From: Nitrospirota bacterium
GTDB taxonomy: Bacteria > Nitrospirota > Thermodesulfovibrionia > Thermodesulfovibrionales > SM23-35
Length of the DNA stretch: 56,484 bases
Reading direction: 5' to 3'
Assembly: GCA_013388455.1 (NCBI GenBank)
Contig: JACAFF010000014.1
Span: 1-56,484 of the forward strand
Position numbers and translations under genes: made by a program. The notes under the pieces were generated by a model. The model had not been told where the DNA came from. It did not search any database and worked only from the letters and a program-made list of their open reading frames with translations. Shown piece by piece: positions 1-56,484 of the stretch. Position 1 is the stretch's first letter; the number at the start of each line of letters is the position of its first letter.

Positions 1-308
1 CAGGGCAGGGTATGGAGAAGACCCAGAGGATAGCAAATGAAAAACGTGCTTATACACTAACAGACAGGGGGACATGGCTTGCTACAAAGGATAAAGACAA
101 ACTTGAAATGACGATTGTTGTTGATGGAGATCCAGTTCTGTTTAATCAATATGGTGTCATGGCTGTAAACCCTAAAAAACAGAAACATGTAAAATATAAA
201 GAAGCCATGGAATTTATTAACTGGCTTATTTCTAAAGAAGGGCAAAGTGTTATAGCCTCTTTTAAAGATAAAAATGGCAATCAATTATTTATACCAAATG
301 CAAGGTAA
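1..308 (+). CDS. tupA: Tungstate ABC transporter substrate-binding protein, C-terminal part
   Basis: This is the C-terminal ~101 residues of a periplasmic oxyanion-binding protein; the window begins inside the gene and the reading frame is already open at base 3. The visible text (GQGM near the start, YTLTDRGTWLA, GDPVLFNQYGVMAVNP, INWLISKEGQ and the terminal LFIPNAR) matches the conserved end of TupA-type tungstate-binding proteins. TupA captures tungstate outside the inner membrane and delivers it to TupB. tupB and tupC follow immediately, which supports the call over a generic phosphate or molybdate binder. The signal peptide and N-terminal lobe lie outside the window. Confidence 0.85.
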   Translation, partial: GQGMEKTQRIANEKRAYTLTDRGTWLATKDKDKLEMTIVVDGDPVLFNQYGVMAVNPKKQKHVKYKEAMEFINWLISKEGQSVIASFKDKNGNQLFIPNAR

Positions 309-313
309 AAAGA

Positions 314-1018
314 ATGGATTCAATTATAGATGGACTTAGAAAAGCATTATTTCTCATTCTAAGTCTTGATCCAGAGTTATTAGGTATAATTTTTTTATCT
401 CTTAAGGTTTCAGTTACAGCCTTGATAATAGCCACATTAATAGGGCTTCCTTTAGGTTTAATTATAGGATTGAAAAGATTTCCAACGAGGGGATTAATTA
501 TTACCTTACTGAATACTTTTATGGGTCTTCCCCCTGTTGTTGTAGGACTTTTTCTATATCTTCTCTTGTCTCGAAGGGGTCCTTTTGGATTTCTGTCTCT
601 GCTATACACACCTTACGCAATGATTATTGCACAATGTATCCTTGCATTTCCGATTGTTGCAGCTCTATCACATTCGGCTATTATAAAGGTTGACCCCCTA
701 ATAAAACAGGCTTCTCAGACCCTTGGTGCTAAACCTTCTCAAGTAACTGCTACTGTTATTAACGAAGCGAGATACGGAATAATGTCAGGGATAATTGCTG
801 CCCTTGGGAGGGTAATGGCTGAAGTAGGTGCAATATTAATTGTTGGAGGCAATATTGCAGGTTATACAAGAGTTATTACTACAACCATAGCCCTCGAAAC
901 AGATAAAGGAAATTTTGAACTTGCACTTGCTCTTGGTATTATACTTCTTATTCTGTCATTTATAATAAACATGTTCTTATACTTAATACAGAAAAAAGGA
1001 GTAATCCAAATCGCATAA
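314..1018 (+). CDS. tupB: Tungstate ABC transporter permease
   Basis: Inner-membrane permease of 234 residues, the usual TupB length. It has about five or six hydrophobic helices and a cytoplasmic EAA-type loop around residues 155-175 (NEARYGIMSGIIAALGRVMA) that contacts the ATPase. It starts five bases after the tupA stop with only a weak AGG ribosome site, which suggests translational coupling. Its stop overlaps the tupC start (TAATG), so the three genes form one operon. Family knowledge assigns TupB to tungstate; molybdate cannot be excluded from sequence. Tungsten supply would suit tungsten- or molybdenum-dependent anaerobic enzymes located elsewhere in the genome. Confidence 0.88.
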   Translation: MDSIIDGLRKALFLILSLDPELLGIIFLSLKVSVTALIIATLIGLPLGLIIGLKRFPTRGLIITLLNTFMGLPPVVVGLFLYLLLSRRGPFGFLSLLYTPYAMIIAQCILAFPIVAALSHSAIIKVDPLIKQASQTLGAKPSQVTATVINEARYGIMSGIIAALGRVMAEVGAILIVGGNIAGYTRVITTTIALETDKGNFELALALGIILLILSFIINMFLYLIQKKGVIQIA

Positions 1019-1671
1019 TGAATTTGAGACTGAGTGTTTCAAATATTTATAGAAATTACAATGGGAAAAATGTACTGAATAACTGTTCTTTTTCATTTGA
1101 AAAAAGTGGAACTTATGTATTGATGGGACCAAATGGAAGTGGAAAATCAACCTTCCTTAGAATATGTGCCTTACTCGAAAATCCTGATGAGGGAAATGTT
1201 AATTATTTCATAGGAAGAGATATGCTGAAGAAGGATATTGAACTAATGCGAAGAATAACTCTTTTATTGCCAAAGGTCGGGGTCTTTAATACGACTGTAT
1301 TTAAGAATGTTGCTTATGGTCTTAAAATAAGGGGTATAAAAGATAATGAAATGAAAGAAAAGGTATATAAGGCACTTGATTTTGTTGGAATGTCTCATAA
1401 AAGTAAACAAAATGCATTAACCCTTTCGAGTGGTGAGACCCAGCGACTCGGTATTGCAAGAGCAATTGCCTTTGACCCTGAGATTCTTTTTCTTGATGAA
1501 CCGACCGCATCAGTTGATCAGGAAAATACAACCCTCATAGAAGATATTATTTTAAGGATGAAGAAAAAAGGAGATTCAATTGTTATTATAACGACACATG
1601 ACATATCACAGGCTGAAAGACTTGCAGACTGGTTGCTGATTATGAAGGATGGACGAATTTTTTCTAATTAA
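1018..1671 (+). CDS. tupC: Tungstate ABC transporter ATP-binding protein
   Basis: ABC ATPase of 217 residues that powers TupB. Visible motifs are Walker A GPNGSGKST (about residues 37-45), signature LSSGE (about 136), Walker B ILFLDEP followed by a D-loop (about 155-165), and the switch histidine in TTHD (about 192). The length is that of a bare nucleotide-binding domain; the C-terminal regulatory TOBE domain of ModC is absent, as expected for TupC. The start codon overlaps the tupB stop. No clear terminator is visible after the stop, and the next 900 bases contain no intact gene. Confidence 0.87.
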   Translation: MNLRLSVSNIYRNYNGKNVLNNCSFSFEKSGTYVLMGPNGSGKSTFLRICALLENPDEGNVNYFIGRDMLKKDIELMRRITLLLPKVGVFNTTVFKNVAYGLKIRGIKDNEMKEKVYKALDFVGMSHKSKQNALTLSSGETQRLGIARAIAFDPEILFLDEPTASVDQENTTLIEDIILRMKKKGDSIVIITTHDISQAERLADWLLIMKDGRIFSN

Positions 1672-1917
1672 CCATTATATTCAAGAGAGGCAAGTCAAGT
1701 GGCACATCTTGATGTATGAGAATTGTTTCTTTATTTTTGCTACCTTTCTTCTTAATCTCGAAGGGCAAGTCATTTTGTCTTTTGTCAAGGTGCGCCCCCA
1801 AGAACCCCTCTTTTCACTTATATTTTTCCATTTATTTTCAGATTAACGATTAAAATTAAGGCGGGCTGAAAGCCATTGCCTTGAATGTCTTGTTGAACGC
1901 TGTCTTTTTTATTTTCT

Positions 1918-2126
1918 TTAAGGAATTACTACTTCTTTTTCTTTTACAAGACTGGAGAGAGAATTGAGCAGGAAATCTTTTGCATCCAGTATCTCAAAAA
2001 GAACTGGTTCTCCCTCTTTTGAAAAATGGATAATTATCTGACCTTCTTCTTCAGCATAGTCTAATTTTTTTCTGAAAATTCAATAAGAAGGGCGTCGACA
2101 TCTTTGCTGTATTTAATCTTTCTCAT
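1918..2126 (-). pseudogene. DUF2283 family protein, frameshifted
   Basis: Reading the minus strand from the ATG at 2126, behind a strong AAGGAGGT ribosome site (2133-2140), gives MRKIKYSKDVDALLIEFSEK and then hits a stop right after a run of seven A (2065-2071 on the plus strand as T). In the adjacent frame the protein continues as LDYAEEEGQIIIHFSKEG, then LFEILDAKDFL, and ends in KEVVIP with a stop. The joined product of about 69 residues has the start and length of DUF2283 small proteins. One extra A, or two fewer, would restore the frame. It is either a young pseudogene, a homopolymer error in the assembly, or a slippage-expressed gene. Confidence 0.7.
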
Positions 2127-2199
2127 ATCGTGACCTCCTTCCTGGATAAACAGCTATAACATATTTCTTATTAGGAAAATCTTCATAAACAACCCTCAG
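2113..2199 (-). pseudogene. Remnant of small gene upstream of DUF2283 gene
   Basis: A minus-strand open stretch reads LRVVYEDFPNKKYVIAVYPG, then RRSRYEKD and a stop that overlaps the start of the DUF2283-like gene. A stop precedes it in frame, and the frame before that stop (RDLIMLMSEG) appears to belong to the same gene in another phase. Small partners of this kind often sit just upstream of DUF2283 genes, with a C-terminal string of basic and aromatic residues. The family assignment is uncertain and the coordinates cover only the readable end. Confidence 0.4.
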
Positions 2200-2544
2200 A
2201 CATGAGCATAATCAAATCCCTCGATACATCAACACAGTGAGCTTTTAATATCTCAATTTTCAACAGCAAATGTAGGCTGAATTCTATGTCAGCTGGCAAA
2301 AATTATTTTACCTCAATAGCATATTTTCTGCATAAGCTTGTAGTATCCAGTCTGTCGCAGACAGTTTTTAGATGTGCAAAGTCAAAAAGCACATTCAATC
2401 TTGTTTTTTGTTGTAAAACACTTTGGATAAAAATATATAGAAGCAGGCCATTTTCTTAATGAATATTCACTGGCCGACTCAATTGAGCGCTTTGCTTTGT
2501 TTTGGGTCACACCTTGACAGAAGAGTATTTCTTTTATGCTGTGG

Positions 2545-2574
2545 TTGACATAATTATGAGCATATGCCTATAAT
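2545..2574 (+). promoter_or_regulatory. Sigma70-type promoter of the DUF134-nifX pair
   Basis: A perfect -35 TTGACA (2545-2550), an 18-base spacer and a perfect -10 TATAAT (2569-2574) stand directly before the ATG at 2581. Initiation about seven bases after the -10 falls on the A of the start codon, and no ribosome-binding site precedes it. The transcript is therefore probably leaderless. Confidence 0.75.
2553..2574 (+). promoter_or_regulatory. Palindromic operator candidate in the DUF134 promoter
   Basis: A 22-base dyad fills the spacer and the -10 element: ATTAT at 2553 and ATAAT ending at 2574 flank a central GCATATGC (2560-2567). Only the two pairs between the core and the outer arms break the symmetry. 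Its place over the -10 box suits a repressor site. The first gene encodes a helix-turn-helix DUF134 protein, so autoregulation is a reasonable inference. Confidence 0.5.
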
Positions 2575-2580
2575 ATATAC

Positions 2581-2871
2581 ATGCCTAGGCCTCAGAAAAC
2601 CAGATGTGTTCAATGTAAGCCGGGTGTTACATATTTTAAACCAAGAGGTATTCCACTTGTAGAACTCGAAGAGATATGCATTACGATTGATGAACTTGAG
2701 GCGCTTAGGCTTGCTGATTATGAAGGTCTATACCATGAAGATGCTGCTTCGAGCATGAAGATTTCGAGGCAGACATTCGGAAGGATACTTGATAGCGCAC
2801 ATAAAAAAGTTGCTGAATGTCTTTTAAAAGGTAGGGCATTAAAAATACAGACTAAAAACAGGGAGGAGTAA
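2581..2871 (+). CDS. DUF134 family DNA-binding protein
   Basis: Small protein of 96 residues matching the DUF134 family. It has the N-terminal MPRPQKTRCV, the ITIDELEALRLADYEGL segment (about residues 35-49), and a helix-turn-helix at about 53-75 (DAASSMKISRQTFGRIL). DUF134 proteins are presumed DNA-binding regulators of unknown ligand, and they commonly sit beside NifX-like genes in anaerobes, as here. Two cysteines (CVQC) near the start could bind a metal. The mRNA appears leaderless. The next gene starts only three bases after the stop, with its ribosome site inside this gene's end. Confidence 0.85.
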   Translation: MPRPQKTRCVQCKPGVTYFKPRGIPLVELEEICITIDELEALRLADYEGLYHEDAASSMKISRQTFGRILDSAHKKVAECLLKGRALKIQTKNREE

Positions 2872-2874
2872 ATT

Positions 2875-3255
2875 ATGAAGATTTGTTTTCCAGTTTTAAA
2901 TCCTGATGGTTTAGAAAGTGAGGTTTATGGCCATTTTGGTTCTGCGCCTTCGTTTATTATCGTTGATACTGATACGAATGAAGTCACCACAATAAATAAT
3001 AAGGACCAGCATCATGCTCATGGTGCCTGTAATCCCCTTAGAGCTTTTGATAACCATAAAGTTGATTCATTAATAGTTGGTGGTATCGGAGGCGGTGCTC
3101 TGAATAAGCTGAATTCAGAGGGTATAAGAGTATTTCAGGCTAAGGCTAAAACAGTCAGGGAGAATATTGAACTCCTGAAGGGGAAAAATCTGCTTGAATT
3201 CTCGTTACAACAGTGTTGTCCAGGACATACACACAAATCAGGATGTAAACATTAA
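2875..3255 (+). CDS. NifX/NifB-type dinitrogenase cofactor-domain protein
   Basis: Protein of 126 residues with the small ribonuclease-H-like fold shared by NifX, NafY and MTH1175. It shows an N-terminal strand MKICFPV, the VYGHFGSAPSFIIVDTDT segment (about residues 18-36) and the glycine-rich LIVGGIGGGALN (about 64-75). The C-terminus ends in a Cys/His tail (QQCCPGHTHKSGCKH) that may bind metal. Related proteins hold iron-molybdenum or Mo-Cu clusters; the ligand here cannot be read from sequence. It is preceded by GGAGG (2862-2866) and forms a two-gene operon with the DUF134 protein. Confidence 0.85.
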   Translation: MKICFPVLNPDGLESEVYGHFGSAPSFIIVDTDTNEVTTINNKDQHHAHGACNPLRAFDNHKVDSLIVGGIGGGALNKLNSEGIRVFQAKAKTVRENIELLKGKNLLEFSLQQCCPGHTHKSGCKH

Positions 3256-3371
3256 GCAAAATCACATTAGTCAATAATAAATGAATCACAAAGCTACTTA
3301 ATAAGGCATAAGGCTCTATTTTTAAATCAAAACACGTATAAGCTCGAAGGTTTTCGATACCATACAGGGCA

Positions 3372-5291
3372 CTATAATTGCATAACGAGTTCAAACAATA
3401 TCGGATAATCGCTTTTTGAGAGAGATACATCTTCTTTTAACAACCTCAAGCCCTCAGGAATGTATTTAAGGAAATATTTTTTTCCTTTTATTTTAGATAA
3501 AAATCCATAAGCCCCAAGGGCTTGCATATGTCGCTGGAGCCGGCACGGGAGAAGTGATTCCCTGATTTCTTGCTCGGTAGTCATCAGGTGCCCTTTGGTA
3601 AATTGAGATTGTTCTTCTTGAGCAACATTTATTTTTTTAATGTAGTAATTCAAAAGCCTTTCTTTCATATTATCCGCAAGTCGATAGTATGGATCCCATA
3701 AGAGTGAAGCGATGTCATAAGCAGGAGGTCCTATTCTTGCTCCCTGATAATCAACTATTTTTGGAATATTTCTTTTTGTGATCATGATATTCTGTGATTG
3801 AAAATCACGGTGCACAATCGTTTTATGGAATGAATCAACTTTTAATGCTAAACGGTGAAAATCATCATATAAAGCTGAAAGATTTTTCACTCTAACATTT
3901 TTTATCCCATCAACAAATCTTTCGACAAAGTAGTGTGTCTCCCATTTGAGATATTCATAATCGAATATTCTATTCTTAAGAAGTGGACATTCTGAAACAT
4001 GTTCAGTCACTGAAGTGTGTATTGAAACCATGATATCAAGAACCTTTTTATATATCCTCTCTATCTCTTCAGTTTCACGAGGGCATTTTAGCCAACTATA
4101 GAGTGTAAGGTCTCCAAGGTCTTCAAAGAGTGCTTGTTTTTTATTGGTGTCTACATCGATCAATTTCGGAACAGGAATGGAATATTTGTTGAAAAACTGA
4201 GTGTATTCAATATGCCTCTGAAAATCAGAATCATGGTCAGGACTTTGCATAAGTATAATTGGATGTTTGTGACTTCTTACTCTATAATATTTTCTGTCGG
4301 AGCCCCCTGTTCCAATGAGAAAAACACTGTTATTATCCGATTCGAATATATCTGACTCGCTGAAATCAATTTTAAATTTAGAACCAAGGATGCAGTTTTC
4401 GAAAAAATACCCTTCTTTATCAATAGAGGGAGGTTCATTGGTTCTTATATTAATCTTAGTATCAGCAAGCAAGATACAATTTCTTAGGGTAACGTTTTTA
4501 GATAAAACACTTCCTTTTTCGAATACTATATATCCATCAAATTTAATATCTTTGCACCAGTTTACAGATGGATGGATATATACAGTTTCACCGATCTTTT
4601 TTAGTTCATTAAAAACTGTTTTCGCATATGAAACAGGGGTGCCGATGTCACTCCATGAACAACCTGTTACATCAAAGGTTCCTATTTTGTATCCTGCGGA
4701 TAAGGCTTTTGCCCATGCATTAACTACACTTGATGTCCCCGGTGGAAGAAATTCAAGGAATTCAGGCTGGTAAACAGCAATACCTGTAAAAGCAACTAAT
4801 CTCTCGATTGCCTTAGCTTCTCTATTCACTTCAATTCTTTTAAGAAACCCGTTATTGTCAATAAAAAGCTTATTGAATTCTGGATAATTATGCACTGCAA
4901 GGGTGGCAAGATTTTTTGATGCATTGTGAAATTCAATCAGTTTAACTAAATCTATATCAGAAATAATGTCTGAATTATGAACAAGGAAAATACTATTTTT
5001 TAGAAATGCCTCAGCATTTTTTAAAGCTCCACCTGTGCCGAGAATAGGATCTTCAGGGAAAAGTTCAACATTATTACTGAATGATGAATTTTTAACCCAA
5101 TTTTTTAACACATCTTTTTTGTGACAAATATTTATTCCTATTTTGTTTATTGGTAAAGCAGAGACTTTTTCAAGGATAGATTGTAAAACAGGTTTCCCAA
5201 GTATTGGAATTAGAGGTTTAGGAATATAATCTGTAATCGGTTTCAGCCTTTCACCAAGACCAGCAGCCAAAATGAATACTGAAAGGTTCAT
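3372..5291 (-). CDS. Fused MurNAc-1-P uridylyltransferase / amino-sugar kinase (MurU-AmgK type)
   Basis: A 639-residue fusion. Residues 1 to about 230 are a nucleotidyltransferase with AAGLGERLKPIT and PKPLIPILGKPVLQ; residues about 235-300 look like a short beta-helix tail. Residues about 320-639 are an aminoglycoside-phosphotransferase-fold kinase with a GTGGSDRKYY nucleotide loop, catalytic HRDFQSQN (about 492) and metal-binding DYQGA (about 513). In Pseudomonas, AmgK phosphorylates MurNAc at C1 and MurU makes UDP-MurNAc, and they are separate enzymes. The start overlaps the upstream NamZ-like gene by four bases (ATGA). MurNAc salvage is inferred from this neighbour; other sugar-1-phosphate substrates remain possible. 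Confidence 0.8.
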   Translation of the reverse strand: MNLSVFILAAGLGERLKPITDYIPKPLIPILGKPVLQSILEKVSALPINKIGINICHKKDVLKNWVKNSSFSNNVELFPEDPILGTGGALKNAEAFLKNSIFLVHNSDIISDIDLVKLIEFHNASKNLATLAVHNYPEFNKLFIDNNGFLKRIEVNREAKAIERLVAFTGIAVYQPEFLEFLPPGTSSVVNAWAKALSAGYKIGTFDVTGCSWSDIGTPVSYAKTVFNELKKIGETVYIHPSVNWCKDIKFDGYIVFEKGSVLSKNVTLRNCILLADTKINIRTNEPPSIDKEGYFFENCILGSKFKIDFSESDIFESDNNSVFLIGTGGSDRKYYRVRSHKHPIILMQSPDHDSDFQRHIEYTQFFNKYSIPVPKLIDVDTNKKQALFEDLGDLTLYSWLKCPRETEEIERIYKKVLDIMVSIHTSVTEHVSECPLLKNRIFDYEYLKWETHYFVERFVDGIKNVRVKNLSALYDDFHRLALKVDSFHKTIVHRDFQSQNIMITKRNIPKIVDYQGARIGPPAYDIASLLWDPYYRLADNMKERLLNYYIKKINVAQEEQSQFTKGHLMTTEQEIRESLLPCRLQRHMQALGAYGFLSKIKGKKYFLKYIPEGLRLLKEDVSLSKSDYPILFELVMQL

Positions 5292-6490
5292 TTGTAAATC
5301 AGATATTTTTTTCTGACGGTTCTATTAAATTGCAGACATTCCTCTTCCCACCATTCTTCCATTCTATCAAGCTTTTCCCCTTTTTCGATATCTTTTCTCA
5401 GTTTATCTGTTCCAACAAGGATATCAATTGGCATCCTCTTATATTCATATTCATATGGCGGCAGTTTCCATGAGAAGTATTCTGGATAGAGATCATATAT
5501 TGTTTTGATAACAGCTACTCCGGTTTTGAACGGTTTGAATCTTTCTTTATTAATAATATGGATCTGTGCACCTCCGCATAATTTTCCTGTATGTTTTTGA
5601 AAGGTTGGCAGAAAATGCATGGGTCTGAAAAAAACACCCTGCAGTTTGTATTCTTTCAAACGATTTACGACCTTTTCAGGAGTGATAAATGGAGCTCCAA
5701 ATATTTCGAATGGTCTGGTAGTTCCTCTGCCTTCACTTATATTTGTGCCTTCAAGAAGACACATGCCAGGATATACAGTAGCCGTTTCAACCGTGGGCAT
5801 ATTCGGGGAAGGCATTACCCAAGGCAGTCCTGTTTCATTAAACCACATTTTTCGTTTCCACCCTGTCATGTGTATAACATGGAGATTCAGGGAATGATAA
5901 ATTTCATTTTTTAAATAAATACCTATTTCTCCAATTGTCATGCCATGACGAACAGGCAGAGGTCGTTGTCCTACAAAAGATGCATATGGCATCTTCAAAA
6001 CAGGTCCTTCTATAATGTCGCCATTTATTGGATTTGGTCTGTCAAGTATAATAATTGCTTTCCCCGTTTCTGCACACGCCTGCATACAGAGTTCCATTGT
6101 CCAGATAAATGTATAATAGCGTGACCCGATATCCTGAAGATCAATCACCATCACATCAATATCTTTCAAAATGGATGGCTCAGGTTTTCTGGTGTGTCCA
6201 TAGAGGCTGAAAACGGGCAGGCCGGTTTTCCTATCAATAAATCCATCCCATTCAATCATATTATCCTGAGTTTCTCCATATAAACCATGTTGAGGTCCAA
6301 AGAGTGCTTTTAGCATGAATTTTTTTGACTTGATAAACAGTTCAACAGCGTGTTTTAAATTCCTGTTAATCGAGGCGGGATGTACCAAAATACCAATACG
6401 AGAATCATTTAAATGTTTGGGCCATTTTTTATCGAACAGATCAAGTCCTGTTTGAATTGAATAGTTAGCCTTTTTTTTAATTAATTTCAT
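5288..6490 (-). CDS. DUF1343 / NamZ-type exo-beta-N-acetylmuramidase
   Basis: Protein of 400 residues belonging to DUF1343, the family of Bacillus subtilis NamZ, which removes MurNAc from the non-reducing end of peptidoglycan fragments. Conserved segments include LFGPQHGLYGE (about residue 64), DLQDIGSRYYTF (about 117), DRPNPING (about 150) and LEGTNISEGRGTTRPFE (about 247). No signal peptide is visible: the N-terminus MKLIKKKANYSIQTG is polar, so the enzyme may act in the cytoplasm on imported fragments. It is the first gene of a two-gene operon; the next gene encodes the matching kinase-uridylyltransferase. No Shine-Dalgarno is obvious before the ATG. Confidence 0.82.
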   Translation of the reverse strand: MKLIKKKANYSIQTGLDLFDKKWPKHLNDSRIGILVHPASINRNLKHAVELFIKSKKFMLKALFGPQHGLYGETQDNMIEWDGFIDRKTGLPVFSLYGHTRKPEPSILKDIDVMVIDLQDIGSRYYTFIWTMELCMQACAETGKAIIILDRPNPINGDIIEGPVLKMPYASFVGQRPLPVRHGMTIGEIGIYLKNEIYHSLNLHVIHMTGWKRKMWFNETGLPWVMPSPNMPTVETATVYPGMCLLEGTNISEGRGTTRPFEIFGAPFITPEKVVNRLKEYKLQGVFFRPMHFLPTFQKHTGKLCGGAQIHIINKERFKPFKTGVAVIKTIYDLYPEYFSWKLPPYEYEYKRMPIDILVGTDKLRKDIEKGEKLDRMEEWWEEECLQFNRTVRKKYLIYK

Positions 6491-6544
6491 ATGAAATTAT
6501 ATAATCTTTTTATTTAATAAAAACAAGTCAAATAATATGTTCCA

Positions 6545-6583
6545 CATCCAGCAATAAGATGAGAGAACCCTTGAATAGTTTGT
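6545..6583. repeat. Dispersed intergenic repeat, copy 1
   Basis: This stretch, beginning CATCCAGCAATAAGATGA, closely matches 39286-39324, which begins GATCCAGCAATAAAATGA. Both continue with AGAA, CC, TG, ATA and TTTGT blocks in the same order. The shorter core ATCCAGCGA recurs near 46836 and 48833. All copies lie between genes, so this is probably a small mobile or decayed intergenic element. Confidence 0.55.
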
Positions 6584-6702
6584 CTTTGCGGTTGGAGTCG
6601 GGATCGGAATGAAATATCCTCCTTGTCGTTAGATTTGGGTAAGATATTTTTATTGGTTTTATTTTTCTGAAAAGTATATAATTACAATTATAAAGTGATA
6701 TT

Positions 6703-7134
6703 ATGTTAAACAAAAAAGATACAACAAAATTTATCAAAGATAAAAGTGAGATGCCCCTTTATACAATAGGGGTTGTTTCTGAACTATTGGGAACAACAAA
6801 TCAAACTTTGCGTCTCTATGAAAAACACGGCCTCATTAAACCGTTTCGCAAAAACAAGAATAGATTTTATTCAGAGAATGACATTAAATGGTTATCATGT
6901 GTCAGGGATCTGATACATCAAAAAAAAATCAGCATTGAAGGCATAAAAAAACTTTTAAATTATGCTCCGTGTTGGGAGATTACAGACTGTTCTGACAAAA
7001 AAAAGAATACCTGTCTTGCCTATAAAGAGAGAGTCAAACCCTGTTGGGAAATGAATAAAATGATCTGTAGCCGTAATATAGGAAAAGCATGTGAAGATTG
7101 CGTAATATTCCTTCAGAGCAAAAAGTCCACTTAA
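6703..7134 (+). CDS. MerR family regulator with cysteine-rich C-terminus
   Basis: Regulator of 143 residues. A MerR winged-helix DNA-binding domain occupies about residues 18-90 (YTIGVVSELLGTTNQTLRLY, then GLIKPFRKN, RFYSENDIKWL). The C-terminal half contains seven cysteines in a spaced pattern (CWEITDC, C-LAY, PCWEMNKMIC, C-EDC), resembling a metal- or Fe-S-binding sensory tail. It lies just upstream of the hmc operon and in the same direction, so it may control it; that is inference from position. A -10 TATAAT (6677-6682) and a small ATAATT-AC-AATTAT dyad (6679-6692) precede the ATG. Confidence 0.82.
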   Translation: MLNKKDTTKFIKDKSEMPLYTIGVVSELLGTTNQTLRLYEKHGLIKPFRKNKNRFYSENDIKWLSCVRDLIHQKKISIEGIKKLLNYAPCWEITDCSDKKKNTCLAYKERVKPCWEMNKMICSRNIGKACEDCVIFLQSKKST

Positions 7135-7333
7135 CAACCCATATTACAATATCTAAAATTTAAGATTTATTTTTTTTAAAGAAAATAGTTATAATTTTTT
7201 ATATTATTGAAATTTTATGTATAAAAAGTTATTGACTTTTTTAATTAACTATGATAATTTTGCTAACCAATTGTAAACTTTAACTGCTTTGTAAAGGCTT
7301 AAAAAGTCTGAATTAATGGAGGGTATGTTAATA

Positions 7334-7361
7334 TTGACATTTGATACATTATCTATAATAA
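7334..7361 (+). promoter_or_regulatory. Promoter candidate of the tmcD-hmc operon
   Basis: TTGACA (7334-7339) is followed after 16 bases by TAATAA (7356-7361); a perfect TATAAT overlaps at 7354-7359 but with a short 14-base spacer. Initiation near 7368 would leave a leader of about 40 bases containing an AAGGAAGG ribosome site before the tmcD ATG. A second, weaker pair is TTGACT (7232) with TAATTT (7255). Confidence 0.5.
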
Positions 7362-7409
7362 TACTGCAAATCCTGCCAAATAGCTTTGAAAAAAGGAAGG
7401 TAACTCATT

Positions 7410-8669
7410 ATGAGTGAAAAAACCCAGTGGGATTGGGATACGAAAGAAAAACTTATCGCAGATATAAACGAATGGAAAAAGAAATTTCCTGCAATACGTG
7501 AACTTGTACCAAGTGATGATGGAGAGAAAATAGCTACTATAATTAAAACCGAAGATAGAAGATTCACTACTTGTGTAAATGGAGAGACGTGGGAAGAAAC
7601 ATTTGAAAGGGTTTATTCACTGAAATTTAATCCTGATAATCAATTAATTTCCCTTGTTTTTAGAGATTATGAATGGGCTGTTGCAGTTGATCACGAAATG
7701 TGGGAAGAAAAATTTGATTTTCTATGGAATCTTACTCTAAGCCCTGATGGTAAGAGTATTGCTGTCAATATACGAACAGGTGAGATGACAAGTGGTGTGT
7801 GCTTAAATGGTCAAACGTGGGAAAATAATTTTCCTGAGGCAAGGGACCTCATTATGAGTCCGGATGGGAAAAGAACAGCGTCACATGTTCAGGTTAGGCC
7901 GCGTCCTGAACTTGACATCCTGGGTTTCCTTAATAAGAACTGGACGGCTGCAGTAGACGGAGTTGCGTGGGATAACACTTTCTTAATTCTCTGGGGAGGT
8001 GTTTTTAGTGATGACAGTAATCATGTAGCAGCAACTGTAATGACTGATATGTCACAATATACAATTGCTGTGGATGGGATACCATGGGATAAGGTTTTTG
8101 GTGCAGCTTGGGAGCCAATCTTTAAACCTAAAAGCTCTGATGTCGTTGCCCCTGTTCAGACTCCACAAGGCTGGACACTAGCCATGAATGGTAAGCCAAT
8201 ATGGGGTAATTTTTCACAGGTGTGGAAACAAAAATATAGCCCTGATGGACGTAAACTAGCTGCTGTTGTCGCAGTTGATGTAGGAAAATGGACAGTAGCA
8301 GTGGATGGTACACCATGGAGCACTGTATTTAATCAAATGGTATTGTCTCCTGTTTTCAGTCTGAGTGGGGAGAAGATTGCAGTTGTAGTAAAAAATAATA
8401 ATAAATGGACTATAGCTATAAATGGTTCGGCGTGGGCTGAAACTTTCGATAACATTTGGGATCCTGTTTTCAGTCCTGCTGGTGATGCTGTAGCAGCAAA
8501 GGCTGAAAAAGATGGTCTTTATTTTGTTGTTGTTAACGGAAAAGTCGGGAAGAAAGGATATGAGTCACTATGGCCTCCTGTTTTCAGTCCTGACGGAACA
8601 AAGCTCTTAGTGCGTGCTGTTGATAATGGTAAATATTACCGCAGGATTGTACCTGTAGGTGAAATTTAA
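7410..8669 (+). CDS. tmcD: TmcD-like tryptophan-rich beta-propeller protein
   Basis: Protein of 419 residues with no signal peptide or membrane helix. It is built of about nine repeats containing a W/AVDG-x-W motif (for example WTAAVDGVAWDNTF, YTIAVDGIPWDKVF, WTVAVDGTPWSTVF) alternating with F/SPDG strands. This matches TmcD, the Trp-rich WD40-like cytoplasmic subunit of the Desulfovibrio Tmc redox complex, whose exact role is unknown. It is the first gene of an operon encoding a complete Hmc-type complex; the cytochrome b subunit starts 24 bases after its stop. Having tmcD with hmc-type partners is a mixed arrangement. Confidence 0.8.
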   Translation: MSEKTQWDWDTKEKLIADINEWKKKFPAIRELVPSDDGEKIATIIKTEDRRFTTCVNGETWEETFERVYSLKFNPDNQLISLVFRDYEWAVAVDHEMWEEKFDFLWNLTLSPDGKSIAVNIRTGEMTSGVCLNGQTWENNFPEARDLIMSPDGKRTASHVQVRPRPELDILGFLNKNWTAAVDGVAWDNTFLILWGGVFSDDSNHVAATVMTDMSQYTIAVDGIPWDKVFGAAWEPIFKPKSSDVVAPVQTPQGWTLAMNGKPIWGNFSQVWKQKYSPDGRKLAAVVAVDVGKWTVAVDGTPWSTVFNQMVLSPVFSLSGEKIAVVVKNNNKWTIAINGSAWAETFDNIWDPVFSPAGDAVAAKAEKDGLYFVVVNGKVGKKGYESLWPPVFSPDGTKLLVRAVDNGKYYRRIVPVGEI

Positions 8670-8693
8670 AATGACAGTCTTTGAGGGAAAAAT

Positions 8694-9365
8694 ATGGAAT
8701 TTTTAACAAGTACAGCACTATATAATTTTCTTAGAGGGCCTCTTGTATGGGTTACTTTTTTTGTTTTTATTGTAGGTAGTATCTATAAACTTTATACTTT
8801 GATTAATCTGGCAAAAAAAGAAAAAGTAATTTTTCCGTTCATAAGCTTAAAAGCTACGCTCAAATCACTCCTTCATTGGGTTATTCCTTTTGCCTCAAGA
8901 AACTGGAGATTGAGACCCGTAATAACAACTTTTACTTTTCTTTTTCATATATGTTTGGTTTTTACGCCTATATTTCTTCTTTCCCACAATATCCTCTGGT
9001 ATGAATCATGGGGAATAACATGGTGGACTTTAGCTGAAAGCACAGCAGATATTATGACTATAGTAGTTATTTCTGCTTGTATTTTTTTCTTTTTAAGAAG
9101 GATTATTGCTTCTGAAGTAAGATTTGTTACATTTACTTCAGATTATGTAATACTTGCAATTTCTTTTATGCCGTTCTTAACTGGTTTTCTTGCATATCAC
9201 CAATGGTTACTTCCTCATAAAGCCATGGTGAATCTTCATATATTTTTTGGTGAGATAATGTTAATGGCAATACCATTCACCAGATTAGGGCATATGTTCT
9301 ATTTCTTCTTAACCAGGTCATGGATGGGTTCTAACTTTTCACTCTGGGGAACAAGAGACTGGTAG
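8694..9365 (+). CDS. hmcE: Hmc/Tmc complex cytochrome b subunit
   Basis: Inner-membrane NarI-like cytochrome b of 223 residues, the HmcE length. About five transmembrane helices carry several candidate haem-ligand histidines (in LLHWVIP, LFHICL, AYHQW, NLHIFF and RLGHMF). It accepts or delivers electrons between the menaquinone pool and the cytoplasmic Fe-S subunit encoded next. DsrM and TmcC are relatives; the small size and the downstream hmcF/hmcA/hmcB/hmcC neighbours favour HmcE. A GAGGG ribosome site precedes the ATG, and the hmcF start lies 28 bases after the stop behind AGGAGGG. Confidence 0.82.
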   Translation: MEFLTSTALYNFLRGPLVWVTFFVFIVGSIYKLYTLINLAKKEKVIFPFISLKATLKSLLHWVIPFASRNWRLRPVITTFTFLFHICLVFTPIFLLSHNILWYESWGITWWTLAESTADIMTIVVISACIFFFLRRIIASEVRFVTFTSDYVILAISFMPFLTGFLAYHQWLLPHKAMVNLHIFFGEIMLMAIPFTRLGHMFYFFLTRSWMGSNFSLWGTRDW

Positions 9366-9392
9366 TGGGTTAAATATATAGGAGGGATAATA

Positions 9393-10787
9393 ATGGCAAC
9401 AGTATCAAAAGAAAAAGAAGTACAAAAAGAAAAATATGTCAGCAAATATTTTAAAGAATATGTTAGGGATATAATTCCAGATATCGGTCTTGATGAAACA
9501 GTAAAAAGACTTACTCCAGAAAAAATAGAAAAGACCATTAAATCAGTTATAGGAAAAAGCTCTTCAAGAATAAAGGCAGTAATGGAGACATGTATTCATT
9601 GTGGATTATGTGCAGAGGCTTGTCAATGGTATCTTTCTTACGATAAAGACCCGACATATGCACCTGTTGCAAAAATGCGCATGACAATATGGGAGATGAT
9701 AAAAAGAGATGGTAAAGTTGATGCAGAATTCATAAAACAATGTGCAAGGATAGTATTCACCGAGTGCAATATATGTCATCGCTGTAGTATGTATTGTCCG
9801 TATGGTTTGGATATAACATTTATTATAGGTATGGTGCGTCGTATTTGTTTCCTTCTGGGTGTTATGCCTCAACGCCAATTTGATCAGGCAGAAGCGCATA
9901 TAGCAACACAAAATCAGGTCTGGATGTCTCAGAATGACTGGATTGATGCTGTTCAATGGATTGAAAGTGAATCAGGTGCGGATTTTAAAGATCTGCGTAT
10001 TCCTATGGATGTGGAGGGAGCAGACATTATGTTTTTACCACTGGGTGCAGAACCAAAGACAGGCACATATCATCTGGATCGAACAGCGAAAATTATGCTT
10101 GTTGCAGGTGTTAAATGGACATTGCCAGAAAAAGATACATGGGACAGCAGTAACATGTCAATGTTTGTCCGTGATTTTGTGACTATGCAACGGATTGTCC
10201 GGGGGTTATATGAGAACGCAGCAAGACTAAGAGTAAAAACGTTGATGTTAACGGAGTGAGGGCATCCACGTTTTGCCACAAGTTTTGTGGCACCGCCGAT
10301 GCTGGGATACAAAGAACTTCCTTTTGAAGTAAAACAAACAGGTGAAGTTTATTATGACCTTTTAAAGAGTGGAAAGATAAAGATAGATAAATCGAAAAAG
10401 ATTAAAGAGCCTGTTACTCTTCAGGATCCATGTAATATCATAAGAAGGGCAGGAGCAGCAGAGAAATTCAGATATATCGTAAATGAAACATGTGAGGACT
10501 TTAGAGAAATGACTCCAAACAAAGAGCATAATTTCTGCTGTAACGCGGGTGGTGGATTAGCTGCGCTGTCAAACTGGGCTGCCCATAAAGCAAAAGGAAA
10601 CAGGGTTAAGGCTGAACAGATTAAGAAAACAGGTGCAAAAATTGTTATTACCCCATGCCATAATTGTAGTACCGGTATAAAAGATGTTATAAAGATCTGG
10701 AACCTCGGTCTCAAGAATATGTTTTTTGATGAAATAATAGTAAATACAATGGTAATTCCTGAGGAATTTAAACTTAAAGCAGGATAA
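9393..10787 (+). CDS. hmcF: Hmc/Tmc complex CCG-domain Fe-S subunit, putative selenoprotein (in-frame UGA at codon 289)
   Basis: HdrD-like cytoplasmic subunit read as one 464-residue protein through UGA at 10257-10259. Two ferredoxin motifs, CIHCGLCAEAC (about residue 67) and CNICHRC (about 125), precede the CCG region, which has NFCCNAGGG (about 379) and PCHNC (about 421). The UGA falls where HmcF, TmcB and DsrK have the cysteine of GEC-GH: here TE-UGA-GHP. The frame stays open and conserved for 175 codons afterwards, and a SECIS-like hairpin follows at 10260-10303. HmcF is normally about 460 residues, so both halves are needed. A nonsense mutation or sequencing error is the alternative. A GTG at 10287 could be miscalled as a separate gene start. 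Confidence 0.85.
10260..10303 (+). promoter_or_regulatory. SECIS-like hairpin downstream of the in-frame UGA
   Basis: Immediately after the UGA, a two-part stem forms. The lower stem is GCATC (10262-10266) with GATGC (10298-10302), and the upper is a perfect 7-bp stem GCCACAA (10275-10281) with TTGTGGC (10285-10291). The apical loop GUU starts with G, and 22 bases separate UGA from the loop. This fits the known geometry of bacterial SECIS elements (short G-starting loop, about 16-37 bases from UGA), which bind SelB for selenocysteine insertion. Confidence 0.75.
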
Positions 10788-10808
10788 TAAACCAAGAAGG
10801 GAAGGGTT

Positions 10809-12479
10809 ATGAAGAAAAAGATATTATTCTTGGTAATTACGACAGGTCTTCTCCTCTTCGTTATTATTGGATTAAATGGTGTTTATTCTACCGAAGGTCC
10901 TATGCTGCCTAAAAAAGCAGTTAAACCAGTGAAAGAGATCAAACCTGAAAATAAGATTGGTATAGCCCATACCGAGATTTTCGGAGAATTGGAACGTCCT
11001 CAGGTAATATTTGATCATCAGAAACATGTCGAAGCACTTAAAAAAGAGAATCAGGATTGTGACGCCTGTCACCCAGTGAACGAATGGAAAGAACTTATAT
11101 TTGATTTTCCTAAGAAAGTCAAAGATAAAGACGAAAAATCAATAATGAATGCCTATCATGATGAGTGTATTGAATGTCATAAGAAAAAATATAAAGAAGA
11201 TAAAAAGACAGGCCCAGTTACCTGTGGAGATTGCCATAAAGAAGAATATAAATTAGTAGCCGTCAAATATCCTGTCATGGAATTCGATTTTTCTTATCAT
11301 GATCAACATGTGAAAAAACTTAAAGAAAAAATAGGTAAAGATGATTGTAGCCTCTGTCATCATACTTATGACATAGATGAGGAAGATGAAACACTTGCAT
11401 TAGTTTATGAAGAGGGAACAGAGGAGTCATGTTTTTATTGTCACGACCTAAATACAAAGAGAGGTCCCAAATTAAAAGCAATAACCAGTGTTTCTGCAAA
11501 GAAGGGGCTTGATATACGTCGTGCATCTCATCTTCAGTGTCTGAATTGCCATCTGGAATATGAAAAAGAATTGAAAATGAAAAAAGTTAAAAGGGAAGAT
11601 GAGAAAGCTGGTCCGCTCGAATGTGCCAAATGTCATACTGGTAAGTACAAAACAATAGCTGAACTTGAAAAAGTTCCCAGACCTGATAGGGGTCAAAATA
11701 ATATAGCATTTATTAATATAGAAAACGCAAAACTAAAAGGTGTAGCATTTGATCATAAATATCATCAGAATAATCATAAGAGCTGTCGTGGATGTCATCA
11801 CGAGACCTTAAATGCATGCAAACAGTGTCATACACTGACAGGCAGTCCTGATGGCAAATGGATAAATATCGCAAATGCATATCATGACGTGTTATCAGAA
11901 AAAAGCTGTATGGGATGCCATAGCATAAAGAAAGCTGAGAAGGATTGCGCTGGATGTCACACTCTCTTACCTATTATGGATATTCAGACAAAAGGTCCTA
12001 AGAAAGAGATATGTAATACATGCCATGCAGGCAAAAAAGAACTCTTTGATGTTAAACCTTTGTCTATTACAGGGCTTGATACAGAAAAAGTCAAAAAAGA
12101 GGTTACCATCAAAGTCCTGGAGAGGGAATATGAGCCTTCAAAATTCCCACATGTCAAGATTATTGAAAAGCTGGTGAAAATTTCAAATGACAGTAAATTG
12201 GGAAGTTATTTCCATAGAGATTTGCAGAGAATATGTGAGGGATGCCATCACCAGAGTCGAGCCGAGGCTGAGGTTGAAAAAAATAGCCCCCCTTATTGTA
12301 GAAACTGTCATAGTGTCAAATTTGACAGACAAAACAGAAATAGACCTAAACTGGTTGCTGCTTATCATAATCAATGTTTAGGTTGTCATGAGTACATGCA
12401 ACTCGAAAAAGGCAGGAAATGCAAAGAGTGTCACGAGGAAAAAAAGATTCGACAAAAATATCCCTTAGAGATACAATGA
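10809..12479 (+). CDS. hmcA: High-molecular-weight cytochrome c, 16 haem motifs
   Basis: Periplasmic cytochrome of 556 residues with an N-terminal hydrophobic signal (MKKKILFLVITTGLLLFVII). I count exactly 16 CxxCH motifs, from CDACH (about residue 80) to CKECH near the end, many with an additional distal histidine (CHH or H-xx-H) as in cytochrome c3 domains. Sixteen haems and about 550 residues are the hallmark of HmcA, which exchanges electrons with periplasmic c3 cytochromes or hydrogenases and with the HmcB/HmcC membrane module. In Desulfovibrio hmcA is the first gene; here it follows hmcF. Ribosome site GAAGGGAAGG precedes the ATG. Confidence 0.9.
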   Translation: MKKKILFLVITTGLLLFVIIGLNGVYSTEGPMLPKKAVKPVKEIKPENKIGIAHTEIFGELERPQVIFDHQKHVEALKKENQDCDACHPVNEWKELIFDFPKKVKDKDEKSIMNAYHDECIECHKKKYKEDKKTGPVTCGDCHKEEYKLVAVKYPVMEFDFSYHDQHVKKLKEKIGKDDCSLCHHTYDIDEEDETLALVYEEGTEESCFYCHDLNTKRGPKLKAITSVSAKKGLDIRRASHLQCLNCHLEYEKELKMKKVKREDEKAGPLECAKCHTGKYKTIAELEKVPRPDRGQNNIAFINIENAKLKGVAFDHKYHQNNHKSCRGCHHETLNACKQCHTLTGSPDGKWINIANAYHDVLSEKSCMGCHSIKKAEKDCAGCHTLLPIMDIQTKGPKKEICNTCHAGKKELFDVKPLSITGLDTEKVKKEVTIKVLEREYEPSKFPHVKIIEKLVKISNDSKLGSYFHRDLQRICEGCHHQSRAEAEVEKNSPPYCRNCHSVKFDRQNRNRPKLVAAYHNQCLGCHEYMQLEKGRKCKECHEEKKIRQKYPLEIQ

Positions 12480-12505
12480 TTGCCTTGAAGTAGAAAGGAG
12501 AAAAG

Positions 12506-12622
12506 ATGTATATCTTTGAACAACTTTTTACACCAAAAGGCTATGAATATGCGGTAGCTGTTCTGGCTATGTTTGTATTTATTCTAATTTATTTTATCCT
12601 TAATAAGGAAACAAAATATTAG
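12506..12622 (+). CDS. hmcD: HmcD-like single-helix membrane peptide
   Basis: Peptide of 38 residues. It starts MYIFEQLFTPKGYEYA, has one transmembrane helix (VAVLAMFVFILIYFIL) and a short charged end. A GAAAGGAG ribosome site lies at the right distance before the ATG. HmcD of Desulfovibrio is also a very small one-helix membrane protein of unknown role in the complex. The assignment rests on size, topology and position between hmcA and hmcB rather than on clear sequence conservation. Confidence 0.7.
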   Translation: MYIFEQLFTPKGYEYAVAVLAMFVFILIYFILNKETKY

Positions 12623-12637
12623 CCCGGAGGCAGATGT

Positions 12638-13636
12638 ATGGGAATTAATAGAAGGGACTTCTTTAAAAAGAGCGTCATAATCGCGGGCTCAGCGTTAATC
12701 GGTACGAGTTCAAAAGCTTATGCTCAGAATGTCGCTAATGAAAAGAACTGGAAACTTTGGGAGAAAAGAAAAGGCATTATTTCTGAAGATCGTTATGGTG
12801 TTCTTGTTGATACAACACGTTGTATTGGATGTAGAAGATGTGAATGGGCATGCAATGAATGGAATAAGAATCCGAATAGGCCTATACAAGAATTTGAAGC
12901 ATCAGTATCTCAGACAGATTCTGTCTTTAATCATATAAGAAGGATGCATGCGCAGAACTTTACAGTAGTGAACCGCTACTATAGCCCAAAAGATGGTAAA
13001 CCCATATATGTCAAGAGACAGTGTATGCATTGTGAAGAGCCAGGCTGTTTATCAGCATGTTTTGTTGATGCTTTCAGAAAAACCTCCGAGGGTTCGGTAC
13101 TCTATAATCCAGGTGTTTGTATAGGATGTCGTTATTGTATGATAGCCTGCCCCTTCGATGTGCCAGCATATGAGTATAATGAACCACTTAATCCTCAAGT
13201 TACGAAATGTACCATGTGCTACGACAGGATTACAACAGAAGGTGTAGTCCCTGCATGTGTAGAGATATGCCCAGCAGAAGTAATGACTTTTGGTAAAAGA
13301 AGCGAATTAATAAAGCTTGCGCATGAGAGAATAAGAAACAATCCTGGTAAATATGTTGAACATGTTTACGGAGAACGTGAAGTGGGTGGAACTTGTTGGT
13401 TATATCTTTCATCTGTTCCTTTCAACCAAATCGGTTTTAAGACAGATATAGGAGAAACACCGATCCCGAAAACAAGCAAGGGGTATCTTTTTGCGGTAAA
13501 GATGTTTGAGATTGTTGGTGCCTGGCCACTCGTTTTCGGTGCATACTATGCGATATCAAAAGCTCGTAAGAAACATACCTCGAGCCATGACACATCTTCA
13601 GAGAAGAAAGGAGAAAGCCATGGCGCAAAACACTAA
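12638..13636 (+). CDS. hmcB: Hmc complex periplasmic ferredoxin-like subunit
   Basis: Protein of 332 residues exported by the Tat route (twin-arginine NRRDFFKK at residues 4-11, then a hydrophobic stretch and AYAQ). Four [4Fe-4S] cysteine sets are visible: CIGCRRCEWAC (about 62), CMHCEEPGCLSAC (about 129), CIGCRYCMIACPF (about 161) and CTMCYD followed by CVEICP (about 190-210). A C-terminal helix (about 283-305) anchors it to the membrane, as in HmcB. It passes electrons between HmcA and HmcC. It starts at the second ATG (12638) after CCGGAGG; its end overlaps hmcC by 17 bases. Confidence 0.88.
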   Translation: MGINRRDFFKKSVIIAGSALIGTSSKAYAQNVANEKNWKLWEKRKGIISEDRYGVLVDTTRCIGCRRCEWACNEWNKNPNRPIQEFEASVSQTDSVFNHIRRMHAQNFTVVNRYYSPKDGKPIYVKRQCMHCEEPGCLSACFVDAFRKTSEGSVLYNPGVCIGCRYCMIACPFDVPAYEYNEPLNPQVTKCTMCYDRITTEGVVPACVEICPAEVMTFGKRSELIKLAHERIRNNPGKYVEHVYGEREVGGTCWLYLSSVPFNQIGFKTDIGETPIPKTSKGYLFAVKMFEIVGAWPLVFGAYYAISKARKKHTSSHDTSSEKKGESHGAKH

Positions 13637-14834
13637 TTCCTGGTTTAGAGAAAAAATACTTCTCGGGATGACACCGAGAGATTATATTATCAGTAATTTT
13701 AATTTTGGTAATCTTGTTGCAGGTGCTTTTATTGGCCTCGGAGTTGGTGTTATGATTTATCGACTAATTTTTGGGCTCGGGCCTTCAACAAATCTTTCAG
13801 ATAACTATCCGTGGGGATTATGGATTGGTTTTGATATACTTGTCGGAATCGCTTTAGCAGCACCCGGGCTTACCCTCGGGACAGCAGTTCATTTGTTCGG
13901 GATGAAAGAATATCATCATTTTGTAAGACCTGCTATCCTCTCCAGCCTTCTGGGATACATATTTGCTGTTTTTGCGCTTATGTTTGATCTGGGTCGCTAT
14001 TATCGTATTCCTTACCTTCTTGGTTGGTCATGGGGTTTTGCGTCAATTCTGTTTTTAATCGGCTGGCATTTCTTCCTTTATATAAATATCTGTCTAATTG
14101 AATGGGCACCAGCGCTATTTGAATGGTTAAATCTAAGAAAAGTTCGCGAATTTTTTACTAAGCTGGCAATCTGGGCAACTATCTTCGGTGTAATAATTGC
14201 TGGTGGCCATCAATCGGCACTTGGCGGTTTATACCTTGTTGCCCCGGGCAAGCTTCATCCCCTTTGGTATTCAATGCTACTGCCAGTTTTTTTCCTTTTA
14301 TCAGCTATTTTTGCTGGAATATCCATGGTGATTGTTGAAAGCACAATTACACATAAGGTTTTTAAAAGACAACTTCAGCATTTTGACCAGGCTAAATTTG
14401 ATAGACAAACAATTGGTCTCGGAAAAGCAACAGCTTCAGCTTTATTTATTTATCTGATCTTAAAAATCTTTGATCTTGCTCACTACAATAACTGGGGGTA
14501 TATAAATACTCCATACGGTTACTGGTATTTAGTAGAAATGCTTGGATTTGTTCTTTTGCCAGCTTTTCTATTCACACACGCTGCAAGAAAGGGGAAGGCA
14601 AAACTTGTTAGATTTACTGGTTTTTTAACAGCACTCGGAGTTATTTTAAACAGGTTGAATGTATCTATTATTGCATATAACTGGCAGATTCCTGCTTCAC
14701 AAAAATACTATCCATTATGGAGTGAGATTGCTCTTTCACTTGGTGTGGTGGCAATGCTGGTTGTTGCTTATCGTTTTATTGTAAACCGTATGGCTATAAT
14801 GTACGATCATCCAGATTACGAATCAGCACATTAA
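13620..14834 (+). CDS. hmcC: Hmc complex NrfD-like integral membrane subunit
   Basis: Polytopic protein of 404 residues with about ten transmembrane helices, of the NrfD/PsrC/HmcC quinone-interacting family. I place the start at ATG 13620 (MAQNTNSWFREKILLGM) because AAAGGAG precedes it; the open frame extends upstream to 13506 but overlaps hmcB without a ribosome site. Hydrophobic segments include NLVAGAFIGLGVGVMIY near the start and VVAMLVVAYRFIV near the end. It is the last gene of the operon; after its stop comes a short gap and a convergent minus-strand gene. Confidence 0.87.
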   Translation: MAQNTNSWFREKILLGMTPRDYIISNFNFGNLVAGAFIGLGVGVMIYRLIFGLGPSTNLSDNYPWGLWIGFDILVGIALAAPGLTLGTAVHLFGMKEYHHFVRPAILSSLLGYIFAVFALMFDLGRYYRIPYLLGWSWGFASILFLIGWHFFLYINICLIEWAPALFEWLNLRKVREFFTKLAIWATIFGVIIAGGHQSALGGLYLVAPGKLHPLWYSMLLPVFFLLSAIFAGISMVIVESTITHKVFKRQLQHFDQAKFDRQTIGLGKATASALFIYLILKIFDLAHYNNWGYINTPYGYWYLVEMLGFVLLPAFLFTHAARKGKAKLVRFTGFLTALGVILNRLNVSIIAYNWQIPASQKYYPLWSEIALSLGVVAMLVVAYRFIVNRMAIMYDHPDYESAH

Positions 14835-14875
14835 AAGATTCTTTTATTTTCAGATATCTAAAATGAACTTTCGGG

Positions 14876-15376
14876 TTAAGTATTATTTTTCAAGATTCTC
14901 TTAAGGTGTTCCTGTGTATAAGAAATTGCTTCTGATAATTCGTCAGAAGTAAGCCGAGGTGTATTTTCTGATAAATCTTTGATGTCTTTTTCGTCTTTTC
15001 CAAGAAGTTTGGCGACATAAAAGCTATCAACAGATGATTGATCAATCAGACAACCACAGCCTCCAATCATACCTAAAAATTTACCATTAACAAAAATTGG
15101 GATTACAAACTTTGTAAAACCGGCATCGCATTCTCCAATTGCCAATTTATTGCTATCTCTGGCTATTTTTGAAAGCCTTTGCTGAGCAGACGAACAAATT
15201 ATAACACCATCTTTACTTCCTTTTATAACAGGGCATAAATTGTTAGCTGGTGAAGTAGATTTTGAAAGAATAAAGTTATCAGATTTATATACTGTTCCAT
15301 TGAATCCGAATCTGTTATGAATATCGTTGGCAATTTTTTCCCATTCAGATATTGGAATTAAATCATCAAGTTCCAT
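14876..15376 (-). CDS. PocR-like ligand-sensing domain protein
   Basis: Stand-alone sensory domain of 166 residues without a DNA-binding or enzymatic part. The pattern NLCPVIKGS, VIICSSAQQ, GECDAGFTKFVIPI and LGMIGGCGC (about residues 46-110) matches the PocR domain, which in PocR, sensor kinases and related regulators binds small organic ligands. The clustered cysteines could hold a metal or Fe-S centre. AGGAGGAC precedes the ATG. It is convergent with hmcC, so a functional link to the complex is only positional. TTTAGATATCTAAA, a 14-base palindrome at 15419-15432, lies upstream, and AGATATCT recurs near the hmcC end. Confidence 0.65.
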   Translation of the reverse strand: MELDDLIPISEWEKIANDIHNRFGFNGTVYKSDNFILSKSTSPANNLCPVIKGSKDGVIICSSAQQRLSKIARDSNKLAIGECDAGFTKFVIPIFVNGKFLGMIGGCGCLIDQSSVDSFYVAKLLGKDEKDIKDLSENTPRLTSDELSEAISYTQEHLKRILKNNT

Positions 15377-15587
15377 TTTTTGTCCTCCTGTTTTTTGTAA
15401 TACAAGTATTTATTTTTATTTAGATATCTAAAAATCGCGATATAAAATTATAATTTTATATTATATCATAATCAGTATTTTATAGTAGAATAAATTGTAA
15501 TGATTTATTCAAATAATTTGCCGAATATCTTTTATTGTGGTCAATTGTGGTCATATTTAGGCCGGACAGGTTTTTATCTAATCATTT

Positions 15588-15917
15588 TCACTGGCTAATA
15601 TATTCAAAAAAATCAACAAAACGTTTTCCATACTCGTCTAAGAGTTTTACAAGCTGTTCTTGCGTAAGTGGTCTGCATTCATCAGGATTTTCCTTATCAA
15701 CCTGCACAAACATTATTCTTTTAATTTTTCCTTCGAGTACTGCCACACATAAGACGATTTCTTGATTTGCTGGACTTAAAGAAAGTTCTATCTCGTCGAA
15801 TTCATCCAATGATGTTGGCAATGTCTTGCAAACAATTCCATAATTGATTAACTTTTCCGGCTTATTAAGATTTTCTGAAATAATCTCTGCACCGATAAAT
15901 CTCTTAAACCTCTGCAT
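15588..15917 (-). CDS. Hypothetical protein, 109 residues
   Basis: I do not recognise the family. The protein is 109 residues, soluble and acidic, beginning MQRFKRFIGAEIISEN with GGAG eight bases before the ATG. It has alternating strand-like and helical stretches (IVLCVAVLEGKIKRIMFVQV, then LVKLLDEYGKRFVDFFEYI) and no membrane segment. Codon use and composition resemble neighbours, and the ribosome site supports expression. It lies alone between the PocR-like gene and a divergent Fur-box promoter. Confidence 0.6.
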   Translation of the reverse strand: MQRFKRFIGAEIISENLNKPEKLINYGIVCKTLPTSLDEFDEIELSLSPANQEIVLCVAVLEGKIKRIMFVQVDKENPDECRPLTQEQLVKLLDEYGKRFVDFFEYISQ

Positions 15918-16104
15918 TTAATCTCCAACTAATGCTTCGAGTAATAAATAATAATTAGTCTTCTTGCCAAGAAAAAGCTCTTTTTTACATTACCATTGTA
16001 ACATCCTAAAGTTAAAATTGGAAGGTTTATTATAAATTTTTATTTGAAGGTTATATCTCTCGGCCGAATAATCCAGAAACTTTAAATGTTTTTCAAGTTA
16101 AGGA

Positions 16105-16133
16105 TTGACAAAAAAAAATATTTATGTTATTAA
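16105..16133 (+). promoter_or_regulatory. Promoter of the CGGC-fur pair
   Basis: TTGACA (16105-16110), a 17-base spacer and TATTAA (16128-16133) lie ahead of the CGGC protein gene. The predicted start point near 16140 is inside the Fur box, so iron-bound Fur should block it. Confidence 0.55.
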
Positions 16134-16150
16134 TAATGAAAATCATTATC
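16132..16150 (+). promoter_or_regulatory. Fur box
   Basis: AATAATGAAAATCATTATC matches 17 of 19 positions of the classical Fur consensus and is nearly palindromic. It covers the predicted transcription start of an operon whose second gene is itself a Fur-family regulator. Confidence 0.8.
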
Positions 16151-16170
16151 AATAAAAGGAGGCAGCCATT

Positions 16171-16539
16171 ATGAGCAAAAAAAATATAGCTATCATAGCA
16201 TGCAAAAATATTAAGGGAACAAGTTGTGTTGGTGGATGTCTTAAGTGTTTTAAAGGCATTGCCGAGAGAAATGGTGAGTATGGGCGGTGGAAAGATTATG
16301 AAATTGAAGTCATTGGAATGGATGATTGCGGAGGATGTCCTGGCCTTGTTATACCGAAGCTGAAACTTATGATGGATATGGGTAAATTGTTTAACAGAGA
16401 TTTTGACGCTGTTCATATCGGGACATGTGTTGTTACTGCTACTCGAACAGCAAAATGTCCTATTAATCTTGAAGATCTGAAAAATATAATTGAAACAAAA
16501 TTTGAAAAAGAGGTTATACTCGGCACCCATTCTTACTAA
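16171..16539 (+). CDS. CGGC domain protein
   Basis: Protein of 122 residues matching the CGGC domain family, whose diagnostic motif DDCGGCPG lies at about residue 51. Other cysteines occur in the N-terminal ACKNIKGTSCVGGCLKC and in GTCVVTATRTAKCP. The many paired cysteines suggest metal or Fe-S binding; the family has no firmly known reaction. Its ATG follows AAAGGAGG, and the gene lies directly under a strong Fur box, so expression should rise in iron shortage. The fur-like gene follows 15 bases after the stop. Confidence 0.8.
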   Translation: MSKKNIAIIACKNIKGTSCVGGCLKCFKGIAERNGEYGRWKDYEIEVIGMDDCGGCPGLVIPKLKLMMDMGKLFNRDFDAVHIGTCVVTATRTAKCPINLEDLKNIIETKFEKEVILGTHSY

Positions 16540-16553
16540 TAAAGGATAAGTTT

Positions 16554-17027
16554 ATGCCTTGGAGAAATGGAACAGGACCACCCTGGCTACAGGGAAAATT
16601 TAGAGGTTGTGGTTATAGGCTCACAATGCCGAGACAGATTATTCTCGATGTTTTAAGTAAAACGACTGATCATCTTAGTGCAGAAGAAATATATATGACA
16701 GTTCACAAGGTCTATCCAGCTATAGGGCTTACAACTGTTTACAGGACTCTTGAATTGCTTGTGCAAATGGGTCTTGTTTTTAAGTTTGATTTTGGTGATG
16801 GTAGGGCAAGATATGAATTATCCGAGGGTCCTAAAAGTATAGGGCACCATCATCACCTTATCTGTACAGGTTGCAGAAGGATTATTGATTATACAGATTT
16901 CATTGATGAAGAAATTGAATTATTAAAGAGAACTGAAAAGGGACTTTCAAAAAAATATAATTTTAAAATAAGTAACCATCTTATTCAGTTCTATGGATTA
17001 TGTGAAAAATGTAAAGGTAAAGGATAA
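16554..17027 (+). CDS. Fur family transcriptional regulator
   Basis: Regulator of 157 residues. The winged helix spans about residues 22-85 (RLTMPRQIILDVL, LSAEEIYMTV, TTVYRTLELLVQMGLV). The dimerisation and metal-binding part has GHHHHLICTGCRRII (about 100) and C-terminal YGLCEKCKGKG, giving two CxxC pairs for structural zinc. The N-terminus MPWRNGTGPPWLQGKFRGCG is unusual: it resembles the start of the Gly-rich DUF5320-type protein encoded next. Fur boxes both before the operon and just after this gene imply iron regulation of itself and the downstream cluster. PerR or Zur specificity cannot be excluded. Confidence 0.85.
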   Translation: MPWRNGTGPPWLQGKFRGCGYRLTMPRQIILDVLSKTTDHLSAEEIYMTVHKVYPAIGLTTVYRTLELLVQMGLVFKFDFGDGRARYELSEGPKSIGHHHHLICTGCRRIIDYTDFIDEEIELLKRTEKGLSKKYNFKISNHLIQFYGLCEKCKGKG

Positions 17028-17040
17028 AAATTTTTTGATT

Positions 17041-17065
17041 CATAATGAAAATGATTATCATTAAT
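17041..17065 (+). promoter_or_regulatory. Two overlapping Fur boxes
   Basis: Two 19-base Fur-like sites offset by six bases (17041-17059 and 17047-17065), each matching 16 of 19 consensus positions in one orientation or the other. Overlapping boxes with a 6-base shift are the arrangement bound by two Fur dimers. They sit between the fur-like gene and the Gly-rich protein gene that opens the NifX/Mrp/MinD cluster; a weak TTGATT -35 lies at 17035. Confidence 0.7.
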
Positions 17066-17113
17066 AATAAATTAATTATTGTCATCATAAATAAAGAAAG
17101 GAGGTGAAGTAAA

Positions 17114-17482
17114 ATGCCATTTGGAGACAGGACAGGACCTATGGGCTTAGGACCAAGAACAGGAAGAGGAGCAGGATATTGCAGTGGATTCGGCATGCCT
17201 GGTTACGCAAATCCTGTTTTAGGTAGAGGTTTTTACGGATTTGGTCGTGGTTGGGGTAGAGGACGCGGCTGGTTCGGTGGAGGTCGTGGATTAAGGAATC
17301 GGTTCTGGGCTGCTGGCATGCCTGGCTGGCCAGGATATGGCTATCCTTACGGTGCGGGCTTAACAGCTCAAGAAGAAATAGATATGCTTAGAGATCACGC
17401 TGATCTTCTCAAGAGAGAACTTGATGAAATTCAGAGTCGTATTAGCAAAATAGAAAAAAGCAAGGGATCTGAAAACGAATAA
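17114..17482 (+). CDS. Gly/Arg-rich DUF5320-type protein
   Basis: Protein of 122 residues. The N-terminal two thirds are Gly-, Arg- and Trp-rich low complexity (MPFGDRTGPMGLGPRTGRGA, later GRGWGRGRGWFGGGRG). The last third is a helical coiled-coil segment (EEIDMLRDHADLLKRELDEI). This layout is typical of DUF5320, small proteins of unknown function found next to NifX-like genes in anaerobes. A strong AAAGGAGGTG site precedes the ATG, and Fur boxes lie 50 bases upstream. It may organise neighbouring metalloproteins; that is speculation. Confidence 0.75.
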   Translation: MPFGDRTGPMGLGPRTGRGAGYCSGFGMPGYANPVLGRGFYGFGRGWGRGRGWFGGGRGLRNRFWAAGMPGWPGYGYPYGAGLTAQEEIDMLRDHADLLKRELDEIQSRISKIEKSKGSENE

Positions 17483-17496
17483 TCTTTATTACAAGA

Positions 17497-17570
17497 ATCA
17501 TTGCGGGTGCAGGGAGTGCAGACTTTATTCCCCCTTCAGAGTTTGCTGGTGCCTGAGCACTCGCAATGAT
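17497..17570. repeat. Inverted repeat with ATCATTGCG arms
   Basis: Arms at 17497-17510 and 17557-17570 are complementary over 14 bases with one G-T pair. The outer arms, ATCATTGCG and CGCAATGAT, resemble those of the CTCGCAATGAC palindromes near 46852 and 55061, so this is probably a member of the same dispersed repeat family, here between two genes of one operon. Confidence 0.6.
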
Positions 17571-17616
17571 GAAGTTTCTTTTATTTCTGAACATTATAGA
17601 AAGGAGGTGTTAAAGA

Positions 17617-18027
17617 TTGAAGATAGCAATATCTACAGATGGCGATTTTGTATCTGCTCATTTTGGGAGATGTCCTTTTTTCACAATACTGAATATAGAG
17701 GATGGCAAACTCTTACAACAAGAGATAATAGAAAATCCCGGACATCAACCTGGATACATACCTCAGTTCCTGCATCAGAAAGGCGTTGAATGTATTGTTG
17801 CAGGAGGGATGGGTATGCGTGCAAGAGGTTTTTTCGAGGAGGCAGGTATCCAGACGATACTCGGAGTAACTGGAAAAATTAACGATGTAATAGAAAAAAT
17901 CAAAGATGGTATTTTGAAAGGTGGTGAAAGTCTTTGTAAGCCTGGTGCTGGAAAAGGATATGGTCTGGATAAGACTGAATGTAACCATCCACACGAAAAG
18001 ATACATAAAAAATGCGAACACAAATAG
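17617..18027 (+). CDS. NifX-type cofactor-domain protein with Cys/His tail
   Basis: Protein of 136 residues starting at a TTG codon (17617), chosen because AAAGGAGGTG stands at the right distance and the product then begins MKIAISTDGDFVSAHFGRCP like other family members. The ribonuclease-H-like domain fills about residues 1-105 with the glycine-rich IVAGGMGMRARGF (about 61). The C-terminal tail CKPGAGKGYGLDKTECNHPH with HKKCEHK is rich in Cys and His and may bind metal. Relatives include the Desulfovibrio orange protein, which carries a Mo-Cu-S cluster. It forms an operon with the NifX-like gene 10 bases downstream. Confidence 0.82.
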   Translation: MKIAISTDGDFVSAHFGRCPFFTILNIEDGKLLQQEIIENPGHQPGYIPQFLHQKGVECIVAGGMGMRARGFFEEAGIQTILGVTGKINDVIEKIKDGILKGGESLCKPGAGKGYGLDKTECNHPHEKIHKKCEHK

Positions 18028-18037
18028 AGGTGATTTT

Positions 18038-18412
18038 ATGAAAATATGTATAAGTTCACAGGGGAATTCTTTAGATTCAGAAGTTGACCCAAGATTCGGG
18101 AGATGCCAGTATTTTATTATTGTTGATACTGAAACAATGGAATTTGAGGCTATAAAAAATCCAAACATAGATGCAATGGGAGGTGCGGGAATACAATCAG
18201 GTCAATTTGTAGTAGGGAAAAAAGTCAAGGCAGTTTTAACAGGTAACGTTGGACCAAATGCCTTTCAGACATTAAATGCTGCAGGACTTGACGTTATCAC
18301 CGGTGTATCAGGAAGTATAAAAGAGGCAATAGAAAAATATAACAAGGGTGATTATAAAACTGCTAAAGGCCCTACATCTGCATCTCATTCTGGTATGCCA
18401 GCAAGCAAATAA
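18038..18412 (+). CDS. NifX-type cofactor-domain protein
   Basis: Protein of 124 residues from the ATG at 18038, which follows AGAGGTG; the frame is open further upstream but without a ribosome site. It has MKICISSQGNSLDSEVDPRF, GRCQYFIIVDTET and AVLTGNVGPNAFQTLNAAG, matching the single-domain NifX/NafY fold. The tail (SASHSGMPASK) is short and lacks the Cys/His cluster of the preceding paralogue. The two neighbours may form a heterodimer or a cluster carrier and receiver; this is inferred from tandem arrangement. Confidence 0.82.
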   Translation: MKICISSQGNSLDSEVDPRFGRCQYFIIVDTETMEFEAIKNPNIDAMGGAGIQSGQFVVGKKVKAVLTGNVGPNAFQTLNAAGLDVITGVSGSIKEAIEKYNKGDYKTAKGPTSASHSGMPASK

Positions 18413-18427
18413 AATAGGAGGTAAAAA

Positions 18428-18652
18428 ATGCCATTTGGAAAAGGACAAGGATCAGCAGGACAAGGTGGAGGAAGAGGTATGGGAAGAGGAAGAGGAGGAG
18501 GTCGAGGCAGGATGGGTGGAACGAGGTCAGGTGCTGGCCCTGGAGGTTATTGTGTATGTCCGTCATGCGGAGAAAAAGTTACACACCAGCCGGGGGTACC
18601 ATGCTATTCCGTGAACTGCCCTAAATGCGGGGGCAAGATGGTAAGGGGATGA
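18428..18652 (+). CDS. Gly/Arg-rich zinc-ribbon protein
   Basis: Protein of 74 residues. It has a Gly/Arg low-complexity N-terminal half (MPFGKGQGSAGQGGGRGMGR) and a compact C-terminal metal site, CVCPSCGEKV then PCYSVNCPKCGGKM, giving two CxxC pairs like a rubredoxin-type zinc ribbon. A close paralogue with the same C-terminal layout lies at 25270. TAGGAGG precedes the ATG. The stop codon overlaps the next gene's start (ATGA). Function unknown. Confidence 0.75.
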   Translation: MPFGKGQGSAGQGGGRGMGRGRGGGRGRMGGTRSGAGPGGYCVCPSCGEKVTHQPGVPCYSVNCPKCGGKMVRG

Positions 18653-19056
18653 TTAAAGAAACGATATTCAAAGAGAACCATGTTAGTTCATTGAGGGTAC
18701 TGAGTTTTATTTTTAATGCGCTGGCAGAATTAAAAAATGATCCAGTGTGTAAAAGATGCAGTACTTTTGCCGGAAGTATCGATACCGCAAAAGAGTTTTT
18801 TATTGACTTTGAAAGGTCGATAAAGAGAAACAGCGATTTACCGGGAGATTTTAGGAAGTTGCTCTTTGATATCTATGCCATATTAGCAGAATTGAATACT
18901 TTCGGGAACCTGGTGGAACAAAAGACCATGGGTAAATGTCAGCTTCCTGATGATATTTGTTTTGCCAGGGCGATACTCGAAATGTATAGAAATTGTGAAG
19001 TGGGTAATATTCATATGAGAAAAGAGAAAGGAGAAGAAGTGAAATATGAGCAATGA
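18649..19056 (+). CDS. Hypothetical helical protein, 135 residues
   Basis: I do not recognise the family. I start it at ATG 18649, which overlaps the preceding stop as ATGA; an ATG at 18625 in frame is possible but lies within the previous gene. The protein is largely helical, begins MIKETIFKENHVSSLRVLSF, and has five cysteines (CKRC at about 33-36, then KCQLPDDICF and NC near the end). The coupling to the zinc-ribbon gene and an 11-base overlap with the mrp-like gene indicate a shared task with the Mrp ATPase. Confidence 0.6.
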   Translation: MIKETIFKENHVSSLRVLSFIFNALAELKNDPVCKRCSTFAGSIDTAKEFFIDFERSIKRNSDLPGDFRKLLFDIYAILAELNTFGNLVEQKTMGKCQLPDDICFARAILEMYRNCEVGNIHMRKEKGEEVKYEQ

Positions 19057-19927
19057 CCAAGAGAGTAAAAGTGGCTTGAAATGTTCTACCAAGAATTTGC
19101 CAAGCGAAAAGGAGATCGAGGAAATACGGGAGAAGCTTGCCCTGCAGGACAATATAAGCAGGATAAAGCATAAGGTTATTGTGCTATCTGGAAAAGGAGG
19201 TGTTGGAAAGAGCACTGTAGCGACAAATATTGCTGTTGCACTTTCGATGAAAGGGCAGAAAGTTGGTTTAATGGATGTTGATATCCATGGTCCGAGTATT
19301 CCAAAGATGCTCGGCTTAGAAGGAAATACACTCAGAGGAACAGAAACAGGGCTTGCACCAATTGTATATAATGATAATCTGAGAGTTATGTCTATTGGTT
19401 TTATACTCCGTTCCCAGAATGATGCAGTAATATGGAGGGCACCTCTGAAACACAAATTGATAAGAGATTTTCTGACAGATGTAAAATGGGGATATCTGGA
19501 TTATTTAATTGTTGATTCTCCTCCTGGTACAGGTGATGAACCTATGTCGGTGGTCCAATTGATTGAGAATGCAGACGGTGCAGTCATTGTTACTACACCT
19601 CAGGACGTATCACTCATAGATGTACGTAAAGCTATCACTTTTTGTCGACATGTAAATCTCCCTGTGCTTGGAGTTGTTGAGAACATGAGCGGTTTTATCT
19701 GTCCTGATTGCGGCAAGACTATAAATATATTCAAAGTCGGTGGAGGAAAAGAAATGGCTTTAGAAATGGGGGTTCCTTTTTTAGGCAGTATTCCTCTCGA
19801 CCCGCATGTTGTTGAAGCTGGCGACAGCGGAAGGCCTTATCTTCAGTACAATTTGAGTTCTGAAACTGCAAAGGCTTTTGATGGAATAATCAAGCCTTTA
19901 CTTTCTTTAGAAGATAAAAACAAATAA
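19046..19927 (+). CDS. mrp: Mrp/ApbC family Fe-S carrier P-loop ATPase
   Basis: ATPase of 293 residues of the Mrp/NBP35 group. Visible are the deviant Walker A SGKGGVGKST (about residues 50-59), MDVDIHGPSIPKML (about 80-93), DSPPGTGDEP (about 154-163) and the C-terminal CPDCG (about 219), which in this family holds a bridging [4Fe-4S] cluster transferred to target proteins. ATP hydrolysis is expected at the P-loop dimer interface. It sits among NifX-like and MinD-ferredoxin genes, resembling the Desulfovibrio orange-protein locus where an Mrp-like protein also occurs. Confidence 0.88.
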   Translation: MSNDQESKSGLKCSTKNLPSEKEIEEIREKLALQDNISRIKHKVIVLSGKGGVGKSTVATNIAVALSMKGQKVGLMDVDIHGPSIPKMLGLEGNTLRGTETGLAPIVYNDNLRVMSIGFILRSQNDAVIWRAPLKHKLIRDFLTDVKWGYLDYLIVDSPPGTGDEPMSVVQLIENADGAVIVTTPQDVSLIDVRKAITFCRHVNLPVLGVVENMSGFICPDCGKTINIFKVGGGKEMALEMGVPFLGSIPLDPHVVEAGDSGRPYLQYNLSSETAKAFDGIIKPLLSLEDKNK

Positions 19928-19944
19928 AAGATTCAGGAGCTTAT

Positions 19945-20202
19945 ATGCCAAATTATGAATATAAATGCGAACAATGTGGGCATTCCTTTGAAATTCAGCA
20001 TTCTATGAAAGAAGCCCCGCTTGTGAACTGTCCTAAATGCGAAGGACGAACAAGAAAAGTAATAACAGGCGGTAGCGGTTTCATTTTAAAGGGGTCCAGG
20101 ACTAACTATCCTATGGGCAGCAATCTGACTCCACAATGTGGTAGAGAACAGAGCTGTTGTGGACGTAGTACGCCCTGTGAAACAAGACCTTGTGATAAAT
20201 AA
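19945..20202 (+). CDS. FmdB-type zinc-ribbon protein
   Basis: Protein of 85 residues. The first 45 are the FmdB zinc ribbon (MPNYEYKCEQCGHSFEIQHS, then NCPKCEG), and the GGSGFILKGS segment is typical of the family. An extra cysteine-rich end (CGREQSCCGRSTPCETRPC) is less usual and could bind another metal. FmdB-like proteins are thought to be regulatory or structural zinc proteins without a defined reaction. It lies 17 bases after the mrp stop. Confidence 0.82.
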   Translation: MPNYEYKCEQCGHSFEIQHSMKEAPLVNCPKCEGRTRKVITGGSGFILKGSRTNYPMGSNLTPQCGREQSCCGRSTPCETRPCDK

Positions 20203-20268
20203 TTTTCTTTAAGAATTTCCTTAATTAGAAATCAAAATTGTATTTTAAAAATATTTCGGGAGAGAAAA

Positions 20269-21138
20269 ATGATAATTTCTGTCGCAAGCGGAAAAGGTGG
20301 TACCGGAAAAACCACGTTTGCAGTGAATCTGGCTTTAGCATTGAACAATGTGCAATTTCTTGATTGTGACGTTGAGGAACCAAATGCCCATCTGTTTTTA
20401 AATCCTTTGATTAAACAAAGGAGTATTGCATCAATACCGATACCGGAGGTTGATGAATCCCGATGCGATTATTGCGGAAAGTGCAGGGATGTATGTTCCT
20501 ATAATGCAATAGCAGTATTCCCGAAAGATAAAGATTCGAGGGGTGGTATATTAATTTTCCCACATCTTTGTCACGGTTGTGGTGGATGTAGTCTCTTATG
20601 CCCTCAGCAGGCAATAAGAGAAGTAAACAAAGAGATAGGGGTTGTTGAAAGGGGGGCAAGCGGAAGCATTGATTTTATACACGGGAAGCTGAATATCGGG
20701 GAAATAATGTCACCGCCACTGATCAAACAGGTAAAGGAATATATTGATGTCAGTAAAACGGTTATCATTGATGCTCCACCAGGCACTTCATGTCCTGTTA
20801 TTGCCTCAATAAAAGGAAGTGACTACTGTATACTTGTGACAGAACCAACACCCTTTGGTTTGAACGATTTAATCCTGGCGGTAGAGGTTGTGAAGAAGAT
20901 GTCCATCCCCTTCGGCGTAGTTTTGAATCGGTCGGATATTGGAGATCAAAAGGTCGATATTTTCTGTAAAGAGAATAGTATTCCTGTGCTGATGCGTATC
21001 CCTTTTGACAGGGACATTGCATTTTTGTATTCTGAAGGAATTCCTCTGGTCAAAAAAAAGAAAGAATACATTCAGAATTTCCAGCAGGTATTTAACCATA
21101 TTGAAAATGAGCTATCTGTGAAAGGGAGAGCAAAGTGA
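20269..21138 (+). CDS. MinD-superfamily ATPase with inserted ferredoxin domain (first copy)
   Basis: Protein of 289 residues: a MinD/ParA-like P-loop ATPase (SGKGGTGKTTFAVN at about residue 6, DCDVEEPNAHLF, then DAPPGTSCPVI at about 167) with an inserted two-cluster ferredoxin at about 58-125 (CDYCGKCRDVCSYNAI and CHGCGGCSLLCPQQAI). Such ATPases occur as adjacent pairs in anaerobes and are encoded in the orange-protein locus of Desulfovibrio, where the complex was linked to cell division. Here the pair overlaps by four bases (GTGA), implying a stoichiometric heterodimer. Confidence 0.87.
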   Translation: MIISVASGKGGTGKTTFAVNLALALNNVQFLDCDVEEPNAHLFLNPLIKQRSIASIPIPEVDESRCDYCGKCRDVCSYNAIAVFPKDKDSRGGILIFPHLCHGCGGCSLLCPQQAIREVNKEIGVVERGASGSIDFIHGKLNIGEIMSPPLIKQVKEYIDVSKTVIIDAPPGTSCPVIASIKGSDYCILVTEPTPFGLNDLILAVEVVKKMSIPFGVVLNRSDIGDQKVDIFCKENSIPVLMRIPFDRDIAFLYSEGIPLVKKKKEYIQNFQQVFNHIENELSVKGRAK

Positions 21139-21983
21139 AACAAATAGTAATAATTAGTGGCAAAGGTGGAACAGGAAAAACTGTACTAACCGCATCTTTT
21201 GCAGTTTTGGCCAAAAATAAGGTTATGGTGGATTGTGATGTGGATGCAGCAGATTTGCATCTTTTGTTACACCCTGAGACGAGGGAGAAACACGAATTCA
21301 GAAGCGGGGTGACAGCCCGGATTAATTCAGAAATATGCCAGCAGTGCGGCCAGTGCATTTCTGTTTGCCGGTTTGACGCCATAAGTGAAAATTTTGTAGT
21401 TGATCCAGTATCATGTGAGGGCTGTAAAATTTGCAGTTATGTCTGTCCTGAAGGTGCGATTACACTCGAAGAAAATGTTTCGGGAGAATGGTTTGTTTCT
21501 GATACAAAATATGGGCCTCTTGTCCATGCAAAATTGGGTATTGCTGAAGAAAATTCCGGGAAACTGGTGACGCAAGTGAGGCAGACAGCAAAAGAGATTG
21601 CCGAGAAGCAAGGAATGGATTACGTGATCATTGACGGTCCTCCGGGCATTGGCTGTCCAGTCATTGCTTCCATAACTGGTGTCGATTTGTCTTTAATTGT
21701 GACCGAACCTACTCTTTCCGGCATTCATGATATGCAAAGAGTTGTTCAGGTATCAAAACATTTCGGTGTTCCTACCAAAGTAGTCATAAACAAATTTGAT
21801 ATTAATACGGCTAATAGCGAGGAAATTAAAAAACTCTGTGATAAAGAAGGAATAGAATTGATGGCAGAAATACCATTTTCCAGAAAAGTGAGCGAATCAA
21901 TTGTTCAGGGAATACCTTTTGTTGAACACTGTACGAACGGGATATCGAATATTATATCTTCTTTATGGGAGAGGATTAAGTAA
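21135..21983 (+). CDS. MinD-superfamily ATPase with inserted ferredoxin domain (second copy)
   Basis: Protein of 282 residues with the same architecture as the gene it overlaps: P-loop SGKGGTGKTVLTA (about residue 8), CDVDAADLHLLL, ferredoxin insert CQQCGQCISVCRFDAI and CEGCKICSYVCPEGAI (about 64-110), and DGPPGIGCPVI (about 170). It starts at GTG within the stop of the upstream paralogue. Established family knowledge supports a nucleotide-driven Fe-S protein; the partner is unknown. A radical SAM gene starts two bases after its stop. Confidence 0.87.
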   Translation: MKQIVIISGKGGTGKTVLTASFAVLAKNKVMVDCDVDAADLHLLLHPETREKHEFRSGVTARINSEICQQCGQCISVCRFDAISENFVVDPVSCEGCKICSYVCPEGAITLEENVSGEWFVSDTKYGPLVHAKLGIAEENSGKLVTQVRQTAKEIAEKQGMDYVIIDGPPGIGCPVIASITGVDLSLIVTEPTLSGIHDMQRVVQVSKHFGVPTKVVINKFDINTANSEEIKKLCDKEGIELMAEIPFSRKVSESIVQGIPFVEHCTNGISNIISSLWERIK

Positions 21984-21985
21984 TT

Positions 21986-22912
21986 ATGGAATATGTTTAT
22001 GGTCCTGTACCTTCGAGAAGGTTAGGTTTTTCCCTGGGGGTGGATTTAGTCCCTTATAAAACTTGTACCCTCGATTGCATATATTGTCAGCTCGGGAGGA
22101 CAACTAAAAAAAGCATAAATAGAAAACATTATGCTCAAAGAGATAATGTTCTGAGAGAAATCAATGAAGTTTTAAGCAAGGAACATCAAATAGATTATAT
22201 AACCTTCTCAGGCTCTGGAGAACCAACACTGAATTCAGACATTGGTGTTTTTATAAGAGATATAAAAGAATTAACAAATATCCCGGTAGCGGTTCTTACC
22301 AATAGTACATTAATTTCCGCAGATGATGTTCAGTATGATCTGGTAGGCGCAGATGTTATCTTGCCATCTCTTGATGCCGCCTCCCATGAAATATTTAAAA
22401 AGATAAACAGACCTCATAGTTCCCTGAAAATCGAAGCAATTATTGCCGGTCTAAAACGATTCAGAAAGATTTACAATGGCCAGATTTGGCTTGAAGTTAT
22501 GTTGATAAGAAATATTAACAATAATGCAAAAGAGCTATCTATGATAAGAAATGCCATATCCGAAATACATCCGGATAAGGTTTATCTCAATACAGTTGTA
22601 AGGCCCCCGTCCGAAATATATGCAAAGCCACTTAACAAAGATGAAATGATTGCTGCAAAAAACTTTTTAGCTACAAGTTGTGAGGTTATTGCAGAATTTC
22701 ATGGTGAAAGAGTTGCTGAAACACAAAATGTTGAAGGCGCCATTGTAGAAATGGCTAAAAGACGCCCGTTGACAATTATAGATATAGCGAACGTCCTTGG
22801 GATTTCTGAGACTAATGCAAAAAACTGGGTGAATTGCCTGAAAGATGCAGGTGGGTTACAAGAAAAGCAATATAATGGGAAAAAATATTATTCTTACTCA
22901 ATGAAAAAATAG
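21986..22912 (+). CDS. Radical SAM protein with C-terminal winged helix
   Basis: Protein of 308 residues. The radical SAM cluster motif CTLDCIYC lies at about residues 27-34, after YGPVPSRRLGFSLGVDL, which is diagnostic of the COG0731-type subgroup found beside MinD-ferredoxin ATPases. SGSGEPTLN (about 75) is the SAM-binding GGE-like motif. The last 60 residues (RPLTIIDIANVLGISETNAK onward) form a winged-helix domain. Substrate unknown. It probably belongs to the same transcript as the two ATPases, with a two-base gap. Confidence 0.84.
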   Translation: MEYVYGPVPSRRLGFSLGVDLVPYKTCTLDCIYCQLGRTTKKSINRKHYAQRDNVLREINEVLSKEHQIDYITFSGSGEPTLNSDIGVFIRDIKELTNIPVAVLTNSTLISADDVQYDLVGADVILPSLDAASHEIFKKINRPHSSLKIEAIIAGLKRFRKIYNGQIWLEVMLIRNINNNAKELSMIRNAISEIHPDKVYLNTVVRPPSEIYAKPLNKDEMIAAKNFLATSCEVIAEFHGERVAETQNVEGAIVEMAKRRPLTIIDIANVLGISETNAKNWVNCLKDAGGLQEKQYNGKKYYSYSMKK

Positions 22913-23064
22913 TGCATATGAAAAAATTTATATTAGTAGAAAAAATCAATATGAAGATAGACAACAAAATATTATAAAAAATTTATGCTTTATCTTTTTG
23001 AGTTCTATTATTTTATTTAAAAAGAGTAGTATCTTAGGGAAAACAGATAAAAGGAGGAGAAAAA

Positions 23065-23256
23065 ATGGCAAAAAAATTAGTAATTGATGAAGACTTATGT
23101 GAAGGGTGTGAGACTTGCGTTTCACTTTGTCCGGATGTTTTCGAACTTGGAGAAAACGGCAAAGCGCGGATTAAGAATCCTAATGCTATTGATAGTTGCA
23201 ATGTTCAGGAAGCAATCGAATCATGCCCTGTAGGTGCCATAAGGTGGGAGGAGTAG
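23065..23256 (+). CDS. Single-cluster ferredoxin
   Basis: Ferredoxin of 63 residues with one [4Fe-4S] site: CEGCETCVSLC (about residues 12-22) and the distant CPVGA (about 55). It is acidic and soluble, like the Fer4-type electron carriers of sulfate reducers. It has an excellent AAAGGAGGAG ribosome site. The 150 bases before it are very AT-rich with no gene. Confidence 0.88.
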   Translation: MAKKLVIDEDLCEGCETCVSLCPDVFELGENGKARIKNPNAIDSCNVQEAIESCPVGAIRWEE

Positions 23257-23301
23257 CAGGAAAGGCAGATATATAGTCAAAAATACTCAAAAAACAGTTG
23301 A

Positions 23302-23412
23302 GCAACCAAACCGCTTGCAAAGAAATGTAACAAAACATGGATAGACATCGCTCCGAGACTTGCTGAAAAGCCATCGGATCATACAATTGTAATAGCTGAA
23401 TTTTCGGAATAA
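23302..23412 (+). pseudogene. 3' fragment of an unidentified gene
   Basis: After a TGA at 23299 an open frame of 36 codons without any start codon reads [20 protein letters not shown] and ends AEFSE with a stop, abutting the next gene's ATG. The amphipathic, protein-like sequence suggests the surviving end of a lost gene. I do not recognise its family. Confidence 0.35.
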
Positions 23413-24135
23413 ATGAGAAATATAAGCATAACGATTGTATATGACAATAATCCATATAAAGCAGGATTAAAAACTGCGTGGGGATTTTCCTGTCTTGTAA
23501 AGGTAATAGAAAAAACTATACTTTTTGATACAGGCGGAGACGGGTTCCTGTTGTTAAGAAATATGAAGTCACTAACAATTGATCCGACGGAAATAAGTCT
23601 GATTTTTCTATCACATATTCATAATGACCATGTGGGAGGGTTATGGAATATTATTGAAAACAATAATAAAGTTACTGTTTGTGTGCCTAAATCTTTTCCT
23701 GAAAGTTTTAAAAATGAGGTTAAAGGTCACGGGATAAAAATCATTGAAATTCAGCGTCCTGTGAAGATATGCGACAATGTTTATTCTACTGGTGAACTTG
23801 GGGTATTGATAAAAGAACAGTCTTTGATTATACACACGTATGAAGGTTTAATATTAATAACAGGATGCGCGCACCCCGGTATTGTCAATATAGTCAATAA
23901 AGCGAAAGATATTTTTAAAGAGGATATCTTTCTGCTTCTGGGGGGTTTTCACCTGAGTGGGAAAAGCAAAGATGAACTGGAAAAAATTGTGTACAGTTTG
24001 AAAAAAGCAGGCGTGCGTAATGTAGGGCCCTGCCATTGTTCAGGCGATGCAGCGAGAGCAGTTTTTAAGGAGAAATATCAGATGAATTACATAAATGTAG
24101 GTGTAGGGCAGATAATAGATATCAGATACAGGTGA
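23413..24135 (+). CDS. Metallo-beta-lactamase fold hydrolase (COG1237 type)
   Basis: Protein of 240 residues. The metal-binding LSHIHNDHVGG lies at about residues 65-75, followed by ILITGCAHPGIVNIV (about 150) and GGFHLSG (about 178), the signature order of COG1237 proteins. One archaeal member was linked to methanopterin synthesis, but bacterial functions are unsettled. A second member lies 250 bases downstream with a broken ferredoxin between them. The short length, without the long insert of the second copy, is notable. Confidence 0.83.
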   Translation: MRNISITIVYDNNPYKAGLKTAWGFSCLVKVIEKTILFDTGGDGFLLLRNMKSLTIDPTEISLIFLSHIHNDHVGGLWNIIENNNKVTVCVPKSFPESFKNEVKGHGIKIIEIQRPVKICDNVYSTGELGVLIKEQSLIIHTYEGLILITGCAHPGIVNIVNKAKDIFKEDIFLLLGGFHLSGKSKDELEKIVYSLKKAGVRNVGPCHCSGDAARAVFKEKYQMNYINVGVGQIIDIRYR

Positions 24136-24185
24136 GATGATTCGAGTTCCTTTTATATGCTGCTACAAAGAAGGGAGACCTAAAA

Positions 24186-24338
24186 ATGCCCTGGGTTGAT
24201 GAGGAAAAATGCACAGGGTGTGGAATCTGTGTTGAGGAATGTCCTGTTGGTGCTAAATCAATGGAAAATGAAAAGGCAGAGATTTATTTCCATATATTGG
24301 TTCTCAGTCGAGATGCCTCAGGTAGCGTCAAGCTTTAG
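24186..24338 (+). pseudogene. Truncated, frameshifted two-cluster ferredoxin
   Basis: The ATG at 24186, after GGGAGACC, gives MPWVDEEKCTGCGICVEECP and VGAKSMENEKAEIYFH, a normal first half of a 2[4Fe-4S] ferredoxin. The second cluster motif is lost: the frame runs into HILVLSRDASGSVKL and stops at 24338. In another frame the expected end reads RCLR, a stop, then RQALERCKVIKSVIR. So the gene has decayed by small indels, though the first half could still give a 50-residue single-cluster peptide. Confidence 0.65.
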
Positions 24339-24381
24339 AACGTTGTAAGGTTATTAAAAGCGTGATAAGGAGACAAAGGAG

Positions 24382-25221
24382 ATGAAAATACGAATAACAG
24401 TGTTGTGTGACAACTTAGTATGTAGATTGGCTGGTTCAGGGGAACATGGGTTTTCAGTTTTTATTGAAACGGATAAAGGAAATTACCTATTCGATACAGG
24501 AAGTGGGCATTCTATTGTTGGAAATTCTCTTGTCTTCTGCAAAGACCTCCGGACTATAAGAAAGATATTCCTTAGCCATGGACACTACGATCACACAGGA
24601 GGACTTCCTGAAGTCCTCAAGATAAGAGGGAAAGTGTCTGTTCATGCACATCCTGACATATTTTTAGAAAGAATAGCAGTCATTAAAGAAAAAACTAAAG
24701 AAATTAAAAGATTTGTGGGAATTCCTTTTAAGAAAAGTTATCTTGAATCCTTAGGAGCAAATTTTATTTTTAATACAAAATTCGTTGAAGTGGAGAAAGG
24801 GATTTCTTTAACAGGGCAGGTGCCAAGAAAAACCCCTTTTGAGAAACCGGATCCAAGACTATTTACCGAAGTTAATGGAAAGATAAATCAGGATATTTTG
24901 CTTGACGATCAATCTCTTATCCTTGATAGTAAAAAAGGGCTTATCCTGATTCTTGGATGTGCCCACTCGGGAATGATTAATATCATTAACCATGTCATAA
25001 ATAAAACAAAGAAAGAAAAGATTTATGCTATTTTAGGAGGAACCCATTTAGATTTTTTAACCGCCGAACAACTGGAGAAATCGATCGAGTTTCTTAAGAA
25101 AATTGAAGTCGAAAAAATTGGGGTCTCCCATTGCACTGGTTTGAAGGCAGCGTTTCGACTTCAACAGGAATTTGGAGACCGATTTTTCTATGGATGCGTG
25201 GGGGGTGTTTTAGAAGTTTGA
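24382..25221 (+). CDS. Metallo-beta-lactamase fold hydrolase (COG1237 type), second copy
   Basis: Protein of 279 residues with LSHGHYDHTGG (about residues 64-74), LILGCAHSGMINII (about 190) and GGTHLDFL (about 216), again the COG1237 pattern. Compared with the copy at 23413 it has an insert (about residues 95-165) including GISLTGQVPRKTPFEKPDP, which is typical of full-length members. AAGGAGACAAAGGAG precedes the ATG. It is transcribed with the rest of the NifX/MinD cluster; the substrate is unknown. Confidence 0.84.
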   Translation: MKIRITVLCDNLVCRLAGSGEHGFSVFIETDKGNYLFDTGSGHSIVGNSLVFCKDLRTIRKIFLSHGHYDHTGGLPEVLKIRGKVSVHAHPDIFLERIAVIKEKTKEIKRFVGIPFKKSYLESLGANFIFNTKFVEVEKGISLTGQVPRKTPFEKPDPRLFTEVNGKINQDILLDDQSLILDSKKGLILILGCAHSGMINIINHVINKTKKEKIYAILGGTHLDFLTAEQLEKSIEFLKKIEVEKIGVSHCTGLKAAFRLQQEFGDRFFYGCVGGVLEV

Positions 25222-25269
25222 GTGCAGAACATAAGTAAGAAATTGTGGCTGTAGAAGAGGAATTATACA

Positions 25270-25464
25270 ATGCCATTTGGTTTTGGAAGGTGTAGAAGAA
25301 GAGGATTGGGCAAAGCTTTCGGTGAAAGATGTCCTGACAGACCCCCTACTAACTGTATATGTCCTAAGTGTGGTTTCATAATGCCTCATCAGCAAGGTAT
25401 TCCCTGTTTCCAAACAAGATGTCCACGATGCAGCTCACCGATGGTACGTCAATTTTTTCAATGA
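25270..25464 (+). CDS. Zinc-ribbon protein, paralogue of the one at 18428
   Basis: Protein of 64 residues. It has a short basic start (MPFGFGRCRRRGLGKAFGER) and a C-terminal metal site (CICPKCGFIM, then PCFQTRCPRCSSPM), sharing the CPxCG-x-PHQ-GIPC layout with the protein at 18428. The Gly-rich spacer is much shorter here. AGAGGAATT precedes the ATG. Function unknown; it recurs with the DUF5320-type proteins of this cluster. Confidence 0.72.
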   Translation: MPFGFGRCRRRGLGKAFGERCPDRPPTNCICPKCGFIMPHQQGIPCFQTRCPRCSSPMVRQFFQ

Positions 25465-25510
25465 GTATAAATAGAATATATTTTATACCGATGAAACTCT
25501 GACTGAAACA

Positions 25511-26794
25511 ATGGGCAATAGAAAAGAAGAAAATGTTAAAGAATTAAAAAAGGGACAGAGGATAGCCTTTATTGCAACCTTTGTAACACTTGTTTTAGCA
25601 GCTATGAAGGGCGTCATAGGTTATTTATTTGATTCCAGGATTCTGATAGCCGATGCCTTTCATAGCGGAGCTGATCTCCTGGCTATCTTTGCATCATGGT
25701 TTGGTCTTTGGATGGCCGCCAGGAAAAAATCTGCAAGATTCCCCTATGGGTTATATAAGGCTGAAACCCTGGTTAGTTTTATAATAGGTGTATTAATAGC
25801 ATGGGCAGGAGTGGAGTTATTAAAAGAGGGATATCATAAGCTTTCTTATACCGCCTATCCTCAGGCATTTCCATTTTTGCCGGTTATGGCAAGTATCATT
25901 TCTATTATTGCCGCCTATTTTATAGCAAAAAAGGAAAAGGCTGTCGGCAGATTAATTAATTCCCAATCCCTGATTGCGAATGCAACCGAATCCTTTTTAG
26001 ATATCTTTACCTCCATAGTTGTTTTGACAGGCATATTGTTTGCCTATGCAAGGATTCCCTTTATAGAGGGCACTATTATTATGTTGATTTCATTGCTTAT
26101 TCTCAAATTGGGAATAAAAAACATATGGACATCTCTTCTGGTCTTAATGGACGCAAATCTTGACCCGGAATTGCAATCCGAGATTGAAGAAAACATAAAC
26201 AAAATCTATGGGGTTAAAGGAGTCAGTGAGGTAAGGATACGCCAATCAGGTCCGCTTAAGATGGTTGAATGCAAGATTGCAACCAGTCCATCACTCTCAT
26301 TATATAAGGCACATGAACTTGCAAATATCGCAGAAGATTTTATAATTAAAAACTATAAACACATTGAGTCAGTTTTCATCCATGTTGAGCCATCAAGGGA
26401 TAAGGCTATCTCAGCTATTATCCCTGTTAAGGATATCAACGGTTTGGACTCGAAAGTTCATGGCCATTTTGGCCGGGCCCCTTATTTCATCATATTAAGG
26501 CTTGGCAATGATAACAATGAAATAGAGGATTTTTACTATAATGAATTCATTAATGAAAAAAAACATGCAGGGATTAAGGTCATAAAGGCTGTTATTAAAT
26601 ATAAAATTGATGTGTTATTTACATCGCGGGTTGGAGAAATTTCCTTCTATATGCTTAAAAATAACTTTGTTGATATATATAAGACTGAAGAAGGCTGTTC
26701 GGTAAGGGAGATTATAGAAAAGTATCGCAAAAATCAAATTGAACGGATTACGTTACCAACACATTCAGTAGAAGAAGCCCATGCAGAAAGTTAA
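25511..26794 (+). CDS. Cation diffusion facilitator fused to a NifX-type domain
   Basis: Protein of 427 residues. Residues 1 to about 215 are a six-helix CDF metal exporter, with the first metal site ADAFHSGAD (about 46-54). Residues about 215-300 are the usual CDF cytoplasmic domain (INKIYGVKGVSEVRIRQSGP). Residues about 300-395 are a NifX/MTH1175-type domain (ISAIIPVKD, VHGHFGRAPYFIIL) not found in ordinary CDFs. The second site in helix 5 reads NATESFLD, with Glu in place of the usual His, so metal preference may differ from zinc. It overlaps the next gene by 14 bases. Confidence 0.85.
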   Translation: MGNRKEENVKELKKGQRIAFIATFVTLVLAAMKGVIGYLFDSRILIADAFHSGADLLAIFASWFGLWMAARKKSARFPYGLYKAETLVSFIIGVLIAWAGVELLKEGYHKLSYTAYPQAFPFLPVMASIISIIAAYFIAKKEKAVGRLINSQSLIANATESFLDIFTSIVVLTGILFAYARIPFIEGTIIMLISLLILKLGIKNIWTSLLVLMDANLDPELQSEIEENINKIYGVKGVSEVRIRQSGPLKMVECKIATSPSLSLYKAHELANIAEDFIIKNYKHIESVFIHVEPSRDKAISAIIPVKDINGLDSKVHGHFGRAPYFIILRLGNDNNEIEDFYYNEFINEKKHAGIKVIKAVIKYKIDVLFTSRVGEISFYMLKNNFVDIYKTEEGCSVREIIEKYRKNQIERITLPTHSVEEAHAES

Positions 26795-28013
26795 AAGATG
26801 CAAGCATAAACCCTCTCAATTGGGAATTAAAGAAATTTTGCGTGCCTACGATATTTCTTCTGGTATATCTGCTTCGATCATACCCCTCGTTGAGGCCGAA
26901 GACAGGGGAATAATTGTAGATCTAAAAGAACCTCATAATATTGCATCGAAGATCATCAGATACGATGCCCTTTTCTCAATTGGATTGTCAAAGGAATATG
27001 TGGACAAGAGGGAATTAAATTTATTTATATCATTAAGGGAGTTAATTCAGAATGCCTTAGATGAAGAAGAATCGGTTAGCGGGCAACCTCAAGTTCAGTT
27101 TGAACAAGACTTACAGGGAACATGGATTATTGACAAAGGTCGCGGTCTTAAATTAGAGGCACTGCGCATGGGAGAAAGCAACAAGGATTGCTGGATGAGG
27201 GGATATTTTGGAGAAGGATTAAAACTGGCAGCATCATATCTGACGCTTAATCACATACCGGTCTATATATTTACGAAAGACAAGATTCTTAAATTTTTGG
27301 TACTCCCAAAAGATGCTCAAAACCCCGGTATCTTCGTACTCATTGGACGGTCAAAAGAAAAAGTACAGGGAACAAGAATCCTTCTTTATGGATATAAACC
27401 TGATCCTGAGTTCATCGAAAAAATAGTGCGCTTCTGGAATAATGAACTTGAGAATAAATTGATTGCAGAGGTAAAATTTTCCTCCAAGGATTGTCCGAAA
27501 GAAATGCCTTCTGCAATTTTTGATTTCCCTAATCTGCTTTATATAAGGAATATGTATGTCGGGGAAATGAGTCAGGTTGCTAAAAGAAAATCTCTCCTTA
27601 GTTATGACCTCTGGTGGGTCCGGCTTGATATCTCAAGAAAACTGATGACCCAGACTACACCGCAGCTATTCTTTGAGATTGCCAAGTTGCTTGGGCTCTC
27701 AGTAGTGGCACGAAAAAAGTTTGTTGAAAAGCTTGTAGAAACAGGGATGCTCAAAACAAGAAGAATCGGAGAAAAACTTGCAATTGAATTTAATCCGATA
27801 TTCTCTATTGTTGAAGGTCACCTTTTTGTATACGCCTTTCCAGAGGGAATGTTTGATACATTTGTCGATATTCTGGGACTTGTAGAAAAAAAAGACTTCA
27901 TACGTCGGGTTACTTCGCATGAAGAAGTAGAAAGAGCTATTTCAGAAGGGATGATTCCGTTATTACTTCCTTACGAAATTTCTGATAGGTTTAGCAGTAT
28001 CCCGTCTTTATAA
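26781..28013 (+). CDS. GHKL-fold ATPase of unknown function
   Basis: Protein of 410 residues with the ATP-binding motifs of the GHKL (HSP90/histidine kinase/MutL) fold: N box LRELIQNALDE (about residues 84-94), G1 box DKGRGL (about 117-122) and G2 box GYFGEGLKLAASY (about 140-152). No phospho-acceptor His domain, PAS domain or membrane helix is visible, so it is not a standard sensor kinase. The C-terminal two thirds match nothing I recognise. It overlaps the CDF-NifX fusion by 14 bases, which suggests they work together. Confidence 0.72.
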   Translation: MQKVKRCKHKPSQLGIKEILRAYDISSGISASIIPLVEAEDRGIIVDLKEPHNIASKIIRYDALFSIGLSKEYVDKRELNLFISLRELIQNALDEEESVSGQPQVQFEQDLQGTWIIDKGRGLKLEALRMGESNKDCWMRGYFGEGLKLAASYLTLNHIPVYIFTKDKILKFLVLPKDAQNPGIFVLIGRSKEKVQGTRILLYGYKPDPEFIEKIVRFWNNELENKLIAEVKFSSKDCPKEMPSAIFDFPNLLYIRNMYVGEMSQVAKRKSLLSYDLWWVRLDISRKLMTQTTPQLFFEIAKLLGLSVVARKKFVEKLVETGMLKTRRIGEKLAIEFNPIFSIVEGHLFVYAFPEGMFDTFVDILGLVEKKDFIRRVTSHEEVERAISEGMIPLLLPYEISDRFSSIPSL

Positions 28014-28111
28014 AAAAGTAGTGGTTTTGAGCGTAATTACTGTGAGGCTTTGGCCATGCTAACTTAGGTATAAGGTTTACACAGGACAAATAGTATGATA
28101 TTTTATAAATT

Positions 28112-29164
28112 ATGGAAAATGAAAAAGTGTTATACAAGCAAGTTTGTGAAACCATCGTAAAGAACCTGCCAATCGGATTTACCGTTATAGATGAAGAAGG
28201 AATAGTTATCAATTTTAATGATTCTGCAGAGGGGATAACTGGATATAAAAAAGAAGATATTATAGGTCAATCCCACCTTGAGATTTTTCATGGGACATCG
28301 GATAAGAATGCCTGTCCTTTATTATCCCATTTATTTGATTTGTATAAACCAATAGATGCAATAGAAAGTAAAATAAAAAATAAAAACGGAGATGAAATTA
28401 TTCTTCTGATAACAGCAGCTCCTATTTTTGACAGTAAAGGCACATTTATGGGAGGTGTTGAGCTTTTCAGAGATATTACAAAAATTAAGAAATTAGAAAG
28501 AGAACGTCAGTATCTTTTCTCAGCTCTTGTTCATGATATGAAAAACCCGATTACAGCATCATTAGGCTTTCTGTCGAGAATTCTGGCAGGCAAAGCAGAC
28601 GAGCAAAAGCAAAAAGACTATCTGGAATTAGTCGTTGGAGAACTTATAACAGTAGAACAATTGATAACAAATTTCCTTGATTTTGCAAAAATTGAAGCAA
28701 AAGAGATGAGATTAATCCCAACGCCTTTCGACCTAAATGCAGCAGTAGAACAACAAGTCAAAAATATGGAAATAATAGCAAAAGAGAAAAATATCCAATT
28801 AATCGCTGAAAGACCTGATCGTGAAATGCCAAAAATTGTGGTTGACGGAGCAATGATTCAAAGAGTCATAATAAACCTATTAGATAATGCAATAAAATTT
28901 ACAAAAGCTGGAGGTTCTGTGACCGTCAGGCTCATGGATCAAAAAAAAGATTTACTTGTTGAAGTTATTGATACTGCTGTCAAAATACCTCGTGACCAGT
29001 TCCCGTACATCTTTGAGCCGTTCTATCGGGGGATGAGAGAACAAAAAGGATCAGGGCTGGGACTTTTTATTGCCAAAAAAATAATTGAGGCACATGGTGG
29101 AAAAATATGGATAAAGAATGCAAACGGTAAAGGTAATATCTTTGGTTTCAGTCTTCCCAAATAA
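28112..29164 (+). CDS. Soluble PAS sensor histidine kinase
   Basis: Protein of 350 residues without membrane helices. A PAS domain fills about residues 10-125 (PIGFTVIDEEGIVINFNDSA). The phospho-acceptor motif is ALVHDMKNPI (about 138-147), N box RVIINLLDNAIKFT (about 250) and G2 KGSGLGLFIAKKI (about 307). The G1 box reads DTAVKIP (about 287) instead of the usual DxGxGI, replacing both glycines, which may weaken ATP binding. No response regulator gene is adjacent, so it is an orphan kinase. Confidence 0.83.
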   Translation: MENEKVLYKQVCETIVKNLPIGFTVIDEEGIVINFNDSAEGITGYKKEDIIGQSHLEIFHGTSDKNACPLLSHLFDLYKPIDAIESKIKNKNGDEIILLITAAPIFDSKGTFMGGVELFRDITKIKKLERERQYLFSALVHDMKNPITASLGFLSRILAGKADEQKQKDYLELVVGELITVEQLITNFLDFAKIEAKEMRLIPTPFDLNAAVEQQVKNMEIIAKEKNIQLIAERPDREMPKIVVDGAMIQRVIINLLDNAIKFTKAGGSVTVRLMDQKKDLLVEVIDTAVKIPRDQFPYIFEPFYRGMREQKGSGLGLFIAKKIIEAHGGKIWIKNANGKGNIFGFSLPK

Positions 29165-29250
29165 GAACACGTAAAAAGACTTCAAATACAGTTTTAAGCC
29201 ACTCCTTCTTTAAGATTGAGGTAGTAAAAATTTGACTCAATTTTTTATAT

Positions 29251-29280
29251 TTGACAAAAAATCCCTGTTTGTATTAATCT
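29251..29280 (+). promoter_or_regulatory. Promoter of the fur-feoAB operon
   Basis: TTGACA (29251-29256) is followed at 17-18 bases by TTAATC or TAATCT (29274-29280). Initiation would fall near 29286, leaving a leader of about 14 bases with no Shine-Dalgarno before the ATG at 29300. Confidence 0.5.
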
Positions 29281-29282
29281 AT

Positions 29283-29301
29283 ATTGAGACTCAATCTCAA
29301 T
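29283..29301 (+). promoter_or_regulatory. Inverted-repeat operator overlapping the fur start codon
   Basis: ATTGAGA (29283-29289) and TCTCAAT (29295-29301) form perfect 7-base arms around CTCAA. The site spans the likely transcription start and the A and T of the ATG. It differs from the classical Fur boxes at 16132 and 17041, so this Fur paralogue may recognise its own motif. Confidence 0.6.
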
Positions 29302-29761
29302 GAGACAGAAAATATTCAGACAATTCCTTGAAGAAAGAGGACAGCGTTTAACAAAAGAGAGGAATGCTGTTTTAAAGAAAGCTTTTTCATGTAAGGGGCA
29401 TTTTGATCCAGAGACACTTTATATGGATATGAGGAAGAGGGGCTTGAAGGCATCGAGGGCTTCTGTATACAGAACTCTGAGCCTGCTGTGTGAATGCGGA
29501 CTTGTTGAGAAGGTTAGCAAAACAGAACATGGAACTATTTATGAACAGTCGCTTGGTCGCCAGCATCATGATCACATGGTTTGTCTCAATTGCGGGAAAG
29601 TTATAGAGTTTTATTCAGAAAACCTTGAGAAGCTACAAGAAGAACTTTGCCGTGAGCGTGGATTCAAAGGGAAAAGTCATACACTCGAGATTCGAGGATT
29701 TTGCGAAAATTGTAGAACAGAGGAAAATGTTGTGAAAGGAGAAGATAATTCGCATGGATAG
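29300..29761 (+). CDS. Fur family regulator of the feo operon
   Basis: Regulator of 153 residues. It has the winged helix (RLTKERNAVLKKAF, then ASRASVYRTLSLLCECGLV, about residues 14-70), the metal-binding HHDHMVCLNCGKVIEF (about 90-105) and the zinc-binding end GFCENCRTEE. It differs from the Fur protein at 16554 in lacking the Gly/Trp start. The feoA ATG lies inside its last codons (8-base overlap), so it is co-transcribed with ferrous-iron uptake and likely controls it in response to iron. No ribosome site precedes the ATG. Confidence 0.85.
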   Translation: MRQKIFRQFLEERGQRLTKERNAVLKKAFSCKGHFDPETLYMDMRKRGLKASRASVYRTLSLLCECGLVEKVSKTEHGTIYEQSLGRQHHDHMVCLNCGKVIEFYSENLEKLQEELCRERGFKGKSHTLEIRGFCENCRTEENVVKGEDNSHG

Positions 29762-30017
29762 AGAGATAACAACATTAATCTCGCTTAAAGAAGGCGAAGA
29801 AGGAATAGTCCATCTTATTTCTGGCGGTCGTGGCCTTATAGGCAGACTTGCTTCAATGGGTATAACTTCAGGTATGAAGATTAAAGTTCTTAGAAACATC
29901 GGTGGTCCTCTGATAATTACTACTAACGGAACGAGGATTGCCATTGGAAGAGGGCAGGCCCAGAAAATTTTCATAAGACATTTAAATGCTGGAAGAGAAA
30001 AAACAGAGATTGCATAA
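29754..30017 (+). CDS. feoA: Ferrous iron transport protein A
   Basis: Small SH3-like protein of 87 residues that assists FeoB at the cytoplasmic face. It shows LISLKEGEEG, LIGRLASMGITSGMKIKVLR (about residues 28-47) and IAIGRGQAQKIFI, the typical FeoA order. Its start overlaps the fur-like gene and its stop overlaps the feoB start by one base, indicating tight translational coupling. Confidence 0.9.
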   Translation: MDREITTLISLKEGEEGIVHLISGGRGLIGRLASMGITSGMKIKVLRNIGGPLIITTNGTRIAIGRGQAQKIFIRHLNAGREKTEIA

Positions 30018-31999
30018 TGCAAAAAAGGGATCTTCTTATTGCGCTTGCAGGCCAGCCCAATGTTGGTAAATCAACAGTTTTTAATCTTTTAACCGGTCTG
30101 TCTCAACACGTAGGAAATTGGCCAGGGAAGACTGTAGAGAAAAAAGAAGGTTTTTACCACGCTGATAATACAAGAATAAAAGTCGTAGACCTTCCCGGTA
30201 GTTATAGCTTAACAGCTTACTCTGAAGAAGAAAAGGTAGCAAGAGACTTTATAATAAATGAGCGGCCTGATGCGATTGTTCTTATAGCTAATGCTTCTTC
30301 GCTCGAGAGGAGTCTTTACCTTCTATCAGAGTTTCTTCTCTTAAAATCTCCTATAATTGTTGCTCTGAATATGATGGATGTGGCAGAACAGCAGGGAATA
30401 CGTATCGATGTAAATTTACTCGAAAAATATCTTGGGATTCCAGTTATCCCTATGGTTGCTTCAAAAAACAAGGGAATCAAAGCTTTAATCTCAACTATAT
30501 TATTACTATCCGAAGGAAAAAAGGAATACAAACCTTCTATGGCTGATGTTACTGAAGACCATAAAGAAATTTTCACGGAACTGATAAATATTCTTGAAAG
30601 ATATGTTACCCCTTCTTATTTGACAAAATGGACTGTTACAAAAATAATGGAAGGTGACCCTGATGTTACTGAAAATATGAGCAGGATTGTAGATCCTGAT
30701 TCATGGAACAAGGCACAGGCTATTTTAAGGGAACATGAAGATTCTCTTCTTGCTGTAGTTCATGGCAGATATGATTGGATTGAGGGTGCGATACGCTCCT
30801 GTGTTTTAGAGTTTAAAAGAGGTCAGATCCTTTTAACAGATCGTCTGGACCATATTCTTACACGTCCGTTGTTGGGTATCCCAATTCTTCTATGTATTCT
30901 TGCTGTCGTTTTTTTGCTCACCTATGGTTTGGGTTTGCCTCTTCAGCAGTTGCTTGAATCTTTTATGAATTCAATTGCTATGCATGTAGAACCTCTGCTT
31001 GGGCAATCATTCTGGCTTAGGGGGATTATAGTTGATGGCTTACTTGGAGGTGCAGGAACTGTACTTACATTTCTTCCTGTACTTCTTTTCTTTTTTACGG
31101 CTATGGCCTTTCTCGAAGACGTTGGATATATGGCAAGAGCTGCTTTTGTAATGGATAGATTTATGCATGTGATAGGACTTCATGGTAAGAGTTTTCTCCC
31201 TTTCTGTCTGGGTTTTGGTTGTAATGTTCCGGCTGTGATGGGTGCGAGAATATTGGAGTCAGGAAAAATAAGATTTCTTACTATTTTTCTTACACCCTTT
31301 GTCCCTTGCACAGCAAAGCTGGCTGTAGTCACGCTTATTTCGGCTGCAATATTCGGAAAGAATGCTTTGCTTATTTCATGGGCACTTGTAGCAGGAAATA
31401 TTTTGATCCTTGGTTTTTCAGGCATGATAGCGAGTAAATTCCTTTTCAAAAAACAGTATATGCCCTTTATTATGGAGCTTCCTTTTTATCACAAACCTAA
31501 TCTGAGAACAATATTAATGGTTGTATGGAAGAGAATAATAGCTTTTATAAAAAAGGCTGGAACAATAATTGTAATATTTTCGATTATTCTTTGGTTTTTT
31601 TCTCATATACCAAGTGGCGATATTGAGGGAAGTATTCTCGGTTTAATAGGAAAATTAATTGAGCCTGTTGGTCGCCCTGTAGGTCTTGATTGGAAGATGA
31701 TCGTAGCTCTATTAGCGAGTGTTACAGCAAAGGAAAACTCGATAGCTGCCCTTGGGGTGCTTTATGGTGTTGGAGAAGAAGGGATTAGAGAAATCTTACC
31801 TGATGTAATGAGCAATGCATCTGCTCTCTCTTTTCTGGTAATACTAATGCTTTTTGTCCCCTGTGTTGCTACACTCGTAGTTATGAAACAGGAAATGGGC
31901 AGTTGGCGCTGGTTTTTATTTTCATTCACCTTCATGCTGATTGTATCCTATTTATCAGGTTTGGCTGTTTATCAATTTGCTCTCATGATCGGAATATGA
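30017..31999 (+). CDS. feoB: Ferrous iron transport GTPase/permease
   Basis: Protein of 660 residues. The N-terminal G domain has G1 GQPNVGKST (about residues 12-20), G3 DLPGSYSLTAYSEEE (about 58-72) and G4 NMMD (about 118-121). The membrane part from about residue 280 has Gate motifs with CTAKLAV (about 430) and CVATLVV near the end. It imports Fe(II) across the inner membrane. Length is somewhat short of the classical 700-770 residues, as the C-terminal cytoplasmic tail is missing. Its stop overlaps the start of a radical SAM gene (ATGA). Confidence 0.92.
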   Translation: MQKRDLLIALAGQPNVGKSTVFNLLTGLSQHVGNWPGKTVEKKEGFYHADNTRIKVVDLPGSYSLTAYSEEEKVARDFIINERPDAIVLIANASSLERSLYLLSEFLLLKSPIIVALNMMDVAEQQGIRIDVNLLEKYLGIPVIPMVASKNKGIKALISTILLLSEGKKEYKPSMADVTEDHKEIFTELINILERYVTPSYLTKWTVTKIMEGDPDVTENMSRIVDPDSWNKAQAILREHEDSLLAVVHGRYDWIEGAIRSCVLEFKRGQILLTDRLDHILTRPLLGIPILLCILAVVFLLTYGLGLPLQQLLESFMNSIAMHVEPLLGQSFWLRGIIVDGLLGGAGTVLTFLPVLLFFFTAMAFLEDVGYMARAAFVMDRFMHVIGLHGKSFLPFCLGFGCNVPAVMGARILESGKIRFLTIFLTPFVPCTAKLAVVTLISAAIFGKNALLISWALVAGNILILGFSGMIASKFLFKKQYMPFIMELPFYHKPNLRTILMVVWKRIIAFIKKAGTIIVIFSIILWFFSHIPSGDIEGSILGLIGKLIEPVGRPVGLDWKMIVALLASVTAKENSIAALGVLYGVGEEGIREILPDVMSNASALSFLVILMLFVPCVATLVVMKQEMGSWRWFLFSFTFMLIVSYLSGLAVYQFALMIGI

Positions 32000-33108
32000 A
32001 GAATATCAGAATAAAAAGCAGACCTTTTATAGCCTTTCAAATCGAACCCACTTCCAGATGTCAAATCAAATGCGTTATGTGTCCAAGAACTGCTTTTACT
32101 GATGAATGGATAAACGGAGATATGCCTTTTTCTGTTTATAAAAAAATAAGCAGGTATTTTCATCTTGTTGATGATATTCATATTCAAGGTTGGGGAGAAC
32201 CACTTCTTCATCCTGAGATTTTTGAAATGATTAAAATAGCAAAAGCTGAAAATTGCAAGGCAAGCTTAATCACAAACGGCGTCCTGCTTACCCCGGATAT
32301 ATCAGAAAAATTGATAATAAACGGGATTGATATTATTGCTATATCGATTTCCGGAGCGACTAAAGAAACACATGAGAGGTTCCGATGCGGTTCTCATTTC
32401 GAAAAGATTGTTGATAACATCAGAAACATGACACATTTAAAATCGAAAATGCGGTCAAAAACTCCCAAACTGGCACTTTCTTTTCTCATGACAAAAAAGA
32501 ATGTCAAAGAGCTTCCTGAAGCAGTGAGTCTTGCGAAAGATTGTGGCATTAATGAATTTGTTGCAACCAATCTTGATTATACCCCAACACAGGAGCAGGA
32601 TGATCTGAAGGTATTTTCTTGTAATAAGGCAGACTTAGACTTTAAAAATTATATTGAGACTGCGAGGAAAAGAGCCAGTAAATTAAAAATACCCTTTCGA
32701 GTTTATCCACTTGAGTTAGAGGAAGTAGTTATATGTGAGATGAATCCACTACAGATAGTTTTTATATCATTTGATGGCTGTGTATCTCCCTGTGTTTATT
32801 TGAATATGACAAAGAAAAACCCTATCACGAGAATATTCTGTGGTCAACAATACCAGTTACAGAGGTTATGTTTTGGAAATATTGCTGAAAAAGATTTTAT
32901 GGAGATATGGGAGAGTGATGCTTACAGGGATTTCAGGAAGACCTATTATAAGCGGTTAGATCTGATTAACAGGACCTATATCGATATCGAATTCGGCACA
33001 GGAGCTTTGAATAAAATCGAAGATATTGAGAAATTGATAGAAAATAGACTTTCTGAACAGCCATTGCCTGAAGTCTGCAGGACTTGCTATAAGGCATATG
33101 ACATATGA
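31996..33108 (+). CDS. Radical SAM/SPASM protein
   Basis: Protein of 370 residues from the ATG at 31996 that overlaps the feoB stop; the frame is open upstream to 31903 only within feoB. The radical SAM motif CQIKCVMC lies at about residues 18-25, WGEPLLHPEIF at about 61, and a C-terminal cysteine set (VICEMNPLQIVFISFDGCVSPC, about 245-266, given here as CEM and GCVSPC; then EVCRTC near the end) suggests a SPASM auxiliary cluster. Many such enzymes modify peptides or sugars; no precursor peptide is visible. Its coupling to feoB is unexpected. Confidence 0.82.
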   Translation: MKNIRIKSRPFIAFQIEPTSRCQIKCVMCPRTAFTDEWINGDMPFSVYKKISRYFHLVDDIHIQGWGEPLLHPEIFEMIKIAKAENCKASLITNGVLLTPDISEKLIINGIDIIAISISGATKETHERFRCGSHFEKIVDNIRNMTHLKSKMRSKTPKLALSFLMTKKNVKELPEAVSLAKDCGINEFVATNLDYTPTQEQDDLKVFSCNKADLDFKNYIETARKRASKLKIPFRVYPLELEEVVICEMNPLQIVFISFDGCVSPCVYLNMTKKNPITRIFCGQQYQLQRLCFGNIAEKDFMEIWESDAYRDFRKTYYKRLDLINRTYIDIEFGTGALNKIEDIEKLIENRLSEQPLPEVCRTCYKAYDI

Positions 33109-33144
33109 AATACAATTACTTTAATTTATTAAGGAGGGGATGTC

Positions 33145-33900
33145 ATGAAAAGTGCAGTGCAATATAAAATACATCCTATTGTGATGGGGACAAAAGCCTT
33201 TGATAAAGGCATGATGACTTACCAGCATGACTACGGAAAGCCCTATACAATCCCTATATATTGCTGGTATCTTGAGGGTGGGGATAAAAAAATACTCGTT
33301 GATACTGGAGAGATGGCTCCTTTACTATCTAAAGAGAGGGAAAACTCTATTGGAGGTAAAATCTATAGATTTGAAGAAGGACTTGCCCGTTGGGGGTTAT
33401 CACCTGAACAAATAGATATTGTAATTCATACACATTTACATAATGACCACTGTGAAAATGATTCAAAATGCACAAATGCGGTTTTTTATATACACGAAAA
33501 AGAACTTCAGAGTATACATAATCCACATCCGCTCGATTTCCGTTACATGGAAGACTATATTTCTGACATCGAGAAGAATGGACAAATCATTTCTGTAAAC
33601 AGTGATATAGAAATAGTCCCCGGCATAAAGGTTATTCATACGCCTGCCCACACTGAAGGTGGGATGACAGTTCTTATTGAGACATCGAAGGGAAAAGCTG
33701 CGATAACAGGTTTTTGTGTAATCATGGAGAATTTTAATCCTCCCATGAAAATAAAGGCGATGGAGATGGAGGTTATCCCGCCCGGAACGGTAGTCAATCC
33801 CTACAATGCCTATGACATAATGATAAAAGTCAGGGATACCGCTGATATACTGCTTCCGCTTCATGAACCTCAATTTGCATCGGTTGAATCAATTCCTTAG
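33145..33900 (+). CDS. MBL-fold hydrolase, lactonase-like
   Basis: Protein of 251 residues. The zinc site is HTHLHNDHCEND (about residues 94-105), with PAHTEGGMTV (about 168) and LPLHEP near the end. This is the order in N-acyl-homoserine-lactonase-like MBL proteins (AttM/AiiA relatives), but the substrate is not determined by these motifs. TAAGGAGGGG precedes the ATG. It is the last plus-strand gene before the convergent comEC operon. Confidence 0.78.
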   Translation: MKSAVQYKIHPIVMGTKAFDKGMMTYQHDYGKPYTIPIYCWYLEGGDKKILVDTGEMAPLLSKERENSIGGKIYRFEEGLARWGLSPEQIDIVIHTHLHNDHCENDSKCTNAVFYIHEKELQSIHNPHPLDFRYMEDYISDIEKNGQIISVNSDIEIVPGIKVIHTPAHTEGGMTVLIETSKGKAAITGFCVIMENFNPPMKIKAMEMEVIPPGTVVNPYNAYDIMIKVRDTADILLPLHEPQFASVESIP

Positions 33901-33928
33901 CCAAGATCATTGATGTGCTTAGTTTATC

Positions 33929-34021
33929 AAGACAGGAGATAGTATTTTAGCTCATTCATCGAGTTAAAGAAATTTTTGAGCAATGTCTGCATTATTCGGG
34001 TTAAATACTATGTCCTGTCTT
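33929..34021. repeat. Long inverted repeat between convergent genes
   Basis: Arms at 33929-33949 and 34002-34021 are complementary over about 20 bases with one mismatch and one bulge (AAGACAGGA against TCCTGTCTT, continuing through ATAGTATTT and AAATACTAT), separated by about 52 bases. It lies between the MBL gene and the end of comEC. It may be a bidirectional terminator or a small non-autonomous mobile element. Confidence 0.5.
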
Positions 34022-34064
34022 TACTCGATAAATTTTTGAATGATAATGTGGGTTAGGATTGTGA

Positions 34065-36464
34065 TTACCAGGTCTGAAAAAGTTTTTTCAGATTGCTCAT
34101 TTCTTCTAAAATAGAATTAGCCTGTTTAAATTGGGAATCCTTATATGTTTTAATCTTAAGTCCAGTAGCTGATTCGGTAATTTTGATCGCTCCGTGAATG
34201 TCTGTCCTGAATATTTCTGCTCCATCTAATGCATCTATGGTATCCTGGTGTGGATGCCCAAATGTATTTCCACGTCCGCAACTGATTACAGCTATTTGCG
34301 GAGATACTGAACGAAAGAAGGGCTGATAGGCAGATGTTTTTCCGCCATGATGTGGAACTTTCAATACATTACTTTTCAACCAATCACCAATATGCAGTAT
34401 ACTCTCTTCAGCCTCTTCTTCGATATCTCCGGTAAAGAGAAATGAGTGATTAATGCTCTGAATTTTTAGAACCAGCGAGTCGTTATTAGCCTCGTCATCT
34501 TCTTCACTAGATAATGTGTAGAATTCAGGATATGGATGAAGAATATAAATAGAATAATTATCTCCATCAATCCTATCACCCCTGTTGAATGCACGAAAGG
34601 TTAACTTATCTGGTATCTCAGAAAAAATCATACGTCCGTTATGCCAGATTTCTCTAATCTCGAATCTATCCAGTAAATAATATAGACCCCCAGTGTGGTC
34701 AGGATGGCTATGTGAAAGTATGAGGGCATCTATAGTTCTTTTACCTCTATAATCAAGGAATGTGGCGGTTTCCCTTCCAGTTTTACCCGTGTCTGTTACA
34801 ATTGTTTTGCCATCAGGAAGCTCAATGACTGCAGAATCCCCTTGCCCGACATCAAGAAATGTGATTTCAATATATTTTTTTTCAAAGATTGTGAATGAGA
34901 AGTAAATAAGCACAGGAATAAAAGGGATTAGAATGGTATACCTCTGTCTTGACGAAATATTACCCTTCCCCCCACCCCCTCCCTCACTGGGAAGGGGAGA
35001 GAGGGAGAGGGAAGAAGTATTTTTTGGTAAAAGAAAATAAAAAATGAACCCAACATAGAAGAGTAGTACTAATATTGGAGGAAAATTTGGAATTTTTATA
35101 GCTGCAAATGGAATTTCAGAGAAAAGTCTTACAAGCGAAATACTAAATTTAGTTAAAAATTCGATAAGTGGAGTAAAGATGAAATAACCAGAAACAAGAT
35201 ATAAAAATGATGATAAAACAGAAAGTGGTATGATGATAAAACCAATAAGAGGTGCTACTAATAGATTCGAGATAGGGGATATGAAAGAAAAATAGTGAAA
35301 ATAATATGCTACTAATGGAGCGATTCCAATTGACGCTGAAATTGGAATAAGTAGAATATTTTTGATATATTTCATTATCCTATGGTCTTTTTCTGTTTTT
35401 TTATCTTTAATGAACATGCCTATAAAAAATACAGCTATAAAAGAAAGCTGAAAAGAAAGACTGAATATATGTTCTGGATTCCATAACGCTATTATTAATG
35501 CAGCAAACAGAAGTGAATTTAACCAGAAACCTTTTCTGCCGATGATCATCCCGAATAGAAAAAGGCTTATCATTATGAATGATCTGACCGCAGGAATGCT
35601 GGAACCGGAAATGCCGAGATAGGTTAACATAAAAGGGAAGCTTAATAACGCAGCAGCTTGTGCAGGAGTCAAAAAAATCGTTATTTTCTGTAAGATACTG
35701 TATGGAAGAATTTTAATAATCAGACGAAATATACCAAATAGAAGCACAGAGAATAAACCGAAATGCGTGCCAGAGATGCTAAGTATATGTGCCAGTCCTG
35801 TTCTATTAAAAGCATTTTTCAAATCTTCATTCATAAGTGCCCTGTGCCCAGTTGTAATTGATGAAATCAGAGCTGCAGAATCTTTTGTAAAATGCTTTTC
35901 TATATATACATTGATTCTATTCCGGCAATCTTGAATCTTTTTATTCAATGAAATAATCTTTTCCCCTTCATTATATATATCGAGAACATTTGCATACCTA
36001 TGTTGGTTTAATTGCTCACCCGGGTTCAATCTTTCTCTATTTTTCAGAAACTTTATTCTGAGTTTGCATTTTAGTCCAGGTTCAAATGGTTCGTCAGAAA
36101 AAAGTGTAATTTCCTGATTATCGAGTTCCTGGAGATATTGCTGACTGTTACTATCTACTGCAGATGCTATCCTGAAGATTTGATTGTATGTATCGTTATT
36201 ATTTTTTATTGGATAAGATACAAAAATGCCGTTTACCGTAACTTCCCTTCCAAAATAATGCAGAAGTAGATCTGGTTCATATCTGATATAAGCGTATGAA
36301 ATTCCTGTAATGATTCCAGTGAGTATGATTAATACAGGAATAAATTTTCTTTTTAATAATATAATAAGAGAAATAAGCACTATGGTAAAAATGGAAGAAA
36401 ATGGAAAATAGGGAAAAACTTTAAAAATAACTACGCCTGTAAGAAATGCTATGAAAAAATGCAT
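34065..36464 (-). CDS. comEC: ComEC/Rec2 DNA-uptake channel protein
   Basis: Inner-membrane protein of 799 residues that passes single-stranded DNA into the cytoplasm during transformation. An N-terminal DUF4131 part is followed by the competence domain with many helices (HILSISGTHFGLFSVLLF at about 228) and a C-terminal MBL nuclease-like domain (DVGQGDSA and LSHSHPDHTGG at about 583). The segment at about residues 484-501 (LPSEGGGGGKG) is encoded by an inserted GC-rich repeat at 34962-35013 that keeps the frame. It overlaps glmM by one base and is the last gene of the cdaA operon. Confidence 0.9.
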   Translation of the reverse strand: MHFFIAFLTGVVIFKVFPYFPFSSIFTIVLISLIILLKRKFIPVLIILTGIITGISYAYIRYEPDLLLHYFGREVTVNGIFVSYPIKNNNDTYNQIFRIASAVDSNSQQYLQELDNQEITLFSDEPFEPGLKCKLRIKFLKNRERLNPGEQLNQHRYANVLDIYNEGEKIISLNKKIQDCRNRINVYIEKHFTKDSAALISSITTGHRALMNEDLKNAFNRTGLAHILSISGTHFGLFSVLLFGIFRLIIKILPYSILQKITIFLTPAQAAALLSFPFMLTYLGISGSSIPAVRSFIMISLFLFGMIIGRKGFWLNSLLFAALIIALWNPEHIFSLSFQLSFIAVFFIGMFIKDKKTEKDHRIMKYIKNILLIPISASIGIAPLVAYYFHYFSFISPISNLLVAPLIGFIIIPLSVLSSFLYLVSGYFIFTPLIEFLTKFSISLVRLFSEIPFAAIKIPNFPPILVLLFYVGFIFYFLLPKNTSSLSLSPLPSEGGGGGKGNISSRQRYTILIPFIPVLIYFSFTIFEKKYIEITFLDVGQGDSAVIELPDGKTIVTDTGKTGRETATFLDYRGKRTIDALILSHSHPDHTGGLYYLLDRFEIREIWHNGRMIFSEIPDKLTFRAFNRGDRIDGDNYSIYILHPYPEFYTLSSEEDDEANNDSLVLKIQSINHSFLFTGDIEEEAEESILHIGDWLKSNVLKVPHHGGKTSAYQPFFRSVSPQIAVISCGRGNTFGHPHQDTIDALDGAEIFRTDIHGAIKITESATGLKIKTYKDSQFKQANSILEEMSNLKKLFQTW
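34962..35013. repeat. GC-rich palindromic repeat inside comEC
   Basis: A strongly C-rich then G-rich segment (CCTTCCCCCCACCCCCTCCC, then TGGGAAGGGGAGAGAGGGAG) stands out from the AT-rich surroundings. It is of the type of the common REP-like elements with CCCTCACTGGGAAGGGGAGAGG cores. It sits in frame in a linker after the transmembrane competence domain. Confidence 0.6.
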
Positions 36465-37810
36465 CAGGCCATCTTTTCTTTAATCACCCTGACTATATCT
36501 TTCCCGAGCTTTGTAATAAGCCTTCTGTCAATTCCTTCAAGCATAATTCTTAATTTTGGCTCAGTCCCTGAAGGTCTGACGAGTATCCTTCCCGAGTCTA
36601 TAAGTCGTTTTTCTGCATAATGTATTACATCCATAATTTCAGGTATATCTCTGAAATCAATATTTTGTCTAATGGTAACATTCATTAGAACCTGTGGGTA
36701 AAGCTTTATATTAGCAGCGAGTTTCGAAAGAGGTGAATCTTTCTTTTTCATCAAATGCATAACCTGGACCGCTGTGAGAGGGCCATCTCCAGTTGTATTA
36801 TGATCAAGAAATACAATATGTCCTGATTGTTCGCCCCCGAGATTGAATCCACCTTCGAGCATTTTTTCAACAACGAACCTATCTCCAACTTTTGTCCTGA
36901 TTAGTTTTATCCCGCTACTTTTTAAAAATTTTTCAAGTCCAAGATTGCTCATCACTGTTGCTACAACAGTGTTTTTACTTAGTGTATTATTATTTTTCAT
37001 TTCTACTGCCCACATTCCCATTATCTTATCACCATCTACAATATTGCCTTTTTCGTCACAAAATAGAGCCCTGTCTCCATCTCCATCATGAGCTATACCT
37101 ATATCTGCCTTATGCTGTTTTACTGCTTTTTGCAAACCTTCAATATTAAGAGAACCGCAGCCTGCATTAATATTTTTTCCATCAGGCTTATTGTTGATAG
37201 AAATTACATCTGCTCCAAGCTCACATAAAAGCCATGGGGTAGTTTTATATGTAGCTCCATTTGCACAGTCAATTACTACCTTCATACCCTCAAAAGTAGT
37301 GCCCCTCGGTATAGTTGATTTGATATATTCTATGTAACGACCTGTTGCATCGTCCAGACGATAGGCTTTACCTATATCTGGTCCTTTTGCTCTAAGCTTT
37401 GAGAGTTCATCGTCATGTACGAGTTCTTCTATCTTTTTTTCAAGTGCATCAGGTAGCTTGAAACCTTTAGAAGAGAAAAATTTTATTCCATTATCTTCAA
37501 ACGGATTGTGAGATGCAGAGATAACAATTCCTGCATCAAGTCTTAATGTCCTTGTAAGGAATGCTATCCCTGGTGTAGGAAGTGGTCCAACAAGTGTAAC
37601 ATTCATTCCCATCGAACAGATACCTGAAGTAAGAGCACTCTCTATCATATAACCTGACAGCCGTGTATCCTTTCCTATTAGGATCATATTTCTGCCATGT
37701 TTTTCTCTAAGAAGGCTTGCTATAGCCATACCAATTCTCAAAACCGTTTCAGGTGTCATAGGAGATCTATTAACTGTGCCTCTTATCCCATCTGTTCCAA
37801 AAAGCTTCAT
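36464..37810 (-). CDS. glmM: Phosphoglucosamine mutase
   Basis: Enzyme of 448 residues converting glucosamine-6-phosphate to glucosamine-1-phosphate for UDP-GlcNAc synthesis. It has the N-terminal FGTDGIRGTVN, phospho-serine loop SASHNPFEDNGIKFF (about 98-112), metal loop DGDGDR (about 241-246), substrate loop GGEQSGHIVF (about 325) and C-terminal RPSGTEPKLRIM. Length and motifs are complete. It follows cdaR by three bases, the classic cdaA-cdaR-glmM order in which GlmM also modulates diadenylate cyclase in Firmicutes. Confidence 0.94.
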   Translation of the reverse strand: MKLFGTDGIRGTVNRSPMTPETVLRIGMAIASLLREKHGRNMILIGKDTRLSGYMIESALTSGICSMGMNVTLVGPLPTPGIAFLTRTLRLDAGIVISASHNPFEDNGIKFFSSKGFKLPDALEKKIEELVHDDELSKLRAKGPDIGKAYRLDDATGRYIEYIKSTIPRGTTFEGMKVVIDCANGATYKTTPWLLCELGADVISINNKPDGKNINAGCGSLNIEGLQKAVKQHKADIGIAHDGDGDRALFCDEKGNIVDGDKIMGMWAVEMKNNNTLSKNTVVATVMSNLGLEKFLKSSGIKLIRTKVGDRFVVEKMLEGGFNLGGEQSGHIVFLDHNTTGDGPLTAVQVMHLMKKKDSPLSKLAANIKLYPQVLMNVTIRQNIDFRDIPEIMDVIHYAEKRLIDSGRILVRPSGTEPKLRIMLEGIDRRLITKLGKDIVRVIKEKMA

Positions 37811-37813
37811 TGT

Positions 37814-38458
37814 TCATTTCTCCACATTCACTCTTATTTTGATAACATCGGGCTTAGCCCGGATATTCTTACCTTTTAAGTCAAGTTTCAAATCCTGAGA
37901 AAATGACTCAGTGATACCTGTTATATCCAGAGGCTCGGTCTTTAGTTTATTAATCTTTCTGACTTCAGATTTTGAACCTTCGACTACAACAGTAGGTGGC
38001 TCTATAGTTACAGACCTAACAGAATAATCTTTTTCCAGTTCACCTATTATAACAGGACTTACCTTGACAGTTTTTGATAAAGTCTCTTCTGTGGTTATTT
38101 TTAGACTTGATGGATTTATATTCGATACCGTAATACCATGCGGGGTTTTAATATCATCACGTGTTATGTAATAGACATTATCGCCTTTTTTTGTTTTACT
38201 AAGGTCGATTGAAATCCTGATATCCGAGGGCTTGAGGTTTCTGATAAATCTTTCCTGTCCTTTAACATTAAGACTGATCATTTTTACTGTATTATTAACC
38301 ATCTCGAGACCCGGAGGAATATTTTTAAACTCCACCGGGACATCAAGGTACATCTCGGATTGACCTCGTGAAGTTACGTAAAACCACAAAACGATAGATA
38401 AGAATATTGCAGCGATCTTTAATCCAAAATTTTTTGAAAAGATATTTTCCTTTTTCAT
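37814..38458 (-). CDS. cdaR: YbbR-domain regulator of diadenylate cyclase
   Basis: Protein of 214 residues with an N-terminal membrane anchor (LKIAAIFLSIVLWFYVTS, about residues 13-30) followed by two YbbR domains in the periplasm (YLDVPVEFKNIPPGLEM, and later VEGSKSEVRKINKLKT). CdaR proteins bind and tune CdaA. It overlaps cdaA by four bases (ATGA). Family members in Firmicutes have three or four YbbR repeats; two here is a short version typical of Gram-negatives. Confidence 0.87.
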   Translation of the reverse strand: MKKENIFSKNFGLKIAAIFLSIVLWFYVTSRGQSEMYLDVPVEFKNIPPGLEMVNNTVKMISLNVKGQERFIRNLKPSDIRISIDLSKTKKGDNVYYITRDDIKTPHGITVSNINPSSLKITTEETLSKTVKVSPVIIGELEKDYSVRSVTIEPPTVVVEGSKSEVRKINKLKTEPLDITGITESFSQDLKLDLKGKNIRAKPDVIKIRVNVEK

Positions 38459-39204
38459 TTCATTGCTTTTTTAGTAAATAAATCAGTCAGTGCGTCTCTG
38501 AGCAAGCCCAGATCAAAAGGCCTCTCTAATTTTCCATTTATCGCCATTGATATCGCACCGGTCTCTTCCGAAACGATTATTACAACAGCATCAGTCTCTT
38601 CTGAAAGCCCGATTCCTGCCCGGTGGCGTGTTCCCAGTGATCTGCTTATATCACTCTCTGTAGTGATAGGTAGAAAACATCCTGCAGCAACAATTCTGTT
38701 GCCTTTTATTACAACAGCTCCATCATGAATGGGAGATGTCGGATGAAAAATACTTAACAACACCTCTTTTGATACCTTTGCATCAAGTGGAGTGCCTATT
38801 TCGACAAAGTCCTTGAGACTCGTTTCACGCTCAATAGCAATAAGAGCGCCGATTTTTCTGTTAGAGAGTGCTATGGTAGCTTTAATAATCTCATCGAGTG
38901 ATTTCAACTCCTCGGCAGAAGTGAGCGTATGGAGGAAACGTGCTTCTCCCATCTGTGCAAGTGCTCTTCTTATTTCAGGCTGGAAGAGTATGATGATAGC
39001 AATAACAATATGTGTCCAGAAACTTTGTATTAGCCAGTCAACTGTATAGAGTTCAAAATATCTTGATAGTATAGATGCCAGCAACAGGACTCCGAGCCCG
39101 CCAAGCATCTGGGCAGCTCTCGTTCCCTTTATCAACAGCAGCAGGCGATAGAGTATGATTGACATAAGTATGATATCTATCGCATCCTGCCATCTGAATT
39201 CCAT
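38455..39204 (-). CDS. cdaA: Membrane diadenylate cyclase
   Basis: Enzyme of 249 residues making c-di-AMP from two ATP. Three transmembrane helices (about residues 8-75) precede the DAC domain with DGAVVIKGNRIVAAGC (about 155-170) and the RHRAGIGLSEETDA motif (about 190-203). It opens the cdaA-cdaR-glmM-comEC operon on the minus strand; TTGGAGC precedes the ATG. c-di-AMP usually controls potassium and osmolyte balance and cell-wall homeostasis. Confidence 0.92.
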   Translation of the reverse strand: MEFRWQDAIDIILMSIILYRLLLLIKGTRAAQMLGGLGVLLLASILSRYFELYTVDWLIQSFWTHIVIAIIILFQPEIRRALAQMGEARFLHTLTSAEELKSLDEIIKATIALSNRKIGALIAIERETSLKDFVEIGTPLDAKVSKEVLLSIFHPTSPIHDGAVVIKGNRIVAAGCFLPITTESDISRSLGTRHRAGIGLSEETDAVVIIVSEETGAISMAINGKLERPFDLGLLRDALTDLFTKKAMK

Positions 39205-39285
39205 AAATGCTCCAATTAAAATAAAACTTTTGCTTAATATGATACCATATATTTAACACATTGGAGGAATATTAATAAAATCTCA

Positions 39286-39324
39286 GATCCAGCAATAAAA
39301 TGACAGAAGCCCTGTATAATTTGT
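39286..39324. repeat. Dispersed intergenic repeat, copy 2
   Basis: Starts GATCCAGCAATAAAATGACA and matches 6545-6583 over about 39 bases with scattered substitutions. It lies in the divergent gap between cdaA and the maturation-protease-like gene. Confidence 0.55.
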
Positions 39325-39497
39325 AATTCCAAGCAAAACAAGGAATCTCAAAGCATTACAAATTTACTGAGAATTACCTGCATAAGAGACGAATATATTG
39401 ACAACACTTCAAATTATAATTGATAATTTTAATTATAGAATAGTTCATTCTCTAAAGAGTGTGAAAGACTATATAAAATCTATGAGGTGATTAAAGA

Positions 39498-39953
39498 ATG
39501 GAAAAGAATATTTTGATTTTGTGCTGCGGCTATCCTTTTGAAACTGATAAAGCATTTGGCTATCAAGTGGCAAAAATTCTGGAAAAGATGAATCTACCTG
39601 AAAATGTTGATTTAATGGAAGTGGGTGAATCTGCCTGTATGATTCCAAGTTTTATTGATGGCAAGGAAAAATTAATTGTTATTGATTATTTTCAAACAGG
39701 ACAAACACCAGGTACTATAGTTCGATTAAAACAAGAAGAGGTTCCTTTGACAGTCAATGGAGTGACAGACGTTCCTAAATTACATCTTATAGAAACTCTA
39801 GAACAAATAGCTATTAGTGGAAAACTTCCAGAGACTACATTTATCGGAGTGGTGCCAAAAGATATCACAACAGTAGGCACAAGTTTAACTCCTGAAATAG
39901 GCGAAAAGATTCCGGAAGTGGTTAATCTTATTATTAAAGAAATCAAAAATTAA
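39498..39953 (+). CDS. Hydrogenase maturation protease-like protein
   Basis: Protein of 151 residues resembling HyaD/HycI peptidases, which remove the C-terminal tail of the [NiFe]-hydrogenase large subunit after nickel insertion. The GNPLxxDDGFG-like start appears as CCGYPFETDKAFG (about residues 8-20), the central Asp as LIVIDYFQTGQTPGT (about 55-69), the His as LHLIETLEQIA (about 92), and EIGEKIPEVV near the end. The start motif keeps its acidic residue but departs from consensus. No hydrogenase structural gene is in the window. TTGACA (39398) and TGATAA (39421) may be its promoter. Confidence 0.65.
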   Translation: MEKNILILCCGYPFETDKAFGYQVAKILEKMNLPENVDLMEVGESACMIPSFIDGKEKLIVIDYFQTGQTPGTIVRLKQEEVPLTVNGVTDVPKLHLIETLEQIAISGKLPETTFIGVVPKDITTVGTSLTPEIGEKIPEVVNLIIKEIKN

Positions 39954-39961
39954 TATAAGGG

Positions 39962-41023
39962 TTAAGGATAAGTAGCTGGATCATGGTTTCTACTGTGACA
40001 GTTTAGAAAACACTGGCCAGTTTTATTCCCAAGGTCTATAAAGTCTAAATTTCCACTATCAGAATGACCTATAGAAGGAGACTCTAAATCTATAAGATGA
40101 GTATATTGGATGCTTCCGTGGGGATTATGACATGTCCTGCAGGAAGCCCCGACTATTGAAATATGAAGATTATGATAAAAGAAACTTTCATTACTTAATA
40201 TACTATTTCTATTATGACATTGATAACAAAGCTGATAAGCAAATTCGCTTTCAGGTCCATCATCATGATTAAAATTCATTTTGAGTATGTGCTCATAATC
40301 TGAGCCATGTGGACCTTTTGGTCCGTCCAAATTATTATTCCCGTGGCAATCACTACATTTTATCATACTTAAAGATGTTAATGGAAAAATGAGACTCGGG
40401 ACATCACTATTTTTTCCGCTGCCAACAACAGGATGATATGACGGATTCAATAAATTAAACATTGTTGCTTTATTTGTCTGGTCTACGGGTAAATTCGCAC
40501 TGTTAGAGTGACACTTAAAGCATAATTCATATTCAGAATTGATATTTTGTACTATGAATCCTTGACTGTTAAACCCTTTAATACCAAATGTTATATCATC
40601 TTTTTTTACATAATGATAATTATGACAGTCAATACATTCTGAGTGTCTTGGAGTAGAAGGATTTAATTCGGGTAATGCTTCACCATATTGATGAATACCA
40701 GTATTTTCTATTGGGTGATGATACGGCTTTCCAAATTCTTTTTCTATATTTGTTAAATCGACATCATCAGAAAGATACCCCATTTGTTTCATCAGGTTTC
40801 TTATATCATCGTATCCGTGACACCTGAAGCAAAATTTTTCTTTTTGTTCTGGAAGCATAGGGGTATTGAAAATGCCGTGCCCTTTATGACAACTTCCACA
40901 TCCTTTGGGCAATTTATTTTTATCAAGATGCAAATAATCACTTAGTTCTTGAGGATGAATCTCAAATGTAGGAAATGTAATTAGAATAAAGAATGTAATT
41001 ATTAAAATTCTTTTAATGAACAT
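39962..41023 (-). CDS. Multiheme cytochrome c, 8 haem motifs
   Basis: Periplasmic or outer-surface cytochrome. I start at Met 41023 (MFIKRILIITFFILITFPTF, a clear signal peptide) although the frame is open to 41071. Seven CxxCH motifs (CGSCH, CFRCH, CIDCH, CFKCH, CSDCH, CYQCH, CRTCH) and one CFLNCH with three residues between the cysteines give eight likely haems. Several have CHNPHG or CHKGHG context of the doubled CxxCH domain. It starts six bases after the upstream cytochrome's stop and ends the minus-strand cluster. Confidence 0.82.
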   Translation of the reverse strand: MFIKRILIITFFILITFPTFEIHPQELSDYLHLDKNKLPKGCGSCHKGHGIFNTPMLPEQKEKFCFRCHGYDDIRNLMKQMGYLSDDVDLTNIEKEFGKPYHHPIENTGIHQYGEALPELNPSTPRHSECIDCHNYHYVKKDDITFGIKGFNSQGFIVQNINSEYELCFKCHSNSANLPVDQTNKATMFNLLNPSYHPVVGSGKNSDVPSLIFPLTSLSMIKCSDCHGNNNLDGPKGPHGSDYEHILKMNFNHDDGPESEFAYQLCYQCHNRNSILSNESFFYHNLHISIVGASCRTCHNPHGSIQYTHLIDLESPSIGHSDSGNLDFIDLGNKTGQCFLNCHSRNHDPATYP

Positions 41024-41028
41024 ATTGT

Positions 41029-41748
41029 TTAATGTCCTATTATTGTTGATAATGTATGACAGACAAGGCATACTTCATCATATGTAGTTTTTCTCCATAA
41101 CGGTGGAGCATCTATTCCGCCCTTTCCTCCATGAGGATCGTGACAAGATGAACATTGAACGCCGTATCCATCCTGTGTCTGATAAAGTTTTACATCTTGG
41201 TCTATAATAGGCCAATTTAAATGTATGAGATATGGATCTGCATTTCTGATGTTTGCTAATATGGCATCAAATTTTATGGATATCGGATGACCACCTGATA
41301 AATCCGTTCCTAAATATCCTGACGCCCCTGGTCTAAGTCTTCCAAGTTCAATAATATCTTCAATATTTACCATTTCGATTTTACCTTTTTTTGTAATAAT
41401 CGCTCCGATGGCTACAGTTCCATCATGGCAACTGAGACAGAGACGAGAAACACCATCAATAGGTGGAGCATCTGCTTCTGAGGAATATGATTTCAATGTA
41501 TCACTTGTGTAATGCGTATAATAATTGACGGGCGTGATTTCATGTCCCCACAAAGGATAATCAGGATAGGCATTATGAGGTGTATGACAGAATATACAGA
41601 TTTCTGTTTCTTTTGTAGACTTTATATTGCCAAGACCTGATATTGAAAGATTATGCTTTGTATTTATTATTGCGGTAGATTCTTTAGAAAAACTAAAAAG
41701 TAGAAAAAGACATAAAATGAAAAGATAAATTAGCTGTTTAACTTTCAT
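41029..41748 (-). CDS. Multiheme cytochrome c, 4 haem motifs
   Basis: Exported cytochrome of 239 residues with signal peptide (MKVKQLIYLFILCLFLLFSF) and four CxxCH motifs: CIFCHTPHN (about 52), CLSCHDGT (about 103), CSSCHDPHGG (about 195) and CLVCH near the end. The CHTPH and CHDPHG contexts are those of cytochromes in metal-reducing bacteria with extracellular electron conduits. It is followed directly by the 8-haem cytochrome and preceded by an NHL lipoprotein. Confidence 0.84.
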   Translation of the reverse strand: MKVKQLIYLFILCLFLLFSFSKESTAIINTKHNLSISGLGNIKSTKETEICIFCHTPHNAYPDYPLWGHEITPVNYYTHYTSDTLKSYSSEADAPPIDGVSRLCLSCHDGTVAIGAIITKKGKIEMVNIEDIIELGRLRPGASGYLGTDLSGGHPISIKFDAILANIRNADPYLIHLNWPIIDQDVKLYQTQDGYGVQCSSCHDPHGGKGGIDAPPLWRKTTYDEVCLVCHTLSTIIGH

Positions 41749-41758
41749 TTAAACCTCT

Positions 41759-42832
41759 TTATACATCAGTCTTAATATATTTGAATATCTGTATTCTTCT
41801 ATTATATGAGTCCGCAACATAAATATAATCATTTTTATCAATAAAGATACCCCCTGGAATTAAAAAATGTCCCTTTTTAAGACCTGTTCCTCCTAATATA
41901 AGAAGTAACGTGCCATTTCTATCAAATATCTGGACAACGTCAAATTCTGAATCTACAACATAAATATGTCCTTCTGAGTCTACTGCTATTCCTTTAGGTT
42001 TTGAGAAATTACCTATTGCATCTCCATGCTTTCCAAAAGAAGAAACAAAATTTCCGTCTATGTCAAAAATCTGCACACGAAAGTTAAGTGAGTCTGTGAT
42101 ATATATATAACCATTTGAATCTATAAAAATATGTGTTGGATAATGGAACTCTCCATGTCCCTTTCCATTTTGACCAAAACAATAAAGAAGTTTTTCATTA
42201 TCTTTAGAGAACACTAATATTTTATCCCCTAAGGTATCCACAACGTATAGCCTATCTTTGTAAATTGCTAATCCTGTTGGTCTTCCAAAGAGTTTATCTG
42301 AGCCTATTTCTCCGAGATATTTACCATCATCACTAAATATAAAAATTTTTTTTAAATACGAATCTGATATATATATTTTTCCATTAATATCAATGGCTAC
42401 ACCAATGGGTGAGATAAGATGTTGGTCCTTTGCGTCTGTTATCTGAAAATAATTTTTCTTTTTTTGGTCAAAGATGTGAACGAGAAAAAGGCCGGGATCT
42501 GTTACGTATATTTTCTCCTCCTGAACATATATACCATGTGGTCTTAACATTAAATTTTCTGATTCTTCTTTGCCTGTGAGAGAGTCGATTACTTTTTTTA
42601 GCCAGTTTTTCTTTATACCAAAATCTAAAGAACTTGAAATGCTCTGAATAAATCTAATTTTTGCTTCATAAGGAGGAGGTGGCCATACCATTTCATTTTC
42701 TTTTTGGATTGTATTGTTTTGTTTCAGTTGTTGGTCAAGGGAAGCACATGCCTCTACCAGTAGTAGAAGGCAAAGTAATAAATAAAAGTATTTTAATTTC
42801 CTCAAAAAAGATAAATTATAACTAATTATCAA
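41759..42832 (-). CDS. NHL-repeat lipoprotein
   Basis: Protein of 357 residues. A hydrophobic start ends in a lipobox (LLVEACASL, Cys at about 29), so it is probably anchored to the outer or inner membrane. The mature part begins VWPPPPYEAKIRFIQS and is a six-bladed NHL beta-propeller with repeated I/VYVTDS and VQIFDxxG motifs (for example YIYITDSLNFRVQIFDIDGN). NHL proteins are protein-binding scaffolds. A paralogue lies on the other side of the beta-barrel gene at 44663; the start overlaps the barrel gene by four bases. Confidence 0.84.
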   Translation of the reverse strand: MIISYNLSFLRKLKYFYLLLCLLLLVEACASLDQQLKQNNTIQKENEMVWPPPPYEAKIRFIQSISSSLDFGIKKNWLKKVIDSLTGKEESENLMLRPHGIYVQEEKIYVTDPGLFLVHIFDQKKKNYFQITDAKDQHLISPIGVAIDINGKIYISDSYLKKIFIFSDDGKYLGEIGSDKLFGRPTGLAIYKDRLYVVDTLGDKILVFSKDNEKLLYCFGQNGKGHGEFHYPTHIFIDSNGYIYITDSLNFRVQIFDIDGNFVSSFGKHGDAIGNFSKPKGIAVDSEGHIYVVDSEFDVVQIFDRNGTLLLILGGTGLKKGHFLIPGGIFIDKNDYIYVADSYNRRIQIFKYIKTDV

Positions 42833-44654
42833 AATGATCTCCTTAACTTTATTATAAATCGTCTATAATTTCTCTCACGATTATTTTCCTCTTGATTCTG
42901 AGCCCAGTATTCTGCGCTGAGATAGACCTTTGCAACCCTATAACTTAAAGATATTTCATACTCTCTTACTTTTCTGTCGAAGCCTATATCATAGTTATAC
43001 CACATTTCTCTCCACCAGGATAAAAGACGCAGTCTTCTTGAAAAAGGAAAATTAAACTTGACTTCATAAAAAGTTTTACTTGAACCTATAGAGTCAATTT
43101 CGCCAAAATTATAACCAGACCTTAAATTTAAGGTTGCTCCTTTTCGACCAATCGGATAAAAAATTTGACCAAGAAAAACATAATAATTTTTCTCAATCTC
43201 TGTTTTCAGCATTGAGGATTCAAAATAATCATAGCTATAGTCAAAATATTTTTTGGGCCGTTCTTTACTTGATGAAGAGTTATAATATTCAACTTCTAAA
43301 GACCAGGGTGCCTTTTTGAGAGCTCTGCCTCTTACTCCAAGCGTGAAGGTATTTGTCATGCTTTCATATTTACCTTCTTTTACTTCCATATCTTCAAAAT
43401 AAAAATCATAAGGATATTCCTCTTCATAAATTTTAAAAGTCCCATTCAGTATGTGAAAACTATATGATAAATAAATAGTCCCCCATCTATATTTTCTTGT
43501 TGTAACTTGCAAGTTAATTGAATGTTGTGTGTATTCGCCTTTTAGTTCATTATTTCTTTGTATAAAATTATAATATGTGTATAAATGATACTTTTTGAAG
43601 GGTTTAGAATAATTTAATGAAGCAAATATTGAATCAAATTTGTATTCGTTTTCTCGCTCGTTAATAATACCGTAATTCATTGATAGAGAAGAATAAAGGT
43701 TTTTAGCAAATCTATAAGTAAAAAAACCCCGAATTTCTTCTCTCTCGGATTCATTTTTAAGAATATCTGTTTTATTCTCATATTTTTCATAGATATAATG
43801 ATATTCGTGGGAAAAATTCTTCCATTTATGGGCCTGTAAGTTGGTATATATCCCGAAGTTTTTAGAAGATTCCTGATTAGAAGATTCTTGATCATAATAT
43901 TTAAAAAAATTTACAAATTTAAATTTTTTTAAATCTGTATTAGTGTATATATTTGCATATTTATTTTCTCGGTTATCTTTTTGTGTTTGTATATCAGAAT
44001 ATCCAAAATTAAGTGAATACTGGGTTCGTAATTTATTAAGTATGCCGCGAATATTTAAATAAAATGAATCAGAAGTTGTTTCTCTATCAATTTTTCGAGA
44101 GGGTGGTGATTCGATATTCATATGGTAATATTCAAAACGGATGAGGGGAAGTTTTCTAAGATTTATACCGAGGATAGCTCCATAATTTATTATTTTCATA
44201 TCATAAATACTGCCATCTCCATAAATACCACCGAACGAATAGTCAGAGATTGTTGCATATGTTGTTAAATTAATTGGTCGATATGGTAAAAAGACAGCAG
44301 AAAGTTCATAAATATAACTATCTGAATGTGGTTTGAATTGAGAAGTTGAATCGAGGGTTTTTTCGTCTATAAATGTAAAGCGTGAAGAAAATACTAAAAG
44401 TTTTGGATGAATTAAAAAGCCCTTCAGGCCTAAACCATATTCTTGTTCAAGAATAGAATAACTACTTTCATATTTTCGATTATTTTTTACTGTGATATTA
44501 TAGTCTTTATAGGTGAGCTCTATGCTACTTTCAATAGTAAATTTACGCGGATAAGAGATGCGCATTTGAGCATTTGTATCTTTTTTAAATAAGAATAATT
44601 CGCAAATAAAAACAAGACATAAAAGTAATAATAATTTTTTTTTTCTTTTAACAT
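42829..44654 (-). CDS. Outer-membrane beta-barrel protein, start interrupted by a poly-A frameshift
   Basis: The 578-residue contiguous frame from 44565 is a run of alternating Tyr/aromatic strands (TLNLRSGYNFGEID, YEISLSYRVAKVYLSAEYWA, LTYKDYNITVKNN), ending in F as outer-membrane barrels do. That frame lacks a signal peptide. Just upstream, in the same frame, lies LLLLLCLVFICELFLFKKDT then NAQ, but its only ATG (44654) is out of phase across a run of ten A. One more A restores MLKEKK plus a perfect signal. Barrel size and neighbours suggest an MtrB/porin-type conduit. Phase variation, transcriptional slippage or an assembly error may explain the shift. Confidence 0.75.
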
Positions 44655-44662
44655 TACACTTT

Positions 44663-45688
44663 TTATGTTTGTTCCTTCAGATACTGAAATACTTGAACTC
44701 TTCTGTTAAAAGTGTCAGACACATAGACCTTATCGTTTTCATCAATATATAACCCTGACGGTAGATAAAATTCTCCCGGTTTTCGCCCACCACGACCAAT
44801 CCATAGAAGGAGTTGACCATCTTCATTAAAGATTTGAAAGTTATTGAAAGCTGCATCAACTACATAAATATGACCCTCTGAGTCAACTCCAATACCGTGT
44901 GGTCTTGAAAAGTATCCTGATGCATCACCTAATTTCCCGAATTTTTTGAGAAAATTTCCATTGGAATCAAAAATTTGCACTCTAAAATTGAAACCATCGA
45001 CAACATAAAGTCTTGATTTATTATCAATCGCTAAGTAACTTGGAAAATTGAATTCGCCATCAAGACCACCACGTTTCCCGATATTAAAAAGGAATTTTCC
45101 ATTCTTGTCATACACTTTAATAATATGTGCTCTTGTATCTGATACATAAAGTCTCTCTGTTTTTTCGTCATATGCAAGCCCTGAAGGGCCTATAAATTCG
45201 CCAGGAGCACCAATTGTAATAATAATATTATCCTTATTTTTATCAATACCGAAAACCTGTTTTAGTCTCGAATCAGAAACAAAAATGATTTCTCTTTTAT
45301 TGTCTATTGCAATACCAACTGGTCCTGCAAGAGAACCAAATCCTAAAAAACGTAATGTTTTTTTCTCAAAATCGAAAACAAATATTATACGCAACTCAGA
45401 ATCTGCAACATAAATATTACCTGCTTTATCTGCTACGACACCATTAGGTCTCCGCAGGCGTTCAACTTTTTCTTTGCCTATTAAGAAAGTCATAAGTTCT
45501 CCAAGTCCACCAAAATCTTCCTTGCTCGCCCATTGACTGATCCATTTTATTCTTGCTTTTTCAGGTGGCTTAGGCCATACAAATTCTCCATCTGTAGAAA
45601 ACTGAGTCTTAATTTGCGATGGTGAACAGCAGGTGAAAATCAAAAATATTGTTCCTGTAATGGTAAGAAAAATAATTCTTTTTAACAT
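44663..45688 (-). CDS. NHL-repeat lipoprotein, second copy
   Basis: Protein of 341 residues with lipoprotein signal (MLKRIIFLTITGTIFLIFTCC). The mature part begins FVWPKPPEKARIKWISQWAS, then six NHL blades with LYVSDTRAHIIKVYDKNG and IYVVDAAFNNFQIFNEDG. It is clearly paralogous to the protein at 41759; the shared WP-PP-x-A-x-I start probably docks to the same partner. It lies between the 11-haem cytochrome and the barrel gene in one minus-strand operon. Confidence 0.85.
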   Translation of the reverse strand: MLKRIIFLTITGTIFLIFTCCSPSQIKTQFSTDGEFVWPKPPEKARIKWISQWASKEDFGGLGELMTFLIGKEKVERLRRPNGVVADKAGNIYVADSELRIIFVFDFEKKTLRFLGFGSLAGPVGIAIDNKREIIFVSDSRLKQVFGIDKNKDNIIITIGAPGEFIGPSGLAYDEKTERLYVSDTRAHIIKVYDKNGKFLFNIGKRGGLDGEFNFPSYLAIDNKSRLYVVDGFNFRVQIFDSNGNFLKKFGKLGDASGYFSRPHGIGVDSEGHIYVVDAAFNNFQIFNEDGQLLLWIGRGGRKPGEFYLPSGLYIDENDKVYVSDTFNRRVQVFQYLKEQT

Positions 45689-45712
45689 TTCTTCCTCAAA
45701 ATATTATTTAGA

Positions 45713-46660
45713 TCAGTAATATTTGTGACAACGTTGACATATATTTTCTATCAAGAATAATTTTCTAAAGTTTGAGCTGTGTGGCTCATGACAGCTTACA
45801 CAAGTTAGCTCTTTCCCTGGATTTTCAGGATCAAAAACCTCAATCATTCTGCTTGGATTATTAGGATCAGGAATTTTTTTTGGTTTCCCAGGAAAATTCG
45901 GATCTGTTACACCTCTAACAGGATGATATTTCCTTTTAGACCCTCTTGTAAAAGCAGCTGTGATGTGCCCGCCTGTTGCCTGGGGTGTGTGACAGGTTAC
46001 ACATGCATCGTTTACATGAGATTTATAAATTAAAGAAGGATTGTCTGATACATGTGGAATGTGACAGCTTGTGCAACCTCCTGGCATATTTATTATCTTA
46101 TGTATATTTTTTTTTGTAAATTTTGACTTATCATGGCATGTATAACATAATTCAGGTTGATTTTTTAACAGAATTTTATCAACTTCAGATGCATGTGGTG
46201 TATGACAACCATTGCACATGCCTACTAATGTATGGCCTGATTTTCCATTTTTGAACTTTGCTTCTTCATGACAGTTATAACAGAGACCGGGTATATCTTT
46301 GAGAAGAATCTTTTGAAAATTTGATTGATGGGCATTGTGACAGCCTGTGCACATTCCAGATGAAACCGGCGTATGAACTGATTTTGCTTTAAACTTTGTT
46401 TCATCATGACAATCATAACAAAGTCCAGGCATATCTTTGATAAATTTTATGCTGTCTTTTTGATCAGGATGGCTTTTTCCCTCAACAGTTCTATGACATG
46501 CTTGGCAACCGAGTCCTAAAGCAGCATGGACGCTCTTTGCAGGTGTCTTCAAATCGACATGACATTGTAAACATGATTGTTCTTCTGAATAAACGATTTT
46601 TGAGATAAAAGTCAGTAAGATTGGAAACAATAAAAGGCAAAAAAGTTTACAAAATTTCAT
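45713..46660 (-). CDS. Multiheme cytochrome c, 11 haem motifs
   Basis: Exported protein of 315 residues (signal MKFCKLFCLLLFPILLTFIS). I count eleven CxxCH motifs from CLQCH to CQRCH, most as repeats of LCYDCHDE-like and MCTGCHNAH-like pairs spaced about 35 residues apart, the doubled CxxCH pattern. It is the first gene of the barrel/NHL/cytochrome operon and probably carries electrons toward or across the outer membrane. A segment after haem 9 (KRKYHPVRGVTDPNFPGKPK) lacks haem motifs. Confidence 0.87.
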   Translation of the reverse strand: MKFCKLFCLLLFPILLTFISKIVYSEEQSCLQCHVDLKTPAKSVHAALGLGCQACHRTVEGKSHPDQKDSIKFIKDMPGLCYDCHDETKFKAKSVHTPVSSGMCTGCHNAHQSNFQKILLKDIPGLCYNCHEEAKFKNGKSGHTLVGMCNGCHTPHASEVDKILLKNQPELCYTCHDKSKFTKKNIHKIINMPGGCTSCHIPHVSDNPSLIYKSHVNDACVTCHTPQATGGHITAAFTRGSKRKYHPVRGVTDPNFPGKPKKIPDPNNPSRMIEVFDPENPGKELTCVSCHEPHSSNFRKLFLIENICQRCHKYY

Positions 46661-46851
46661 TTGTATATACCCTCATTAAGTATTTAAAAAAAATCAAAAA
46701 AATAAAAGTTTATAATTTACTTTAATAATAGATAAGTTAAAAGTCAATAACTACCATGTAGTTCAATTTATATTAATACTAAAGTTCATTCAAATTAAAA
46801 CTATAGTTGTAATTTAAAATTACCTGTAATCAAAATCCAGCGATAAAAATC

Positions 46852-46926
46852 GTCATTGCGAGTGAAACGAAGCAATCTATTCTCTTATAGTGAGATTGCC
46901 ACGCACCCTCTGGTGCTCGCAATGAC
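46852..46926. repeat. CTCGCAATGAC-type palindromic element
   Basis: Perfect 11-base arms, GTCATTGCGAG (46852-46862) and CTCGCAATGAC (46916-46926), enclose an inner imperfect pair (AGCAATCT and AGATTGCC). It is preceded by the ATCCAGCGATAAAAAT core also seen elsewhere in the window. This is a typical small intergenic palindrome. Confidence 0.75.
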
Positions 46927-46961
46927 CGAATAGATAAGTTTTTATTCTGATTAACAAAAAT

Positions 46962-47003
46962 AAAAAACTCCCAGGAGTAAATCATCAATTTACTCCTGGG
47001 AGT
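46962..47003 (-). terminator. Rho-independent terminator of the dodecahaem cytochrome pair
   Basis: A perfect 16-bp stem (46967-46982 with 46988-47003; core CTCCCAGGAGTAAAT) with a five-base loop is followed, on the minus strand, by a run of T (46962-46967). It stands 19 bases after the stop of the gene at 47022. Confidence 0.85.
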
Positions 47004-47021
47004 CGCTCGATTCAAAATATT

Positions 47022-47939
47022 TTACTTTGCTGCGGATTTAGACGGAAGGTCATGCACATCTACATGACATTGCAAACAGTTAGGGAATTTTTTAAGTACC
47101 ACCTCGCCGTGTGGTTTTCCGTGGCATTCCTCACATTTTGGGATATATCTATGTTTGGAATGACACTGAGCACAGGCGACCTGTCTGTGTTTGCTTGCAC
47201 TTCCTTCCAGTTTCTTATACACAGGTGCATGGCAGGCACCACAAACATTATTCGGCGTAGTTTGAGGATAGGCTATTATCAAAGGTGAATGTGCAGGATG
47301 GCATGAGAGACAATCTTTGTCAACCTGTTCCGGTGTATGTGGTTTGTGACATTGCATGCAGGATGGAATTAAGCCATGTTTGCTATGGTGGCATACTGCA
47401 CATGCAACTTTTGTATGTTTGCTTATATTTTTCTGAAGTTCCTGCCCAACTTGTGCATGACAATCTCCACATGTTTTAGTAAACTCCGCACTCATTGCCA
47501 TCTGTGTTTTAGGAGCATGAGGGTTTGAATGACACTGAGCACATGCTGCAAACTTTTCGCCGTGAATAAGTCCATGACAGCCTTCACATTTTGGCATTAT
47601 CTCTTTCCAGTTCTGTTTGATTGGATTATATGCGTGAAATTTCTCATGACATTGAGTACAGTCAAGTTGATGTTTCCCGCCTTCATTCTTTATCTGGCTG
47701 AAGACAGAGTAATGACAGCGACCACATTCCGATGTGCTGAGAGGCTTAATTTCCATAGCATATGGTGATACTGGCTCGGCTTTTGCTGGTTCAGGTTGTG
47801 CAGTTGCTTCTTGTTGTTGAGGAGCTAACTGTGGCTGTGCTGCTTCAGGTGCTACTGGTTGAGATGCGCATGCATAAATGATCATTGCGAGAAGAAAAAA
47901 AACTGTAGTAAGTAAAAGTGCCTTTTTTTTGGTTTCCAT
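47022..47939 (-). CDS. Multiheme cytochrome c lipoprotein, 12 haem motifs
   Basis: Protein of 305 residues with lipobox (MIIYACASQ, Cys at about 24) followed by a Pro/Ala/Gln-rich linker (about 25-60) and twelve CxxCH motifs (CGRCH to CLQCH). It is a paralogue of the gene just upstream (47943): both share CMQCHKPH/CMNCHKPH, DCLSCHPAH/DCLTCHPAH and the late KCEECHG/TCETCHG blocks in the same order. The lipid anchor and linker suggest it sits at a membrane surface while its partner is periplasmic. A strong terminator follows. Confidence 0.88.
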   Translation of the reverse strand: METKKKALLLTTVFFLLAMIIYACASQPVAPEAAQPQLAPQQQEATAQPEPAKAEPVSPYAMEIKPLSTSECGRCHYSVFSQIKNEGGKHQLDCTQCHEKFHAYNPIKQNWKEIMPKCEGCHGLIHGEKFAACAQCHSNPHAPKTQMAMSAEFTKTCGDCHAQVGQELQKNISKHTKVACAVCHHSKHGLIPSCMQCHKPHTPEQVDKDCLSCHPAHSPLIIAYPQTTPNNVCGACHAPVYKKLEGSASKHRQVACAQCHSKHRYIPKCEECHGKPHGEVVLKKFPNCLQCHVDVHDLPSKSAAK

Positions 47940-47942
47940 TAC

Positions 47943-48788
47943 TTATTTTACCTCCTTTCCTAAGGTATGTGCACTTAAATGACATGCATTACATTTATCA
48001 AATTGTGCAACCATAGCAGGTGGATGAGGTGTTCCGTGACATGTTTCGCATGTCGGAACCATTTTATGTTTATCTTTGTGGCAGAAGACACAGGCAAAGG
48101 CAGAATGTTTAGTCTTAGAAGCTAAAAGTTGATCAGATATTGACTGATGACATGGAGCGCAGAATTTTGAAGGCATATCCTGACCATAAGTGATTGTCAT
48201 AGGCTGATGTGCAGGATGACAAGTCAGGCAGTCTTTATTCAGCATTTCTTCTGTGTGAGGTTTATGGCAGTTCATGCACGAAGGGACTTCTTTATGTGCT
48301 TTATGACACATGGTGCAGGCAACTTTTGTATGCAGGCTCGGATAGTTTTTTAACTCACTACCTTGTCCTGGATGACAGGTAAGACATGGATCGGTTAAAT
48401 CCATTGCCAGTTTCATTTCAAGAGGGGCGTGTGGATCCGAATGGCAACTATTACAGTTTGGAAGCTCGTAATGGGGTTTCCCAGCATGGCATTCATTACA
48501 GGCAGGAATAATATTCTCTTTACTGACCATTGGTGGATGTCCTCTGTGGCAGTCCATGCAGCTTACAGCAGTTTTATGTTTACTGCCTTTACTATCAACA
48601 GTCTCCTGAACCTTTGGATGACATTTTATACAGTCTGAAAGCCCAAGCTGAACTGGCTGCATCACTGCTTTTTCCTGTGCATAGCTTTCCATCTGGTATG
48701 AGGATGTTAAAAAAGAAATTGATAGGATAAATACAAGTATCAAAAGGATTGGCCAGAAGGAGAAATATCTTTTGAAAAATTTCATCAT
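47943..48788 (-). CDS. Multiheme cytochrome c, 12 haem motifs
   Basis: Protein of 281 residues with an N-terminal hydrophobic segment (FWPILLILVFILSISFL), which is either a signal peptide or a membrane anchor, and twelve CxxCH motifs (CIKCH to CNACH). The haem-bearing part aligns motif by motif with the downstream lipoprotein paralogue, three bases away, so the pair arose by tandem duplication. It may pass electrons from the inner membrane to that lipoprotein. GGGGG-rich ribosome site (AAAAAGGGGG) lies before the ATG. Confidence 0.87.
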   Translation of the reverse strand: MMKFFKRYFSFWPILLILVFILSISFLTSSYQMESYAQEKAVMQPVQLGLSDCIKCHPKVQETVDSKGSKHKTAVSCMDCHRGHPPMVSKENIIPACNECHAGKPHYELPNCNSCHSDPHAPLEMKLAMDLTDPCLTCHPGQGSELKNYPSLHTKVACTMCHKAHKEVPSCMNCHKPHTEEMLNKDCLTCHPAHQPMTITYGQDMPSKFCAPCHQSISDQLLASKTKHSAFACVFCHKDKHKMVPTCETCHGTPHPPAMVAQFDKCNACHLSAHTLGKEVK

Positions 48789-48862
48789 TATACCCCCTTT
48801 TTAATTAACAATTGTCAAGTAATAATAACCCAAATCCAGCGACATATACTTTAGTAATCTGG

Positions 48863-48909
48863 ATTCCTGCTCCCCGATTATGACCTGCGGGGACAACCTT
48901 CGCAGGAAT
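48863..48909. repeat. ATTCCTGC inverted repeat
   Basis: Outer arms ATTCCTGC (48863-48870) and GCAGGAAT (48902-48909) and inner arms CCCCG (48872-48876) and CGGGG (48888-48892) form a nested hairpin in the divergent gap between the 12-haem cytochrome and the spermidine-synthase-like gene. An ATCCAGCGA core lies about 20 bases before it. Confidence 0.6.
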
Positions 48910-49012
48910 GAAACTTTTAGTTCTCTCAAAATTTACTACAAGCCTTGGTTTTCAGCATACACTTATACCATCTTTATCCTTTATATGTCAAGGAAAAAAA
49001 TGATGCATATCA

Positions 49013-49041
49013 TTGAAAAAGTATTTAATTTTAAATTAAAT
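49013..49041 (+). promoter_or_regulatory. Promoter candidate giving a leaderless mRNA
   Basis: TTGAAA (49013-49018), a 17-base spacer and TTAAAT (49036-49041) place initiation at about the ATG (49048). No ribosome site precedes this ATG. Confidence 0.4.
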
Positions 49042-49047
49042 TAGTAA

Positions 49048-50631
49048 ATGAATTATATTGTCCTTATAGCTTTTGGTTTTTCAGGTGCTGCAGCCCTTAT
49101 TTATGAAGTAGTCTGGACAAGAGCACTTTCGATCATTTTAGGCTCCACGACATATGCATTGTCTACAATGCTTTCAACTTTCATGGCAGGTCTTGCAATA
49201 GGTGGATTTATTGGTGGAAGAATTGCAGACAGAAATAAAAATCTTTTGATTACCTTTGGATTGCTTGAATTGGGTATAGGTATTTTTGGACTCATTACGA
49301 TCCCTCTTATACATTTAATGCCACCCCTTTATTTCAAGATTTATAAAATGTTTCATCTATCCCCTACCGTATATTTTATATTTCAATTCATTTTATGTTC
49401 AGCTATTATGCTTATCCCTACAACATTAATGGGTGCTACATTTCCGGTAGTGAGTAAAAAAGTTACAAGCTCTATGGATGAAATTGGCAGGTGGGTGGGA
49501 AGTGCATACTCTTTTAATACATTCGGTGCTATTATAGGTTCATTTTCAGCAGGCTTCATTTTAATGCCAATCTTTGGAGTAAAATTAGCAGCTATAATCG
49601 CAGCTTGTTTGAATATTACTGTAGCTTTTACAATGACATTATTATCGAAAGCGCGTCTCAAAGGCTCTATTATTGCTGGTTTGGTATTGCTCATTTTAAC
49701 TCCACTCTTTTTAACACTAATTTCAAGGGAAGAAGAATGGCCAATAACATATTATATAGCCCAGCGCTACAAAAGTTACTCGCAGATAAAAGAAGAGAGA
49801 AAAGATTCAGTTGTTCTTATGGATAAAGATTTTATGGAGGGTAGGGTGAAGGCGTGGAGAGATAAAGATGGATTTCTTGTATTACAGGTTGGTGGTAAGA
49901 TAGAGGGTTCTTCATATATAGATATGGTTAATACCCTTTTACTTGCGTATCTTCCAATTGCTTCCCATGGTAATCCACAATCTTTTCTTACAATCGGACT
50001 TGGTGCAGGTATTACCCTGCAGGCAGCTAAACAACATGTTAAAGAAATGCATCTTGTGGAAATAAACAAAGGAGTTATCGAAGCTGTTGAAAGATTTGGG
50101 CATCCAGGCTTATTGGATAATGTAACTATTTCGATAAATGATGCAAGAAATTTCCTCTTGTTGACAGATAAAAAATTCGACATTATATCTTCAGAGCCAT
50201 CCTATCCTACAGAGTCTTCGGTAGGTAATCTTTTTACTAAGGAGTTCTATAAAATTGCAGCATCAAAACTTAACTCAGGTGGAGTTTTTTGTCAATGGTT
50301 GCCTTATTATCAGTTAACTGATAATGATGTAAGTATGATGGTAAAGACTTTTGGGTCTATATTTGATTATGTTTATGTCTGGGCAGTAAAGCACTCTCTT
50401 GATCTGCTACTTGTTGGTTCTAATGAGCCTTTTAAATTCAACGCGGATGAAATAATAGAGCGAGTTCATACCCTTAATAAAGGCAAATTCCCACTCATAT
50501 TTGTGTTATCCAAAAATCCATTACAGATTAAGGAATTTTTATCAAATAATTCAAATATTCCTTTAAATACTGATGATAGACCTTTGCTCGAATTCCATGC
50601 AGCCAAGAATCTGCTTACAGGAGTTTTTTAG
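49048..50631 (+). CDS. Membrane-anchored spermidine synthase-like protein
   Basis: Protein of 527 residues. The first ~215 residues have about seven transmembrane helices (IVLIAFGFSGAAALIYEVVW, LIPTTLMGATFPVVSKKV). The C-terminal half is a spermidine-synthase/SAM-methyltransferase fold: FLTIGLGAGITLQAA (about 312-326, glycine-rich loop), LVEINKGVIEAV (about 336), ISINDARNFLL (about 358) and DIISSEPSYP (about 374). The polyamine-binding details are not clear, so the true substrate is unknown. No ribosome site is visible. Confidence 0.8.
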   Translation: MNYIVLIAFGFSGAAALIYEVVWTRALSIILGSTTYALSTMLSTFMAGLAIGGFIGGRIADRNKNLLITFGLLELGIGIFGLITIPLIHLMPPLYFKIYKMFHLSPTVYFIFQFILCSAIMLIPTTLMGATFPVVSKKVTSSMDEIGRWVGSAYSFNTFGAIIGSFSAGFILMPIFGVKLAAIIAACLNITVAFTMTLLSKARLKGSIIAGLVLLILTPLFLTLISREEEWPITYYIAQRYKSYSQIKEERKDSVVLMDKDFMEGRVKAWRDKDGFLVLQVGGKIEGSSYIDMVNTLLLAYLPIASHGNPQSFLTIGLGAGITLQAAKQHVKEMHLVEINKGVIEAVERFGHPGLLDNVTISINDARNFLLLTDKKFDIISSEPSYPTESSVGNLFTKEFYKIAASKLNSGGVFCQWLPYYQLTDNDVSMMVKTFGSIFDYVYVWAVKHSLDLLLVGSNEPFKFNADEIIERVHTLNKGKFPLIFVLSKNPLQIKEFLSNNSNIPLNTDDRPLLEFHAAKNLLTGVF

Positions 50632-50836
50632 AGTGAATAAAGAAAGATTGTTTTGGGGCTAATGCCCCTCGCAATGGCATACACCACCTCTCCATCCTTG
50701 GTAATGGGTGAATTAAGTAATTCTAAGCCATAGCTTGATTGTGTGGAAGTAGCATCAGGTGACAAAACATAAAGGGCTTTATTATAATTAGTTAATTAAA
50801 GATAATCAAATTGTTCATTATTAGTATCAATATATT

Positions 50837-53644
50837 ATGAACGTAGAGCTTGCTGCTAAAACCGCATTAGAACATTATAATTCTGGAAACTTTGAAAAAT
50901 CAGAACTTCTGTGTAAAAAAATACTAAGGCGCCAGGATAAAAATCATTATATTTTAAATCTTCTCGGATTGATTTATTTCAAAAGAAAGGATTATGATTC
51001 AGCCATCTCTTATTTTAAAAAATCCATATCCATAAATCCTCTTTACACCGAGGGCCTCTGCAATCTCGGCTTAGTTTTAATGAGAAAAAAAGAGTTAGAT
51101 GAAGCTTTAGCTTGTTTTAAGAAAGCATCGGAGATTAAACCTTATATGTCTGAAGCTTGGGGAAACATAGGAAGTGCTCTTTACCAAAAAGGTTTAATAG
51201 AGGATGCCATAGAATATTATAAAAGAGCATTGAAACTTAAACCGACTCTTGCAGAGAATTGGCTTAATATAGGGACTTGTCTTATTGATATCGGGAAACC
51301 TCGTGAGGCAATTCAGTATTTGCAAAAAGCAATAGAGATAAAACCAGATTATGCTCTTGCACATTTCAATTTGTCTTTTGCCAGATTAGTTCTGGGTGAT
51401 TTTAAAAGGGGATGGTATGAATATATGTGGCGGTGGGGGTTAGAAGAATTCCAAATACCTCAATTTCCACAGCCCCTATGGAATGGTTCATACCTTGAGG
51501 GGAAAACGATTTATATTCACGGAGAGCAGGGGTTTGGAGATACCATTCAATTTGTACGTTATGCTCCTCTAATTGTAGAACGGGGAGGGAGAGTAATTAT
51601 TGCAGTCCAGAAAGTCCTTTTATCACTTCTGAAGAGTGTAGAGGGCATCTCTGAGATTGTAACAGAGGGCGATCCTCTTCCACAATTTGATGTGCATTGT
51701 CCACTTGCAGGTCTTCCTCTGGCTTTTGAAACAGATCTAAATTCTATACCTTCAAAAGTTCCATATATTTCAGTAGATAGAGAGTTAATTAAAAAGTGGG
51801 CTGAGAAGCTTAAAAGTGCCAGAACAAACCTTAAAGTTGGATTAGCTTGGGCTGGAAGTCAATCTCATAAAAAAGATATGTTTCGTTCGATTAATCTTGA
51901 ACAATTTGCTCCATTGGGAGATCTCCATAATATTGTGTTTTACAGCTTACAGAAAGGTAGGGGTTCAGAGCAGGCAAAAAATCCCCCTTATAGAATGAAG
52001 CTTATTGATTTAATGGATGAGGTTCAAGACTTTTCAGACACTTCAGCAATAATAGAGAATCTTGATTTAGTAATTTCGGTTGATACGTCAGTTGCACATT
52101 TAGCAGGGGCATTGGGTAAGCCTGTATGGACATTATTACCATATGCACCTGATTGGCGGTGGTTGCTTGATAGGGAAGACAGTCCGTGGTATCCAACGAT
52201 GAGATTATTTCGCCAACCTAAGATGAGGGATTGGGATTCGGTGATCAGAAGGGTTGTGGAAGAATTGAGAGCATTGTCTAAAGGAAATAATTTGATTCAG
52301 ATATCAGAAGAGAAAAAAGACGAAAGAAAATCTATTCATGATGAGGTTGCATCTTCAAAAGAAGCGTATGCTCTTTATAGTAAAGTTTCGATTAAACAAA
52401 ATGACTTTGTAAGGGCTCATTATGTTATAAGATTGACAGATAGATCAATATGCGACTTTTCATTTATAAATGGGCCGGTAGTCTTTAAGCCCGGTGAAGG
52501 AAAAGTTATTCGTGGTTTAGAAAATGCTGTAAAGACTATGCTTCCTTATGAGTTTAAGTCTATTCAAATAAGTGCTTCTGATGCATTTGGTTCTTATGAC
52601 CCGAAACTTGTTTTTATAAAATCTAAGATAGAACTTCCCGCAAATTTACAAATAGGGCAGGTATTACAAGTAAAGCAACATAATGGGAAAATATTATCAT
52701 TCTGGATTGCAGACATACGCGATGGAATGGTAGTGCTTAATGCAAATCATCCTTTAGCAGGAAAAGATTTGGTGCTTGATATATTACTTCTTGAGAGGGG
52801 TGAGAATGCTGTCGAATTAAGTGATGATACAAAGTATCGATCGACAATAGAAAAAATCAGCAGGTTGGAAAATCCTGAAGAAGCTATTGAGGCAATGAAT
52901 CAAAATTCATATGATAAGAGCATTTTAATTTCCGTCCCTGTTTTTAACAGAAAAAAAATAACTCAATTGTGTCTATCCCAGATTCAACGTTATAAGACTT
53001 CCAGATGTTTTTTACAAGTTTATAATGATCATTCTACTGAGTTTGACAACCAATTTCTTGTTGAATACGCGGATGAAGTAATTCAATTACCAAATAAAAT
53101 GGGAATAAACAATTTGAGGCTTTATCAATTAAGAAAATTCATTCAATCAGATTTTGATTTTATTTATCTGACAGATAACGATGTGATTCATGACCCGAGC
53201 TTTATAAAAGTTCTAATTTTCTTATACGAACTTGGAGAAAGAAAATTCCCAGTTTGCATTTATAACACCATACATCATATGCAACCAAATGTCATTCTTT
53301 TCAAAAACAATTTTATTCTCTTAAAAAGAACATCGCCTGGGGTGTCGATTTTTTTTGACAAAAAAATGGTAGAAACAATCATCAAGATACTTGATAATGT
53401 TGGAGATTATCAGGCCGACTTTAACTGGGATTACAGAGTTATAGCCTATCTGGACAGACCAGTTTTAACATCTGTAACTTCATATCTTGATCATTTTGGA
53501 GCAGGAGGCACACATAATTTGGATTTTGAAAGAGACAGGGCTTTGAATCCGACAAAGTACTTGCTCGAAAGAAGAGAAAGCATAATAGACTATTTGACAG
53601 GAAAGAATCCAGCAGATATGGGAGACTTACAAAAAATAATATAA
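50837..53644 (+). CDS. TPR - glycosyltransferase - SlyD-type FKBP - glycosyltransferase fusion protein
   Basis: A 935-residue protein with four parts. About five TPR repeats (residues 1-195, for example AWGNIGSALYQKGLIEDAIEYY shown here as NIGSALYQKG) come first. Next is a GT9/GT41-like glycosyltransferase (about 200-490; HGEQGFGDTIQFVRYAPL and VDTSVAHLAGALGKPVW). Then a SlyD-type FKBP prolyl isomerase (about 510-655; VIRGLENAV, AFGSYDPKLVF, NHPLAGKDLVLDILL), and last a GT2-like segment (about 690-925; ILISVPVFNRKKITQLCLS). A folding domain between two transferases is unusual. It probably glycosylates proteins or surface polymers; the substrate is unknown. Confidence 0.8.
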   Translation: MNVELAAKTALEHYNSGNFEKSELLCKKILRRQDKNHYILNLLGLIYFKRKDYDSAISYFKKSISINPLYTEGLCNLGLVLMRKKELDEALACFKKASEIKPYMSEAWGNIGSALYQKGLIEDAIEYYKRALKLKPTLAENWLNIGTCLIDIGKPREAIQYLQKAIEIKPDYALAHFNLSFARLVLGDFKRGWYEYMWRWGLEEFQIPQFPQPLWNGSYLEGKTIYIHGEQGFGDTIQFVRYAPLIVERGGRVIIAVQKVLLSLLKSVEGISEIVTEGDPLPQFDVHCPLAGLPLAFETDLNSIPSKVPYISVDRELIKKWAEKLKSARTNLKVGLAWAGSQSHKKDMFRSINLEQFAPLGDLHNIVFYSLQKGRGSEQAKNPPYRMKLIDLMDEVQDFSDTSAIIENLDLVISVDTSVAHLAGALGKPVWTLLPYAPDWRWLLDREDSPWYPTMRLFRQPKMRDWDSVIRRVVEELRALSKGNNLIQISEEKKDERKSIHDEVASSKEAYALYSKVSIKQNDFVRAHYVIRLTDRSICDFSFINGPVVFKPGEGKVIRGLENAVKTMLPYEFKSIQISASDAFGSYDPKLVFIKSKIELPANLQIGQVLQVKQHNGKILSFWIADIRDGMVVLNANHPLAGKDLVLDILLLERGENAVELSDDTKYRSTIEKISRLENPEEAIEAMNQNSYDKSILISVPVFNRKKITQLCLSQIQRYKTSRCFLQVYNDHSTEFDNQFLVEYADEVIQLPNKMGINNLRLYQLRKFIQSDFDFIYLTDNDVIHDPSFIKVLIFLYELGERKFPVCIYNTIHHMQPNVILFKNNFILLKRTSPGVSIFFDKKMVETIIKILDNVGDYQADFNWDYRVIAYLDRPVLTSVTSYLDHFGAGGTHNLDFERDRALNPTKYLLERRESIIDYLTGKNPADMGDLQKII

Positions 53645-53693
53645 AGAATAATCAAAGGGCGGTTAAAATTTACCGTAAGGGTTTATTATTAAA

Positions 53694-54962
53694 GTGGATA
53701 TCAAAATTAATACTATTCGTCAGTTAATAAATCTGGCAGAATTTGATGAGGCAGAACGTTTCCTTACAGAAGCTTTGAATCAAAATCCTAATTCGGTTGA
53801 GTTGCTTAATCTTAAGGCGGAACTTTCATTGAAACTTGGTTCAACTCTCTGGGAAAAAGGAGAAATTGATAGATCGCTTGATTATCTTATAAATGCATTA
53901 GAAATTAATCCCAATAACCGTGAAATTGTTCTTAAATGCGGAGAAGTATTGACAACTTTAGAACAAATTGAATCCGCAAAAAATCTTTATGAGGCCTATC
54001 TCAAAAAAAATCCAGATGATGAGGAAATAGCACACGCATTGAAGGGAATAGAGAAGATTTCTATACCTTTGAAACATAAGGATATCGAGGTTGATGTAGC
54101 TGATAAAAAGATTAAGGTTTCTGCTATAGTTTCCACTTACAACTCTGAGCGATTTATGCATGGATGCCTTGAAGATCTTGTGAATCAAACACTATATCAA
54201 AAAGGAGAACTTGAGATAGTAGTTATCGACAGTGGTTCACAGCAGAATGAGAAAAATATCGTTGATCAATTCAGAAAGCGTTTTAAAAATATAGTTTATT
54301 TACGTACTAAACGTGAGACCATCTATGCTTCATGGAATAGAGGCATTAAAATAGCATCTGGTAAATATATTACAAATGCCAATACTGATGACAGACATCG
54401 TAGCGATGCTCTTGAAGTTATGTCTGAGATACTTGACCAGAATCCACATATTGGTCTTATATATGCAGATGTTATAGTTACAGCGACAGAAAATGAAACA
54501 TTTTCAAAACATACACCTATAGGCACATTCAGACAGCCGGATTATAGTAGAGAACTATTAACCCTTCAATGTTTTATAGGTCCTCAGCCCATGTGGAGAA
54601 AATCTCTTCACAAAAAATATGGATTCTTCGACAAGTCATTTACATCATCAGGAGATTGGGAATTCTGGCTTAGAATAGCCGAAGGAACAAATATGCTTCA
54701 CATACCCGAATTACTGGGTCTCTTTTTACATTCTTCTAAAATTGCTGAATATAGAAATATCGAAAAAAGGGCTAAAGAGGATATAACGATATTTAGTAAA
54801 TATATTCCTCGATATCTGGGCACTGTTCAGGATATAAAGCGTGCGATGTTAACTGCACAGACTTTTGAACAGAAAGGTTTTTTATGTTTGAACTATGCCC
54901 GTATTAAAAATATTTTAAGTTTTCTGATGAGTCAGGCTATTACCAAACCGGAAAGAGTATAA
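53694..54962 (+). CDS. TPR-containing family 2 glycosyltransferase
   Basis: Protein of 422 residues from GTG 53694. TPR-like helices occupy about residues 1-125 (LINLAEFDEAERFLTEAL and CGEVLTTLEQIESAKNLYEA). A GT2 catalytic domain spans about 140-380 with VSAIVSTYNSERF, VIDSGSQQNE and the metal-binding NTDDRH, then SGDWEFWLRIAEG. It lies 49 bases after the large fusion gene and shares its TPR-plus-transferase design, so both probably act in one glycosylation pathway. Confidence 0.8.
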   Translation: MDIKINTIRQLINLAEFDEAERFLTEALNQNPNSVELLNLKAELSLKLGSTLWEKGEIDRSLDYLINALEINPNNREIVLKCGEVLTTLEQIESAKNLYEAYLKKNPDDEEIAHALKGIEKISIPLKHKDIEVDVADKKIKVSAIVSTYNSERFMHGCLEDLVNQTLYQKGELEIVVIDSGSQQNEKNIVDQFRKRFKNIVYLRTKRETIYASWNRGIKIASGKYITNANTDDRHRSDALEVMSEILDQNPHIGLIYADVIVTATENETFSKHTPIGTFRQPDYSRELLTLQCFIGPQPMWRKSLHKKYGFFDKSFTSSGDWEFWLRIAEGTNMLHIPELLGLFLHSSKIAEYRNIEKRAKEDITIFSKYIPRYLGTVQDIKRAMLTAQTFEQKGFLCLNYARIKNILSFLMSQAITKPERV

Positions 54963-55060
54963 TTATTAACAAGCACAAGAGAGATTGTTTATCCGAATCA
55001 AGTTTGGAATCGCAATGAAGAGTAAATGTTAAATGAAGAGATTGATTCGGTGCTATGCCC

Positions 55061-55095
55061 CTCGCAATGACGAATAAAGGAAGTGTCATTGCGAG
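55061..55095. repeat. CTCGCAATGAC palindrome
   Basis: CTCGCAATGAC (55061-55071) and GTCATTGCGAG (55085-55095) are perfect inverted 11-mers around a 13-base loop. A related single arm CCCCTCGCAATGGC lies at 50665-50678. The arms are identical to those at 46852 and 46916. Confidence 0.75.
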
Positions 55096-55118
55096 TGACC
55101 GTAGGGAGCATGGCAATC

Positions 55119-55556
55119 TCAAGGTTTTCTTTTTTTTCTTTTAATTTCTTTAGGATATCTTTCTTCTATTTCTTTCAGAAAAGTATTAAAGTCTGACAAG
55201 TGTTTTTTAAGAACGCCGAAAATAATTGCATCATCTATTTTTTCATATCCATGAACAAGTATATTTCTGGTTCCAGCCATAGGAATGAGAAATCTTAAAG
55301 AACTTTCACTAATAATATTGTTTTCTGATAAAACGACGAATACCCCTTTATTATCTTCAGGCTCTCGCAGGCCTTCTTTTTTAATTATTATTTTTGCAAT
55401 ATCAATGCAGGCTTGTATAGCAACTTCGATATTCCTCTCTATGGCATCTTTAACAGTAATATCTTTCAGATACGTTTCAAAAGATATTTTTTTAAACTTT
55501 GATAATCTCCTAACCCTTTCTTGAATAACTGATATCTTTGCCTTAATTTCTTCCAC
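55119..55556 (-). CDS. hepT: HepT-like ribonuclease toxin
   Basis: Protein of 145 residues of the HepT (DUF86) group, all-helical, with the RNase motif RNILVHGY (R at about 97, H about 102, Y about 104). HepT toxins cleave tRNA or mRNA and are silenced when MntA adds AMP to that tyrosine. Its start overlaps the antitoxin gene by 14 bases, the usual order antitoxin then toxin. A basic tail (KEIKRKKRKP) ends it. A CTCGCAATGAC palindrome lies just downstream. Confidence 0.82.
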   Translation of the reverse strand: MEEIKAKISVIQERVRRLSKFKKISFETYLKDITVKDAIERNIEVAIQACIDIAKIIIKKEGLREPEDNKGVFVVLSENNIISESSLRFLIPMAGTRNILVHGYEKIDDAIIFGVLKKHLSDFNTFLKEIEERYPKEIKRKKRKP

Positions 55557-55998
55557 TAACTTTATCCTTCTTTAATTCTCTGAGTTCTTCAATGAATGGC
55601 TTAAAATCATGATATTTATTATCCAAAGATACCTCGTATAATATTCTTTCTACAGAGTTTTTTTCATAAAGGCATATCCCGTTCCTCACGGTAAAATATG
55701 CAAAAGAAAGAGAACAGCCGTTAAGCACCACTACATCAACAAGTCTTTTAATATTCTTACTTATTTTAATAGATAATAGTTCAGCCTGCTGAAGTGCAAT
55801 AAAAGGGTCTATTTTATAAAAGAGTTCATTAAAGACAAATGCAAGGTCTATATCAGAATCTTTTTTTTGGGAGTTTTTTGAAAAAGAACCGAATAGATAA
55901 ATGGCCAATATGTATCTTTTTATGTTTGTGTTTATTGGTGGTTCTGGATGTATTATAAATTTATTAAGGAGATTTTTTAATGTATTGATAGTATTCAT
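55543..55998 (-). CDS. mntA: MntA-like nucleotidyltransferase antitoxin
   Basis: Minimal nucleotidyltransferase of 151 residues with the signature YLFGSFSKN and SDIDLAFV (about residues 32-54; GSF-x9-D-x-D), whose two aspartates bind metal. MntA proteins transfer AMP to the HepT tyrosine and so neutralise the toxin. It begins the two-gene operon and overlaps hepT. Confidence 0.83.
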   Translation of the reverse strand: MNTINTLKNLLNKFIIHPEPPINTNIKRYILAIYLFGSFSKNSQKKDSDIDLAFVFNELFYKIDPFIALQQAELLSIKISKNIKRLVDVVVLNGCSLSFAYFTVRNGICLYEKNSVERILYEVSLDNKYHDFKPFIEELRELKKDKVSGRN

Positions 55999-56059
55999 TA
56001 CCGTGAATATTATAGCATCTTTGTCCTCCAGCTTTTATAAGAACAAATAAACTATAATT

Positions 56060-56392
56060 TCATTTTACAGCCTCAAGGGCTTTAACCCTTCGTTCTAATT
56101 CTCCATAAGTTATTTTATAAAGATTCAAAACATCGTGTCTCATCTCTGCTGCATGTCTGATATATTCTGATTCAAATCGTGTAAATTTTTCATTGAGCAT
56201 TACATGCCCTTCCGCGATCAATCTAACATCTGTCCTTATAGCCTCTATCTCGATACCCATCTTCTGGATAATCCTTTCTACAGAGTCCATTCTCTTTTCC
56301 AGACTATCCATTCTCTTTTCCAGACTATCCATCCTTGCGTCGATATGATTCTTTAGTGCAGAGAATTGCTCTTCAAAAAATTTTTGATCCAT
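56060..56392 (-). CDS. Coiled-coil protein with heptad repeats
   Basis: Protein of 110 residues from ATG 56392, chosen because GGAGGTG stands just before it; the frame is open upstream to 56458. The N-terminal half contains a tandem DSLEKRM repeat (MDSLEKRMDSLEKRMDSVER), giving a long coiled coil, and the C-terminal half is also helical. It resembles small DUF-type coiled-coil proteins often found near toxin-antitoxin loci. No enzymatic motif is visible. Confidence 0.65.
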   Translation of the reverse strand: MDQKFFEEQFSALKNHIDARMDSLEKRMDSLEKRMDSVERIIQKMGIEIEAIRTDVRLIAEGHVMLNEKFTRFESEYIRHAAEMRHDVLNLYKITYGELERRVKALEAVK

Positions 56393-56484
56393 AATCACCT
56401 CCGAAAAGATATGGTAAATTATATCAAAATTGTTTTTAAAAAGTGAAAAATTAATCAAAACAAAAGGAGCTTTGTTAAAAAAAA

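Follow-up and report, generated by a model that had tools for sequence, protein, structure and literature searches.

Does the in-frame UGA at positions 10257-10259 of this Nitrospirota contig end a gene, or does it encode selenocysteine (Sec) in a redox subunit, and what would such a residue do there? Within the window (the whole stretch of DNA analyzed, 56,484 nucleotides), positions 9393-10787 of the forward strand form a single frame of 464 residues plus a stop, with codon 289 as the sole in-frame TGA. The initial annotation had described one frame broken by this UGA alone, and its coordinates were right. The residues around U289 read LTE-U-GHP, 175 sense codons lie 3' of the TGA, and the CCG motifs said to be retained there are whole (C347, C382-C383, C422, and C425). 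Automatic annotation that stopped the gene at the UGA would drop the catalytic half of the subunit. The features of the locus are as follows.

7410..8669, forward strand: tmcD-like gene, first of the operon, 419 aa, beta-propeller-like (NF045725 TmcD, 490.6 bits, cut-off 440)
8694..9365, forward strand: tmcC-like membrane anchor, 223 aa (NF045723 TmcC, 268.2 bits, cut-off 240)
9393..10787, forward strand: TmcB-type Fe-S/CCG subunit, predicted selenoprotein, 464 residues, Sec 289 (NF045724 TmcB, 511 bits; homologues with TGA, TGC, or TGT at 289)
10257..10259, forward strand: UGA codon read as Sec, U289 of the E-U-G-H motif (in-frame TGA and homologue column)
10274..10292, forward strand: SECIS-like hairpin, 8-bp stem 10274-10281/10285-10292, triloop GUU 10282-10284 (fold, compensatory changes, and +6 codon)
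10809..12479, forward strand: hmcA-like periplasmic multihaem cytochrome c, 556 aa (NF045713 HmcA, 521 bits, cut-off 400)
12638..13636, forward strand: hmcB-like ferredoxin subunit, 332 aa (NF045715 HmcB, 370 bits, cut-off 420)
13620..14834, forward strand: hmcC-like NrfD-type membrane subunit (NF045714 HmcC, 455 bits, cut-off 550; PF03916 NrfD); its start was set at ATG 13620, the mechanical ORF beginning at TTG 13506

A Tmc/Hmc hybrid operon

The gene had been taken to encode an HmcF-type subunit of an Hmc complex, an assignment that gave way on both protein and operon. Against the NCBIfam models the protein scored 511 bits for TmcB (cut-off 735), 367 for HmcF (cut-off 750), and 180 for DsrK (NF045796, cut-off 400), all below cut-off, and the operon is a Tmc/Hmc hybrid in the order tmcD-tmcC-tmcB(U)-hmcA-hmcB-hmcC. 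The tmcC-like gene scored 189 bits against HmcE, under the cut-off. This order is unchanged in Sec and Cys relatives with enough contig, including Nitrospirota and Thermodesulfobacterium. The 9393-10787 product is almost certainly the TmcB-type subunit of such a hybrid.

Two relatives carry tandem modules, arranged as tmcD-tmcC-tmcB(U)-tmcD-tmcC-tmcB(C)-hmcA-hmcB-hmcC in G014 (L060:4049-13383) and, with a Sec module that lacks tmcC, as tmcD-tmcB(U)-tmcD-tmcC-tmcB(C)-hmcA-hmcB-hmcC in G002 (L051:4243-14619). From gene order, these look like selenium and sulfur isoforms with a common periplasmic and membrane part. Elsewhere in the window, positions 25511-26794 encode a cation-efflux (ZT-dimer) transporter with a dinitrogenase iron-molybdenum cofactor domain fused at its C terminus.

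Selenocysteine machinery of the genome

The host genome (2.1 Mb, 99% complete, a draft of 44 contigs) was checked for selA, selB, selC, and selD, as the initial annotation had proposed, and all four are present: a canonical tRNA-Sec(UCA) at 73.2 bits, SelB (364 bits) and SelA (622 bits) on the same contig, and SelD (379 bits), whose own active-site codon is an in-frame TGA within an AAGU motif. Sec machinery was found in Cys-only genomes too, and its presence therefore does not discriminate between the two forms.

Another reading, in which a selC*-type tRNA-Cys(UCA) and a second SelB insert cysteine at the UGA, a route suggested for certain anaerobes, draws on the occurrence of selC* genes in Nitrospirae (PMC7609411) and on relatives that carry GCA versions or, in G017, a UCA version. 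In this genome, however, the sole tRNA-Sec-like gene above the cut-off is the canonical UCA tRNA-Sec, the next matches being Leu, Ser, Gly, and Trp tRNAs, and both SelA and SelD, which are required for Sec synthesis, are present. Cysteine insertion through a selC* tRNA was rejected, no such tRNA having been found in this genome, and we consider it highly improbable here.

Several relatives have tRNA genes of related kinds. A second tRNA-Sec-like gene with a GCA (Cys) anticodon adjoins a second selB at L191:228-320, L193:2150-2240, L194:2109-2200, L200:2141-2232, and L201:2107-2196, and the second such gene of G017 (L202:286-377) has a UCA anticodon. selC* tRNA-Cys is a known type of such genes, and the second selB is named by the text of the same paper for two deltaproteobacterial orders only (PMC7609411). 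G002 has two tRNA-Sec-like genes (L195 and L199); SelB was not found in this 99% complete draft, which carries two Sec TmcB-type genes, at E<1e-60. A search for tRNA-Sec in the draft genomes G003 and G008 found none, though both carry UGA copies. In G006, a tRNA-Sec-like gene (L196:283-380, contig C36) lies about 20 bases past the end of a Cys TmcB-type copy with an apparent frameshift close to its 3' end, and another contig of that genome carries a Sec copy.

A SECIS-like hairpin downstream of the UGA

The two-part hairpin described directly after the UGA was confirmed in its triloop starting with G and its spacing of 22 nt from UGA to loop, but its upper stem has 8 bp and not 7. When the proposed folding of 10257-10303 was run, the 47 nt from the UGA folded at -19.3 kcal/mol against a mean of -11.3 for shuffled sequences (z -3.2; 2 of 200 shuffles equally good). 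Covariation was counted in 16 sequences, that is, the 19 Sec genes minus L031, L049, and L051, a branch whose different hairpin is shifted by one base. Standard pairs fill 97.3% of the pair cells of this main-type hairpin, changes on both sides (compensatory) occur at 3 of 7 counted stem pairs, and the covariation score was reached by 0 of 500 shuffles in a control that keeps relatedness; slid versions of the stem pair far worse. RNAalifold predicted no pairs across all 19 sequences, probably because of the one-base shift in the L031/L049/L051 branch. The 47-nt folds of the L139 and L145 Sec genes are no better than shuffled, yet both genes retain most of the stem pairs. A search of the window against Rfam gave no match, a result with little bearing on bacterial SECIS elements. 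The +6 codon is GCC (Ala) in 19 of 19 TGA genes, while the residue in Cys genes is mostly S, G, or T and its codon varies freely; at this codon the protein sequence has bent to the RNA hairpin.

Conservation and selection across the UGA

The homologue alignment that had been suggested for Sec/Cys pairs holds only UGC, UGU, and UGA at column 289: across 86 matches in named genomes, the codon is TGC in 50, TGT in 22, and TGA in 14. With Sec counted as Cys, E288, residue 289, G290, and H291 are invariant over 59 sequences. The conservation of the UGA column settles that the UGA is a real observation. Between the window and L059, its nearest named relative, 66 of the 83 codon changes 3' of the UGA are synonymous and 17 are non-synonymous, with changes mostly at third positions, and 5' of the UGA 116 of 164 are synonymous. 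The predominance of synonymous change after the UGA argues that this part is translated in frame; by these counts purifying selection acts on the codons 3' of the UGA as it does on those 5' of it.

A true stop would leave either a pseudogene or a split gene, with a 288-residue protein followed by a 166-residue CCG protein from GTG 10287. Such a downstream ORF with a GTG start does exist, but the codons between the UGA and that GTG are conserved as well, selection continues past the UGA, TAA and TAG are absent from the column, and the single UGA is kept in other genomes of the family. Termination at 289 is thus very improbable. An error of sequencing or assembly, conceivable in a draft of 44 contigs, has negligible probability, the same UGA and hairpin recurring in genomes that were assembled independently and in a cultured organism, Thermodesulfobacterium hydrogeniphilum DSM 14290. 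On conservation and selection together, assembly error, pseudogene, and split gene were rejected.

The possibility of a chance readthrough frame was addressed by a six-frame scan of the window, which found one other TGA joining two frames as long as these; third-order Markov copies of the window gave 0 such TGA-joined long frames in 100. This lone other candidate was rejected as two ordinary adjacent genes, YbbR and GlmM (36464-38458, reverse strand), which lie in the same frame 3 bases apart, so that the TGA stop of YbbR mimics an in-frame readthrough.

The proposal that Sec replaces the cysteine of the conserved GEC-GH motif is borne out by the machinery, the SECIS-like hairpin, the Sec/Cys pairs, and the purifying selection after the UGA. 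UGA 10257-10259 very probably encodes Sec at 289, and on this comparative evidence 9393-10787 is a real selenoprotein prediction, neither an error nor a pseudogene.

Distribution and evolution of the Sec form

A UGA at codon 289 of the homologue occurs in 14 of 20 genomes of the window's family, with two each in G007 and G002, and, of the 230 genomes of the class, 13 show the pattern of UGA plus hairpin, every one of them in that family. Outside it, two Thermodesulfobacterium species have a copy that is 68-70% identical and nested with the window's clade on the tree, which suggests transfer between phyla. The cultured T. hydrogeniphilum strain has two Sec copies, the second of another branch, in addition to a Cys copy. 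A quick tree of 124 sequences requires the Sec/Cys state to change 8 times, with 7 of these changes dictated by well-supported branches, and the TmcB type alone has Sec in three to four separate branches. Such repeated switching between Sec and Cys at 289 is in line with a catalytic residue.

One G002 gene (L055:8827-10131) has a second in-frame TGA (L055:10021-10023, contig C19) at the position of C422, a noncubane cluster ligand, in the motif P-U-HNC; the column holds TGC or TGT in the other 103 homologues. An 8-bp hairpin with a GAA loop lies 21 nt after this TGA (-9.9 kcal/mol; 15 of 200 shuffles equally good), and no comparable hairpin forms in the closest Cys homologue (-3.0). That this one draft genome encodes a second true Sec seems to us doubtful.

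Cluster ligands and proposed mechanism

The AF2 model of the subunit has a pLDDT of 90, and its nearest solved structure is EtfD (Z 25.3 over 385 residues), with HdrB among the next (5odc_B, Z 16.8; 8rwn_B, Z 17.9). In a profile search of PDB sequences, EtfD was the sole match, with no structure of DsrK, HmcF, or TmcB. All five noncubane Cys ligands of EtfD align with cysteines here (C637, C672, C673, C709, and C712 with C347, C382, C383, C422, and C425), and U289-G-H291 aligns with C581-P-H583. Of the latter EtfD residues, C581 coordinates a linear [3Fe-4S] cluster and H583 the noncubane one (PMC13083937). The linear-cluster ligands C503, C538, and C584 have no Cys counterpart in the aligned TmcB-type subunit, and a second cluster at the U289 position is probably absent here.

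The initial annotation had offered Sec as a possible cluster ligand, and this part of its proposal stood only halfway: the position does match the linear-cluster ligand Cys581 of EtfD, but the rest of that cluster's ligands are absent here. If Sec289 coordinated a second Fe-S cluster or the noncubane one, tuning its potential, this would fit the aligned EtfD residue, yet it would require unusual coordination when C503, C538, and C584 have no equivalent; we consider it rather unlikely. Since the other linear-cluster ligands are gone, U289 would more readily be a free selenol than a ligand, and from the alignment we lean toward such a selenol next to the noncubane cluster that is left.

A model is proposed in which the canonical SelB and tRNA-Sec, with the hairpin at 10274-10292, would decode the UGA as Sec, as indicated by comparison. 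By homology, electrons would pass from periplasmic cytochromes to HmcA, through the membrane subunits to the cytoplasmic subunit, whose two ferredoxin-type clusters would hand them on to a single noncubane [4Fe-4S] cluster in the C-terminal CCG domain. U289 would sit where HdrB and EtfD carry their second cluster, and its nucleophilic selenol, beside the noncubane cluster, may open a disulfide or trisulfide, most likely of DsrC. HdrB splits its disulfide with two noncubane clusters; here the selenol could serve as the second half-site. The Cys form would presumably carry out this reaction too, at a lower rate or without selenium. DsrA, DsrC, and DsrMKJOP, with a Cys-containing DsrK, are encoded in the genome, and Tmc has been proposed to deliver electrons to DsrC (PMC10553843, PMC4215793), which together make DsrC a likely candidate; our confidence that it is the substrate is evenly balanced. 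Taken as a whole, Sec decoding, a hybrid complex, and a U289 selenol that opens a DsrC disulfide or trisulfide are quite likely the best explanation of the locus. Only tentatively do we propose a di- or trisulfide reductase site with one noncubane [4Fe-4S] cluster and a Sec in place of the HdrB-type second cluster, bringing electrons into DsrC in a selenium-dependent manner, and with Sec also at a noncubane ligand in G002.

It is not settled which partner the Tmc and Hmc complexes have in the cytoplasm or what chemistry they carry out (PMC4215793). A switch between Sec and Cys at an invariant position of the CCG subunit would mark that residue as catalytic and makes both questions testable, for instance in the cultured T. 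hydrogeniphilum with its Sec and Cys copies; it would also link selenium supply to sulfur respiration in Nitrospirota.

Comparison with known systems

A selenoprotein family named 'Fe-S oxidoreductase (GlpC)' was described by Zhang et al. in 2006, with operons containing hdrA, frhD, frhG, and frhA (PMC1794560), and its motif is given as UGH in a 2026 review (PMC13188914). A Sec-containing HdrD4 has been reported from Desulfobacterium autotrophicum (PMC2702500). Desulfobacterota GlpC-like (COG0247) proteins are 25-30% identical to the window protein and have TGA at the same column (NTE-U-GH); several of their genes adjoin HdrA-like genes, and the tree places these proteins well away from the TmcB type. 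One such cluster, in a Desulfovibrionaceae genome (G230, L180:851-9634), combines genes for a 1151-aa HdrA-like double protein, an HdrB-like protein, and a Sec-containing HdrD/GlpC-like protein with a second HdrD/GlpC-like gene that has DCGG in place of the ECGH motif. The GlpC selenoproteins thus share with the window protein the superfamily, Sec at the homologous U-G-H column, and a downstream hairpin, but they are of a cytoplasmic type beside HdrA-like (and HdrB-like) genes, whereas the window operon is of the membrane-bound Tmc/Hmc type and lacks the glpC-hdrA-frhD-frhG-frhA arrangement.

The initial annotation knew of no described Sec-HmcF. This holds for the subfamily in the openly licensed literature searched, where no description of a Sec-HmcF or a Sec-TmcB was found, but Sec at the homologous U-G-H position has been known since 2006 (PMC1794560). 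The new element here is a Sec form of the membrane-bound Tmc/Hmc type; a TmcB-type member may possibly have been counted already among the GlpC selenoproteins, for which WP_174406253.1 is the listed example.

TmcB (NF045724) is the best-scoring family, with TmcC (268 bits) and TmcD (491 bits) neighbors above their cut-offs; the window protein differs in its score (511 versus 735 bits), in having Sec for Cys, and in being followed by HmcA, HmcB, and HmcC rather than by a small TmcA. HmcF (NF045711) is homologous and the operon's HmcA exceeds its cut-off, but the subunit scores 367 against a cut-off of 750 bits and again has Sec for Cys. DsrK of DsrMKJOP shares the CGH motif and the C-terminal CCG domain, but identity to DsrK-type homologues is about 27%, and the DsrK of this genome has Cys. 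EtfD and HdrB/HdrD share the fold of two CCG domains and all five C-terminal noncubane ligands; unlike them, the window subunit keeps in its N-terminal CCG domain only the Sec position of the cluster ligands, so that of the two full sets of cluster cysteines in HdrB/HdrD it has the C-terminal set, with Sec standing at the remaining position of the other.
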